In this document: positions 1-64,000 of the stretch, in pieces
Position numbering within the stretch: position 1 is the first letter of the stretch
Layout of the letters: the number at the start of each line of letters is the position of its first letter
From: Stomoxys calcitrans
Lineage: Eukaryota; Arthropoda; Insecta; Diptera; Muscidae
NCBI RefSeq assembly: GCF_963082655.1
Contig: NC_081553.1
Span: 31,979,114 to 32,043,113 of the forward strand
DNA length: 64,000 nt
Direction of reading: 5' to 3'
Notes under the pieces: model-generated
The model's input: only the letters and a program-made list of their open reading frames with translations
Told to the model about the DNA's origin: nothing
The model's database searches: none
Translations under genes and position numbers: made by a program

Positions 1-964
1 TGTTGTAGAGTTTCATCGATTCTTTTGTTCTTCTGCTTATGTTACGGCACTCACTCTCTTCATTTTCTAATCTTGATTTGAACCATTCCAGGGTAAATAG
101 ATAAGAGCTTTTAATCTCTGCCTCTTTTTAATAGCATTCTAAGACAGAGATATCATGGACTCTCTCTTTCATAAGCCTCTCTTTTGTCTCTTATTCCTTT
201 TTACACACCTTATGATGAGCTTGGAAGAGTATCTTGATTGATTCTTAAGACACGCCCCCTCCTTCAATGGTAAATGGAACTTCTCAATTTCTGATATTTC
301 AAATGATTTCTTTTATCTAAAGCAAATATCAAATGATTATCTTTGTGAGACAAGGCTTTTATATTTATATCGTACAAAGAATACAAAAAGTATTCAAAGT
401 ACACCAGTGAGCTAGTTTTTGTTTATTTTGCAAATTTTGTTTAAATGCCGATTTGTTTGTTTTAATTTATCGGTTTCCACAGACGGTGGGTGGCAACGCA
501 TATCATCAGTTTGACATTTTTTTCCCTTCTTTGTGCTTCTATTTGACAAAGGCATGGAACACGTTTCCTTCCAAGTTAGGGATCAATTTGTCTTTCTTTT
601 CCTGTGATCTCTCGATGTGATAAGAAGTATTCTTACACAGAATCTACGACTTAAAACGAAAAATAAAGGAAACTTTAACTTCGGTGAATTTTTTTTTCAT
701 AAAAATCATAACTTTTTGCGTCACTTGACTAAGTTTTGCTGAAGGTAAATTTTTTTGTGAATTCTTTGAAAGTTTCCCAATCAAACATAGTGCATTATTT
801 TTTTTTATTGGTCTGTAGTGCGCAAATTAGGCCTTCATACACGTATCAGTGTTAAAGCTAGCATAATTGAGGCACAGGAGGAAGTCATTCATATATGTGG
901 AATTTTTGAAGGAAAAGGCTTGGCACACCTGGATTCAAACCAAGAGATCTATAACCAACGGGGA

Positions 965-987
965 GCTACTACCCACAGGGTAGTAGC
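965..987. repeat. Perfect 10-bp inverted repeat (3-nt loop) in the LTR
   Basis: GCTACTACCC and GGGTAGTAGC are exact reverse complements separated by ACA, and the structure recurs in the 3' LTR at 9876-9898. It is GC-rich in an AT-rich LTR, so it would form a stable RNA or DNA hairpin. Its role is unknown; regulation, 3'-end processing or protein binding are all possible. Confidence 0.6.
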
Positions 988-1657
988 CACCAATTTATTA
1001 ATCCGAGTCCCAAGACGTGCTTAAGTGCTTGGCCATAACCTTTTTTGTCATTCACGTGTCTACACCAAGAGACTGGCTGAAGTGATTTTTGCCATGTTAT
1101 TAGTAATATTTTAAAGCCAGCAAACCAATATTACCAGCCTCTATTTGAACCTTACACCGGCTATACCAACCTGATGTGACATTTTTCAACCGGCCATGTA
1201 AAGTTTTATCCAGCTATACCTAGTTTCAAGTGATATTTTTTCGAGGAACCATACATATTGAATACGTGCTGAATTTCAAGATTTTTGAAGCCACATCTTC
1301 ACGCCATTTTGTTTAATTATTTTTTCATCATGCTAAAGCATCAGGCTGCCTATATCATCACAATTCATCAACTTAACTAGAATCGAATAAGTATCGTAAT
1401 TATAAAATTCCTAAATGGAATTTCATCAAAATTGATTTTTTTATTTTTTCGTAATTTAATCAGTTATAAATTTTACAGATAGCCTCATATACATCTAAGA
1501 AATTTGTTCAGATGTATGCCCAATAGTTCGTTTTATCTTAAATTTGGTAAATCCACCAGCAACACCCTTTTCATAATTTTCAATATCCAAACAGAAAAGC
1601 AACCACGAAACCATCGACCATGTGAGGAAGGCCTTCATCGCTGGCGTCATTTTTTTG

Positions 1658-1667
1658 TTGGTAAGTC
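1658..1667 (+). promoter_or_regulatory. Candidate splice donor in the LTR
   Basis: The sequence TTGGTAAGTC fits the donor consensus, with the cut after 1660. A matching acceptor (pyrimidine-rich, ending TTCAG at 3371) lies 8 nt before the gag ATG at 3380. Joining them would remove the LTR remainder, the primer site and the leader ORFs and present gag as the first ORF. This rests on consensus match only; no transcript evidence is available. Confidence 0.3.
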
Positions 1668-2733
1668 ACAATGTAAAAATTTTATATAAATATATGCAAA
1701 GTGTGTTGTAACTCCATTGGTTAGTTTCCCTCCATTTTTATTTTCTATTGCCTTGCTCTTTGTGGAGCAAACTTTAGAATAACTCGGTGGAGACTTTCTC
1801 TCCAGCCGCTCTCGTTTTTTTTTTTTTCTTTGGGAGATCACATGAATGCACATAGTGTTTTTATAGTTTCTCACCAGTGATTTCTCCAAGAAGTGTTTTT
1901 ATATTTTTTTTCATTTTTTCATTTTTGCAACTAATTTCGTCTGTTGGGCAGACATACCTACATACATAATTTTTTATTCATTTCTATTTTCACCTGTTTC
2001 GTAAATTTAAGATACTTTTTGAATATTTTTAACCCCTTCTGGGAAGCTTTAAATTTACAACATTTTCTAATGTTATAATTTTCTATCAGATTTTTACATT
2101 ATTATTAGGTAAATTTTTCTAGTTATTATTATTATTTTTTTTAAATGGTTATTAATAAAAATATGTGAATTTTGAATTTCATAAACAATGATACTTTTCT
2201 CTTGTGGCGATGAACATTTTTATAAGGCATTGTCTCAATCAGTGAAGATGTGCTAGATCCGTTGGAAAAGTTTTCCTATAAGAAGATGAGATCATAAGAG
2301 GGTAGTACCTTTGTTTGTTAGGGGTCCAATGGACATAAGCTTGAATTGGACATAATTGGTTGGAGAGGGTTATGAAGCAATGGCCCCATTTACATCCGGG
2401 ATGCCATATTAAATTTGACCTTATGGGAAGTATTCGACCTGTTTTTTTTTCTTTATTTTTCTTTTAAAGTTCTTTTTAAATTTTGTTTGATATATGGCCA
2501 ACCATCGGTTTTATTCGTTCGTTTTATTTCATTAAAAAAAGGGAGTCTGTAACAAAAATTAATTGTGTAATGGGAACGAGGCTTAGAGGGAAAGGGACAC
2601 GAACCCCCCACCCGACTGAAGTTAGCAATAGAAGGCTCCCGCAGTCCCAAGACTTTCTAAGTTCTAAGATGCCTTTGAATAGGATCTGAACCTGCATCTC
2701 ATACAGATTTTCATCTGGATACATTACAGATTT

Positions 2734-2751
2734 TGGCGCCCAACGTGGGGC
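2734..2751 (+). other. Primer binding site, tRNA-Lys1,2 type
   Basis: TGGCGCCCAACGTGGGGC is an 18-nt site of the tRNA-Lys1,2 class used by several retroelements. It begins 4 nt after the LTR end. Minus-strand DNA synthesis would start here. The full 18-nt match and its position fix the right border of the 5' LTR independently of the LTR alignment. Confidence 0.93.
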
Positions 2752-3379
2752 CGGAAAAAGACGCTGTCTTAGGCTCTATTATTTTTTTTGTTACTTTTGG
2801 AATTTTCACTTTTTAATGGATTGTCAGAAATTATGATAATTTTGTGATTTAGTGTTCGTGAATAGTTTGCAAACCTATCTGGAACTTTGTCAACTTGATG
2901 GTTTTACGAGTTAGTCAACCGATAGTTAATTTGTAAACCTTTTTGCAAGCCAAGATTTCATTTTTCCTCCTAGTTTTTGCTTATCCATCTTTCATATATA
3001 ATTTTCTTTTATATCACTACGAAGAGCTTAGCTATCAGTACCTAAAAGGCAGCTCGGATTTCGTTAACTTGCAGGAAGCATTTTTGCGACCGCTGAATTT
3101 TAGACGAAAGACACGACAAATTTAATGTTTTCTACGCTGGTTTGATCTACGCAGGGATTTTTGGAAATTTTATGTATGAACCATAGCCCAGTTTTTTTTT
3201 ATTTTTTTAATTCCCATAGTAGGGTAAAAGATACTACCTGTTTTGACTCTCATCTTTGAAAGGAAAACATATATCGTTTATGAAATTTTCTGAAAACTTA
3301 TTTTTTTTGAGTTGCTGCAATAAGCAATACAATAAGGAATATTTATTAAATTTTTTCTGTTAGAACTTCAGATTTTGAA
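2752..3379 (+). other. Untranslated leader between primer site and gag
   Basis: About 630 nt of AT-rich sequence. It holds a 60-codon upstream ORF (2943-3125) and several other ATGs, which would hinder scanning to the gag ATG on an unspliced RNA. A splice-acceptor-like tract ends at 3371. Packaging signals would be expected here but cannot be recognised by eye. Confidence 0.6.
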
Positions 3380-5011
3380 ATGTCCTTGGAGAGAACCCCT
3401 CCACCGGCATTACCGCCGACTGCCTCGGCACCGGTTAATTCGGAACCTACGTTATGTTGGGTGTGTAACGAGATTATGACTGATGGTCAGGAATGTATGC
3501 TTATTAATGGATGTTCACATTCATTTCATAAGGTATGCTTACAGGAGTTTTTAACTACAGCATCGGAATGCCCCATGTGCAAACGATCGTGTCAGCCTAA
3601 TGATTTAAAGGCTTTTGTGTCTGGACAGGGACTAGTTGCTCCGAAGAAACAACCGGCAAACAGGGGCAAAGCTAGGGGTGCGATGCAGAAGCAATATAAT
3701 ACGAGGAGTGCAAGGAATTTATTCCAGGACCAAGTGAGTTTTTTTAACACTAGTTCAGGTTCTCTGGGAGGTAATTTGGCCACACCAAATCGCGATCCTG
3801 GTGGTATTAATTCTCGAGGTTTTCACTCCCCATCTCAAGGTGTTGCAAATCCTTCCGCTGGAAACCGTTTTGACTTTAATGAGATGAATAGGTTGATTGA
3901 GGCTAACTTGACTCGGATGCTACAAAATTTGAATATTTTGCCCAATCCCAATCAGGACAATCCGCGGGGCGTTCTTCGAAATAGTTTCCAAGATTCGAGG
4001 TCCAGAATAGACACAAGGATGCCAAATGACAATGCTCATGCACCTAGTGCAGCCCAAGGTGGAAATGAAGTCCCTTCACAGTCTGTACATTTGAATAGCA
4101 ATTCGCATATTTTGAATGTGTCTCCGCATTCACTCTCGAACTCTAATAATGGCAATATTCCTTCCGATAGGGTTACATCGATAATTCAGAGTTGGAATTT
4201 AAAATTCGACGGGTCATCCACCGGTCTCAACGTCGAAGAATTTTTATACCGGATTTGTTCACTGACTAGGGATAATTTTAATAGTGATTTCTCTTGTATA
4301 TGCAGGAACCTTAATATTTTGTTAACCGGAAAGGCTAGAGAATGGTACTGGCGTTACCATAAGAGGGTTGCATCTCTTAACTGGGATGATTTTAGCCAGG
4401 CCATTCGTGAGCAATATAGGGATTCCAAGACGTCGTACGATTTTAGAGAGGAAATCAGGAATCGGAAACAAAGGGCCAATGAATCATTTGATACTTTTTA
4501 TGAGTCTATTGCTGGTATTATGGATAGATTGTCGACGCCAATGGCAGAGCAGGAACTGATTGAGATAATACTTAGAAATTTACGTCCTGATGTGCGTCAG
4601 GACTTGCTTTATATGAAAATAGATTCAATTCCACATCTTCGTCAACTGGTGCAAACCAGAGAAAATTTCCTCAGCGATGAGTATGTTAGGAGGAACTTGT
4701 CCATGCACAATGTAGGAATGACTAATGTCCCTCGTAGATTCGTATCCGAGATTGATGACGATCGTGATTGTGTCATGGAAGGGGATGAGGATACCTTGAA
4801 AGTAGAGGCGGTTCACGGGTCGACGACCAATATGAAATGCTGGAATTGTGAGGAACTCGGACATCACTGGCAGGAATGCTTGAGTGATAGACGAATTTTT
4901 TGTTATGGCTGTGGGGCCAAGGACATTTATAAGCCCAACTGCATTGATTGCAGAAACCGTAGGAACAACCCGGCAAAAAACTCGAGACCTCAGGGTCCAC
5001 CGATCGAATGA
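3380..5011 (+). CDS. gag: Gag polyprotein with N-terminal RING-H2 finger
   Basis: 543 aa. It would assemble the particle and bind the element's RNA. Residues 26-67 form a clean RING-H2 pattern: C26-X2-C29-X15-C45-X-H47-X2-H50-X2-C53-X10-C64-X2-C67, the zinc-binding layout of many E3 ubiquitin ligases. Residues about 80-260 are Ser/Asn/Pro-rich and low in complexity. Residues about 272-430 resemble the retrotransposon capsid (Retrotrans_gag) fold, with a WYWRY-type core and Arg-rich helices. Near the C-terminus is a CCHC knuckle (C487, C490, H495, C500), then a second with the same spacing but Ile516 where His is expected (C508, C511, I516, C521). The ATG has a G at -3. The stop overlaps the pol ATG as ATGA, and a -1 shift site lies 30 nt before it. 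Ubiquitin ligase activity is inferred, not shown. Confidence 0.9.
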   Translation: MSLERTPPPALPPTASAPVNSEPTLCWVCNEIMTDGQECMLINGCSHSFHKVCLQEFLTTASECPMCKRSCQPNDLKAFVSGQGLVAPKKQPANRGKARGAMQKQYNTRSARNLFQDQVSFFNTSSGSLGGNLATPNRDPGGINSRGFHSPSQGVANPSAGNRFDFNEMNRLIEANLTRMLQNLNILPNPNQDNPRGVLRNSFQDSRSRIDTRMPNDNAHAPSAAQGGNEVPSQSVHLNSNSHILNVSPHSLSNSNNGNIPSDRVTSIIQSWNLKFDGSSTGLNVEEFLYRICSLTRDNFNSDFSCICRNLNILLTGKAREWYWRYHKRVASLNWDDFSQAIREQYRDSKTSYDFREEIRNRKQRANESFDTFYESIAGIMDRLSTPMAEQELIEIILRNLRPDVRQDLLYMKIDSIPHLRQLVQTRENFLSDEYVRRNLSMHNVGMTNVPRRFVSEIDDDRDCVMEGDEDTLKVEAVHGSTTNMKCWNCEELGHHWQECLSDRRIFCYGCGAKDIYKPNCIDCRNRRNNPAKNSRPQGPPIE

Positions 5012-5027
5012 TTGATAATGTGGACCC
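4975..5027 (+). promoter_or_regulatory. -1 ribosomal frameshift signal: A AAA AAC plus stem
   Basis: In the gag frame the codons read GCA AAA AAC, placing the heptamer A AAA AAC (4975-4981) in the X XXY YYZ register required for -1 slippage. The pol frame is open only from 4963 (TAG at 4960-4962) and gag stops at 5011, so the shift must occur within 48 nt, exactly where the heptamer lies. GGGTCCAC (4993-5000) pairs perfectly with GTGGACCC (5020-5027), an 8-bp stem starting 11 nt after the heptamer. The fusion would be about 1691 aa. The loop contains the ATGA where gag stops and pol could restart, so stop-restart is the alternative. Confidence 0.85.
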
Positions 5028-8000
5028 CCACAAACCCCCTGATGTACCATTTGAACCCGGATTTTCTAATACCACACCTATTTCTACTTCTATTAAAGGA
5101 GATGTCGGGATATGCCCTCCAATAGACATTTTGAGAAGACCAGAGACCCTTGTTAGTTTTGCTAATGATATGCCATCTCATGTCTTATATCCGAGACGGC
5201 CTTATCACGAACGTTTAGCTTATTATCTGCAGAGACGCAATGAGATTTTTTCGTTGAGTAGTTTAAATTCTATTTCCAGTAGGCGGCCCAGACGTTCTAC
5301 CATTCGATTAAGGCAGTACTTTAGATCCAAAAGGTTATGTAGGAAATTCTTGGTTTCGGCGATATTTTCTAAGCCCACGGATATGCGATATTTTGCGAAA
5401 ATCTCCTTTTTGGAATTCAATGAAATCGGTCTTCTAGATACTGGGGCGAGTGTAAGCTGCCTTGGCGCTGAACTGGCGTTACACAATTTTTCGAAGTATC
5501 AAAATTTTTCTAAGTGTAGGTCGAATGTGAGCACTGCTGATGGAAGTATTCAAAGAGTCGTTGGCTGGATAGATGTTCTCGTTTCTTTTAAAGGAGATAC
5601 TAGGCCTTTGAGATTTTTTATAATCCCTTCTTTGTCACAAAGGGTGATACTAGGTATTGACTTCTGGAAGAAGTTTGGTTTGATACCAGATATACTAGGA
5701 TCTGTTGTCTTAATGGCTGATGGAGTTATCTCTACGAGTGTTCAGGCTTTGAATCCTGAGGGTGTAGTACTGCAGGAGGATTTTGACACTGATTCTTTTC
5801 CATTGACAGGACCACAGCGCAAGCAACTTCAAGCGGTTATAAATCTTTTTCCGAATTTTGAAACCCAGGGGCTGGGTAGGACCAGGTTGATTCGGCATAG
5901 TATTGACGTTGGGGATGCTTCTCCCGTAAAACAACGATACTACCCTGTGTCCCCGGCGGTTGAGAGATTAATGTTCGGAGAAATTGACCGGATGCTCAGT
6001 TTGGGTGTCATAGAACCGTCCACTTCGGCGTGGAGTTCGCCGATGCGATTAGTGGTGAAGCCGGGAAAAGTAAGGTTGTGCTTGGATGCTAGAAGGCTGA
6101 ACGCCGTTACTATAAAGGATGCTTATCCTTTACCCAATATTGAGGGAATCTTCGCACGACTGCCAAAGGCGAATATCATTTCCAAACTCGATTTGAAGGA
6201 TGCCTTTTGGCAGATTAGCCTAGACGAAAAGTCGAGACCACTGACAGCATTTACAGTCCCGGGACGGCCTTTGTACCAATTTGTGGTAATGCCGTTCGGG
6301 CTCTGTAATGCTCCACAGACTATGTGTAGGCTAATGGACGAGATCATTCCTCCCGATTTGCGCCATTGCGTATTTGGGTATTTGGATGATCTCGTCATCG
6401 TGTCGGAAGATTTCCCCTCTCATATGGAGGTATTGGTGCGGATTTCTGCACAATTCCGAAGGGCCAACCTTTCTTTAAACGTTTCCAAAAGTAAGTTTTG
6501 CGTCACCAGAGTAAATTACTTGGGTTACGTAATTGGAAACGGAGGCATAACCACTGATCCGGAAAAGGTCGCGGCAATAACCAACTGGCCAGTGCCCAAG
6601 ACTTTGAAACAGGTCCGAGGATTTTTAGGACTAACCGGCTGGTATCGTCGGTTCGTGCCGAATTTTTCTGATGCTACGTTCCATATAACCGAGGTTTTGA
6701 AATCCAGGAAGAAGTTTCAGTGGACACCAGAGGCACAATTGGCTTTCGAGGATCTCAAGGGGTTGCTTACATCCGCTCCGGTACTTTCTAACCCTGACTT
6801 CACTAAGAAGTTCTACTTGCACTGTGATGCAAGCGATCACGGCATAGGTGCCGTTCTCGTACAGTTAGATAAGGATGGGCAGGAAAAACCCATTGCATTT
6901 ATGAGTAAAAAGCTTACCACGGCTCAGCGCAACTATAGCGTAACCGAACGCGAATGCCTTGCAGCCGTGGAAGCGATAAAGAAATTCAGGTGCTACCTAG
7001 AACTACAGGAGTTCGAAGTGGTCACTGACCACTCCAGTCTATTATGGCTGATGAGGCAGCCGGATTTAAGTGGAAGGTTGGCACGCTGGGTTTTTAAACT
7101 TCAGTCCTATCGTTTTTCTATTAGTCACAGGAAGGGAAGCGAACATGTCGTACCTGATGCACTTTCGCGGATTCCTCACGAGGAGGTTGCAGGTATTGAC
7201 ACCATCCTACCGGAAGTTGACCTTGAATCTCCTTTCTTTTTGGATGAGGACTACGTTTCTCTGAGGGCCAGGGTATTTGAAAGTCAGTCGAGTCTACCGG
7301 ATTTGCGAATTGTGGACAAGTACGTGTACTATCGTACAGAACCCTATTCTGGTGAGGAGCGACAGGAGCAGGATGCCTGGAAACTTTGGATCCCTTTAAG
7401 GCTCCGAGAGGACACGATATCGAGGGCTCACGATTCACCGGTGACGGCACACGGCGGGATCGCTAAGACTGTGGATTTGCTAAGACGGCATTTCTTCTGG
7501 CCAGGTATGGTCAAGGACGTTCGAAGGTACGTGGGCAATTGCGAGGTGTGCAAGACTACCAAGGCCCCGAATACCATAATGAAGCCTCCTATGGTTAATC
7601 AATCTGTCTCCGAACGGCCCTTTCAACGCCTCTATATTGATCTGTTAGGACCATATCCGAGGAGTAAGTCAGGATATATAGGTTTGCTGATTGTTTTAGA
7701 CCACTTTAGTAAATTTCACTGGGTGTGTCCTCTGCGCAAATTTACATCTTCGGCCATTAAGGATTTCCTGCAGAGTCAGATATTTCATATCTATGGTGTC
7801 CCGGAAACAGTTATCAGCGATAATGGTAGCCAGTTCAAGGCAAATGATTTGAACGCCTTTTTGACGAGCTTCGGTATCAACCATATTTACACCGCCTTTT
7901 ATTCACCGCAGGCGAATGCGTCAGAGCGGGTTAACCGATCGCTTATAGCCGGAATCCGCGCATTTCTTAAGAAGGATCATCGTGAGTGGGATCAAAATCT

Positions 8001-8454
8001 CAGTGCTATCTGCTGTGCGCTAAGAAATTCGATCCACCAGTCCATTCGAGTGTCCCCATATCATGCGTTATTTGGGTTCGACATGGTAACCCATGCTTCG
8101 AACTATGTCCTTCTCAGGAATTTAAAACTCCTGAATGAATCTACCAATTGTCTTAGTCGAGATGATCGACTCCAACTTATAAGAGATGATGTTAAGAAGC
8201 ATATAAAGTCTGCCTTTGAGAAGAATCAACGTGAGTACAACCTGCGAACAAGACCCAGGTCTTTTGAGGTAGATCAACAGGTATTTCGGCGTAATTTTGC
8301 GCAAAGCAGTTTAGAGAAGAAGTTTAGTACGAAGCTAGCACCCACTTTTATAAAGTCGAAAGTCCGAGAAAAACTTGGCAATCATTATTATGTGCTAGAA
8401 GACATGGATGGTAAAGTGGCAGGAACCTTCCATTGTAAGGACATTAGGACATAG
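5008..8454 (+). CDS. pol: Pol polyprotein: protease, RT, RNase H, integrase
   Basis: 1148 aa from the ATG at 5008; as a -1 fusion it would start at 4981, adding 9 codons. It copies the element's RNA into DNA and inserts it. Protease: DTGAS at residues 144-148. RT: motif A D395 in LDLKDAF, and the YLDD box at 458-461. RNase H: D607 in CDAS, the TERE box near 646-649, and the PDALSR end. Integrase: zinc site H808, H815, C845, C848; catalytic D878, D938 and E973 (E lies 35 residues after the second D); then a degenerate GPY/F-like tail. No chromodomain and no env follow. All visible catalytic residues are intact. Integrase resembles the K02A2.6-like Gypsy proteins. Confidence 0.96.
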   Translation: MIDNVDPHKPPDVPFEPGFSNTTPISTSIKGDVGICPPIDILRRPETLVSFANDMPSHVLYPRRPYHERLAYYLQRRNEIFSLSSLNSISSRRPRRSTIRLRQYFRSKRLCRKFLVSAIFSKPTDMRYFAKISFLEFNEIGLLDTGASVSCLGAELALHNFSKYQNFSKCRSNVSTADGSIQRVVGWIDVLVSFKGDTRPLRFFIIPSLSQRVILGIDFWKKFGLIPDILGSVVLMADGVISTSVQALNPEGVVLQEDFDTDSFPLTGPQRKQLQAVINLFPNFETQGLGRTRLIRHSIDVGDASPVKQRYYPVSPAVERLMFGEIDRMLSLGVIEPSTSAWSSPMRLVVKPGKVRLCLDARRLNAVTIKDAYPLPNIEGIFARLPKANIISKLDLKDAFWQISLDEKSRPLTAFTVPGRPLYQFVVMPFGLCNAPQTMCRLMDEIIPPDLRHCVFGYLDDLVIVSEDFPSHMEVLVRISAQFRRANLSLNVSKSKFCVTRVNYLGYVIGNGGITTDPEKVAAITNWPVPKTLKQVRGFLGLTGWYRRFVPNFSDATFHITEVLKSRKKFQWTPEAQLAFEDLKGLLTSAPVLSNPDFTKKFYLHCDASDHGIGAVLVQLDKDGQEKPIAFMSKKLTTAQRNYSVTERECLAAVEAIKKFRCYLELQEFEVVTDHSSLLWLMRQPDLSGRLARWVFKLQSYRFSISHRKGSEHVVPDALSRIPHEEVAGIDTILPEVDLESPFFLDEDYVSLRARVFESQSSLPDLRIVDKYVYYRTEPYSGEERQEQDAWKLWIPLRLREDTISRAHDSPVTAHGGIAKTVDLLRRHFFWPGMVKDVRRYVGNCEVCKTTKAPNTIMKPPMVNQSVSERPFQRLYIDLLGPYPRSKSGYIGLLIVLDHFSKFHWVCPLRKFTSSAIKDFLQSQIFHIYGVPETVISDNGSQFKANDLNAFLTSFGINHIYTAFYSPQANASERVNRSLIAGIRAFLKKDHREWDQNLSAICCALRNSIHQSIRVSPYHALFGFDMVTHASNYVLLRNLKLLNESTNCLSRDDRLQLIRDDVKKHIKSAFEKNQREYNLRTRPRSFEVDQQVFRRNFAQSSLEKKFSTKLAPTFIKSKVREKLGNHYYVLEDMDGKVAGTFHCKDIRT

Positions 8455-8911
8455 CTTTGAGATCGATCGAGGGCTATGTTTAGATTGAATGCGCTGTTTG
8501 CCCAAAGTTTTTTTTCGTTTTTTTTCTTCGTACTAACATCATTAAGTCCAGAAATCAAGATATTTTCTAGCAAAAGATTTCTTTTATTATGTGACATATT
8601 TTTTTCGACTTGACATTATTTGAACCAAATTTACGGCCTTTTCCATTTTATTTCCTTTCAAACTTGAAGAGAAATAACCTGGTTTTGTAATGCCCGTTTC
8701 ACCTTTTTCTTATAATTTTATTTTGTTAAGCGAGAATTAATTTTTTCTACATACAATTTTGCACGTCACTGTAGCCATAACGTACTTGGTGCAGACAAAA
8801 ATCCGCAGTTAAAAGTATTACAGACATTGAAGCATAAAATTGGATTAGATGGCAAATTTGAAAAAAAAACGAAAGAGGAAAGGAATAAATCATCCATCTG
8901 ATTAGAACTAT
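8455..8911 (+). other. pol 3' region with polypurine tract at 8860-8889
   Basis: No ORF of note, so there is no env. A purine-rich run spans 8860-8889, interrupted by C at 8870 and T at 8886; the pure stretch is 8871-8885. It should prime plus-strand DNA and normally abuts the LTR, yet the visible LTR match begins 26 nt later at 8912. That start is set by the window edge, so the LTR may truly begin nearer the tract. Confidence 0.7.
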
Positions 8912-11640
8912 TGTTGTAGAGTTTCATCGATTCTTTTGTTCTTCTGCTTATGTTACGGCACTCACTCTCTTCATTTTCTAATCTTGATTTGAACCATTCC
9001 AGGGTAAATAGATAAGAGCTTTTAATCTCTGCCTCTTTTTAATAGCATTCTAAGACAGAGATATCATGGACTCTCTCTTTCATAAGCCTCTCTTTTGTCT
9101 CTTATTCCTTTTTACACACCTTATGATGAGCTTGGAAGAGTATCTTGATTGATTCTTAAGACACGCCCCCTCCTTCAATGGTAAATGGAACTTCTCAATT
9201 TCTGATATTTCAAATGATTTCTTTTATCTAAAGCAAATATCAAATGATTATCTTTGTGAGACAAGGCTTTTATATTTATATCGTACAAAGAATACAAAAA
9301 GTATTCAAAGTACACCAGTGAGCTAGTTTTTGTTTATTTTGCAAATTTTGTTTAAATGCCGATTTGTTTGTTTTAATTTATCGGTTTCCACAGACGGTGG
9401 GTGGCAACGCATATCATCAGTTTGACATTTTTTTCCCTTCTTTGTGCTTCTATTTGACAAAGGCATGGAACACGTTTCCTTCCAAGTTAGGGATCAATTT
9501 GTCTTTCTTTTCCTGTGATCTCTCGATGTGATAAGAAGTATTCTTACACAGAATCTACGACTTAAAACGAAAAATAAAGGAAACTTTAACTTCGGTGAAT
9601 TTTTTTTTCATAAAAATCATAACTTTTTGCGTCACTTGACTAAGTTTTGCTGAAGGTAAATTTTTTTGTGAATTCTTTGAAAGTTTCCCAATCAAACATA
9701 GTGCATTATTTTTTTTTATTGGTCTGTAGTGCGCAAATTAGGCCTTCATACACGTATCAGTGTTAAAGCTAGCATAATTGAGGCACAGGAGGAAGTCATT
9801 CATATATGTGGAATTTTTGAAGGAAAAGGCTTGGCACACCTGGATTCAAACCAAGAGATCTATAACCAACGGGGAGCTACTACCCACAGGGTAGTAGCCA
9901 CCAATTTATTAATCCGAGTCCCAAGACGTGCTTAAGTGCTTGGCCATAACCTTTTTTGTCATTCACGTGTCTACACCAAGAGACTGGCTGAAGTGATTTT
10001 TGCCATGTTATTAGTAATATTTTAAAGCCAGCAAACCAATATTACCAGCCTCTATTTGAACCTTACACCGGCTATACCAACCTGATGTGACATTTTTCAA
10101 CCGGCCATGTAAAGTTTTATCCAGCTATACCTAGTTTCAAGTGATATTTTTTCGAGGAACCATACATATTGAATACGTGCTGAATTTCAAGATTTTTGAA
10201 GCCACATCTTCACGCCATTTTGTTTAATTATTTTTTCATCATGCTAAAGCATCAGGCTGCCTATATCATCACAATTCATCAACTTAACTAGAATCGAATA
10301 AGTATCGTAATTATAAAATTCCTAAATGGAATTTCATCAAAATTGATTTTTTTATTTTTTCGTAATTTAATCAGTTATAAATTTTACAGATAGCCTCATA
10401 TACATCTAAGAAATTTGTTCAGATGTATGCCCAATAGTTCGTTTTATCTTAAATTTGGTAAATCCACCAGCAACACCCTTTTCATAATTTTCAATATCCA
10501 AACAGAAAAGCAACCACGAAACCATCGACCATGTGAGGAAGGCCTTCATCGCTGGCGTCATTTTTTTGTTGGTAAGTCACAATGTAAAAATTTTATATAA
10601 ATATATGCAAAGTGTGTTGTAACTCCATTGGTTAGTTTCCCTCCATTTTTATTTTCTATTGCCTTGCTCTTTGTGGAGCAAACTTTAGAATAACTCGGTG
10701 GAGACTTTCTCTCCAGCCGCTCTCGTTTTTTTTTTTTTCTTTGGGAGATCACATGAATGCACATAGTGTTTTTATAGTTTCTCACCAGTGATTTCTCCAA
10801 GAAGTGTTTTTATATTTTTTTTCATTTTTTCATTTTTGCAACTAATTTCGTCTGTTGGGCAGACATACCTACATACATAATTTTTTATTCATTTCTATTT
10901 TCACCTGTTTCGTAAATTTAAGATGCTTTTTGAATATTTTTAACCCCTTCTGGGAAGCTTTAAATTTACAACATTTTCTAATGTTATAATTTTCTATCAG
11001 ATTTTTACATTATTATTAGGTAAATTTTTCTAGTTATTATTATTATTTTTTTTAAATGGTTATTAATAAAAATATGTGAATTTTGAATTTCATAAACAAT
11101 GATACTTTTCTCTTGTGGCGATGAACATTTTTATAAGGCATTGTCTCAATCAGTGAAGATGTGCTAGATCCGTTGGAAAAGTTTTCCTATAAGAAGATGA
11201 GATCATAAGAGGGTAGTACCTTTGTTTGTTAGGGGTCCAATGGACATAAGCTTGAATTGGACATAATTGGTTGGAGAGGGTTATGAAGCAATGGCCCCAT
11301 TTACATCCGGGATGCCATATTAAATTTGACCTTATGGGAAGTATTCGACCTGTTTTTTTTTCTTTATTTTTCTTTTAAAGTTCTTTTTAAATTTTGTTTG
11401 ATATATGGCCAACCATCGGTTTTATTCGTTCGTTTTATTTCATTAAAAAAAGGGAGTCTGTAACAAAAATTAATTGTGTAATGGGAACGAGGCTTAGAGG
11501 GAAAGGGACACGAACCCCCCACCCGACTGAAGTTAGCAATAGAAGGCTCCCGCAGTCCCAAGACTTTCTAAGTTCTAAGATGCCTTTGAATAGGATCTGA
11601 ACCTGCATCTCATACAGATTTTCATCTGGATACATTACAG
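8912..11640 (+). repeat. 3' LTR
   Basis: Repeat of 1-2729 with no indel and one noticed substitution (10925). Immediately after it, TAGTCCGATATA continues the right end of a subfamily B repeat. It would supply the polyadenylation signal for the element's RNA. Confidence 0.95.
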
Positions 11641-11884
11641 TAGTCCGATATATCCCATCTTCAAACTTAACTGGCCATGGACAAAAAAGAATCTGTGCAA
11701 AGTTTCGGCCCAATATCTCAATATATCCCAATAACAGACGGACAAAAGGAACATGGCTAGATCGTCTTAGATTTTTACAACGATCAAGAATATTTACTTT
11801 GCAGGGACGGAAATGGATATTTCGGTGTGTTGCAAACGGAATGACAAAATGAATACACCCCCTATCCTTCGGTGATGGGTATAA
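11641..11884 (+). mobile_element. Subfamily B element, right end only
   Basis: Carries the B right end: 'tagtccgata...cccatcttc', a short GGAC tract, the conserved core, then TACCCCC and a degenerate TGGGTATAA end. Its left part is missing because the LTR retrotransposon interrupts it; that part should lie before the window. It marks the insertion target of the retrotransposon. Confidence 0.75.
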
Positions 11885-12017
11885 TTAAAAGAAAATGGAT
11901 AAAATCTAATTGAACCAGTGAAAGATTCAACGCAAACTATGAGGACAGATTTAAGAAGGACACCATCTTGGTAGAAGAAATACCTACTACATCAACCGGA
12001 AAAGCAAACGGATGACT
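11885..12017. other. Unassigned spacer
   Basis: AT-rich sequence between two module elements. I see no gene or repeat in it. Confidence 0.5.
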
Positions 12018-12623
12018 AACAAGTAAGAGAGTACTAAGTTCGGCCGGACCGAATCTTATATACCCTCCACCATGGATCGCATTTTTTGAGCTCTTTGCGC
12101 GGTGTCTCTTTATAGGCAAACAAAGAATAATGGATAAGAATTGTTATGCTGTTTATCAAGTCATAGTCCGATTCGGACCATTAATGAATTGAATGTTAAA
12201 GACTGTGTTAGAAGTCATTGGGTAATATTTCAACCCATTCGGATAAGAATTGCGCCTTGTAGGGACTCAAGAAACATAATCGAGAGCTCGGTTTATATGG
12301 GAGCTGTATCAAGCTATAGATTCAGACCATATTTAACACGTATATTGGAGGTCATGGGAGAAGCCGTTATACAAAATGTCTGCCAAATCGGATGAGGATT
12401 GCGCCCTCTATAGGCTCAAAAAGTCAAGATCCTAGATAGGTTTATATGACAGCTACATCAGATTATGGACCGGTTTGAACCATACTTGGCACAGTTGTTG
12501 AATGTCATAACGAAACACCTCATGCAAAATTTCAGCCAAATCGGATAAGAATTGTGCTCTCTAGACGCTCAAGAAGTCAAGATCCCAGATCGGTTTATAT
12601 GACAGCTATATCAAAATGTGGGC
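12018..12623 (+). mobile_element. Subfamily A element, left part
   Basis: Starts AACAAGTAAG, then a diverged palindrome (ttcggccggaccgaa) and TATACCCTCCACCATGG, followed by about three A-type 153-bp modules ('ggtttatatg...cagctat'). The right end is absent; the element breaks off where a transposase-like fragment begins. Confidence 0.75.
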
Positions 12624-12916
12624 CAAGAGTTTCATCTGAGCATGGTTTACGGAAAAGTCGTAAATGAACTGACAGGAACAACCTCAATATGGTCATGTCC
12701 AATATGTAAAAAGAGTCAGAAGAACTTTCGTAATTTGAACTATTCTAGAAACAAGGAGAACTACCAATATGGTATGTCATCTTTGCATTTGAGGATACTG
12801 TGCATTGATTTCATTCTAAAATTGGCGTATACCCTACCGCAAAAGGAAGAAACCTTCGATGCAAATACATCAACTAAGGATATGGAAAATATCAGAAAGA
12901 AGAAAATACAGCATGA
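12624..12916 (+). pseudogene. Transib/RAG1-like transposase fragment, catalytic Asp lost
   Basis: An open stretch of about 98 codons unlike its surroundings. It reads MVYGKVVNELTGTTS, then a CPIC pair 16 residues after the Tyr, then a GMSSLHLRILCIDF-type segment and a basic KKKIQ. From memory this matches insect proteins of the Transib/RAG1-like group, where MVDGKV carries the second catalytic Asp followed by a zinc-binding CxxC. Here the Asp position is Tyr (TAC at 12648-12650), explainable by one G-to-T change. It has no start of its own, is cut on the right by a B element, and is flanked on the left by A modules. It is a dead fragment. The family assignment is moderate; the protein comparison could not be run. 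Confidence 0.45.
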
Positions 12917-14829
12917 TTTTTATACCCAGCACCGAAGGATGAGGGTATATTCATTTTGTCATTCCATGTGCAACACATCGAAATATCCATTTCCGAACCT
13001 ATAAAGTACATATTGGGTTGCCCAAAAAGTAATTGCGGATTTTTCATATATTTATTTATTTATTTATTTTATTTATTAAATATCTGAAATCCTAGTACAA
13101 CAAGACATAATATCTTATAAATTACAGTACTAGGTATAAGATGAAGATTTTTAAATACAGTAGATACAATTTCAAACTATAAATCGGCGTTGACAAATTT
13201 TTTTTATAGCTTGTGAAAAATTTTTCACTTTTAGCTTGCTTTAGAAAAAAAAGTGTAAAAAAGTATATTTGATTTAAGTTCATTCTAAGTTTTATTAAAA
13301 ATGCATTTACTTTCTTTTAAAAAATCCGCAATTACTTTTTGGGCAACCCAATATATTTGTCTGTCTGTTGAAATCACGGTACAGTCTTTAAAAAAAGAGA
13401 TATTGAGCTGAAACTTTGCACAGATTCTTTTTTTTTTCAATAAACAGGTTAAGTTCGAAGATGAGCTACATTCCGATATCTTGATAAAGCCCCCATATAG
13501 ACCGATCCGCCGATTTAGGGTCTTAAGCCCATAAAAGCCACATTTATTATTCGATTTTGCTGAAATTTGGGGCAGTGAGTTGTTTTAGGCCCTTCGACAT
13601 CCTTTGTTAGTTTGGCCCAGATCGGTTCAGTTTTGGATATAGCTGCCATTAGACCGATCCTCCGATTTAGGGTCTTAGGCCCATAAAAGCCACATTTATT
13701 ATCCGATTTAGCTGAAACTTTAGACAGTGAGTTGTGTAAGGTCCCTCAATATTCTTTGTCAATTTGGCCCAGATCGGTTCAGATTTGGATATAGCTGCCA
13801 TTAGAGCGATCCTCAGATTTAGGGTCTTAGGCCCATAAAAGCCACATTTAATATCCGATTTTGCTGAAATTTGGAACAGTGAGTTGTGTAAGGCCCTTCA
13901 ACATTTTTTGTAAATTTGGTTCAGATCGGTCTAGATTTGGATATAGCTGCCATATATACCGATCCTCCGATTTAAGGTCTTAGGCCCATAAAACCCACAT
14001 TTATTATCTGATTTTGCTGAAATTTGGGACAGTGAGTGGTATAAGGCCCTTCAACATTTTTTGTAAATTTGGTCCAGATCGGTCCAGATTTGGATATAGC
14101 TGCCATATATACCGATCCTCCGATTTAAGATCTTAGGCCCACAAAACCCACCTTTATTATCTGATTTTGCTGAAATTTGGGACAGTGAGTTGTGTTTGGC
14201 CCTTCAACATTCTTCGCCAATTTGGCTCAGATCGGTTCAGATTTGAATATAGCTGCCATTAGACCGATAATCAGATTTAGGGTCTTAGGCCCATAAAAGC
14301 TACATTTATTATCCGATTTTGCTGAAATTTGGGACAGTGAGTTGGGTTGGGATCCTCAAACATTCTTCGTCAATATGCCCCAGATCGGTCTAGATTTGAA
14401 TATAGCTGCCATGTAGACCGTTCTCTCGATTTAAGGTCTTGCGCCCATAGAAGGCGCATTTATTGTCCGATTTCGCCGAAATTTGGGACAGTGCGTTGTG
14501 TAATGCTCTTCGACATTTTAATCCGATGTCACTAAAATTTGACACAGTGACTTATGGTAGGCTTTTCGACATCCTTGTCGTATATGGTTAAGATCGGTTT
14601 ATTTTTAGATATAGCTACTAAAAGGATCAATATTTTGTTATACACAATTGAACAATGACTTGTACTTATTAGCATTTGGTCCAAATCAGAACTTATTTCG
14701 ATATATCTGCTAAGGGGCTTAAGGTATGCAATTTTCACAGGATTTTGATTAAAGGTGGTCTACATATATACCCGAGCTGGTGGGTATCCAAAGTTCGGCT
14801 CTGCCGAATTTAACGCCTTTTTACTTGTT
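12917..14829 (-). mobile_element. Subfamily B element, near full length, MITE inside
   Basis: On the minus strand the left end is at 14829 (AACAAGTAAAAAGGCG, a diverged palindrome, then TACCCACCAGC) and the right end at 12917. About seven 153-bp modules lie between roughly 13490 and 14560. A mariner-type MITE (13013-13351) sits at the (TA)n tract; about 40 bp of the conserved core that should follow is missing. Confidence 0.85.
13013..13351 (+). mobile_element. Mariner-derived MITE with extra AT-rich insert
   Basis: Terminal repeats TTGGGTTGCCCAAAAAG and its complement, flanked by TA. It is about 100 bp longer than the other copies: roughly 13048-13188 holds an unrelated (TTTA)n-led stretch, and part of the usual left body is deleted. 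The insert could be the reversed tail of a small retroposon. Confidence 0.9.
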
Positions 14830-15058
14830 ACTTTTTATTTGAGGTATTGTCTGATTTAGCGAATGTGAACATTCGTCAGTCGTAGAGCTTTTTAAAGCGG
14901 TCCGGATGGTTCAACGGTAGGAACTAAAAGGCATTTTCCTTCTACTGTTCCTATGGTAACACAGTTGAAGAAAACGTCTGTGTCTGATGGAAAACTGCCC
15001 TTAAAGCCTATCTAACTAACCAAAGGCAACGGCATGCCACTCTGCGCTTTCTAAACTA
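14830..15058. other. Unassigned spacer
   Basis: About 230 bp between a B element and a MITE. No gene or known repeat recognised. Confidence 0.5.
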
Positions 15059-15295
15059 TTGGGTTGCCCAAGAAGTAATTGCGGATTTTTCATATAGTCG
15101 GCGTTGACAAATTTTTTCACAGCTTGTGACTCTGTAATTGCATTCATTCTTCTGTCAGTTATCAGCTGTTACTTTTAGCTTGCTTCAGAAAAAAAGTGTA
15201 AAAAAAGTATATTTGATTAAAGTTCATTCTAAGTTTTATTAAAAATGCATTTACTTTCTTTTAAAAAATCCGCAATTACTTTTTGGGCAACCCAA
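15059..15295 (+). mobile_element. Mariner-derived MITE, complete (237 bp)
   Basis: Both terminal repeats present and flanked by TA on each side. The left terminal repeat has one change (CCCAAGAAG). It consists of the 5' untranslated region of the parent mariner joined to its 3' untranslated region; no coding part remains. Confidence 0.95.
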
Positions 15296-16320
15296 TATTT
15301 CATTAGTGACCTCCTTACTCTATTGCTCTAACGGTCTGCTATATAACTTCGTTCATAATATCTGTCCATACGGCCAAGGAGATATTTGCAAGCTAAATTC
15401 TAAAAGACAGACCAACTGAAAAACATTGACAACTTGGTCTGTCTTATAAACTGAGTCCATGAATTTAACTTTCTATTTGAAGTCTAGAATTGTGATTCTA
15501 TTCTAGCTAGCAATTCCGGCTATCGCATGTTCTTTTCATATGACTTAATAAATATCCATAAATCATAATTTAATCTGGCATTTGTTTAAAAAAAAAAACA
15601 TGTTTTCTATAAACCCTTTATTCTACCGATTTTGTGGGTTTTCTTACAATTTGTTCATGGATTCATGAACACCAAATACCTCTTTTTTTAGATTTGCTGC
15701 AAATTAACAGCCAATAAAGCATCAATTTGCAAGGCACATAAATAACATAATGGGACATAAATATGAAACACATATGGGCTTAAAGACCCTCCAAAAAACA
15801 AAAGCAGTCAGTTATAAATGACCATCCACTCCACTCTTCCCGGTAAGGTATTAAGCATACAAATCCTAGCTACTGACTGGCCATGGCCATGAAAACAAAT
15901 GTAGTTTTTTTTTTGGTTTTTTGCTTGAATGTCCTGCCAGCCAGCCAGCCAGTCAGCTTGCCATGATTTTTTAATAAACGTGTAAGGATTTGGAAATATA
16001 GTTTTTTGTTCGCTGTTTTCGCTATGGGGATGTGGTGGTCCACTTTACTTTGTTGTGAGTACAAAAAAAGTTGCGGCAGCGATGTGAACAGATTTCAACG
16101 AGTTGGTTTCGTAACAATACATTCTACAAACAGAAAATTCGCTGCACAGACTAGTAAAAACAACGTTACTTTGTAATGCATGCCACAAACACAAGCCAAA
16201 TATGAATTAGTATTAATGCAAATGCATCAGGATGTGAAGAAGGATGTTTAAATAAGAACAAAACATTTTTGAAGATTTACTTATATTTTCTAGTTAAAAA
16301 TTTTCTGTTATGCTAATGAT
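15296..16320. other. Non-repetitive island, no gene seen
   Basis: Ordinary AT-rich sequence with a short (CCAG)n run near 15939 and A runs. The short ORFs present have no domain or codon bias that I can support. Confidence 0.5.
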
Positions 16321-16560
16321 TACCGACGTTTACAAGGCAAACCAAGAGACTCGGCCCTTAGTAATGAATACCGTATGGTTCAAGTTATGAGACCTCAAAT
16401 CATACACCTCATATAAAATTTTGTAAACACCAGACCAAAATTGTGACTTCAACGGCATCTTTGGGCAAATGCGACCTGTACCTTGATTACAAGCATACAT
16501 GGACAAACGGACAGACAGACGGACATTGATCAAATCAGGAAGTAGGTCGAAGTTGATCTA
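16321..16560 (+). mobile_element. Degenerate subfamily D right end
   Basis: Contains 'tgcgacctgtac', a GGAC/AGAC tract (16508-16526) and 'atcaggaag', in the same order as the D right end at about 36980-37080, but strongly diverged. Confidence 0.5.
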
Positions 16561-17005
16561 TAATGCTATATGGTATTGTGGTTTGGTGAACGGCACTTCA
16601 AAAGTTCACTTACGGTTCAATAAGCAGCCGGATCCAAAGTATGGCTTGTTAGTGCACCACAGCCACACAAAGGACGACACAATCTGATGCAATGAGTGTT
16701 ATGCTACACTTACTGCGACCACTTTGGTGCGACCACTGCAATGAGGCGAAGGGGGCATTCTCTTTGGTAAGGCGACGGCTACGGATAATGTGTTATCTTT
16801 GATGCCAACCCGATGTTCCAGGCAGTGTGGATTAAAACCACTTGAGCCGTTTTTTGATAAATAGTACTGTACCACTTTTCCAGTATACTTAACGGACAAA
16901 GTTTAAATACCCTGTTAAGTTCGCCTGGGCCGAACTTTGGACAACAGTACACAAACTTTATTATCCTATTTTTGTATTACTCTACTATATGCATAGTTAC
17001 ATACA
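16561..17005. other. Spacer with a decayed left-end motif
   Basis: Mostly unassigned. Near 16917-16936 there is 'gttaagttcgcctgggccgaactttgg', a worn B-type left end. No gene seen. Confidence 0.4.
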
Positions 17006-18425
17006 TTCGGCAGGGCCGAACTTTGGATACCCACCACCTCGGGTATATATGTAAACCACCTTTCGTCAAAATCCAGTGACCCAGTGACAGTTTGGACCAA
17101 ATACTAATAAGTACAAGTCATTGTTCAATTGTGTTTAACAGAATATTGACCCTTTTAGTAGTTATATATAAAACTTAACCGATCTGAACCATATGCGACA
17201 CGGATGTAGAAAAGCCTAACATAAGTCACTGTGGCATATTTCAGTGAAATCGGATAATAAATGCGCCTTTCATGGCCCCTAAACCTAAAACCGAAAGATC
17301 GGTCTATATGGTAGCTATATTCAAATCTCGACCGATCTGGGCCAAATTGACGAAGGACGTCGAAAAGCCTTAAGCAACTCACTGTCTCAAATTTCGGCAA
17401 AATCGGACAATAAATGCGCCTTTAAAGGCCCCAAAACCTAAAACCGAGAGATCGGTCTATGTGGCAGCTTTATTCAAATCTGGACCGATCTGGCTCAAAT
17501 TGGAGAAAGATGTCGAAGGGCCTCACACAACTCACTATCCCAAATGTTGCCAAAATCGCACAATAATGCGCCTTTTATTGGATCAAAACTTTAAATCGAA
17601 AGATCGGTCTATATGGGGGCTATATGTAAATCTAGACCGATCTCTGCCGTATTGCAAAAGTATATCAAGGGGCTTAATTTAACTCACTGTCCCAAATTTC
17701 AGCGACATCGGACAATAAATGCGCCTTTTATAGGCTCAAAACCTTAAATCGATAGATCGGTCTATATGGCAGCTATATCCATATCTGGACCGATATGTGC
17801 CAAATTGCAGAAGTATATCGAGGAGCCCAACACAACTCACTGTCCCAAATTTCGGCGACATCGGACGAATTTCATGGGAACAAAACCTTAGATCGGGAGA
17901 TCGGTCTATATGGCAGCTATATTCAAATCTGGACCGATCTGGGCCAAATTGAAGAAAGGGTCTCACAAAACTCACTATCCCAAATCAGACAATAAATGCG
18001 CCTTTTATGGGCTCAAAACCTTAAATCGAGAGATCGGTGTATATGACAGCTAGATCCAAAACTGGACCAATCTAGGCTAAATGCAAGAAGGATTCTGAAG
18101 AGCCTAACACAAATCACTGTCCCAAACTTCAGCAAAATCGGATAATAAATGTGGTTTTGATGGTTCTAAAACTCTAAATCGGTGGATCGGTACATATGGC
18201 AGCTATATTGAAGAAGGATGTCCAGGGACGCAACACAACTCTCTGTCCCAAATTTCAGCAAATCAGATAATAACTGTGGCTTTTATGGGTCTAGGACCCT
18301 AAATTGGCGGATCGGTCTATATGGGGGCTATATGAAGATATAGTCCGATATAGCCCATCTTCGGACTTAACCTGCTTATGGACAAAAAAAAAATAAATCT
18401 GTGCAAAGTTTCAGCTCAATATCTC
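17006..18425 (+). mobile_element. Subfamily B element, left end plus modules
   Basis: Left end with a diverged palindrome (ttcggcagggccgaa), TACCCACCACC and GGGTATATATG, then about eight B modules, ending in the right-end lead 'tatagtccgatatagccc' near 18340. The terminal GGAC/core part is missing and a reversed A element follows directly. Confidence 0.8.
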
Positions 18426-19178
18426 TATTTTTATACTCTCCACCATAGGATGGGGGTATAATAATTTCGTCATTCAGTTTGTACCACATCGAAATTTGCG
18501 TCAGAGGCCCCATAAAGTATATATATTTTTGATCGTCATGCCATTTTAAGTCAATCTAGCCATGTCCGCCGTCTGTCCGTCCGTCCGTCTGTCTGTAGAA
18601 GGCACGCTAACTTTAGAAGGAGTAAAGCTAGCCGCTTGAAATTTTCCACAAATACTTTTTATTAGCGCAGGTCGGCTGGGATTGTAAATGGGCCAAATCG
18701 GTCTATGTTTTGATATAGCTGCCATATAAACCGATCTTGGATCTTGATCCTTGACCCTCTAGAGGGCGCAATTCTCGTCCGGTTTGACTGAAATTTTGCA
18801 CGTAGTGTTTTTTTTATCACTTCCAACAACTGTGTTAAGTATAATTCAAATCGGCTCATAATCTGGTATAGCTGTCATATAAACCGATCTTGGATCTTGA
18901 CTTCTGGAGCTAATAGAGCGCGCAATTTGGCTAGAATGTTGCATGAGGTGTTTTGTTATAACTTCCTATAACTGTGCGAAGTATGGTGCAGATCGGTACA
19001 TAACCTGATATAGCTGCCATATAAACCGATCTTGGGTCTTGACTTCTTGAGCCTCTAGAGGGCGCAATTCTCATCCGATTTGGAAGAAATTTTGTACGAC
19101 GGATCCTCTCATGACCATTAACATACGTGTTTATTATGGTCTGAATCGGTCTATAGCCCGATACAGCTCCCGCTTTCC
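18426..19178 (-). mobile_element. Subfamily A element, right end and about four modules
   Basis: Minus-strand right end at 18427 (TATACTCTCCACCATAGG), (TA)n, core, and a GTCC tract at 18568-18595, then A modules. It breaks off at about 19178, where a SINE fragment begins. Confidence 0.8.
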
Positions 19179-19338
19179 GATTCAAGTTTAAACTCAATGA
19201 TAGGGGCCCTTTTTTATAGCCGAGTCTGAATGCAGTCCCGCATTTCGACACCTCTTTGGGGAAATATTTTTAAATGAAAATGCATGGCATTGTACCTGGA
19301 AAATATCGCCAACATTAAGAGGGGATAAACACCGCTTT
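19179..19338 (-). mobile_element. tRNA-derived SINE fragment
   Basis: Shares 'caagtttaaactcaatgata' and the 'tatagccgagtc' body with copies at 31944, 48941 and 63790. The tRNA-like head with A and B boxes is missing. Confidence 0.7.
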
Positions 19339-20085
19339 GACCGATCGTCTCGACGTTCTGAATCAATCTTGCTATGTATGTCCGTCCGTCCGTCTGTCGA
19401 AATCGTGATATCTGTCGAACGCGTAAAGCTATCCGCTTGAAATTTTGCCCAGATACTTAATATTAACGTAGGTCGTTAAGGGTTGCAAATGGGCTATATC
19501 CATTCAGATTTGGATGTAGCTCCCATATAAACCGGTCTCCTAATTTGACTTCTTGAGCCCCTGGAATCCGCAACTTTTGTGCCAAGTACGTTCCAAATCA
19601 GTCTATAACCTGCTAGAGCTCCCATATAAACCGATCTTCCGATTTGATTTCTTGAGCCCTTATAAGCCCCAATTTTTGTCCGATTTGGCAGATGTTTTGT
19701 ATGTAGTGTTCCGTTATGATTTCCAACAACTGTCCAAATACGGTCTAAATCGGTCTATAACCTGAAAGAGCTCCCATATAAACCGATCTCCCGTTTTGAA
19801 TTTTTGAGCCCTTACAAGCCACAATTTTTCTCCGATTTGGCTAAAATTGACCATGTAGTGTTTTGTTATGATTTTGAACAACTGTGTCAAGTGCCGTCTA
19901 AATCGTTCCATACCTTGATATAGCTCCCATATATACCGATCTCCCGAATTAGGGTCTTGAGCCCATAAAAAGCGAATCTATTACCAGATTTTGCTGAAAT
20001 TTCAAACAATGCGTTCATCTTAGGGTGATCACTTCGGTTTTTGAAAACCGGGTTTTCGGTTTTTGGTGCGTTAAAGAACTTAAGC
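19339..20085 (-). mobile_element. Diverged A-related module array
   Basis: Short GTCC tract near 19379-19398, then about four modules ('cccatataaaccg') more diverged than typical A copies. Near 20035-20072 is a GGTTTTTGAAAACCGGG-type inverted run of unknown origin. Confidence 0.6.
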
Positions 20086-20320
20086 TGAGTTTGGAGAATA
20101 ATACCAGCTCAATATATCAATGGTTGTAGCGTAATTACAACAGATGGACAGACAGACGGACATTGATCAATGGTCGTAGAATTTTACGACCATCAGAAAT
20201 CTGTACCTCGTATTTGCGACCCTATGATGTACATACATTCTTGATCATCTTTAAATTTCAAGTCGTTCATCCATTTCTGCCCGTCCATCTGTGGATATTA
20301 CGATAGCCATTGATCGTAAA
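20086..20320. mobile_element. Two right ends tail to tail
   Basis: A B-type right end on the plus strand (AGACAGACGGAC at 20149-20162) is followed by a reversed right end with TTCTTGATCAT and CCGTCCATCTGTGG (about 20240-20295). The pair forms an inverted arrangement. Confidence 0.5.
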
Positions 20321-20783
20321 TGTTAAGCTATCCGCTCGAAATTTTACACACATCCATTTTTTGATGTAAGTCATTGGGGATTGCAAATGGGCCATCGGTT
20401 CAGATTTGGATATGTCTCCTATAGACAGCAGTCCTTCGACATGATATTTCGAGCACCTGAAGTCTGCAATTATTATCCGATTAAGCTGAAATTATGCAAG
20501 TGGTCTCCCATATAAACCCCACTACCGAGTTGACATCTTTAGCCTCCAAAGGCTCAGTAGTTATCCGATTGTTTTAAAATTTTGCATGTGGTGCTCTGGT
20601 ATGACTTCCAACAATCGTGTCAACTATGGTCCGAATCGGTCTACAACCTGGCAGAGCTCCCATATAAACTTATCTCGTCTACGGCTCCCAGAAGCTTGAA
20701 TTTTGGTATGTAGAAATTTCAAGCAGAATTCATGGTGGTGGTTTCCTAAGATGCGGCCGGCAGAGCTTAAAAAGTTTGTACTT
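20321..20783 (-). mobile_element. Diverged A-related modules
   Basis: About three worn modules ('agctcccatataaact') ending before the next A element. No coding potential. Confidence 0.55.
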
Positions 20784-22304
20784 GTTATACCCTCCACCAT
20801 AAGATGGGGGGTATACTAATTTCGTCATTCTGTTTGTAACTACTCGAAATATTCGTCTGAGACCCCATAAAGTATATATATTCTTGATCGTCGTGAAATT
20901 TTATGTCGATCTAGCCATGTCCGTCCGTCTGTCCGTCCGTCCGTCCGTCCGTCCGTCCGTCCGTCCGTCCGTCCGTCCGTCTGTCTGTCGAAAGCACGCT
21001 AACTTTCGAAGGAGTAAAGCTAGCCGCTTGAAATTTTGCACAAATACTTCTTATTAGTGTAGGTCGGTTGGTATTGTAAATGGGCCATATCGGTCCATGT
21101 TTTGATATAGCTGCCATATAAACCGATCTTGGGTCTTGACTTCTTGAGCCTCTAGAGTGTGCAATTCCTATCCTATTGGAATGAAATTTTGCATGACGTG
21201 TTTTGCTATGATATCCAACAACTGTGCCAAGTATGGTTCAAATCGGTTCATAACCTGATATAGCTGCCATATAAACCGATCTTGGGTCTTGACTTCTTGA
21301 GCCTCTAGAGTGCGCAATTCTTATCCGATTGAAATGAAATTTTGCACGACGTGTTTTGTTATGATATCCAACAACTGTGCCAAGTATGGTTCAAATCGGT
21401 CCATAACCTGATATAGCTACCATATAAACCGATCTTGGGTCTTGACTTCTTGACCCTCTAGAGGGCGCAATTCTTATCTGATTGGAATGGAATTTCGCAC
21501 GACGTGTTTTGTTATGATACCCAACAACTGTGCCAAGTATGGTTCAAATCGGTCCATAACCTGTAATAGCTACCATATAAACCGATCTTGGGTCTTGACT
21601 TCTTGACCCTCTAGAGGGCACAATTCTTATCCGATTTGAATGAATTTTTGCACGAAGTATTTCGTTATGATATCCAACAACTGTGCCAAGTATGGTTCAA
21701 ATCGGTTCATAACCTGATATAGCTGTCATATAAACAGATCTGGGGATTTGATTTCTTGAGCTTCTGGAGGGCGCAATTCCTATCCGATTTGGCTGAAATT
21801 TTGCATGACGTATTTTATTTTTACTTTCAACAACTGTGTCAAATAAGGTTCAAATCGGTTCATAACCTGATATAGCTGCCATATAAACCGATCTGGGATC
21901 TTGACTTCTTGACCCCTAGAGGTCGCAATTATTATCCGACATGCCTGAAATTTTGTACGATGGATCCTCTCATGACCATCAACAAACGTGTTTATTATGG
22001 TCTGAATCGGTCTATAGCCCGATACAGATCCCATATAAATCGTTCTCTCTATTTTACTTCGTGAGTCCCATTGGGCGCAATTCTTATACGAATTGGCTGA
22101 AATTTTACACAGGTCTCCAACATATAATTTAATTGTGGTCCGAACCGGACCATATCTTGATATCGTTTTAATAGCAGAGCAACTCTTTTCTTATATCCTT
22201 TTTTGCCTAAGAAGAGATGCCGGGAAAAAAACTCGACAAATGCGATCCATGGTGGAGGGTATATAAGATTCGGCCCGGCCGAACTTAGCACGCTTTTACT
22301 TGTT
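20784..22304 (-). mobile_element. Subfamily A element, full length
   Basis: Right end at 20784 (TATACCCTCCACCATAAG), conserved core, a long (GTCC)n tract (about 20927-20993), about seven A modules of 153 bp, the 'gttggagacctgtg' left body, the palindrome at about 22269-22283 and the left end ACTTGTT at 22304. Confidence 0.9.
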
Positions 22305-23780
22305 TTTATATATGAATTTTAATTTCCATGGGCAATCTTGCATAAATTAATCCTTGTTGGTAATCACAACAAGTTCAAATTAAATTTTCACTTTTATTAC
22401 AATGTCCCCTAATCGTTGCCAATTTCTCAAGTCGAATAAAACACCAATTGTTACAATAATTTGTAACATCCCAACAGCATACCCTAACATTACCTACAGG
22501 CAAATATAAGGTATACAAAGGATATATTTGGATGCCTTTTTTTCGGTTACTTCTACACATTTCAATTTTAATACAACTAAACAAAACATGGGGCCAAGTA
22601 GCTGTATTACGTTGCTGTTGCTGTTGCTGCTATAGTAAGGGAGCACCCAACACTGCTGCCTTTAGCTGCTGATGCAAAATCCAAAAAAATAAATGGTTTG
22701 CGGTTAGTGTTAAATATGGCCATGGTAACAGATGGGTTCTATTTCATCTACCAAACATTCTACTCACACTCGACGATGACCTGTAAGGCCTGCCTTCATT
22801 GTCGTCGCAGTAGCCGTCGTTGTCCCCACCCCCCAAGAAGGAACCTTCACCACATGTTTCTTTGCGTGCGTTTGCTTTTTAAGCTGTTCATGGTTTTCGT
22901 CTGTGGACATGACCTCTAAAATGGTAAAACATAAATCTTACGCGAAAAACTCCAACACGCCGGGAAAAAAGTAAAACAACGGACATTTGGCACAAAACAA
23001 GAAACAGGCGAGAGCAAAAAAAATGAACAAGAATTTGCATAAATTTAATTTGGACAAAAGAAACCATTACCCCCCAAAAGGAAAACAACAAAATTAAATT
23101 GAAAACAAAGCAAAAAAAACCAAACACCTCTGAAAAAGAGGTACAATTTCATTTCATTAAAGGAGACATGCAATGAGAGGAATGGCCCCCAAAACATCAG
23201 GAAAAATGAGGATATGAAAATATGTAAATGTTAAAGTAGATTGTTGTGCTGCTATAGCCGCCACTTGGCAAGTGGGCGGAAATTAGCGATGTTGTATCCG
23301 AAACCCACTTGGTGAAAATAGGGGATTTAACATAAAATTTTGTAGGGTGTTTATAATTATTATTAACAATTATATTTCAAAACTCTTTATTTTTTCCAAT
23401 TTCCTAAATTTGCCAAAAGTAGAAAAATAAGAGACAAAATCCTATATGAACTACTGTCAAAAAGTTCATAACCTTGACAAAATTTTAAATTTTTTCAAAG
23501 CTCAATATTTTTTAAAAAATTTTAATAATTTTTTTTTAGTTTTTAAAAATTTTAATATTATATTTTAATTTTTTAAAATTTTTATAATTTTTAATAATTT
23601 TTATAATTTTTTTAATAATTTTAAAAAATTTTTAAAATTTTTTTCCAATTTAAAATATTTATAAATTTTAAATATTATAAATATTTTATTATTTTAGAAA
23701 ATTAAAATTTTGTAAAAATTGCAATTTTTTTAAATTTTTTTTTAATTAAAATATAAAATTTTTCAACATTCAACTTTTTT
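22305..23780. other. Non-repetitive, then very AT-rich island
   Basis: 22305-23340 is ordinary sequence with a GCTGTTGCTGTT-type run near 22612. From 23480 it becomes nearly pure A and T, leading into the minisatellite. I see no gene; the short ORFs lack recognisable domains. Confidence 0.5.
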
Positions 23781-23795
23781 CATTTCAAATTCTTA

Positions 23796-25050
23796 TTTTT
23801 TCCAAAAATCCTAATATTTTCAAAATTCTTAATTTTTTCAAAATTCTTAATTTTTTCAAAATTCTAATTTTTTCAAAATTCTTAATTTTTTCAAAATTCT
23901 TAATTTTTTCAAAATTCTTAATTTTTTCAAAATTCTTAATTTTTTCAAAATTCTTAATTTTTTCAAATATCTTAATTTTTTCAAATATCTTAATTTTTTC
24001 AAAATTCTTAATTATTTCAATATTTTTAATTTTTTCAAATTTCTTAATTTTTTCAAAATTCTTAATTTTTTTTAAATTCTTAATTTTTTTTAAATTCTTA
24101 ATTTTTTTTAAAATTCTTAATTTTTTTTAAAATTCTTAATTAATTCAAAATTCTTAATTTTTTCTAATTTCCTAATTTTTTCAAGGTTTTTAATTTTTTT
24201 TTAATTCTCAATTTGTTCAAAATTCTTAATTTTATTAAAATTCTTAATTTTATTAAAATTCTTAATTTTATTAAAAATCTTAATTTTATTAAAATTCTTA
24301 ATTTTTTCAAAATTCTTAATTTTTTCAATATTCTTAATTTTTTCAATATTCTTAATTTTTTCAATATTCTTAATTTTTTCAATATTCGTAATTTTTTCAA
24401 AATACTTAATTTTTTTCAAAATACTTAATTTTTTTCAAAATTCTTAGTTTTTTCAAAATTCCTAATTTTTTCAAAATTCCTAATTTTTTCAAAATTCTTA
24501 ATTTTTTCAAAATTTTTAATTTTTTCAAAATACTTAATTTTTTCAAAATTCTTATTATTTTCAAAATTCTTAATATATTCAAAATTCTTAATTTTTTTCA
24601 AAATTCTTAATTTTTTCAAAATGCTTAATTTTTTCAAAATTCTTAATTTTTTTTTAAATTCTTAATTTTTTCAAAATTCTTAATTTTTTCAAAATTCTTA
24701 ATTTTTCAAAATTCCTAATTTTTTCAAAATTCTTAATTTTTTCAAATATCTTAATTTTTTCAAATATCTTAATTTTTTCAAATATCTTAATTTTTTCAAA
24801 ATTCTTAATTTTTTCAAAATTCTTAATTTTTTTCAAAATTCTTAATTTTTTCAAAATTCTTAATTTTTTTCAAAATTCTTAATTTTTTCAAAATTCGTAA
24901 TTTTTTCAATATTCTTAATTTTTCGAGATTCTTAATTTTTTCGAATTTCTTAATTTTTCAAAATTCTTAATTTTTTTAAAATTTTTAATATTTTCAAAAT
25001 TCTTAAGTTTTTCAAAATTCTAAATTTTTTTCAAAATTCTTAATATAAAA
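23796..25050. repeat. 18-bp AT-rich minisatellite, about 70 units
   Basis: The unit is TTCTTAATTTTTTCAAAA with small variants (TCAATATTC, TCAAATATC, TTATTAAAA). Variants occur in local runs, as expected if blocks were duplicated. Since 18 is six codons, all frames stay open and give false KKLRIL-type hexapeptide ORFs. It lies next to the 3' side of a minus-strand non-LTR retrotransposon. Confidence 0.92.
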
Positions 25051-25459
25051 TTTTTTTTATTTAAAATTCCGAATTTTTTTTCCAAAATTCGCTGTTTTTT
25101 ACATTTTTTTCGAAATTTATTTTTTTTTTCCGAACTCTAAATTAAATACGTGAATTCATTACATACCTCAGTTTTCCTGTTTTTTTCAATTTTTTTTTTT
25201 ATTTTTTAATCTTCCCGATTTCTTTAATTTTTTTTTTAAATCTTAAATTTTTGAGATGGTTGTTTCAGTTTTGAAAATTTCTGATAGTTTTAAATTCCTG
25301 TTTTAAATTTTTTTTTTATTTTTTAAACGACTGATTTTTTTAATTTTTTTTCAAAATTCCTGACTTTTTTTAAGTTTCGAATAGTTTTAAGATTCTTGAT
25401 TTTTATAAAATTTTTGATTTTATATAATTCTTGATCTTTTTTTAATCCCTGATTTTTTC
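25051..25459. other. T-rich low-complexity stretch
   Basis: Degraded T-rich sequence with occasional 'aattcttgattttt'-like units, probably decayed minisatellite. Nothing else seen. Confidence 0.6.
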
Positions 25460-27146
25460 AATGCCCTTCTATGCGCAAGCACGGATGTAACTACGCCGGA
25501 GCTTATGACACCACCCTTCGGAACATGCTGTTCCTTCAACAAATCTCAGGAGACCTGCCAGAGGTACGTTCCCAAGTTCACCCAGATCACAGAAGAAACG
25601 CCTCCACAGAAAGGAGAGCCTACATCCTTGCAAACCCACACATGAACACAGCTCAATAGTCTCCCCTTCATCCTCATCGAAGCAACTCCTACAGAAGTCA
25701 TTGTGTGGTATTCCGATGTGCGCCGCCATGTGGCCTATGGCACAGTGTTCGATTATGACCCCTGCCAAGATACTCATTGACCTCTTATCGTACGCCAGCA
25801 ACTCTCTCGTCTTCCTTCGGTCGATGACCGGCCATAGCGCCTTTGCAGTCAGGCAACCATCCAACGAGTTCCACCTGACGCCACTGACGCCGCCTTGGTC
25901 ATCCCATCAGTAGCTCGACAAATGACACGTAGACAAGACCGATGACTGGCCCGCCCGGCGCAGACGAACCTGGCGCACTGATCCGCCCTCTCACTCCCTG
26001 GATTCCCCTCACGCCCTGGAACCCATGTCAGCGTCACATCATGGGCCCGGAGCCTATCGAGGAACTCCAAACAATCCGCCACACATCTTGACCTCACCAT
26101 CCTTGACCCTTAGACCTTTAGCGCCGCCATACTGTCCACAAAAATTCTAAGTTTCAAAGGGAGGTAATACCCTTAACAGTATTTCTCTTGTGGCCACTGC
26201 AATGGCGCAGACCTCTGCCTGAAAGACTCGACACTCGTCCGGCAGTCTCAGAGACATTCTGATATAAAGTGCATCAGAGTAGACACCCCAATCCAGTCCC
26301 TGACTCCATCTTGAAGCCATCTGTGCACATCGAAGTCTTTCTGAGTTTCGAGGGCGGTAAATCCCTTACCAGAATTTCTCTTGTGGCCACTGCAATGGCG
26401 CAGACCTCTGCCTGAAAGACTCGACACTCGTCCGGCAGTCTCAGAGACATTCTGATATTGAGTGCATCAGAGTAGACACCCCAATCCAGTCCCTGACTCC
26501 ATCTTGAAGCCATCTGTGCACATCGAGGTCTCATCCTCCTTAAGTACACCATCCGCCCTTCATTCATCCCTCTCAGGAAATCGAATCGCCAATGTCCTCA
26601 CTCCAGTCGGCACTGGTGCCAGGTAGTCGCAGATCCTCCTCAGTCTACCCTACCTCCATAATACCCAGAATAGAACTGCGGCCGCAAGCATCCTCCTTCA
26701 GCATGCCGAACTCCCTCAGCCCAAGCGCAACCCTTTCGCCACAGTTCCGAATATAGGCCCCAAACGGGGTGCATATCCATCACCTCCAGGCCTACCTGCG
26801 GTGCAGCTCTCAGTGCCCCAACGCAGGTCAGTCACTGGACCTTCACGAACTCCCTCGCACGCGTCTTCTCTACGCCACCATACCAGTGCTCCATAGGTCA
26901 ATACTGGTCTCACGATGGCAGTCCAATAAATCATTTTGGAAGTTATCCCCATTTCCTACCGAACATCCTCCTGCAGGAGTAAAAAGCGCACAGTGCCTTA
27001 CGACTTCTTTCCTCGCCGTTTCCCTTCCAGGACTGTTTTGAATAGGGAACTATGGCTAGGTACTTCGCCACCTTCGACAGCCGCAAGGTGAGCCAGTCCA
27101 AGGACGGCGTGCTAAGTTTAGCCGGGCCCTCCGCTATGGATGGCAT
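25460..27146 (-). pseudogene. Decayed non-LTR retrotransposon ORF2 (RT end, RNase H, Cys tail)
   Basis: Read from 27146 down. The RT end is near 26900 (AIVRPVLTYGALVWW). RNase H follows in pieces: a CTDGFKMESGTGLG block (about 26530), a FQAEVCAIAVATREIL block, then LTWVPGREGNPGSERAD near 26030. A C-terminal CRSC...CSC segment lies near 25700. RT-RNase H order with a Cys-rich end fits the RNase H-bearing I/LOA/R1-type elements. Frameshifts and stops break it into at least four ORFs, and a 193-bp tandem duplication repeats the start of RNase H. The endonuclease and most of RT are missing. GC content is far above its surroundings. It cannot be active. Confidence 0.85.
26137..26540 (-). repeat. 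193-bp tandem duplication inside the LINE
   Basis: ATTTCTCTTGTGGCCACTGC occurs at 26181 and at 26374, and the following 160 bp match closely (for example 'aaagtgcatcag' versus 'tgagtgcatcag'). It duplicates the N-terminal part of RNase H. Confidence 0.85.
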
Positions 27147-27250
27147 TAGTCAAGATCTTTGCCCGACACCTTTTTATAGGGTAACAAATGATACTTAATA
27201 AGATTTGCTATGATATTGAAGTCCATAATTGGTTTGGCTATTGAAGATCA
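27097..27250 (+). mobile_element. Worn subfamily A left end
   Basis: GGCGTGCTAAGTTTAGCC, then CCCTCCGCTATGGATGG and 'cgacacctttttatag' follow the order of the A left end but with many changes. It overlaps the 5' edge of the LINE remnant. Confidence 0.6.
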
Positions 27251-28130
27251 TAGTGGAAGTCATTGTGCACAATATCATTAACATCAAACCCGTCACTCCT
27301 GTCTAATATTCCATGTATGTTCATTGAAGTAGGGAAATTTGAATTTTTATTTTTAAACTCCTTCAGGCTGTTATCTGCATTTTACATTTTTCAAAATCCA
27401 TTTTATACAATTTGTATACATTGCCAACTGTACCTGCAGGCAGTAACCGATTTTCACAAACATCCTTAATTTATACATCCCTAAATGAGCTCAATGTTGA
27501 GGTATTAAGTGCTCTTTGTTGGCCAGATCTTACTTTTATGTTATGCAAAATTCATATCATGTGGTTTTGAAAATCGGGTCTCACTGATATGGCTATGCTT
27601 GCTGCTGGCTTACTCTGCTCTTTTGGGTTGGCAGATATTTTCATATGGTCGATGAGGAGCGGTAAAAAGGGGGAGCTGCTGCCGCTGCGACAGCAGATTG
27701 TTAGAACAAAAGCTAAACACATAAATTACCACAACCACTTGTATAACTCATTGTCTGCTAAAAGTATATGTCCAGGATCCTTCATTTAGTATTTGTAAGT
27801 GGCAGTAGGGGGCAGATATATTTGTGCTTGTTTGTATGTGTGGGATGTAACGTTTTGATGTGTTTGTACTTGTACAGGTAGAAGAATGGTATATCTCTAA
27901 ATATGTGATACAGTGGAGATTTCTTAAAATATTTTGTGCCAATAGCAATAACTGCCATCTACTGGATACATACATGATTTCAGTTGACTACATACAATGT
28001 AAAATGAGAATTGTGTTAAGTAGAAAATATTCAATGCAAATTTGCCCACAAACATTCCTTTAAGAAATTGTAGGCATGTTGCCTAGATAAGAACTGTCAG
28101 ATTGGTGTTTTTAATCAATGATAAGGCACC
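27251..28130. other. Non-repetitive island, no gene seen
   Basis: AT-rich unique-looking sequence. Several ORFs of about 66-75 codons overlap on both strands, none with a recognisable domain. Confidence 0.5.
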
Positions 28131-28745
28131 TCCTGTTCGAACCGGACAGCGAAATCGGACAAAAATTGCCGCCTCCAGGGGCTCAAGAAGTCAAATCGGG
28201 AAATCGGTTTATATGGCAGCTATATCAGTTTATGGACCGTTTTGGTCCGTATTTGACACAGTTGGTGGAAGTCATAACCGAACACTATGTGCAAAATTTG
28301 AGCCAAATCGGACAAAAATTGCGGCCTCCAGGGGCTCAAGAAGTCAAATATATCAAAAGATCGGTCTATATGGCAGCTATATTCAAATCTGGACCGATCT
28401 AGGCCAAATTGAAAAAGGATTTTGAAGGCCCTAACACAAAACACTGTCCCAAATTCCCAGACCTGAAATCGTAAGATTGGCCTATATGGCAGCGATATTC
28501 AAATCTTGATCGATCTGGACCCAAAATCTTAAATCGATAGATTGGTCTATATGGCAGCTATATCTAAATCTGTACCGAGCTGGACCAAATTTCAGAAGGA
28601 TGTCGAAGGGCATATTACAACTCACTGTCCCAAATTTCGGCTAAATCGAACAATAAATACGTCTTTTGCGGGCCCAAGACCTTTAATCGAGAGATCGGAC
28701 TATATGGCAGCTATATCCAAATCTGGACCGATAGGCACCAAATTA
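28131..28745 (+). mobile_element. Module array, mixed A-like and B-like units
   Basis: About four modules. The first two carry 'cctccaggggctcaagaag' (A-like variant), the later ones 'acactgtcccaaat' (B-like). No ends are present. The false ORFs with VYMAAI repeats come from the 153-bp period. Confidence 0.75.
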
Positions 28746-29700
28746 AACAAGTAAAAGCGTGCTAAGTTCGGCCGGGCCGAATCTTATATACCCTCCACCA
28801 TGGATCGCATTTGTCGACTTCTTTTCCCGGCATCTCTTCTTAGGCAAAAAAGGATATTAGAAAAGAGTTGCTCTGCTATTAAAACGATATCAAGATATGG
28901 TCCGGTTCGGACCACAATTAAATTATATGTTGGAGACCTGTGTAAAATTTCAGCCAATTCGTATAAGAATTGCGCCCATTGGGGCTCACGAAGTAAAATA
29001 GAGAGAATGATTTATATGGGATCTGTATCGGGCTATAGACCGATTCAGACCATAATAAACACGTTTGTTAACGGTCACGAGAGGATCCATCGTACAAAAT
29101 TGCAGGCATATCGGATAATAATTGCGACCTCTAGGGGTCAAGAAGTCAAGATCCCAGATCGGTTTATATGGCAGCTATATCAGGATATGAACCGATTTGA
29201 ACCTTATTTGACACAGTTGTTGGATATCATAACGAAATACTTCGTGCAAAAACTCATTCAAATCGGATAAGAATTGTGCCCTCTAGAGGCTCAAGAAGTC
29301 AAGATCCAAGATCGGTTTATATGGCAGCTATATCAGGTTATGGACCGATTTGAACCATACTTGGCACAGTTGTTGGATATCATAGCAAAACACGTCGTGC
29401 AAAATTTCATTCCAATCGGATAAGAATTGCGCACTCTAGAGGCTCAAGAAGTCAAAACCCAAGATCGGTTTATATGGCAGCTATATCAAAACATGAACCG
29501 ATATGGCCCATTTACAATACCAACCGACCTACACTAATAAGAAGTATTTGTGCAAAATTTCCAGCGGCTAGCTTTACTTCTTCGGAAGTTAGCGTGCTTT
29601 CGACAGAGAGACGGACGGACGGACGGACGGACAGACGGACGGACATGGCTAGATCGACATAAAATGTCACGACGATCAAGAATATATATACTATATGGGG
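28746..29700 (+). mobile_element. Subfamily A element, cut at its (TA)n tract
   Basis: Left end AACAAGTAAAAGCGTGC at 28746, an exact palindrome, A left body and about four modules, then the GGAC tract (about 29607-29645), the core and ATATATATAC, stopping at 29700. The terminal TGGAGGGTATA hairpin is missing and B modules resume at once. Confidence 0.85.
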
Positions 29701-31943
29701 GAAGCTGAACAATAAATGCGCTTTTTATGGGCCCAAAACCTTCTGTCAAAAGATCGGTCTATATGGCAGCTATATCCACATCTGGACCAAAAGGGACCAA
29801 ATTGCAGAAAGATGTCGAAGGGCCTAATACAACTCACTGTCCCAAATTTCGGCAAAATCGGACAAGAAGTTGCGAATTTTATGGGCGCAACACCTTAAAT
29901 CAAGAGATCGATCTATATGGCAGATATATTCAAATCTGGACAGATCTGGGCCAAAGTGATGAAGATTATCGAAGAGCCTAACACAACTCACTGTCCCAAA
30001 TTTCGCAAAATCGGATGATAAATGTGGCTTTTATGAGCCTAAAACCCTAAATCGGCGGATCGGTCTATATGGCAGCTATATTCAAATCTGGACCGATCTA
30101 GGCCAATTAGAAGAAGGATTTTGAAGGCCCTAACACAAAACACTGTCCCAAATCCTAAGACCTTAAATCGTAAGATCGGTCTATATGGCAGCAATATTCA
30201 AATCTTGATCGATCTGGACCCAAAATCTTAAATCGATAAATTGATCTATATGGCAGCTATATCCAAATCTGGACCGATAGAGACCAACTTTCAGTAGGAT
30301 ATCAAAGAGCCTATTACAATTCACTGTCCCAAATTTAGGCTATATTGGACAATAAACACGTCTTTTTTTGGGCCCAAGACCTTTAATCGAGAGATCGGCC
30401 TATATGGCAGCTATATCCAAATCTGAACCGATCTGGACCAAATTAAGGAACGATGTCAAAGACCCTAACACAACCACTGTTCCAAATTTCAGCAAAATCG
30501 GACAATAAATGCGCTTTTTATGGGCCCAAAACCTTACATTAAAAGATCGGTCTATATGGCAGCTATATCCAAATCTATACCGATCTGGACCAAATTAAAG
30601 AACGATGTCAAAGGCCCTAACTCAACTCACTGTCCCAAATTTCGGCAAAATCGGACAATAAATACGCCTAATACAACTCACTGTCCCAAATTTCGGCTAA
30701 ATCGGACAATAAATGCGTCTTTTGTCGGCCCAAGACCTTTAATAGAGAGATCGGACTATATGGCAGCTATATCAAAATATGGGCCGATAGGGACCAAATG
30801 AAAAAACGATGTGAAAGGCCCTAACACAACTCATTGTCCCATATTTCGGGACATTCGACCATAAATGCACCTATTATGGGCCCAAAACCGATAGATCGGT
30901 CTTTATGGCAACTATATCCCAATCTGGACCGATCTGAGTGAAATTGACGAAGGATGTCGAAGGGTATAACACAACTCACTGTCCCAAATTTCGGCGACAT
31001 CGGACAATAAATACGCTTTTTATGGCCCCAAAACCAAAAATCAAGAGATCGGTCTATATGGCAGCTATATCCAAATCTGGTCCGATCTCTACCATAATGC
31101 AGAAGTATGTCAAGAGACTTAACTTAACTCACTGTCCCAAATTTTGGCGACATCGGGCAATAAATGCGCTTTTTATGGGCCTAAGACCCAAAATCGTAGG
31201 ATCGGTCTAGGTGGCAGCTACATCCAAATCTGCACCGATCTAGGCCAAATTGAAGAAAGATGTGAAAGGGCCTATCAGAACTCACAGTCTCAATTTTTGG
31301 CAAAATCGGACAATAGATGCGCCTTTTATGAGCCCAAAACCTTAAATTGAGAGATCGGCCCATATGGTAGCTATATCTAAATCTGGACCGACCTGGGCCA
31401 AATTGAAGAAGGACATCGAAGGGCTTATTGCAACACATTGTCCCAAATTTCAACAAAATCGGAAAACAAATGTGGTTTTTAGGAGCCTAAGACCTTAAAT
31501 CGGTGGATCGGCCGATCTGGACCGATCGGTTCGAAATTGAAGTAGGATGGCAAATTTTGGCAAAAAACCTTAAACCGAGAGATCGGTCTATATGGCAGCT
31601 ATATCCAAATCTGAACCGATCGAGGCCAAATTGATGAAGGAGGTCGAGTGGTCTTACGCAACTCACTGTCCCATATTTCAGCAAAACCGGAAAATAAATG
31701 TGGCTTCTATGGGCCAAAGACCTTAAATTAGCGGATCGGTCTATATAGGTGCTATATGAAGATAAAGTCTGAAAAAGCCCATCTTGGAACTTAACCTGCC
31801 CATGGACAAAACACAAAACTGTGCAAAGTTTCAGCTAATTACCTTCATATTTAAATCCGGCTGACAGACAGACGGACGGACGGAAATCGCGACGGAATGA
31901 AAAAATTAATATAGCCCCATCATTTTTTGGGGGGATAAAAATC
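29701..31943 (+). mobile_element. Subfamily B array with right end
   Basis: About 13 B modules, some partly deleted (for example at 30650 and 31510), then a right end with ACAGACAGACGGACGG and a worn GGGGATAAAA end. No left end; it may be the other half of the 28131-28745 array split by the A element. Confidence 0.8.
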
Positions 31944-32214
31944 GAGGCCACCGTAACGCAGAGATTGCCATATCCTACTATGACGAAAAAAACTTTCAGT
32001 GGTGTTTGTCCCCTGCTAATGCTGGCGACATTTGTGAGGTACTCCACCGTGCAAAATCATTTGCCCAAATAAGTGTCGCGTTGTAGTCTCCGTTCGGACT
32101 CGGCTATAAAATGGAGGTCCCTTATCATTTAGCTTAAACTCGAATCGGACAACACTCAGTGATATATGAGAAGTTTCACTTTGTTCCTTAAGTGAATGTT
32201 CAAGAGCAAATTTG
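31944..32214 (+). mobile_element. tRNA-derived SINE, B box deleted
   Basis: The head GAGGCCACCGTAACGCAGAG matches the A-box end of the copy at 49223, but the B-box segment is missing. The body ('ctggcgacatttgtgaggta', 'ggactcggctata') and the tail ending near 'agtgaatgttcaagagc' are present. Confidence 0.75.
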
Positions 32215-34164
32215 TATTTGTAAGACTGCAATCACGACAGCTTAAGTCGAGATTTTCACTTGAGGTAACGCAGTATTATAGCCCTATTATACACACTCCT
32301 GTGACCATAATTGCATTGGTTGAAACTTTTGATGTTAAGGTTAAGACTTTGATCGTGTGATATATCTACTTTTCTTTGTTTTTTAATGCTTATATCCACT
32401 GTTCTGATTACTTATTTTGAACATAATCCTACACACATATAGATGAGTAAAAATATGCATACCTTTGACCACTTATGGCTATAAAAGATTGCTGCAGTGA
32501 TCCTTTCACCACTCATGGTGCTATAGTACAACAACATTTACTAATAGGTTGTACAACCTGTCCTTACTTCGTTCGGTACGTATGTATGTTATGGTGGCAG
32601 CCAATGATATATGTTGTGTAAATATACATAAATACATCCAATAAAAGCCTGTTTGCTCTTCTTACTAACCCTATGCAAAGAGCTCCCAGTCAGGGTACTG
32701 TTCCGATTTTGTACTGCTACGGTGGACAGCACATGTGCCTTGGTGTTGCTCAACTTAGGTGCTAAAACCATTTTGATGGGTGTTAATAACAACAAAGGCA
32801 TCAGACATCAACAGCAACAACAACATAAAGGGCAGCAGAGAAACATAGGCAACCCCAATGAAGGAGGCATGAGCTATTGCAACCCATAATTATGGCAATA
32901 ATCGTAAATAATAGTCAACACAAAATTAAAATGAGTACTCAACATCAGTATTTCTTTTAGCAAATACACACACACACACACACTCACAGACAATCTCTCT
33001 TTCTCTTTCCCACTTTCTATTATGTACTGTGTGCAATACACATTCGCTTACAGCTACTGCCATAGAGATATTTGACACACATCCTTGGTAACATTGCCTT
33101 ATACACACACACACTCACACTCACTCTCTCACACCCATTACAAAGAACATAAAACATATGAGTAATAAAAATTTTTGGCAAAAATTAAACTCTCCTCCTC
33201 CGATAGGACTTGTGTTGCAACAAACATGGATCCATGAATAAGAGGTCACATAAATAAACACAACAAACAAGCCTGCCGAACAATAAGAGTATGTGCAAAT
33301 AATAAAAAAAAAAAAACAACAACAAGAACGGCCGCAACAACAATAAAATATGATTAATTTAATGTCGACCAAAACAGTAGCTGGCTGGTCTTAACCTCGT
33401 TAATTTGGCCCCAAGGACCTCTCTGTTGTTGTGTGGTAAGCAACGGTAAGGTCAAGCTTAAAATGGAGACATGAAGAGCATATGATGTTAACCCATGATA
33501 CTTAATATTTTTTTTAAGCTTAACACCTTGATAAAAAATGTGATGGATTGGTGGGCAATTCATATTGTCTAAGTTCCATTTGAGAATTTCTATGGGAGTT
33601 TGAAGAAAATTTTCCATATGGATCAAGTATAACATTTCGACACAGTATTTGTACAGGATATGTGTTGCAGGTTTAATAGGGCTTCGAGGTTCAAAGAACT
33701 CATAGCGTATAAAACAATTTTGATTGAGGTTGCTAGGTACAAATCATATTGCGATTAATGATCCCCAAGTCATTAAATCTTATAATTGACCTACATTGCA
33801 ATTGTACACCAATATGGTCCGAACTCAACCATATTTGTCAAGGCTACACTCATAAAAATAATTTTGAAAAGTTACAACTTTTGTCGCAAAACCGACGACG
33901 AAATTTGTTAATTTTCCTGCAACAATTTTTTTTGAATCTCAGCGACCCAAAGTACAAATTTGTTGTTGAAAGCCTTGTTAGCCAACATAAAGTAACAACA
34001 ACAATATTATTGAAAGCAAAACCAAACACCACGACGCCACACATGTGCTTGCTTTGCTCCACAGCTTCGGTGTGTGTTGTTTTATTTTCTTTGTTCGGCT
34101 CGCGCAGCTTGTTCACCTTCGTTTACGGCTTCACTCGGGGTTTTCTCTATCATTCTCTCTACTA
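32215..34164. other. Non-repetitive island with CA/CAACA runs, no gene seen
   Basis: About 1.95 kb with (CA)n near 32968-32993 and 33105-33120 and CAACAACAA runs near 32810 and 33318. A 160-codon plus-strand ORF at 33749-34231 runs into the MITE, has no domain and looks like chance. Confidence 0.5.
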
Positions 34165-34401
34165 TTGGATTGCCCAAAAAGTAATTGCGGATTTTTTAAA
34201 AGAAAGTAAATGCATTTTTAATAAAACTTAGAATGAACTTTAATCAAATATACTTTTTTTACACTTTTTTTCTAAAGCAAGCTAAAAGTAACAGCTGGTA
34301 ACGGACAGAAGAAAGAATGCAATTACAGAGTCACAAGCTGTGAAAAAATTTGTCAACGCCGACTATATGAAAAATCCGCAATTACTTTTTGGGCAACCCA
34401 A
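34165..34401 (-). mobile_element. Mariner-derived MITE, complete (237 bp)
   Basis: Reverse orientation relative to the other copies. Left terminal repeat has one change (TTGGATTGCCC). Flanked by TA. Confidence 0.93.
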
Positions 34402-34489
34402 TATTACCATTAAAAACAAATTTTAATAAGTTTGCCATCGCTGAGGTTTGAACTAATAATCTCATGTTTGGAAGTCTTGAACGCATCCA
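34402..34489. other. Short spacer
   Basis: About 90 bp between the MITE and a B element. No feature recognised. Confidence 0.4.
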
Positions 34490-35668
34490 TCCACATACAT
34501 ATATGTAAACCAGCTTTCATCAAAATCCGGTGAAAATTGCATACCTTATGTCCCATAGCAGTTATATCGAAATATGTTCAGATTTGGACCATATATTAAT
34601 AAGTACAGCAGCAATATCTAAAAATAAACCGATCCGAACCATATACGACACGGATGTGGAAGTCATTGTGTCAAATTTCAGTGAAATCGGATTATAGATG
34701 CACCATTTATGGGGCCAAGACTTTAAATCGAGATATCGGTCTACATGGCAGCTATATCCAAATCTGAACCGATTTAAGACAAGTTGCAGAAAAATGTCGA
34801 GGAGCTTAAAATAAAGCACTGTAAAAAATTTTAGAAATTGCACTGAAATCGGACAATAAATGCGCCTTTTATGGACCCAAAACCTTAAAATCGAGAGATC
34901 GGTCTATATGGCAGCTATATTCAAATCTTTATCGATCTGGGCCAAATTGAAGAAGGACAACGAAAAACCTAATTAAACTCACTGTCTCAAATTTCAGCGA
35001 CATCGGACAATAAATGCGCCTTTTATGGCCCCAATAAATACTTCTTTTGTGGGCCCAACACCTTTAATCAAGATCGGACTATATGGTAGCTATATCCAAA
35101 TCTGGACCGATCTGGACCAAATTAAAGAACGATGTCAAAGGCCCCAACACAACTCACGGTCCCTTATTTCAATGATATCCGACAATAAATGCGCCTGGTT
35201 TGGGCCCATATCAATAAGGCGAGAGATCGGTCTATGTGGCAGCTACATCCAAATCTGCGCCGACCTAGGCCAAATAGAAGAAAGATGTCAAGGGGCCTAT
35301 CAAAACTCACTGTCCCAAATTTCAGCAATATCGGATAATAAATGTGGCTTTTATGGGCCTAAGACCTTAAATCGGTGGATCGGTCTATATAGGGGCTATA
35401 TCAAGATATAGTCTGATATAGCCCATCTTCGAACTTAACCTGCTTATGGACAAAAAAAGAACCTGTGCAAAATTTCATCTCAATATCTTTATTTTTAAAG
35501 ACTGTAGCGTGATTTCAACAGACAGACGGACTGATATGTCTAGATCGTCTTAGATTTTTACGCTGATCAAGAATATATATACTTTATATGGTCTTAAATG
35601 GATATTTCGGTGTATTGCAAACAGAATGACAAAACGAATATACCCCCTTCCTTCGGTGGTGGGTATAA
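34490..35668 (+). mobile_element. Subfamily B element lacking the far left end
   Basis: Begins within the left body ('atatatgtaaaccagc'), has about six modules, the lead 'gatatagtctgatatagccc', the GGAC/core part and the right end TCGGTGGTGGGTATAAAA. Confidence 0.85.
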
Positions 35669-35689
35669 AAACCAGTAAGGAAAGGCAAA

Positions 35690-37145
35690 AGTCGGGCGGA
35701 GCCGACTGTATAATACCCAACACCTACCCTATAAGTAAATTTGTGGGACCTATATCCAATTCTAAACTGACGAACGTTTATACGGAAGCAGATAATGAGG
35801 TAGTCGTCGAGGAAATCGTTGTGCAAAATTTTTGGCAAGAATGGTCATTAAATGCGCTTGCAGTGGCTCTTAAAGTGAAAATCTAGCGATATACATATAT
35901 GACAGCTATATCTAAATCTGGACCGATTTCTATCCAATTATGAGAGTCATAAGAAAATCCTTGCTGCAAAATTTCGACAGAATCGGATAATAAATGATCA
36001 CTTTTTGCAATATATCTCAAAATCGGACGAATATAAATATGAGAGCTATATCTAAATCTGAACGGAGTTCGAGCAACATCCTCAGTTACTGTGGCAGTCG
36101 TCGAGGAAGGCAATTTTTAAAATTTTGGCAAGGTGAATCAATAAATGCGCTTGCCATGACTCTAGAAGTTAAAATCGGGCGATATATATGTAGCTATATC
36201 TAAATCTGTACCGATTTCCATGAAATTCACCAGTAATATTGAGAGTCAAGAGAAAATCCCTCCTACCGAATTTCGAAAAAATCGGTTAACAAAAGACAAT
36301 TTTATTGCAATATTATTGCGAATCGGACGAACATATATATGGGAGCTATATCTAAATCTGAATTGATTTTGACCAAACTTTATGTATTGGGTTGCCCAAA
36401 AAGTAATTGCGGATTTTTCATATAGTTGGCGTTGACAAATTTTTTCACAGCTTGTGACTCTGTAATTGCATTCTTTCTTCTGTCATTTATCAGCTGATAC
36501 TTTTAGCTTGCTTTAGAAAAAAAGTGTAAAAAAAGTATATTTGATTAAAGTTCATTCTAAGTTTTATTAAAAATGCATTTGCTTTCTTTTAAAAAATCCG
36601 CAATTACTTTTTGGGCAACCCAATATATAGTGGTAGTCGTCGAGGAAAGCGTTGTGCAAAATTTGGCAAGATTGGTCAATAAATGTGCTTGCAGTGGCTC
36701 TAGGAGTGAAAATCGGGCGATATATATATATATGAGAGTTATATCTAAATCTGAACCGATTTCCGTGAAATTCACCAGTAATGTCGAGAGTCGTAAAAAA
36801 AACCTTTCCTACCAAATTTCGAGAAAATCGGTTAACAAATGACCATTTTATTGCATTATAACTGCAAATCGGACGAACATACATATAGGTGCTATATCCA
36901 GATCTGAACCGATTTTTTTCCAATTTCAATAGGCTACGTCTCTAGGCCAAAAAACATGACTGTATCAAATTTGAAGACGATCGGATGGAAACTGCGACCT
37001 GTACTTTGTACTCAAATTGACATGGACGTACGGACACACAGACGGACGGACAGACGGACATAGCTAAATCGAATCAGAAAGTGATTCTGAGTCGATCGGT
37101 ATACTTATCAATTGCATACCAAATTTACCACCCACTACATGACTA
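35690..37145 (+). mobile_element. Subfamily D element with nested MITE
   Basis: A different left end (GGGCGGAGCCGACTG, TATAATACCCAACACC) and its own modules containing 'gattggtcaataaatg' and 'cggacgaacatat'. The right end has 'gcgacctgtactttg', a GGAC tract (about 37040-37062) and 'aatcagaaagtgattc'. It still shares the 'gctatatctaaatctgaac' box with A and B, so the families are related. Confidence 0.8.
36387..36623 (+). mobile_element. Mariner-derived MITE, complete (237 bp)
   Basis: Exact terminal repeats, TA on both sides, inserted into the D element. Confidence 0.95.
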
Positions 37146-37310
37146 GTTAAAGGTTAACCTGCTAGCCTTGCCATTTAAATGTTTCAATTATATTTTAGTT
37201 TAAATATACAATTTTAGAATTTGTATCACCTTTTACTGGTATGGTTTAGTTGCACTGCCTAAATCCACTGTATGGCTTCCAAGTGGGAAGAAAAAAAAGC
37301 TCCAATTAAT
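37146..37310. other. Short spacer
   Basis: AT-rich, no feature recognised. Confidence 0.4.
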
Positions 37311-39815
37311 GCAAACAAGCAAAAAGGCATTAAGTTCGGCCGGGCCGAACTTTGGATACCCACCACCTCGGGTATATATATGAAAACCGCCTTTTGGCAC
37401 TATCCGGTGAAAATTGGATAGATAGTGCACCTAAAATCGACACGGATATTGGATCGGCTAATAAATTTAAGACACTGTTGAATTTTGTATTTACAATTTC
37501 AACAAAATCGGGTAATAGATAAAGCTTTTATGAGCTTCAGACCATTAATTGGCACTTTGATCTATTTGACTGCTATATATAAATATAGTCCGATCCGAAC
37601 CAAATTTGGGACTGATGTGGGGAGAACTAAGAATACCTCCTTCTTAAAATTTCAGCGAAATCGGGTAATAAATAGAGTTTTTATGGGCTTCAGACCCCTT
37701 ATCGGCAGATCGGTCTATATGACATCTATATCTAAATATAGTCTGATCTGAACCACATTTTTCAAATTGCAGCGAAATCGGTTAAAAAATTAAGCTTTTT
37801 TGGTCTTCAGACCCATTATATAGAGATCGGTCAATGTGGCAGCTATATCTAAATATAGTCCGATTTGATCCACATTTTGATCAGATATCAGGAGGCTTTA
37901 GATAACCCCCTGTTTCCAATTTCAGCGAAATCGGGTAAAGCTTTTATGGACTTTAGACCCTTTATCGCCAGATCGGTCCATATGGCAGCTATATATAAAT
38001 ATAGACCGATCCAAACCATATTTGGGTCATATGTCGGGGGCCTAAAACTACTACCTGTTTTAAATTTCAGCGAAACCGGGTAATAAATAGAGCTTCTTTG
38101 TGCTTCAGACCCTTTATCGGCAGATCGGTGAATATAGCAGCTATATATAAATATAGTCCGATCTGAACCATATTTGGGCTTCAGACCCTTTATCAGGAGA
38201 TCGGTCTATGCGGCGGCTATATCTAACTATTGTCCGATCTGTACCATATTTGGGTGAGGTGTCGGGAGGCCTTAAATAGCGACCTGTTTTAATTTTCTGC
38301 GAAATCGGCTAATAAATAAAGCTTTTATGGGCTTCAGACCCTTTATCGGGAGATCGGTCTATATGGCAGCTATATCTCAATATGAACCAATCTAATCCAT
38401 ATTTAGCTCAGATGTCGGGAAGTATAAAATAACTCCCTGTTTCAAATTCCAGCGAAATCGGCTAATAAATAAAGCTTTTATAGCCTTCAGACCCTTTATC
38501 GGAAAATCGGTCTATATAGCAGCTATATCCAAATATGGTCCGGTTTTGACCACAATTAAATTATATATTGGAGACCTGTGAAAAATGTCAGCAAATTCGA
38601 ATAAGTTTTGCCCCCTTTGGGGGCTCAAGAAGTAAAATAGAGATCGATTTATACGGGGGCTGCATCGGGCTATAGACCGATTCAGACCATAATAAACACG
38701 TATGTTGATGGTCATGAGAGAATTTGTCGCACAAAATTTCAGACAAATCGGATAATAATTGCGCACTCTAGAGGCTCAAGAAGTCAAAACCCAATATCGG
38801 TTTATATGGCAGCTATATCAGGTTATGAACCGATTTGAATTTTACTTGGCGCAGTAGTTGGATATCATAACAAAAAACGTCGTGCAAAAATTCATTCAAG
38901 TCGGATAAGAATTGCGCCCTCTAGAGGCTCAAGAAGTCAAGACCCAAGATCGGTTTATATGGCAGCTGTATCAGGTTATGGACCGACTTGAACCAAACTT
39001 GGCACAATTGTTGGATATCATCACAAAACACGTTGTGTAAAATTTCATTCAAATCGGATAAGAATTGAGCCCTCTAGAGGCTCAAGAAGTCAAGACCCAA
39101 GATCGGTTAATATGGCAGCTGTATCAGGTTATGGACCGACTTGAACCATACTTGGCACAATTGTTGGATATCATAACAAAACACATCGCGCAAAATTTAA
39201 TTCCAATCGGATAAGAATTGCGCACTCTAGAGGCTCAAGAAGTCATGACCCAAGATCGATTTATGTGGCAGCTATATCAAAACATGGACCGATATGGCCC
39301 ATTTACGATACCAGCCAACCTACACTAATAAGAAGTATTTGTGAAAATTTTCAAGCGGCTAGCGTAACTCCTTTGGAAGTTAGCGTGCTTTTGACAAACA
39401 GACGGACGGACAGACGAACGGACATGGCTTGATCGACATAAAATGTCACGACTATCAAGAATGACGAAATCCTATGGTAGAGGGTACTAAAATAAAGCAT
39501 TTAAGGGCATTAGACCCTTTTTCGGAAAATCGGTCTATATAGCAGCTATATCCAAGTATGGTCCGATTTGGCCCGTTCAAGAACTTAACCAGCGTGCATC
39601 AAAAAGACGTATCTGTGCCAAATTTCAGCTCAATATCTCAATTTTTGAAGGCTCTAGAATGATTACAACAGACGTAAGGACAGACGGACAGACACACGGG
39701 CATGTTTATACCGAAATATATATACCTTGTTGGGTCGGATATTAATATTTAGATGTGTTGCAAACAGAATGATTAAATGAATATACCCCCTATCCTACGG
39801 TGGTGGGTATAAAAA
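37311..39815 (+). mobile_element. Subfamily C element interrupted by an A element
   Basis: B-like left end with an exact palindrome at about 37337-37351 and TACCCACCACC, then modules of a third type ('gggcttcagacccttta'). At about 38535 it switches to A sequence and at about 39488 returns to C ('gggcattagaccctttt'), ending in a right end GGTGGTGGGTATAAAA. Confidence 0.8.
38535..39488 (+). mobile_element. Subfamily A segment inside the C element
   Basis: Starts in the A left body ('tatggtccggttttgacc') without the palindrome, has about five A modules, then GGAC tract, core and a worn 'atggtagagggta'. The missing outer end suggests exchange between related modules rather than clean insertion. 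Confidence 0.7.
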
Positions 39816-40895
39816 CCAGACGCACTTAACATCAAATACCATTTCGTAATAAAAGAGAAATGAAACAAAGTTAACCGCAACACTTTAAACAATGCAAATC
39901 CAAAACAAAAAAAAACACAAAAATTCTAAACAAAATAGTGTTTGCATTGCCATTCATTTGAGTAAATGGAATTACTCAATGAATGGAAAAGCGGAAAACT
40001 GAACAGTGTCGAGAAGATAGTAAAGAGCCTTGGTCGCTAAGTTGGTAGCAAGCTTGGATTGGCAATGCAATGGTCGTGGGTTTGATATTCTTTTGCTACT
40101 GTGTTACTGTTGAAGGGAGAAATTATTTTTTTCTTGTGATAATCATTCCCATGGACAAACAGCCTGTTTTACTTTTCAATGAACCAGCCATAATAAAAAG
40201 AAATTATTTTAGTCAGTCGGACTTCAGCCTATCACTATATTTCTCTATATTTGTTATGCATATCCCAACCCTATATACATACTAACAAAATGTTGATAGC
40301 GGTTTCATTACAGCTTTTGATCAACTTTAAGGAATTCGAATTTGTTTTCGATTGTTACCATTCCACACACTGTGCTGCACTGAGTGCACACCTGCTCGTC
40401 GGGCAATTTACCAGAATTTGTCTGATACTTAGTTACAACGAGCTAGCACGCATTCATTTTACGGCGTTTGTGTAAGGTTTCCCTTTCAAATTCGACCCTT
40501 TTTTTGTGAAAATCCAACGCATTGAAATGCATTTAAACCATTCTGCAAATGGCTGTAATACTCGTAAAAGTGTTAATGCGATGTTTTTTTTTTTCGAAAT
40601 CAATATCTCTCTAAAATCAAATCAAAGCTATGCGAAATATTTGAATCGAAAGAAAAAATCCATTTGTGAAAACAGTAATGTTTAACCGAATGAAGTGTTA
40701 AGTTGTAAAAATGTTTAACCATTACCACCTGAATGGCTAATGTTTGCATATAACCTGTGTACGGATTAAAAAATCAATAAAAGAGTCAGAGGTGAATTGG
40801 TGTTAAGTGGTTAGGATAATGAGGAATACGTTTAAATGGCAGAAAATAGTTGGAGAGAACTGCAACCATGAAATAAGAGAATAGTATCAAGTAAA
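39816..40895. other. Non-repetitive island; possible worn tRNA-like head
   Basis: No gene seen. At 40030-40092 the order 'gtcgctaagttggtagc' then 'gtgggtttgat' loosely resembles A and B boxes and may be the head of a degraded SINE; this is weak. Confidence 0.4.
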
Positions 40896-40975
40896 AAGCA
40901 AAAAGGCAATAAGTTCGGTAGGACTGAACTAAGGACCTCCTCGGATATATATCGGATGTATATTAGAGTGTCCCA
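40896..40975 (+). mobile_element. Worn B-type left end fragment
   Basis: 'agcaaaaaggcaataagttcgg', then 'aggactgaacta' and 'cctcggatatatat' follow the B left end order but are diverged and short. Confidence 0.5.
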
Positions 40976-41049
40976 AAAAAAAAAACCAAAAAGGTGGGGG
41001 CCCAACCACAAAATCCACCCAAATGGACATGTTTATCAAATGGAAAAAT

Positions 41050-42374
41050 AAACAAGTAAAAAGGGGTAAAGTTTGGCCGGGCCGAACTTTGGACACCCAC
41101 CACCTCGGGTATATATGTAAACCACCTTTCGTCATAATCCAGTGAAAAATGCATAATTTATGCCCCCATATCAGCTATATCCAAATATGGTCCGATTTAA
41201 ACCAAATTCGACTTGGACAATGCGTGGTCTAATAAGCATAAGCAATTGTTCAATTTTGCAGAAAAAAAATATTGGTTATTTTGGTAGCCATATACAAATA
41301 TAGCTCGATCGGAACCATATACGACACGGATGACGAAACTCCTAACATAAGTCACCGTGTCAAATTTCAGTGAAATCGGTTTGCAAATGCGCCTTTTATG
41401 GGGCCAACTTTAAATCGAGAAATCGGTCTATATGGCAGCTATATCCAAATCTGAACCGATCTGGGCCAAATTGAAGATGGATATTAAAGGGCCTAACACA
41501 ACTCACTGTCCCAAATTTCGGTGAAATCGGAAAATAAATGCGCCTTTTATAGGCCCAAAATTTCAAATCGAGAGATCGGTCTATACGGCAGCTATATCCA
41601 ATTCTGAACCGATCTGGGCCAAATTGAAGAAGGATGTTAAAGGGCCTTACGCAACTCACTGTCCCAAATTTCGGCGCCATCCGACAAAAAATGCTACTTT
41701 TATGGGCCCAAAACCAAAAATCGATGGATCGGCCTATATGGCAGCTATATCCAAATCTGAACCAATCTCAACCAACTAGAAGAGTAATATCGTGTGGAAT
41801 GGTATCACAACTCACTTTCCCAAATGTCGTTACCATCCGACAAAAAATTTGCCTTTTATGAGCCCAAAACTTCAAATCGAGAGATCGGCCTATATGGCAG
41901 CTATATCCAAATATGATCCGATCTGAGTCAAATCAAAGGAATATGTTGAAGAGCCTAACACAACCCACTGTCCTAAATGTCGGCGCCCTCCGATAAAAAA
42001 TGCTCCTTTTATGGGCCCAAAACCTAAAATCGAGGGATCGGCCTATATGGCAGCTATATCCAAATATGATCCGATCTGAGTCAAATTGAAGAAATATGTC
42101 GAAGGGCCCAACACAGCTCACTGTCCCAAATTTCAGCAAAATCGGATAATAAATGTAGCTTTAAGGGGGCTAATACCCTTAATCGGTGTATCGGTCTATA
42201 TGGGGGCTATATCAAGATATAGCGCGATATAGCCCATCTTAGAACTTAACCTGCTAATGGAGAAAAAAGGTTCTGTGAAAAGTTTCTTAGATTTTTATAG
42301 GGTCGGTTCGATGTGTTGCAAACGGAATGAAAAAATTAAAAATTCCCTCATCCTTCGGTAGTGGGTATAAAAAA
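41050..42374 (+). mobile_element. Subfamily B element, full length
   Basis: Left end AACAAGTAAAAAGGGG, palindrome with one change, TACCCACCACC, about six modules, and a shortened right end (the GGAC tract and core are largely deleted near 42290) finishing TCGGTAGTGGGTATAAAA. Confidence 0.85.
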
Positions 42375-42396
42375 CTCATAAAATTATGTAATATAA

Positions 42397-43972
42397 AACA
42401 AGAAAGAGCGTGCTAAGTTCGGCCGGGCCGAATCTTATATACCCTCCACCATGGATCGCATTTGTCGAGCTCTTTTCTCTTCTTAGGCAAAACAGGATAT
42501 AAGAAAAGATTTGCTCTGCAATTAGAGCGATATCAAGATATGGTGCGGTTTGGACCACAATAAAATTATATGTTGGAGACCTGTGTAAAATGTCAGCCAA
42601 TTCCAATAAGAATTGTGCCCTTTGGGGGCTCAAGAAGTAAAATAGAGCGATCGATTTATATGGGAGCTGTAACGGGCTATAGACCGATTCAGACCATAAT
42701 AAACAGGTATATTGATGGTCATGAGAGGATCCGTCGTACAAAATTTCAGACAAATCGGATAATAATTACGACCTCTAGAGGCTCAAGATGTCAAGATCAC
42801 AGTTGTTGGCTATCACAAAAAAACACGTAGTGCAAAATTTCATCCCAATCGGATAAGCATTGCGCACTCTAGAGGCTCAAGAAATCAAGACCCAAGATCG
42901 GTTTATATGGCAGCTATATCAGGTTATAGACCGATTTGAACCATACTTGGCACAATTGTTGGATATCATAACAAAACACTTCGTGCAAAATTTCATCCCA
43001 ATCGGATAAGAATTGCGCCCTCTAGAGGCTCAAGATGTCAAGATAACAGTTGTTGGCTATCACAAAAAAACACGTAGTGCAAAATTTCATCCCAATCGGA
43101 GAAGATTTGCGCACGCTAGAGGCTCAAGAAATCAAAACCCAAGATCGGTTTATATGGCAGCTATATCAGGTTATAGACCGATTTGAACCATCCTTGGCAC
43201 AATTGTTGGATATCATAACAAAACACTTCGTGCAAAATTTCATCCCAATCGGATAAGAATTGCGCCCTCTAGAGGCTCAAGAAATTAAGACCCAAGATCG
43301 GTTTATATGACAGCTATATCAGGTTATCATCCAATTTGAACCATACTTGGCACAGTTGTTGGATATCATATCAAAACAGGTCGTGCGAAACTTCATTCCA
43401 ATTGGATAAGAATTGCGCCCTCTAGAGGCTCAAGAAGTCAAGATCCAAGGTCGGTTAATATGGCAGCTATATCACAACATGGACTGATTTGGCCCATTTA
43501 CAATCCCAACTGACCTTCGCTAATAAAAATTATTTGTGCAAACTTTCAAGAGCCTAGCTTTATCTCTTCGAAAGTTAGCGTCCTTGCGACAGATAGACGA
43601 ACGGACTTAAATGTCAAATCGGGATATTGGTTCATATGGGAGCTATATCAGGTTCTTGATTGATTTGAACCGTATTTGATGGGCACAATTGTTGAAAGCC
43701 GTACCAGAACAGCGATTGCAAAATTTCAGCTAAATCGGATAAAAATTGCGGCTTCCAGGGGTTCAAGAAATCAAATCAATATAAAGTATCTATGCAAAAT
43801 TTCAAGCGAATAGCTTTACGCGTTCGACCGCTATCGTGATTTCGGCAGACGGACGGACGAGGCTTGTTCAAGAATATATATACATTATGGGGTCCTAGAT
43901 CAATATTTCAAGGTATTATAATCGGAATGACTAGTTTAGTATACCCTCATTTTATGGTGGTGGGTATAAAAA
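42397..43972 (+). mobile_element. Subfamily A element, full length with rearranged right end
   Basis: Left end AACAAGAAAGAGCGTGC, exact palindrome near 42420, A left body, about six modules including two copies of an internal 'cacagttgttggctatcac' deletion variant, then a second partial right portion (43610-43860) before TGGTGGTGGGTATAAAA. Here the final hairpin is B-like, not A-like. Confidence 0.8.
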
Positions 43973-45080
43973 CGCAATAATTTCAGCCGTGTCGAACTTT
44001 TCATACCTACCACCATAGATATATATAGATATATCAAAATTTATTATAACACTACTATATCCATATTATTATTCGGATATAGTCCGATCTTATAGTCCTA
44101 ATTCGGATGATCGATCTATATGACCGATATATTTAAATATAGTTCGATCTGGACCATTCTTGGTTCGGTTATCGATGTACCTGAAAAACTCACTGTTCTG
44201 AGTTTCAGTAAAGTCAGGTAATTATTGCGCCTGTTATAGGTTTAAGACCCTAAATCGGCATATCGGTATATATGGCAGCTATATGTAAATATGATCAGAT
44301 GAACACCATATTCGGGTCGGCTGTCGCAGCTTTTAGTGCAACTCACTGTTTCTAATTTCAGCAAAATCGGAAAATAAATGCGCTTTTTATGGTCTTTAGA
44401 CCCCAAAGCTGAAGATCGGTCTCTATGGGAGCTACATCTAAATATAGTCCTATCTGAACCATAACCAGATGTCGGGAGGCCTAAAACTACTCACTATTTA
44501 AAATTTCAGTGAAATCGGAAAAATAAATCTTTTATGGGCTTCAGACCCTTTATCGGGTGATCGGTCTATATGACAGCTATTTCCAAATATAGCCCGATGT
44601 GACCCATTCAAGAACTTAACCTTATTATATGGGGTTGCGTTGACAAATTTTTTCACAGCTTGTGGCTCTGTAATTGCATTCTTTCTTCTGTCAGTTATCA
44701 GCAGTGACTTTTAGCTTGCTTTAGAAAAAAAGTGTAAAAAAGTATATTTGATTAAAGTTCATTCTAAGTTTTATTAAAAATGCATTTACTTTCTTTTAAA
44801 AAATACGCAATTACTTTTTGGGCAACCCAATAGAAGAAATACAAGTCCAGGCAACTCAATTTCAACTCAATATCTCAATTTTTAAAGATTGTATAGTGAT
44901 TTAAGCTCAATTACACACGGAGAGACAGGCGAACAGACACACGGACATCGTTAAATCGTCGTGGAATTTTACGATGATCCGAATATATGTACTTTGTAGG
45001 GTCGGAAATGGTTATTTCGATGTGTTACAAATGGAAAGTCTAAATGAATATACCCCCTATCCTATGGTGGTGGGTATAAC
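43973..45080 (+). mobile_element. Subfamily C/B element with truncated MITE
   Basis: Diverged left end (TTTCAGCCGTGTCGAAC, TACCTACCACC), about four C-type modules, a truncated MITE at 44630-44830, and a right end with 'gaacagacacacgg' and TGGTGGTGGGTATAAC. Confidence 0.75.
44630..44830 (+). mobile_element. Mariner-derived MITE, 5'-deleted
   Basis: Starts with only 'ggggttgc' of the left terminal repeat, then jumps to 'gttgacaaattttttcac'; about 37 bp are missing. The right terminal repeat is intact with TA after it. Confidence 0.88.
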
Positions 45081-45264
45081 AATAACTAATCAAGTTCTTG
45101 TAATAGTTTAGCATAACTCTCACATATCAGTCACTCATACATTGAGATGAATTATATAATGAATAATATATGTAACGTTCAATAAATAATATTTGCCATA
45201 AGTCAAGATAAAAAAATTCTGCAATGGGGATTGCACAACGTAATTGCGGTGTAAGATGAACATA
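45081..45264. other. Short spacer
   Basis: AT-rich, no feature recognised. Confidence 0.4.
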
Positions 45265-46974
45265 AACAAGTAAAAAGGCGTTAAGTTCGGCCGGGCCGAA
45301 CTTTGGATACCCACCACCTCGGGAATATACGTAAACCACCTTTCATCAAAATCCGGTGAAAATTGTATACTTGAATTTCGGCGACATCGGATAATAAATG
45401 CACCTTTTATGGGCCTAAAACCTTAAAAAGAGAGATCGGTCTATATGACAGCTATATCCAAATCTTAACCGATCTGTGCCACATAGAAGAAAGATGTCGA
45501 AGGGCCTAAGGCAACTCACTGTTCCAAATTTCGGCGACATCCGACAATAAATGAGCATTTTATGGGCCCAAAACCTGAAATCGAGAGATCGGTCTATATG
45601 GCAGCTATATCCAAAATTGGTCCGATCTGCACCAAATTGATGAGGGATATCAAAGGGCCTAACACAATTTACTGTCCCAAATTTCAGCAAAATCGGATAG
45701 TAAACGTGGCTTTCATGGGCCTAGACGCTAAATCTGAGGATCGGTCTATATGGCAGCTATATCCAAATCTGAACCGATCAGAGCCAAATTGACGAAGGGT
45801 GTCGAAGGGACTAACACAACTCACTGTCCCAAATTTCAGCAAAATCGGATAATAAATGTGGCTTTTATGGGCCTATGACCTTAAATCCGAGGATCGGTCT
45901 ATATGGCAGCTATATCCAAATCTAGACCGATCTGGGCCAAATTGGCGAATAATGTCAAAGAGCCTAACACAACTCCCTGTCTAAAATTTCAGCAAAATCG
46001 GATAATAAATGTGGCTTTTATGGGCCTAAGACCCAAAATCGTAGGATCGGTCTATATGGCAGCTATATCCAAATCTGAACCGATCAGAGCCAAATTGACG
46101 AAGGATGTCGAAGGGCCTAACGCAACTCACTGTCCCAAATTTCAGCAAAATCGGATAATAAATGTGGCTTTTATGGGACTATGACCTTAAATTCGAGGAT
46201 CGGTCTATATGGCAGCTATATCCAAATCTGAACCGATCTGAACCAAATTGACAAAGGATATTGAGGGGCCTAACACAACTCACTGTCACAAATTTCAGCA
46301 AAATCGGCTAATAAATGTGGCTTTTATGGGTCTTAGACCCTAAATCGGAGGATCGGTCTATATGGCAGCTATATCCAAATCTGAACCGATCTGGGCCAAA
46401 TTAACAGAGGAAGTCGAAAGGTCTAACACAACTCACTGTCCCAAATTTCAGCAAAATCGAATAATAAATGAGGCTTTTATGGGCCTTAGACCCTAAATCT
46501 GAGGATCGGTCTATATGGCAGCTATATCAAAATCTGAACCGATCTGGGCCAAATTAACAGAGGAAGTCGAAAGGCCTAACAAAACTCACTGTCCCAAATT
46601 TCAGCAAAATCGGATAATAAATGTGGCTTTTATGGCCCTAAGACCCTAAATCGGAGGATCGGTCTATATGGGGGCTATATCAAGATATAGTCCGATATAG
46701 CCCATCTTCGAACTTAACCTGCTTATGGACAAAAAAAGAATCTGTGCAAAATTTTAGCTCAATATCTCTATTTTTAAAGGCTGTAGCGTGATTTCAACAG
46801 ACAGACGGACAGACGGACAGACGGACAGACGGACGGACATGTCTAGATCGTCTTAGATTTTCACGCTGATCAAGAATATATATAATTTATAGGGTCGGAA
46901 ATGGATATTTCGATGTGTTGCAAACGGAATGACAAAATGAATATACCCCCATCCTTCGGTGGTGGGTATAAAAA
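45265..46974 (+). mobile_element. Subfamily B element, full length (best B reference)
   Basis: Left end AACAAGTAAAAAGGCG, exact palindrome near 45288, TACCCACCACC, then nine or ten modules. From 45738 to 46656 seven successive GGATCGG starts are exactly 153 bp apart (45738, 45891, 46044, 46197, 46350, 46503, 46656). The right end has a 31-bp (ACGGACAG)n tract, the core, ATATATATAA and TCGGTGGTGGGTATAAAA. Confidence 0.93.
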
Positions 46975-47312
46975 TTTGCAAAGTTAAAACCATAAGCGAT
47001 TTTACATATGTACAATCATATTCTTTATAGAGAAGATTACCTGTAAAGCTGTGGGGAAAGGGTCAAAGATTAGTCTTTTTTTATTTGATGATTACATAAA
47101 ACAATTGACTTAAAGTAAGTTTATTATATAAATGACTTTATAACTAAAATCGGAAATTAGTAGACATTTTTTTCCTTAAGACTAAAAGTGTTAATTAAGG
47201 CAAGAATGAAAGAATAAATAAATAAAGCATAACAAGATGATAATTGAATGTTCTAGAATAAGATCAGGATGAACAGCCAAGCTGAACTTTTCATAACCAT
47301 CAAGGACTAATA
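46975..47312. other. Spacer, no gene seen
   Basis: About 340 bp of AT-rich sequence. No ORF or repeat recognised. Confidence 0.5.
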
Positions 47313-47403
47313 TTCTATCATTATACCATACACCACTACTACAGTATATTATAACTTAGTGCATTTGTTTGTAACTCCAAGAAAGAAGAGAGCTAAATCG
47401 GCC

Positions 47404-48300
47404 CAAAAAGTAATTGCCGGTAATACAGTAGTAATATAGTCGGCGTTGACAAATTTTTCCAACGGCTTGTGACTCTGTAATTGCATTCTTTCTTCTGTCA
47501 GTTATCAGCTGTTACTTTTAGCTTGCTTTAGAAAAAAAGTGCGCGAAATTTTGTTTACATTTGTTTGTTTGGCGTCAATTTTAATATGGGTACCACATGT
47601 ATTGAAAGAAATTCATTTAACAAACCGAATCAACGCTTGTGATATGCACCTTAAACGCAATGAATTCGATCCGTTTTTAAAACGAATCATAACTGGAGAT
47701 GAAATATGGATTGTTTACAGCAACGTTAGTCGAAAACGATCATGGTCCAAGCATGGTGAACCAGCTCAAACCACTTCAAAGGCTGATATCCACTAAAAGA
47801 AGGTTATGCTGTCTGTTTGGTGGAATTGGAAGGGTGTGGTATATTTTGAGCTGCTTCCAAGGAACCAAACGATTAATTCGGATGTTTACTGTCAACAATT
47901 GGACAAATTGAATACAGCCTTCAAGGTGAAGCGACCAGAATTGGTCAATCGTAAAGGTGTCATATTCCACCAGGACAACGCTAGACCGCACACATCTTTG
48001 GTCACTCGCCAAAAACTGAGTGAGCTTGGCTGGGAACTTTTGATGCATCCACCATATAGCCCTGACCTTACACCATCAGACTACCATTTATTTTGATCTT
48101 TGCAGAACTGCTTAAATGGCAAAACTTTCGGCAATGATGAGGCTATAAAATCGCACTAGGTTCAGTTTTTTGCAGATAAAGGCCAGAAGTTCTATGAGCG
48201 TGGAATACTAAATTTGCCCGTAAGATGGCAAAAAGTTATCAAACAAAATGGCAATTATATATTTGATTAAAGTTCAGTCGGCAATTTAGGCAACCCAATA
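47404..48300 (+). mobile_element. Internally deleted mariner element
   Basis: Starts at a worn left terminal repeat (GCCCAAAAAGTAATTGCC), has the same 5' untranslated region as the MITEs up to AAAAAAAGTG, then jumps into the transposase. It ends with 'caacccaa' and TA. The MITEs' left and right bodies are found at its two ends, making it a relative of their parent. Confidence 0.9.
47539..48270 (+). pseudogene. Mariner transposase, N-terminus lost, three stops
   Basis: Mariner-type D,D34D transposase by sequence. The three metal-binding Asp codons survive: 47698 (in TGDEIW), 47974 (HQDNARPH) and 48079 (TPSDYH), with 34 residues between the last two. The WWNWKG, LNSDVYCQQL-like and PYSPDL motifs are clear. 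The DNA-binding N-terminal domain is missing by internal deletion. In-frame stops lie at 47794 (TAA), 48094 (TGA, probably a CGA) and 48157 (TAG); the natural stop is at 48268. The terminal repeats (TTGGGTTGCCCAAAAAGTA) and protein look closest to the cecropia/Hsmar1-type branch, as judged from memory. It is inactive. Confidence 0.92.
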
Positions 48301-48478
48301 TACCGATTGACTCAGAATCACTTTCTGATTAGATTGAGCTATGTCCGGCTGTCTGTCACTGCGTTTGTCCGTCCGTCTGTCTGTCCATGTTAATTGTGTA
48401 CAAGATGTAGGTAAAAATTTTCATCCGATGCACTTTTTTTTGGCTTCGCTTTAGATTTGGATATAGCTCCCATATATA

Positions 48479-48716
48479 TTGGGTTGCCCAAAAAGTAATT
48501 GCGGATTTTTCATATAGTCGGCGTTGACAAATTTTTTCACAGCTTGTGACTCTGTAATTGCATTCTTTCTTCTGTCAGTTATCAGCTGTAACTTTTAGCT
48601 TGCTTTAGAAAAAAAGTGCAAAAAAAAGTATATTTGATTAAAGTTCATTCTCAGTTTTATTCAAAATTCATTTACGTTCTTTTAAAAAAACCGCAATTAC
48701 TTTTTGGGCAACCCAA
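48479..48716 (+). mobile_element. Mariner-derived MITE, complete (238 bp)
   Basis: Both terminal repeats present with small changes on the right (AAAAACCGCAATTAC), TA on both sides, inside a D element only about 180 bp from the mariner remnant. Confidence 0.95.
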
Positions 48717-48940
48717 TAGTATGTGCGATCGTCTCATTTGTACTAATACTCCAATACCGCAATGGAAATCGGTTCAGATTATGATACAGCTCCCATATAT
48801 ATACTTCGCACGATTTTCCCTAATAGAGCCTCTGCAAGCACATTGATTGACCAATCTTCCCAAAATTTTTCAAAAGGCTTTTCTCAACGATTACCACAAA
48901 ATCTAAAGTGTTTGACTGAAATCGGTTTGAGCAAATTTTG

Positions 48941-49223
48941 CTCATGAACATTCCACTAAGGAACAGGGGCAAACTTCTCATATTTCAATGAGTGCAGTCC
49001 AATTCAAGTTTAAACTCAATGATAAGGAGCCTCCTTTTTATAGCCGAATCCGAACAGCGTGCCGCAGTGCGACTCCTCTTTGGAGAGAAGTTTTACATAG
49101 CTTAGTACCTCACAAATGTTGCCAGCGTTAGGAGGGGAAAACCACCGCTGAAAATTTTTTGTGATGGTCTCGCCAGGATTCGATCACAGGCGTTCAGCGT
49201 TAAGCTGCGCTATGGTGGCCTCT
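48941..49223 (-). mobile_element. tRNA-derived SINE, most complete copy
   Basis: Minus strand: the head reads GAGGCCACCATAGCGCAGC with an A-box-like TAGCGCAG at about 49201-49215 and a B-box-like TGATCGAATCC at 49177-49187, so RNA polymerase III transcription is plausible. The body follows ('ctaacgctggcaacatttgt', 'ggattcggctata') and the tail ends near 48941. Other copies lie at 19179, 31944 and 63790. Confidence 0.8.
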
Positions 49224-49690
49224 GGTTTACATATAGCTCCCTTATATATATTCGTCCAATTTTAAGTAATCTTGCAATACTATGGTGACCAACAGAATTT
49301 CTCAAAACTTGGCGGGAAGGATTTTATTTTGACTATCAACATTACTCGAGAATTTCATTGAAATGAGTTCAGATTTAAATACAGCTGCCCTAGATTTATC
49401 ACACGATTTTTACTTCCAGAGCCACAGCAAGTAAATATATTAACCAATTTTTCCCAAATCTCATGGCAAATGCGTTTTTTTAAGTTTCATCAAAATCAGT
49501 TCAGATTAATCTTTGGCTTCCATATACATATGGATATTCATCCATATCCATATTCCATATTTTTCATCCATCAGAAAACCTCCACCGAAGTCAATCAACA
49601 TCGGTTCAGAATTTGAGATAGCACACAATTACCACCTATAGAGTCGGCATAGTAGGGTGTGATATTGATACCGCCCAACTTTTGCCTCTC

Positions 49691-50738
49691 CTTACTTGTT
49701 ATAGCCACCACCGAAGGATGGGGGTATATTCATTTTGTCATTCCGTTTGCAACACATCAAAATATCCATTCACCCGACCCTATTCTTTATCAGCGTAAAA
49801 ATCTAAGGCGATCTAACCATGTCCGTCCGTCTGTATGTTGATTGAACTGTAACTATTTAACTGAAACTTTGAACAGATTATTTTTTTTCTTGCCCATTAG
49901 CAGGTTATGTTCGAAGATGGGCTATATCGGACTATATCTTGATATAGCCCCCATATAGACCGATCAGCCGATTTAGGGTCTTAGGCCCATAAAAGCCACA
50001 TTAATTATCCGATTTTGCTGAAATTTGGAACAGTGAGTTATATTAAGCCACTCGATATCCTTCTTCATTTTGGCGCAGATCGGTCCAGATTTGGATAGAG
50101 CTGCCATATAGACCGATCCATAAAAGTCGCATTTATTGTCCGATTTGGGGCAGTGAGTAAAATTAATCCCCTCACCATTTTTCTGCAATTTGGCCTAGAT
50201 CAATCAAGATTTTGATATAGCTGCCGTATAGACAGATCTCTCGATTAAAGGTTTTGAGCCCATAAAAAGCGCATTAATTGTGCGATGTTGTCGAAATTTT
50301 GGGGCAGTGAGTAAAGTTAAGCCTGGTCTATATGGCTGCCATATAGACCGATCTCTCGATGTATGGTTTGGGTCCATAAAAGGTCCATTGTTCAATGTCG
50401 CCGAAATTTGGGACAGTGATTTAAGTTAAGCACCTCGACATATTTCTGCAATACGGCCAAGATCGGTCCAGATTTGGATATAGCTGCCATATAGACCGAT
50501 CTTTCGATTTAAGGGTTTAGGCCCATAAAAGGCGCATTTATTGTCCGATTTCGACGAAATTTGGGACAGTGAGTAAAGTGAAATCCTTCGACACTTTTCT
50601 GCAATTTTGCCTAGATCGATCAAGGTTTGAATATAGCTGCCATATAGACTGATCTCTCGATTTAAGGTTTTGGGCCCATAAAATGCGCATTTATTGTCCG
50701 ATGTCGCCGAAAGTTGGGACTGTGAGTAAAGTTAAGCC
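49691..50738 (-). mobile_element. Subfamily B element, right end and modules
   Basis: Right end at about 49700 (TAGCCACCACCGAAGG), short GTCC tract, the lead 'gggctatatcgga' and about five modules. At 50738-50740 it joins an A element in mid-module ('cccctcgacaaatac'), and both left ends would face right. Confidence 0.8.
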
Positions 50739-52014
50739 CCTCGACAAATACTTCTTATTAGTGTATTGGTCGGTTGGTATTGTAAATGGGCCATATCGGT
50801 CCATGTTTAGATGTAGCTGCCATATAAACCGATCTTGGGTCTTGACTTCTTGAGCCTGTAGAGTGCGCAATTCTTATCCGATTGAAATGAAATTTTGCAA
50901 GACATGTTTTCTTACGATATCCAACAATTGTGCTAAGTATGGTTCAAATCGGTCCATAACCTGATATAGCTGCCATATAAATCGACTTTGGGTCTTGACT
51001 TTTTGAGCCTCTAGAGTGCGCAATTCTTATCCGATTGGAATGAAACTTTGCACATAGTGTTTTGTTATGATATCCAACAACTGTGTCAATAATGGTTCAA
51101 ATCGGTCTATGTTTTGATATAGCTCCCACATATACCGATCTTGGGTCTTGACTTCTTGAGCCTCTAGAGTGCGCAATTCTTAACCGATTTGGCTGAAATT
51201 TTGCACATAGTGGTTTGGTATCACCTCCAACAACTGTGCTAAGTACATTTTAAATAGGTCCATGTTTTGATATAGCTGCCACATAAACCGATCTTTGGTC
51301 TTGATTTCTTGAGCCTCTAGAGGACGCAAATCTCCTCCGATTAACCTGATATTTTGCAAGTGGTGTTTTGGTATCACTTCCAACAACTTTGCTAAGTATG
51401 GTTTAATTCGATCCATGCTTTGATATAGCTGCCATATAAACCGATCTTGAATCATGACTTCTTGACTTCTTTCGCCTCAAGAGGGCGCAATTCTCATCCG
51501 ATTTAACTGAAATTTTGCATCATGTTTTTGGTTATGAATTTTAATAATTGTGCTTAGTATGGCGCCAATCGGTATATAACCTGATACAGCTGCCATATAA
51601 ACCGATCTGGGATCTTGATTTCTTGAGCCTCTATAGGGTGCAATTCTTATCCGATTTGGTAGAAAATTTATACAACGGCTTCTCTCATGACCTCTAACAT
51701 GCGTGTCTAATATGGTCTGAATCGATCAATAGCTTGATACAGCTCCCATATAAACTTATATCCCGATTTTGCTTCTTGAGAACCTACAAGGCACAATTTT
51801 TTTCCGAATGGACTGAAATATTAAACAATGACTTCTACAACGTTCAGCATTCATTTATGGTCCGAATCGGACCATAACTTGATATAGCTCCAATAACATA
51901 AAGTTCTTATTCATTATTCATTGTTTGCCTAAAAAGAGATACTCGACAAATGCGATCCATGGTGGAGGGTATATAAGATTCGGCCCGGCCGAACTTAGCA
52001 CGCTCTCCCTTGTT
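50739..52014 (-). mobile_element. Subfamily A element lacking its right end
   Basis: Begins after the GTCC tract ('caaatacttcttattagtg'), has about seven A modules, a shortened left body, the palindrome near 51983 and the left end CCTTGTT at about 52012. Confidence 0.85.
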
Positions 52015-52835
52015 AATAATAAACTATTAACATAATATAAACATTTTAGAAGAAACCAAGGATCCTTAAAAATTCCAAGTAAAAAGATGTTTTACATACG
52101 AATAGTGTATTTGCATTCATCAGTCCTTTAATAGCTACCTTCGCCAATGCAAACATCAATTTGTGCACTCACATCAACAACAACTAAAGCATTTGGCAAC
52201 TTTTTCACTTTACGAGTGGGTTTTCGTTTGCCGGAAACGCAATGCACGTGTGTGTAGCTTTTGGCGGAAAGGTAGTTCACTTCGTTTATTGAAGCGGAAA
52301 TGCAACCAGGTTCCCAGAGCAATTAAGGGAATTCCATATAAACGGTATAGCAATAACATTAGCGAGAAAGTGGGGAACGACAAGCAGACCTCAAACTACA
52401 GGCATTTCGCATTAACTTTGACTTTACATTCCGGCAAACGTTTATTTGCACAATTAGTAATTATTGCAGTAAAATATAGTAATTCAAAATTGCATATTAG
52501 ACAGCAGAAAAAAAATATTTATACAGACATTAGTTCCCCAATGGGAAAGTCAGTTTAACACATTTTTGCAGTAAATCAATCTAGATATTGAAGTTAATGC
52601 TACACAGGGGAATAATTGCGAAATTCCTCATCTACTTCCCCTAAAAACACTCGTAAATGAATACGAGTGTTTGAATTATCACATTTTTGAGTTACTGGCC
52701 TTATGTTGTCTGTATAGGTACACTTATTTTTCCCGGAGAGAGAACATAGAAATCTTTCTACTAATGCGTATCATACCACCTTCTTCACCATCAATTTAAT
52801 TGACATGTAACTTTTACAGTTATTATGCAAATCTA
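52015..52835. other. Non-repetitive island, no convincing gene
   Basis: A 131-codon plus-strand ORF (52163-52558) is basic and has no domain or signal I recognise; it is probably chance. No repeat seen. Confidence 0.45.
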
Positions 52836-53090
52836 ATTATACCCTACACCACTACTTTAGCACAGGGTATTATAAGTTAGAGAATTGGTTTGTAACACCG
52901 ATCGATTCACAATCACTTTCTGATACGATTTAGCTATGTCCGTCTGTCTGTCTATCTGTCCGTCTGCCCATATCATATTATTACAATATTAATTTGTGTA
53001 CCAACTACAGGTGGCAATTTTCATCCGATCGTAATCGAATTTGGTACAGGCATGTTTTTCCGCCTAGATACGAAGCCTATTGAAATTAGA
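52836..53090 (-). mobile_element. Subfamily D right end
   Basis: 'attataccctacaccactac', then 'cacagggtattataag', which can pair as a terminal hairpin, then 'cacaatcactttctgat' and a (GTCT/GTCC) tract at 52938-52962. It stops where an A element begins. Confidence 0.75.
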
Positions 53091-54215
53091 AACAAGTAAA
53101 TTGCTAAGTTCAGCCGGGCCGAATCTTATATAACCTCCGCCATGGATCGCATTTGCCGAGTCCTTTGAGAGGTATCTCTTTTTAGGCAAACAAAATATAT
53201 TGACTAAGAACTATTATGCTAATGGAGCTATATCAAGTTATAGTCAGATTCGTACCATAAATGAATTGAGTGCTGAACATTGTAGAAGTCATTGTGTAAT
53301 ATTTCAATTCATTCGGATAAGAATTGCGCCTTGTAGGGGCTCAAGAAGCAAAAGCGGGAGATCGGCTTATGTGGGAGCCGTATCAAGCTATTGATCGGTT
53401 CAGACCATATTGGACACGTATGTTGAAGGTCATGGGAGAAGCCGTTGTACAAAATTTCTGCCAAATCGGATGAGAATTGCGCCCTCTATAGGCTCAAGAA
53501 ATCAAGACCAAAGACCGGTTTATATGGCAGCTATATCAGGTTATTAACCGATTTGCGCCATACTTAGCAAAGTTATTGGAAGTCATAACAAAACACCTCA
53601 TGGAAAATTTCAGCCAAATCGGATGAGAATTGCGCCCTCTAGAGGCTCAAGAAGTCAAGACCCAAGATCGGTTTATATGACAGCTATGACAGAATGTGAA
53701 CCGAGTTGAAACACTCTTAGCACAGTTGCTGGAAGTGACACCAAAACACAACGTGCAAAAAATTCAATCAAATCGGACGAGAATTGCGCCCTCTAGAGGC
53801 TCAAGAAGTTAAGATCCAAGATCGGTTTATATGACAGCTATATCAGGTTATGAACCGATTTGCGCCATACTTAGCACATGTATTGGAAGTCATAACAAAA
53901 CAACTCATGCAAAATTTCAGTCAAAAGGGATGAGAATTGCGCTCTCTAGAGGCCCAAGAAGTCAAGACCCATAATCGGTTTATATGACAGCTATACCAGC
54001 TTATGAACCGATTTGAATCGTACTTAGCACAGTTGTTGGAAGTGACACCATAACACTACGCGCAAAATTTCAGTGAAATCAGACTAGAATTGCGCCCTCC
54101 AGAGGTTCAAGAAGTCAAGACCCAAGATCGGTTTATATGGCAGATGTACCAAAACATGGACCGATTTAAACCATTCTTAGCGGAGTTATTGAAAGGGATA
54201 CCAAAGCACCACTTG
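53091..54215 (+). mobile_element. Subfamily A element, left arm of an inverted pair
   Basis: Left end AAACAAGTAAATTGC, palindrome with one change, left body and about six modules, several more diverged. It stops within a module at about 54215, where sequence switches to the opposite strand. Confidence 0.8.
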
Positions 54216-54909
54216 CAGTGTGCGCAATTCCTATCCGATTGGAATGAAATGTTGCACAACGTATTTCGTTATGATATCCAACAACTGTGCCAAGTATGGT
54301 TCAAATCGGTTCATAACCTGATATAGCTGTCATATAAACAGATCTGGGGACTTGATTTCTTGAGCTTCTAGAGGGCGCAATTCCTTTCCGATTTGGCTGA
54401 AATTTTGCATGACGTATTTTATTCTTACTTTCAACAACTGTGTCAAACAAGGTTCAAATCGGTTCATAGCCTGATATAGTTGCCATATAAACCGATCTGG
54501 GTTTTTGACTTCTCGAGCCTCTAGAGGTCGCAATTCTTATCCGATTTGGCTGAAATTTTGTACGACGGATTCTCCCACGACCATCAACATACGTGTCTAT
54601 GATGGTCTGAATCGTACTATAGCCCGATACAGCTCCCATATAAATCGGTCTCTCTATTTTACTTCTTGAGCCCCCAAAGGGCGCAATTCTTATTCGAATT
54701 GGCTGACATATTACACAGGTATCCAACATATGATTTAATTGTGGTCCAAACCGGACCATATCTTGATATCGCTCTAGAAGCAGAGCAAATCTTTTCTTAT
54801 ATCCTGTTTTGCCTAAGAAGAGATGCCGGGAAAAGAACTCGACAAATGCGATCCATGGTGGAGGGTATATAAGATTCGGCCCAGCCAAACTTAGCACGCT
54901 TTTAGTTGT
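54216..54909 (-). mobile_element. Subfamily A element, right arm of an inverted pair
   Basis: About two modules, the left body, a palindrome with changes near 54877-54891 and the left end at 54909. With 53091-54215 it forms an inverted pair whose two left ends face outward. Confidence 0.8.
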
Positions 54910-55485
54910 TATTCATAAGCAGGTTAAGTTCGAAGATGGGCTACATCGGACTATATCTTGATATAGCCCCCATATAGACCGATCCGCCGATTTAGGGTCT
55001 TAGGCCCATAAAAGTAACATTTATTATCCGATTTTGCTGAAATTTGTGACAGTTACTTGTGTTAAGCCCTTCGACATCCTTTTTCAATTTGGCCCAGATC
55101 TGTAGAGATTTGTAAATAGCTGCCATATTGACCGATCTCTCGATTAAAGGTTTTGTGCCCATAAAAGGCGAATTTATTATCCGATTTTGCCAAAAATTTT
55201 CCACAGTTGGTTGCGTTAGGCACTTCAACATCATTCTTCTATTTGGTCAAGATCGGTCCAGTTTTAGATATAGCTGCCATATAACCCGATTTAAGGTTTT
55301 GGGGCCCATAAAGGACGCAATTATTGTCCGATTTTAGCGAAATTTGGGACAGTGAGTTGGATTAGGCTCTTCGACATCTTTTTGCAGCAGGGCACAGATC
55401 GATCTCGATTTAGATATAGCTGCCCTATAGACCGATCTCTCGATTTAAGGTCTTGGGCTCATAAAAATGGCATCCGTACCCACTA
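54910..55485 (-). mobile_element. Subfamily B fragment (lead plus modules)
   Basis: Starts at 'cataagcaggttaagttcg', so the GGAC/core/right hairpin is missing. About three and a half modules follow, ending near 55485. Confidence 0.8.
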
Positions 55486-55971
55486 TAATAACAATTATCT
55501 TGACAGCTATCTGTCATACAAATCTTTTTTATTTGCTCTTTATAACAATGAAAATGAATTACATATTTAATTTTTCTTTATTTCCCTTTATTTTGAACAC
55601 AATATAATTTGCAAACTCAAAAGAGTATTTGTCACTTACTTTGGGCTTATCTTATCTCTTTCATCAGTATACGTGTAGTCTCATCACCTTTGTCATCATC
55701 ATCATCATCTTCATCAATGTCAAATGGCAAATCTCTGCTTGTGAAAGACGATTACCATAAAAATGAATGCTCTTGATAATCGGCTGCTATTACCAGGTGA
55801 TCAACTTGGCTACATAATTTACATGATTTTTAAATTTGTCACTAAATTTTCAAATAAACTTCAGTTGACTTCTGCATATATATATATACACAAAATATTT
55901 GATATTTGATGCAATTTATTCATACTTAAAAAAATAAGAAGAAAAACAAGACCAGGCAAATGACAAGACAT
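55486..55971. other. Non-repetitive island with (ATC)n
   Basis: A short (ATC)n microsatellite at about 55692-55716 and a TATATATATATA run near 55877-55888. No gene seen. Confidence 0.5.
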
Positions 55972-57790
55972 AACAAGTAAAAGCGTGCTTAGTTCGGCCG
56001 GGCCGAATCTTATATACCCTCCACCATGGATCGCATTTGTCGAGTTCTTTTCCCGGCATCTCTTCTTAGGCAAAAAAAAGGATGTAAGAAAAGATTTGCT
56101 CTGCTGTTAGAGCGAAATCAAGATATGGTCCGGTTTGGACCACAATTAAATTATTTGTTGGAGACCTGTGTAAAATTTCAGCCAATTCGAATAAGAATTG
56201 CGCCCTTTGTGGGCTCAAGAAGTAAAATAGAGATATCGATTTATATGGGATCTGTATCGGCCTATAGACCGATTCAGACCATAATAAACACGTATATTAA
56301 TGGTCATGAGAGAATCCGTCGTACAAAATTTCAGTCAAATCGGATAATAATTGCGACCTCTAGAGGCTCAAGAAGTCAAGATCCCAGATCGGTTTATATG
56401 GCAGCTATATCAGGTTATGAACCGACTTGTACTTTATTTGACATAGTTGTTGAAAGTAACAATAAAAATGTCTTGCGAAATTTCAGCCAAATCGGATAGA
56501 AATTGAGCCCTCTAGAAGCCCAAGAAGTCAAATCCCCAGATCTGTTTATATGACAGCTATATCAGGTTATGGACCGATTTCAACCATACTTGGCACAGTT
56601 GTTGGATATCATAACGAAATACTTCGTGCAAAAATTCTTTCAAACCGGATAAGAATTGTGCCCTCTAGAGGCTCAAGAAGTCAAGACCCAAGATCGGTTT
56701 ATATGGCAGCTATATCAGGTTATGATCCGATTTGAACCATACTTGGCACAGTTGTTGGGTATCATAACAAAACACGTCGTGCAAAATTTCATTCCAATCG
56801 GATAAGAATTGCGCACGCTAGAGGCTCAAGAAGTCTAGACCCAAGATCGGTTTATATGGCAGCTATATCAGGTTATGAACCGATTTGAACCATACTTGGC
56901 ACAATTGTTGGATATAACAACAAAACACGTCGTGCAAAATTTCATTTAAATCGGATAAGAATTGCGCACTCTAGAGGCTCAAGAAGTCAAGACCCAAGAT
57001 CGGTTTATATGGCAGCTATATCAGGTTATTAACCGATTTGAACTATACTTGGCACAGTTGTTGGATATCATAGCAAAACACGTCATGCAAAATTTCATTT
57101 CAATCGGATAAGAATTGCGCCCTCTAGAGGCTCAAGAAGTCAAGACCCAAGATCGGTTTATATGGCAGCTATATCAGGTTATGAACCGATTTGAACTATA
57201 TTTGGCACAGTTGTTGGATATCATAGCAAAACACGTCGTGCAAAATTTCATTCCAATCGGATAAGAATTGCGCACGCTAGAGGCTCAAGAAGTCAAGACC
57301 CAAGATCGGTTTATATGGCAGCTATATCAGGTTATAGACCGATTTGAACTATACTTGGCACAGTTGTTGGATATCATAACAAAACATGTCGTGCAAAATT
57401 TCATTCCAATCGGATAAGAATTGCGCCCTCTAGAGGCTCAAGAAGTCAAGACCCAAGATCGGTTTATATGGCAGCTATATCAAAACATGGACCGATATGG
57501 CCCATTTACAATACCAACCGACCTACACTAATATGCAGTATTTGTGCAAAATTTCAAGCGGCTAGCTTTACTCCTTCGGAAGTTAGCGTGCTTTCGACAG
57601 ACAGACGGACGGACGGACGGACGGACGGACGGACGGACGGACAGACGGACGGACATGGCTAGATCGACATAAAATGTCGCGACGATCAAGAATATATATA
57701 CTTTATGGGGTCTCAGACGAATATTTCGAGTAGTTACAAACAGAATGACGAAATTAGTATACCCCCCATCTTATGGTGGAGGGTATAAAA
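55972..57790 (+). mobile_element. Subfamily A element, full length (best A reference)
   Basis: Left end AACAAGTAAAAGCGTGC, exact palindrome near 55992, TATACCCTCCACCATGG, left body, then about nine A modules. Six successive AGATCGG starts are exactly 153 bp apart (56691, 56844, 56997, 57150, 57303, 57456). Then come a (GGAC)n tract (about 57605-57655), core, ATATATATAC, and the right end ATGGTGGAGGGTATAAAA, which is the exact complement of the left-end segment over 15 bp. Confidence 0.95.
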
Positions 57791-58954
57791 ATAAATATAA
57801 ACGCCATATTTTTTATGGGCAAATGAAATATTTTTATTAGATGCAAAGCAAAAATCTTTCTTCACCAACGCCACCGCCACCATCACCTCACCTCACCTTA
57901 CCCAGCCACAAAGCTGTTAGAGTTGCTTATAATGTTGGCTACCAAATGGAGGAAGGCCACAGCAGTTAGTCTGAGCTGAGGCGCAAATCCTTTTGATGAT
58001 GAAGAGGAAGTACAATTTAAGCCTTAAATGCCACCAACGACATACCTGTCGCAAACATGCCTTTTTGCTGTCCGCCATATGAAGATGAAGTTGAGGATGG
58101 TGCAAGCATGAGGCAAGCAAGCAGAAAACCATTATAGAAATGAATATGAAAATAAACACGTTTCGCTTCTTTACGTTTTGCCCGCTCCTTTGAATGTCAA
58201 CTGACTCCTCTGACTATCAGCGAGGCCATTGTGGCAGCGCCTTAGCATATGCAATACAAAAAAGCAATTTTATTCCATTGCAAATGTCCTCGAAGATATG
58301 CTATGAAAGAAATATCAACGCAAATCTCAAAAATAAAAAGAACAAAAATATACAATAAAACAAAACTAAATGTATATGCGGGGGCTTCTTTAATGTGCAA
58401 ACCCATCTGCAGAAGAAGAAGCAGAAAATCTTCATTTGTATGGAAATACATGGTAACGGAAATATATAAGGACATTCTACGCCAGCATTATTAAAGTTCG
58501 GCGAAGAAACTCAACGAAATGCTAAGTGCATGAAATTTTAGTTGAAATCTCTTGCCTGCTGTGGCACGGCGCATAATGGACATTCCTTTCACTTAAGTAC
58601 GAGTATATTCTTATAATGTTTGAGGAAAAATGACAAACATTTTTTTGTAGCATATATATATATTTTTTTTAATATATACAGCTATGAAATACACCTGTCA
58701 GTAGGAGTAGGGAATATACATTTTAGATCTCTCTTGTGGTGAAGAGGACATTCAGCAGGAAAGCTCATGGAGTTGAAAAGCAAGATTCTTTGTGCTATAT
58801 ATTGGCAAAAATAAAACAAAATATGAGATTTATAAAATGACTGGATGAAAAAACCTGGCTGTCTTGGATTTCCTTTCTTATTGGTGTTAAATTACTTATT
58901 TATTTCCTAAGATCAAATTGTAAAAAAACAAACTCAAACTCACTCACTCACAAA
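57791..58954. other. Non-repetitive island, no gene seen
   Basis: ORFs of about 80 codons overlap on both strands without recognisable domains. A (CTCACTCACT)-type run is at 58937-58955. Confidence 0.5.
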
Positions 58955-60440
58955 CTCACTATTCAAATCTGATCCGATCTGTGTTATATTGCAGAAGTAC
59001 GTCGAGGGGCATAACTGTCTTAAATTTCGACGACATCGGATAATAAATGCGTCTTTTATGGGCCCAAAACCTTAAATCGGCGGATCGATCTATATGGCAA
59101 CTATATCCAAATCTAGACCGATCTGAGCCAAATTCAAGACGAATGTGGAAGGGTCCAACACAACCAACTGTCCCAAATTTCAGCAATATCGAAGAATAAG
59201 TGCGCCATTTATGGGCCTAAGACCCTAAATCGGAGGATCGGTCTATATGGCAGCTATATCCAAATTTGAACCGATTTGAGCCAAATTGAAGAAGGATATC
59301 AAAGAGCCTGATAAAACTTACTATGCCAAATTTCAGCAAAATCGGATAATAAATCCGCCTTTTATGGGCCCAAAACCTTAAATCGAGAGATCGGTCTATA
59401 TGGCCGCTATGTCCAAATTTGAAACGATCCGTGCCATATTGCGAAAGTACGTCGAGGGGCATAACTAAACTCCCTGTCTTAAATTTCGGCGACATCGGAC
59501 AATAAATGCGCCTTTTATGGGCCCAAAACCTAAAAAGGCGGATCGGTCAATATGGCAACTATATCCAAATCTAGACCGATCTGAGCCAAATTCAAGAAAA
59601 ATGTGGAAGGGCCTAACACAACCCACTGTCCCAAATTTCAGCAATATCGAACAATAACTGCGCCTTTTATGGGCCTAAGACCCTAAATCGGCGGATCGGT
59701 CTATATGGCAGCTATATCCAAATCTCAACCGATTTGGGCCAAATTGAGGAAGGACGTCGAAAAGTCTAACCTTACACACTGTTCCAAATTTCAGCGACAT
59801 CGGACAATAAATGCGCCTTTTATAGCCCCAAAACCTAAAACCTAGATATTCGTCTATATGGCAGCTATATCCAAATCTGGACCGATATGAGCCAAATTGA
59901 AGAAGGATGTCGAAAAGCATAACATAAGGCGCTGTCCCAAATTTCAGCGACATCGGACAATACATGCGCCTTTTATGGGCCCAAAACCTTAAATCGAGAT
60001 ATCGGTCTATATGGCAGCTATATCCAAATCTGAACCAATCTAATCCAAATTGAAGAAGGATGTCGAAGGGCCTACGACAACTCACTGTCCCAAATTTCAG
60101 CAAAATCGGATAATAAATATGGCTTTTATAGTCCTAAGACCATAAATCGGAGGATCGGCCTATATGGCAGCTATATCGAAATCTCGACCGATCGGAGGGC
60201 TAAATTGGAGAAGGATGTCGAAGGGTCTAACACAACTCTCGACCGATCTGGGCAAAATTGGAGAAGGTTGTCGGACGGCCTAACACAACTCACGTCCCAA
60301 ATTTTAGCAAAATCGGATAATGAATGTGGCTTTTATGGGCCTAAGACCCTAAATCGGCGGATCGGTCTATATGGGGGCTATATCAAGATATAGTCCGATA
60401 TAGCCCACCTTCAAACTTAACCTGCTTATGGACAAAAAAA
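58955..60440 (+). mobile_element. Subfamily B array with lead of right end
   Basis: About nine B modules without a left end, ending in 'gatatagtccgatatagccc' and 'gacaaaaaaaaagaatctg'. At about 60455 the sequence switches to A-type modules. Confidence 0.82.
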
Positions 60441-60908
60441 AAGAATCTGTGCAAAATATCAGGCTATAGACTATAATAAACACGAATGCTGATTTTCATG
60501 AGAGCATTAGTCGTACAAAAATTTCTGGCAAATCGGATAATAGTTGCGACCTCTAGAGGCTCAAGAAGCCAAGATCCCAGATCGGTTTATATGGCAGCTA
60601 TATCAGGTTCTAAACCGATTTAAACCTTGTATGGCACAGTTATTGAGAATCATTATAAATTGCGCCCTCTAGAAGCTCAAGAAGTCAAATCCCCATGTCG
60701 GTTTTTTAGACAACTATATCAGGTTATGAACCGATTTGAACCATACTTGCTACAGTTGTTACTTCGTGCAAAATTTCATTCAAATCGGATAAGAATTGCA
60801 CCCTCTAGTGGCTCAAGAAGTCAAGATTGGTTCATATGGCAGCTGAAATTTTTCGCAATGACTTCTACTATGGTCTCCAACATCCAAACCAAGTGTGTCC
60901 CGAAAATT
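60441..60908 (+). mobile_element. Subfamily A modules, partly deleted
   Basis: Starts in the left body ('ggctatagactataataaac') and has about three modules with internal deletions. No outer ends. Confidence 0.7.
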
Positions 60909-61866
60909 TTATACCCTCCACCATACGATGGGGGTATACTAATTTCGTCATTCTGTTTGTCGCTACTCGAAATATTTGTCTAAGATCCCATATATTCTTG
61001 AACGTCGTGACATTTTATATCGATCTGGTCATGTCCGTCCGTCTGTCTGTCGAAAACACGCTAACTTTCGAAGGTGTAAAGCTAGCCGCTTGAAATTTTG
61101 CACAAATACTTCTTATTAGTGTAGGTCGGTTGGGATTGTAATTGGACCATATCGGTCCATGTTTTGATATAGCTGTCATATAAACCGATCTTAGTTCTTG
61201 ACTTCTTGAGCCACTAGATGGCGCAATTCTTATCCGATTTGGCTGAAATTTAGCATGAGGTGTTTTGGTATGTCTTCCAACAACTGTGGTAAGTATTGTT
61301 TAAAGTGGTCCATTACCTGATATAGCTGCCATATAAACCCATCTTAAATCTTGACTGCTTGAGCCACTAGAGGGCGCAATTCTAATCCGATTTGGCTGAA
61401 ATATGACATCACGTATTTTGTTGTGACTTCTAACAATTGTGCCAAATATGGTTCAAATCGATCCATAACCTGATATAGCTGCTATTTAAACCGATCTGGG
61501 ATCTTGACTTCTTGAGCCTCCAGAGGGCATAATTATTATCCAATTTGGCTAAAATTTTGTGCAACATGACCTTCAACATATATGTCAAATATGGTCCGAA
61601 TCGATCTATAGCCTGATACAGCTCCCATATAAACTGCAACTCTTACTCGAATTGGCTGAAATTTTTCGCAAAGACTTCTACTATGGTCTCCAACATTTAA
61701 ATCAATTATGATCCGAATTGGACCATAATTTGATATAGCTCCAATATTATAGCAATTCTTTTCTTTAATCGTTTGTTTGCTTAAAAAGAGATATCGGGAA
61801 AAGAACTCGACAAATGCGATCTCTGGTGGAGGGTATATAAGATTCGGCCCGGCCAAACTTGTTATT
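60909..61866 (-). mobile_element. Subfamily A element, both ends present
   Basis: Right end at 60909 (TATACCCTCCACCATACG), core, short GTCC tract, about four modules, left body, changed palindrome near 61843-61857 and left end at about 61866. Confidence 0.85.
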
Positions 61867-61972
61867 CTTAATCTTCGTAAAAATCTACGACAATCTAGAC
61901 ATGTCCGTCCGTCTGTTCGGACACATACAGACATTCATCCAGAATCGGAATTTATTGATCAAAGCCTATTTT
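61867..61972 (-). mobile_element. Fragment with core and GTCC tract
   Basis: 'cttcgtaaaaatctacgac' followed by ATGTCCGTCCGTCTG resembles the B core and tract on the minus strand, about 50 bp only. Confidence 0.5.
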
Positions 61973-63003
61973 TATACCCGCCACCATAAGGGGGGTATAC
62001 TAATTTCGTCATTCTGTTTGTAACTACTCAAAATATTCGTCTGAGACCCCATAAAGTATATATATTCTTGATCGTCGCGACATTTTATGTCGATCTAGCC
62101 ATGTCCGTCCGTCTGTCCGTCCGTCCGTCCGTCCGTCTGTCTGTCGAAAGCACGCTAACTTCCGAAGGAGTAAAGCTAGCCGCTTGAAATTTTGCACAAA
62201 TACTTCTTATTAGTGTAGGTCGGTTGGTATTGTAAATGGATCATATCGGTCCATAACCTGATATAGCTGCCATATAAACCGATCTTGGGTCTTGACTTCT
62301 TGAGCCTCTAGAGTGCGCAATTCTTATCCGATTGGAATGAAATTTTGCACGACGTGTTTTGCTATGATATCCAATAACTGTGCTAAGTATGGTTCAAATC
62401 GGTCCATAACCTGATATAGCTGCCATATAAACCGATCTTGGGTCTTGACTTCTTGAGCCTCTAGCGTGCGCAATTCTTATCCGATCAGAATGAAATTTGG
62501 CACGACGTGTTTTATTTTTACTTTCAACAACTGTGTCAAATAAGATTCAAATCGGTTCATTACCTGATATAGCTGCCATATAAACCGATCTGGGATCTTG
62601 ACTTCTTGACCCCTAGAGGTCGCACTTATTATCCGATATGCCTGAAATTTTGTACGACGGATCCTCTCATGACCATCAACAAACGTGTTTATTATAATCT
62701 GAATCGGTCTATAGCCCGATACAGATCCCATATAAATCGTTCTCTGTATTTTACTTCGTGAGCCCCCAATGGGCGCAATTCTTATACGAATTGGCTGAAA
62801 TTTTACACAGGTCTCCAACATATAATTTAATTGTCGTCCGAACCGGACCATATCTTGATATCGTTTTAATAGCAGAGCAACTCTTTTCTTATATCCTTTT
62901 TTGCCTAAGAAGAGATGCCGAGAAAAGAACTTGACAAATGCGAACCATGGTGGAGGGTATATAAGATTCGGCCCGGCCGAACTTAGCACGCTTTTACTTG
63001 TTA
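61973..63003 (-). mobile_element. Subfamily A element, full length, short array
   Basis: Right end at 61973 (TACCCGCCACCATAAG), core, (GTCC)n tract (about 62103-62140), three to four modules, left body, exact palindrome near 62968 and left end ACTTGTT at 63002. It has fewer modules than the copies at 20784 and 55972. Confidence 0.9.
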
Positions 63004-63594
63004 AACTTTAAGCTGTAGCAGTTGAAAAGAAAGACTCATAGATGAAAGCATGTTATGTCTATATTTTGGGACTTCAATATAAAAAAAACTTTACCAATGC
63101 TATTGAGACAAGTAAGGAAATGTTTCCCTTGTCCCCGAAATGATATTTCAATATCCTTATATTATGCGCATTTATTAAGTTGCCATATTTATTGTATGCT
63201 TTAAAACTTTGTGAAACTCTGTTGTATTGTATGTGCAACACTCCATGTTTCGTTACTTTTCCTATTTATCATAAAAAATACCTTATTTTTCCAAGTCCAT
63301 TTTCCTTAGCCACCATGAGGAAGCATCGTTCCTTTTTTCAGCCTCGGATAGCATTGAATGTGTTTTTTTCTTCTTTCCACCGGTAACATAATTTAAAAGC
63401 CGGAATTATGCTCGTTTAAACACCCTTAACATAGATGCTGTTTCTCCACTTGACTTTCTGGGAGTTACAGCTACATGCTGTGTGGAGTGGTATGGTATTT
63501 TTAGACAGTGGTTTTTGAGAATAGATTGTATCATATTTCTTAAGAACATCGAAGAGATTATCTTATCATCTGATGATGAGTGATCTTCGTTTTT
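63004..63594. other. Non-repetitive island, no gene seen
   Basis: AT-rich with short ORFs only. Nothing recognisable. Confidence 0.5.
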
Positions 63595-63789
63595 ATTATA
63601 CCCTACACCACCACTGTGGTACAGGGTATTAAAACTTAGTGAATTAGTTTGTAACACCCAAAAGGAAGAGAAATAGACCCATTGATAAGTATACCGATCG
63701 ACTCATAATCACTTTCTGATTCGATTCAGCTCTGTCCGCCAGTCTGTCTGTCCGTCTGTCCATTTTAATTTGTGTACAACAGGTTGTGC
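63595..63789 (-). mobile_element. Subfamily D right end
   Basis: 'attataccctacaccaccac', 'tggtacagggtatt', then 'cataatcactttctgattcg' and a (GTCT/GTCC) tract at 63735-63760. It matches the copies at 47313 and 52836. Confidence 0.8.
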
Positions 63790-63990
63790 GTACAGGTCGC
63801 AAATGCAATGCATGGTCATTTAAAACATTTTCCCCAAAGAAATGTCGCACTGCGGGACGCCGTTCGGACTCGGCTATAAAAAAAGGTCCCTTATCATTGA
63901 GTTTAAACTTGAATCGGAACGCACTCATTGATGTGTGAGAAGTATGCCCCTGTTCGGTTCCTGGTGTTTTTAAACATGAGGGTAATGAGA
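63790..63990 (+). mobile_element. tRNA-derived SINE, head missing
   Basis: Body ('ggactcggctataaaa', 'ccttatcattgagtttaaac') and tail ('gtgagaagtatgcccctg') as in the copy at 48941. The A and B boxes are absent. Confidence 0.7.
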
Positions 63991-64000
63991 AATGCTTTTT

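Follow-up and report, generated by a model that had tools for sequence, protein, structure and literature searches.

An N-terminal RING-H2 domain inherited with the capsid in a fly Ty3/Gypsy Gag family, a candidate ubiquitin ligase

The Gag protein of a recently inserted LTR retrotransposon carries at its N-terminus what is, with near certainty, a genuine RING-H2 domain, and sequence comparison of related Gags indicates that this RING is a co-inherited part of a fly Gag family. The zinc ligands are held almost without exception while the residues between them change quickly, and most of the features expected on the E2-facing side are kept. We lean, on these grounds, towards a ubiquitin E3 ligase and weigh that reading below against a structural and an offensive role.

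Results

A young Ty3/Gypsy element without env

The gag gene belongs to a young LTR retrotransposon of the Ty3/Gypsy group whose relatives include the Osvaldo-lineage element Isis-like. Within the window (the whole 64-kb stretch of DNA analysed), the element has the following parts.

1–2729, plus strand: 5′ LTR, by blastn against the 3′ LTR; probably truncated where the window begins
2734–2751, plus strand: primer-binding site, read from the sequence
3380–5011, plus strand: gag ORF, 543 aa (Pfam Retrotrans_gag, 1.8e-11; Ty3_capsid, 5.9e-08)
5008–8454, plus strand: pol ORF, 1,148 aa (PR, RT, RNase H, IN), overlapping gag by 4 nt
8912–11640, plus strand: 3′ LTR, by blastn against the 5′ LTR

The two LTRs (1–2729 and 8912–11640) differ at just one of 2,729 aligned bases in the blastn comparison, with no gap, and the insertion is therefore recent; the window edge probably truncates the 5′ copy. 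The primer-binding site at 2734–2751 may match tRNA-Lys. In Pol, RT, RNase H and IN exceed their Pfam cutoffs and the protease matches fall below theirs. No env ORF lies between pol and the 3′ LTR, since the longest stop-free run in the six frames of this 457-base gap is 61 aa; the element is thus one without env, and the env gene after pol that marks an Errantivirus or insect endogenous retrovirus is absent. The gag stop and the pol start share ATGA, and in the region 4963–5011 the pol frame is open from 4963 only, which leaves little space for a classic frameshift and suggests that pol may be translated by reinitiation.

Beyond the element, much of the window is taken up by many dispersed arrays of ~153-bp tandem units (13493–62790), mostly in 2 to 9 copies. 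An AT-rich 18-bp satellite of ~70 copies lies at 23783–25044, and a 131-aa frame on the minus strand at 25469–25864 may resemble the RNase H terminus of non-LTR retrotransposons.

A complete RING-H2 finger at the Gag N-terminus

The Gag is divided as follows.

3449–3589, plus strand: RING-H2 finger, residues 24–70, with ligands C26, C29, C45, H47, H50, C53, C64 and C67 at 3455–3580
3590–3625, plus strand: conserved extension after the RING, residues 71–82 (C71, L76)
3662–3733, plus strand: conserved basic motif, residues 95–118
3734–4165, plus strand: long linker, mostly disordered in the predicted model, residues 119–262
4166–4729, plus strand: capsid domain by predicted fold, residues 263–450
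4832–4957, plus strand: nucleocapsid, with a CCHC knuckle followed by a motif of four Cys and no His

The ligands follow exactly the pattern C26-X2-C29-X15-C45-X-H47-X2-H50-X2-C53-X10-C64-X2-C67 (residues 26–67, 3455–3580), in C3H2C3 order and at spacings allowed for a RING-H2 finger (PF13639). The Pfam zf-RING_2 profile PF13639 matches with an E value of 3e-07 and 31.0 bits, against a cutoff of 27.3. A generic RING-H2 pattern finds the Gag RING as its sole stop-free match in six frames of the 64-kb window and occurs in 0 of 20,000 shuffles of the Gag. The predicted fold is confident, has the cross-brace arrangement of a RING and overlays RING1B and RNF4 in VIA-align. The preliminary description had read a complete RING-H2 finger here, fused to a Ty3/Gypsy Gag whose ORF is intact in a young copy, and profile score, predicted fold and LTR similarity (1/2,729 mismatch) agree with it on both counts.

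The solved chains nearest to the window sequence are Arkadia (7.2e-07) and EL5 (7.7e-07), and the family profile ranks RNF4 (5.1e-11, with the scores of the two RINGs in that chain summed) and RNF165 (1.7e-10) at the top of the PDB. VIA-align overlays of the predicted RING also include RNF4-UbcH5a-Ub, RNF125-UbcH5b and CHIP-UbcH5b; RING1B, RNF4 and others lie within 1 Z unit, so we claim no single closest fold. With regard to a host-gene source, the matches are spread across many RING ligases. Matches in BFVD comprise Gags and, separately, unrelated viral RING proteins, mostly with poor superposition.

The RING is retained across related Gags

Three homologue searches (best 120 of 150, 120 of 152 and 120 of 162) gave 164 proteins, and these homologues among the matches listed were aligned without selection together with the window Gag. 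All eight ligands are present in 144 of the resulting 165 Gags among the matches listed, and one ligand is lost in two (C7 in P0032, C1 in P0138), so that 144/146 Gags with residues at all eight positions keep every ligand. The other 19/165 among these matches are without part or all of the RING and have frames that are short at the N-terminus. By eye, seven of them keep at most the RING end or an altered start (P0014, P0052, P0064, P0074, P0079, P0084 and P0085) and the frames of the other 12 open within the linker or shortly before the capsid domain. In 9/19 the alignment program forces the first residues into N-terminal columns, so the alignment does not fix their starts. The incomplete Gags could represent truncated copies, cut contigs or proteins that genuinely have no RING, and P0084 looks frameshifted from its sequence.

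A search blind to the RING, with the capsid–nucleocapsid part of one Ceratitis capitata Gag as query, recovers all eight ligands in 100 of the best 120 of 152 matches. Most matches are nameless; the named hosts are all flies (Stomoxys calcitrans, Musca autumnalis, Haematobia irritans, Lucilia cuprina, in which P0131 and P0146 are annotated, Calliphora vicina and Ceratitis capitata). A Gag search of viral contigs returned no match. In a further alignment (A1), the 87 Gags were picked for having a RING, and its ligand invariance is therefore by construction.

The preliminary description also held that the RING is probably under selection, arguing from an intact ORF in a young copy. Such intactness alone says little, and it is the lineage-wide constraint on the ligands (144/146, among the matches listed) that carries the point. 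That description named absence of the RING from other copies, random ligand loss, or a fusion confined to this copy, as grounds for doubt; for the most part none of these is seen, since the same 144/146 Gags among these matches keep all ligands, with a reservation for the 19/165 that are incomplete. The functions that it suggested, in Gag assembly, in release or in directing ubiquitin at host factors, are conjectural.

Outside the RING, other parts of the Gag are conserved as well. The RING-like part of the model spans residues 22–82 and so takes in residues 71–82, where C71 and L76 each occur in 133/144 intact Gags among the matches listed. The basic motif is kept to a similar degree among these matches (R99 in 137/144, G100 in 138/144, T108 in 134/144 and R109 in 139/144) and, from its sequence, could act as a nuclear, membrane or RNA signal. 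The linker has pLDDT mostly below 50 except around a helix at residues 166–183. The capsid domain is modelled as Arc/Ty3-type, with a Foldseek match to dArc1 (8.9e-06) and VIA-align superpositions on the Arc, PEG10, Ty3 and MLV capsids. In the nucleocapsid, the CCHC knuckle (C487, C490, H495, C500) and the further cysteines C508, C511, C521 and C524 either do not vary or are kept in ≥90% of the 87 Gags of alignment A1. The second motif (C-X2-C-X9-C-X2-C, 4901–4951, residues 508–524) has three cysteines that are the same throughout and a fourth kept in ≥90% of those Gags; with four Cys and no His, it is not a CCHC knuckle.

Ligands are fixed while the rest of the RING changes fast

Co-inheritance, nearest neighbours and close pairs were analysed with the 132 of 153 Gags that have all ligands, 12 later-added Gags being left out. 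Over the 132 Gags, identity at non-ligand RING positions rises with capsid identity (Mantel r 0.58), and 0 of 999 permutations gave a value as high, the highest being 0.16. Among the 63 Gags with a neighbour at ≥80% capsid identity, the nearest neighbour by capsid is also the nearest by RING in 40, with a median rank of 1. From this correlation and the shared neighbours it follows that RING and capsid mostly travel together, and domain swapping as a general cause of fast RING change is not supported. The remaining 23/63 Gags are not at rank 1, and a few RINGs, for instance those of P0037 (rank 28) and P0066 (rank 16), could have been exchanged.

Amino-acid differences were counted in 27 disjoint close pairs with a mean capsid identity of 87%. 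Non-ligand RING sites differ at 347/1,053 positions (33%), compared with 648/4,950 (13%) in the capsid, 199/1,096 (18%) in the nucleocapsid and 1,392/2,846 (49%) in the linker, which puts non-ligand RING sites at about 2.5 times the capsid figure. F49, E55 and P65 are unchanged in 27/27 pairs, as are the ligands, the latter by selection of rows. Counts of amino-acid differences cannot tell positive selection from relaxed constraint, and the fast change of the RING may reflect either an arms race or loose constraint.

E2-facing features are mostly kept

The window Gag has all three E2-side features, V28, P65 and K68. We take the I/V/L position between C1 and C2 and the Pro between C7 and C8 to be E2-side residues of RING ligases. 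Among the matches listed, the former is I, V or L in 131/144 Gags, the latter is Pro in 139/144, and the linchpin after C8 is Lys or Arg in 113/144 (Lys in 96, Arg in 17); all three features are found in 98/144 of these matches and at least one is absent in 46/144. The linchpin is Gln in 14/144 and His in 11/144 Gags among the matches listed, which, as a matter of sequence, would speak against ligase activity in those copies. The site that in RINGs, as we assume, usually holds an E2-contacting Trp is variable among these matches (H in 34, Y in 25, S in 21, W in 20, F in 15, A in 11 and T in 5 of 144) and is changed in 12/27 close pairs; RNF4 has Ser there in the profile alignment.

Published work on RNF38 bears on the linchpin. 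The R454K mutant binds E2~Ub 12-fold more weakly than wild type, R454K and R454M rank next after Arg in activity, and a linchpin Gln leaves minimal activity and a His weakens binding 22-fold (PMC12326332). The same source gives Arg as the commonest linchpin among human RINGs (PMC12326332).

Discussion

We consider it somewhat probable, on the residues just described, that the Gag RING acts as a ubiquitin E3 ligase. As such it would bind a UbcH5-class E2~Ub. In cryo-EM of the Ty3 capsid, the N-terminal part of the capsid protein runs outward (PMC6525542), and RINGs carried on the long linker would for this reason be displayed outside the assembled particle, many per particle. With Lys as the usual linchpin, the monomer is predicted to be weak, and activity would then depend on crowding by assembly. 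There is a precedent for such a dependence in TRIM5, whose ligase can be activated in vitro by capsid binding and whose RING is proposed to be activated by clustering (PMC4936896). The Gag RING would act on Gag itself and on host proteins near the particle; we favour Gag or a neighbouring Gag as the first target, with an effect on turnover or uncoating. More tentatively, the particle might be its own assembly-switched ligase, in which an outward, weak Lys-linchpin RING on every subunit would be active only in the lattice and its fast-changing surface would track host partners.

Against a ligase stand the variable Trp site, the Gln and His linchpins, the 46/144 Gags among the matches listed that miss one or more E2-side features, and the related element Isis, which manages with no RING. 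The same features can be read in other ways. A RING without ligase activity could be a structural or interaction module, one that makes Gag dimerise or that contacts RNA or a host partner, in the position of a retroviral matrix. The N-terminal position of the RING in Gag suits such a module, and so do the variable Trp site, the 31/144 Gags among the matches listed that are without a Lys/Arg linchpin and the fast change of non-ligand residues; inactive RINGs do exist, those of class VI TRIM proteins being reported to show no ligase activity (PMC6487577). A purely structural role sits less well with the retention of Pro65 in 139/144 and of I/V/L at position 28 in 131/144 Gags among these matches, with the constancy of Pro65, F49 and E55 in 27/27 close pairs and with the fact that the top-ranked solved relatives are ligases, and we regard it as rather unlikely.

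The pace of change could also be the mark of an offensive domain engaged in an arms race, in which the RING would tag host restriction or silencing factors for degradation, much as HIV Vif brings about the degradation of host factors via a cullin ligase. The contrast in the 27 close pairs between non-ligand RING sites (33%) and the capsid (13%) or nucleocapsid (18%), together with ligands fixed in 144/146 Gags among the matches listed, is in keeping with such a conflict. Fast amino-acid change may, however, reflect relaxed constraint on the surface, and the linker changes faster still (49%); we find this role improbable. There is next to no chance that the RING is an accident or a one-off host-gene fusion in this copy, given its presence across the family, in the RING-blind search too, and its earlier publication.

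That publication also corrects the preliminary description, which did not know the RING as a standard Gag part. RING fingers were reported in 2013 for the Gags of both Osvaldo and Isis-like, so the fusion was already known, and a supplementary legend of that paper shows one in a Pao element as well (PMC3630058). Isis-like of Calliphora vicina, from the Osvaldo lineage of Gypsy, is described as having, like the window element, a RING in Gag, two ORFs, no env, long LTRs and a recent insertion; its gag encodes 531 aa, its pol 1,137 aa, and its LTRs measure 2,577 and 2,574 bp (PMC3630058). The window sequence is far apart from it, with LTRs of at least 2,729 bp, a gag of 543 aa and a pol of 1,148 aa. 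P0087, which is 531 aa long and carries the name 'E3 ubiquitin-protein ligase' in C. vicina, matches 98% of the window Gag at 40% identity (E 1e-119) and, from its species and length, is probably the Isis-like Gag. Through P0087, and with its identity so inferred, the window Gag is homologous to that of a published Osvaldo-lineage member. Long LTRs are given for this lineage, with 997–2,055 bp in Culex, and its mosquito elements use a tRNA-Lys primer (PMC3286476); the window LTRs, at ≥2,729 bp, are long as well. Compared by description, Osvaldo of Drosophila buzzatii shares the RING in Gag, whereas Isis of the same species is described without a RING and with an env (PMC3630058). A survey of 20 Drosophila species distinguishes Osvaldo, Ulysses, Isis, Osiris and Isis-like clades with mainly vertical inheritance, and the words RING and zinc finger are absent from its main text (PMC5408442). 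RING is among the domains in a figure legend of a 2026 Drosophila virilis paper (PMC12910113). Among the matches listed in the open-access literature, we found no functional test of RING-bearing Gags. What the present comparison of sequences appears to add is that the RING is co-inherited with the capsid, that its non-ligand residues change fast, and that its E2-facing features are mostly kept, usually with a Lys linchpin.

With RNF4 and the RNF165/Arkadia-type ligases, the Gag RING has in common the fold, the E2-side hydrophobic residue, the Pro and a cationic linchpin. These ligases differ in being cellular and not fused to a capsid protein, and the Gag RING has a Lys linchpin where Arg is commonest in human RINGs (PMC12326332). 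The likeness to TRIM5 is one of working only, namely an array of RINGs on a retroviral capsid lattice that is activated by clustering (PMC4936896); TRIM5 serves the host as a restriction factor and attaches to the capsid from outside, whereas the window RING belongs to Gag itself. If the Gag RING is a ligase, the particle of a mobile element brings along its own ubiquitin signalling, and if that ligase is switched by assembly, a retroelement carries in cis what the host protein TRIM5 uses against retroviruses.
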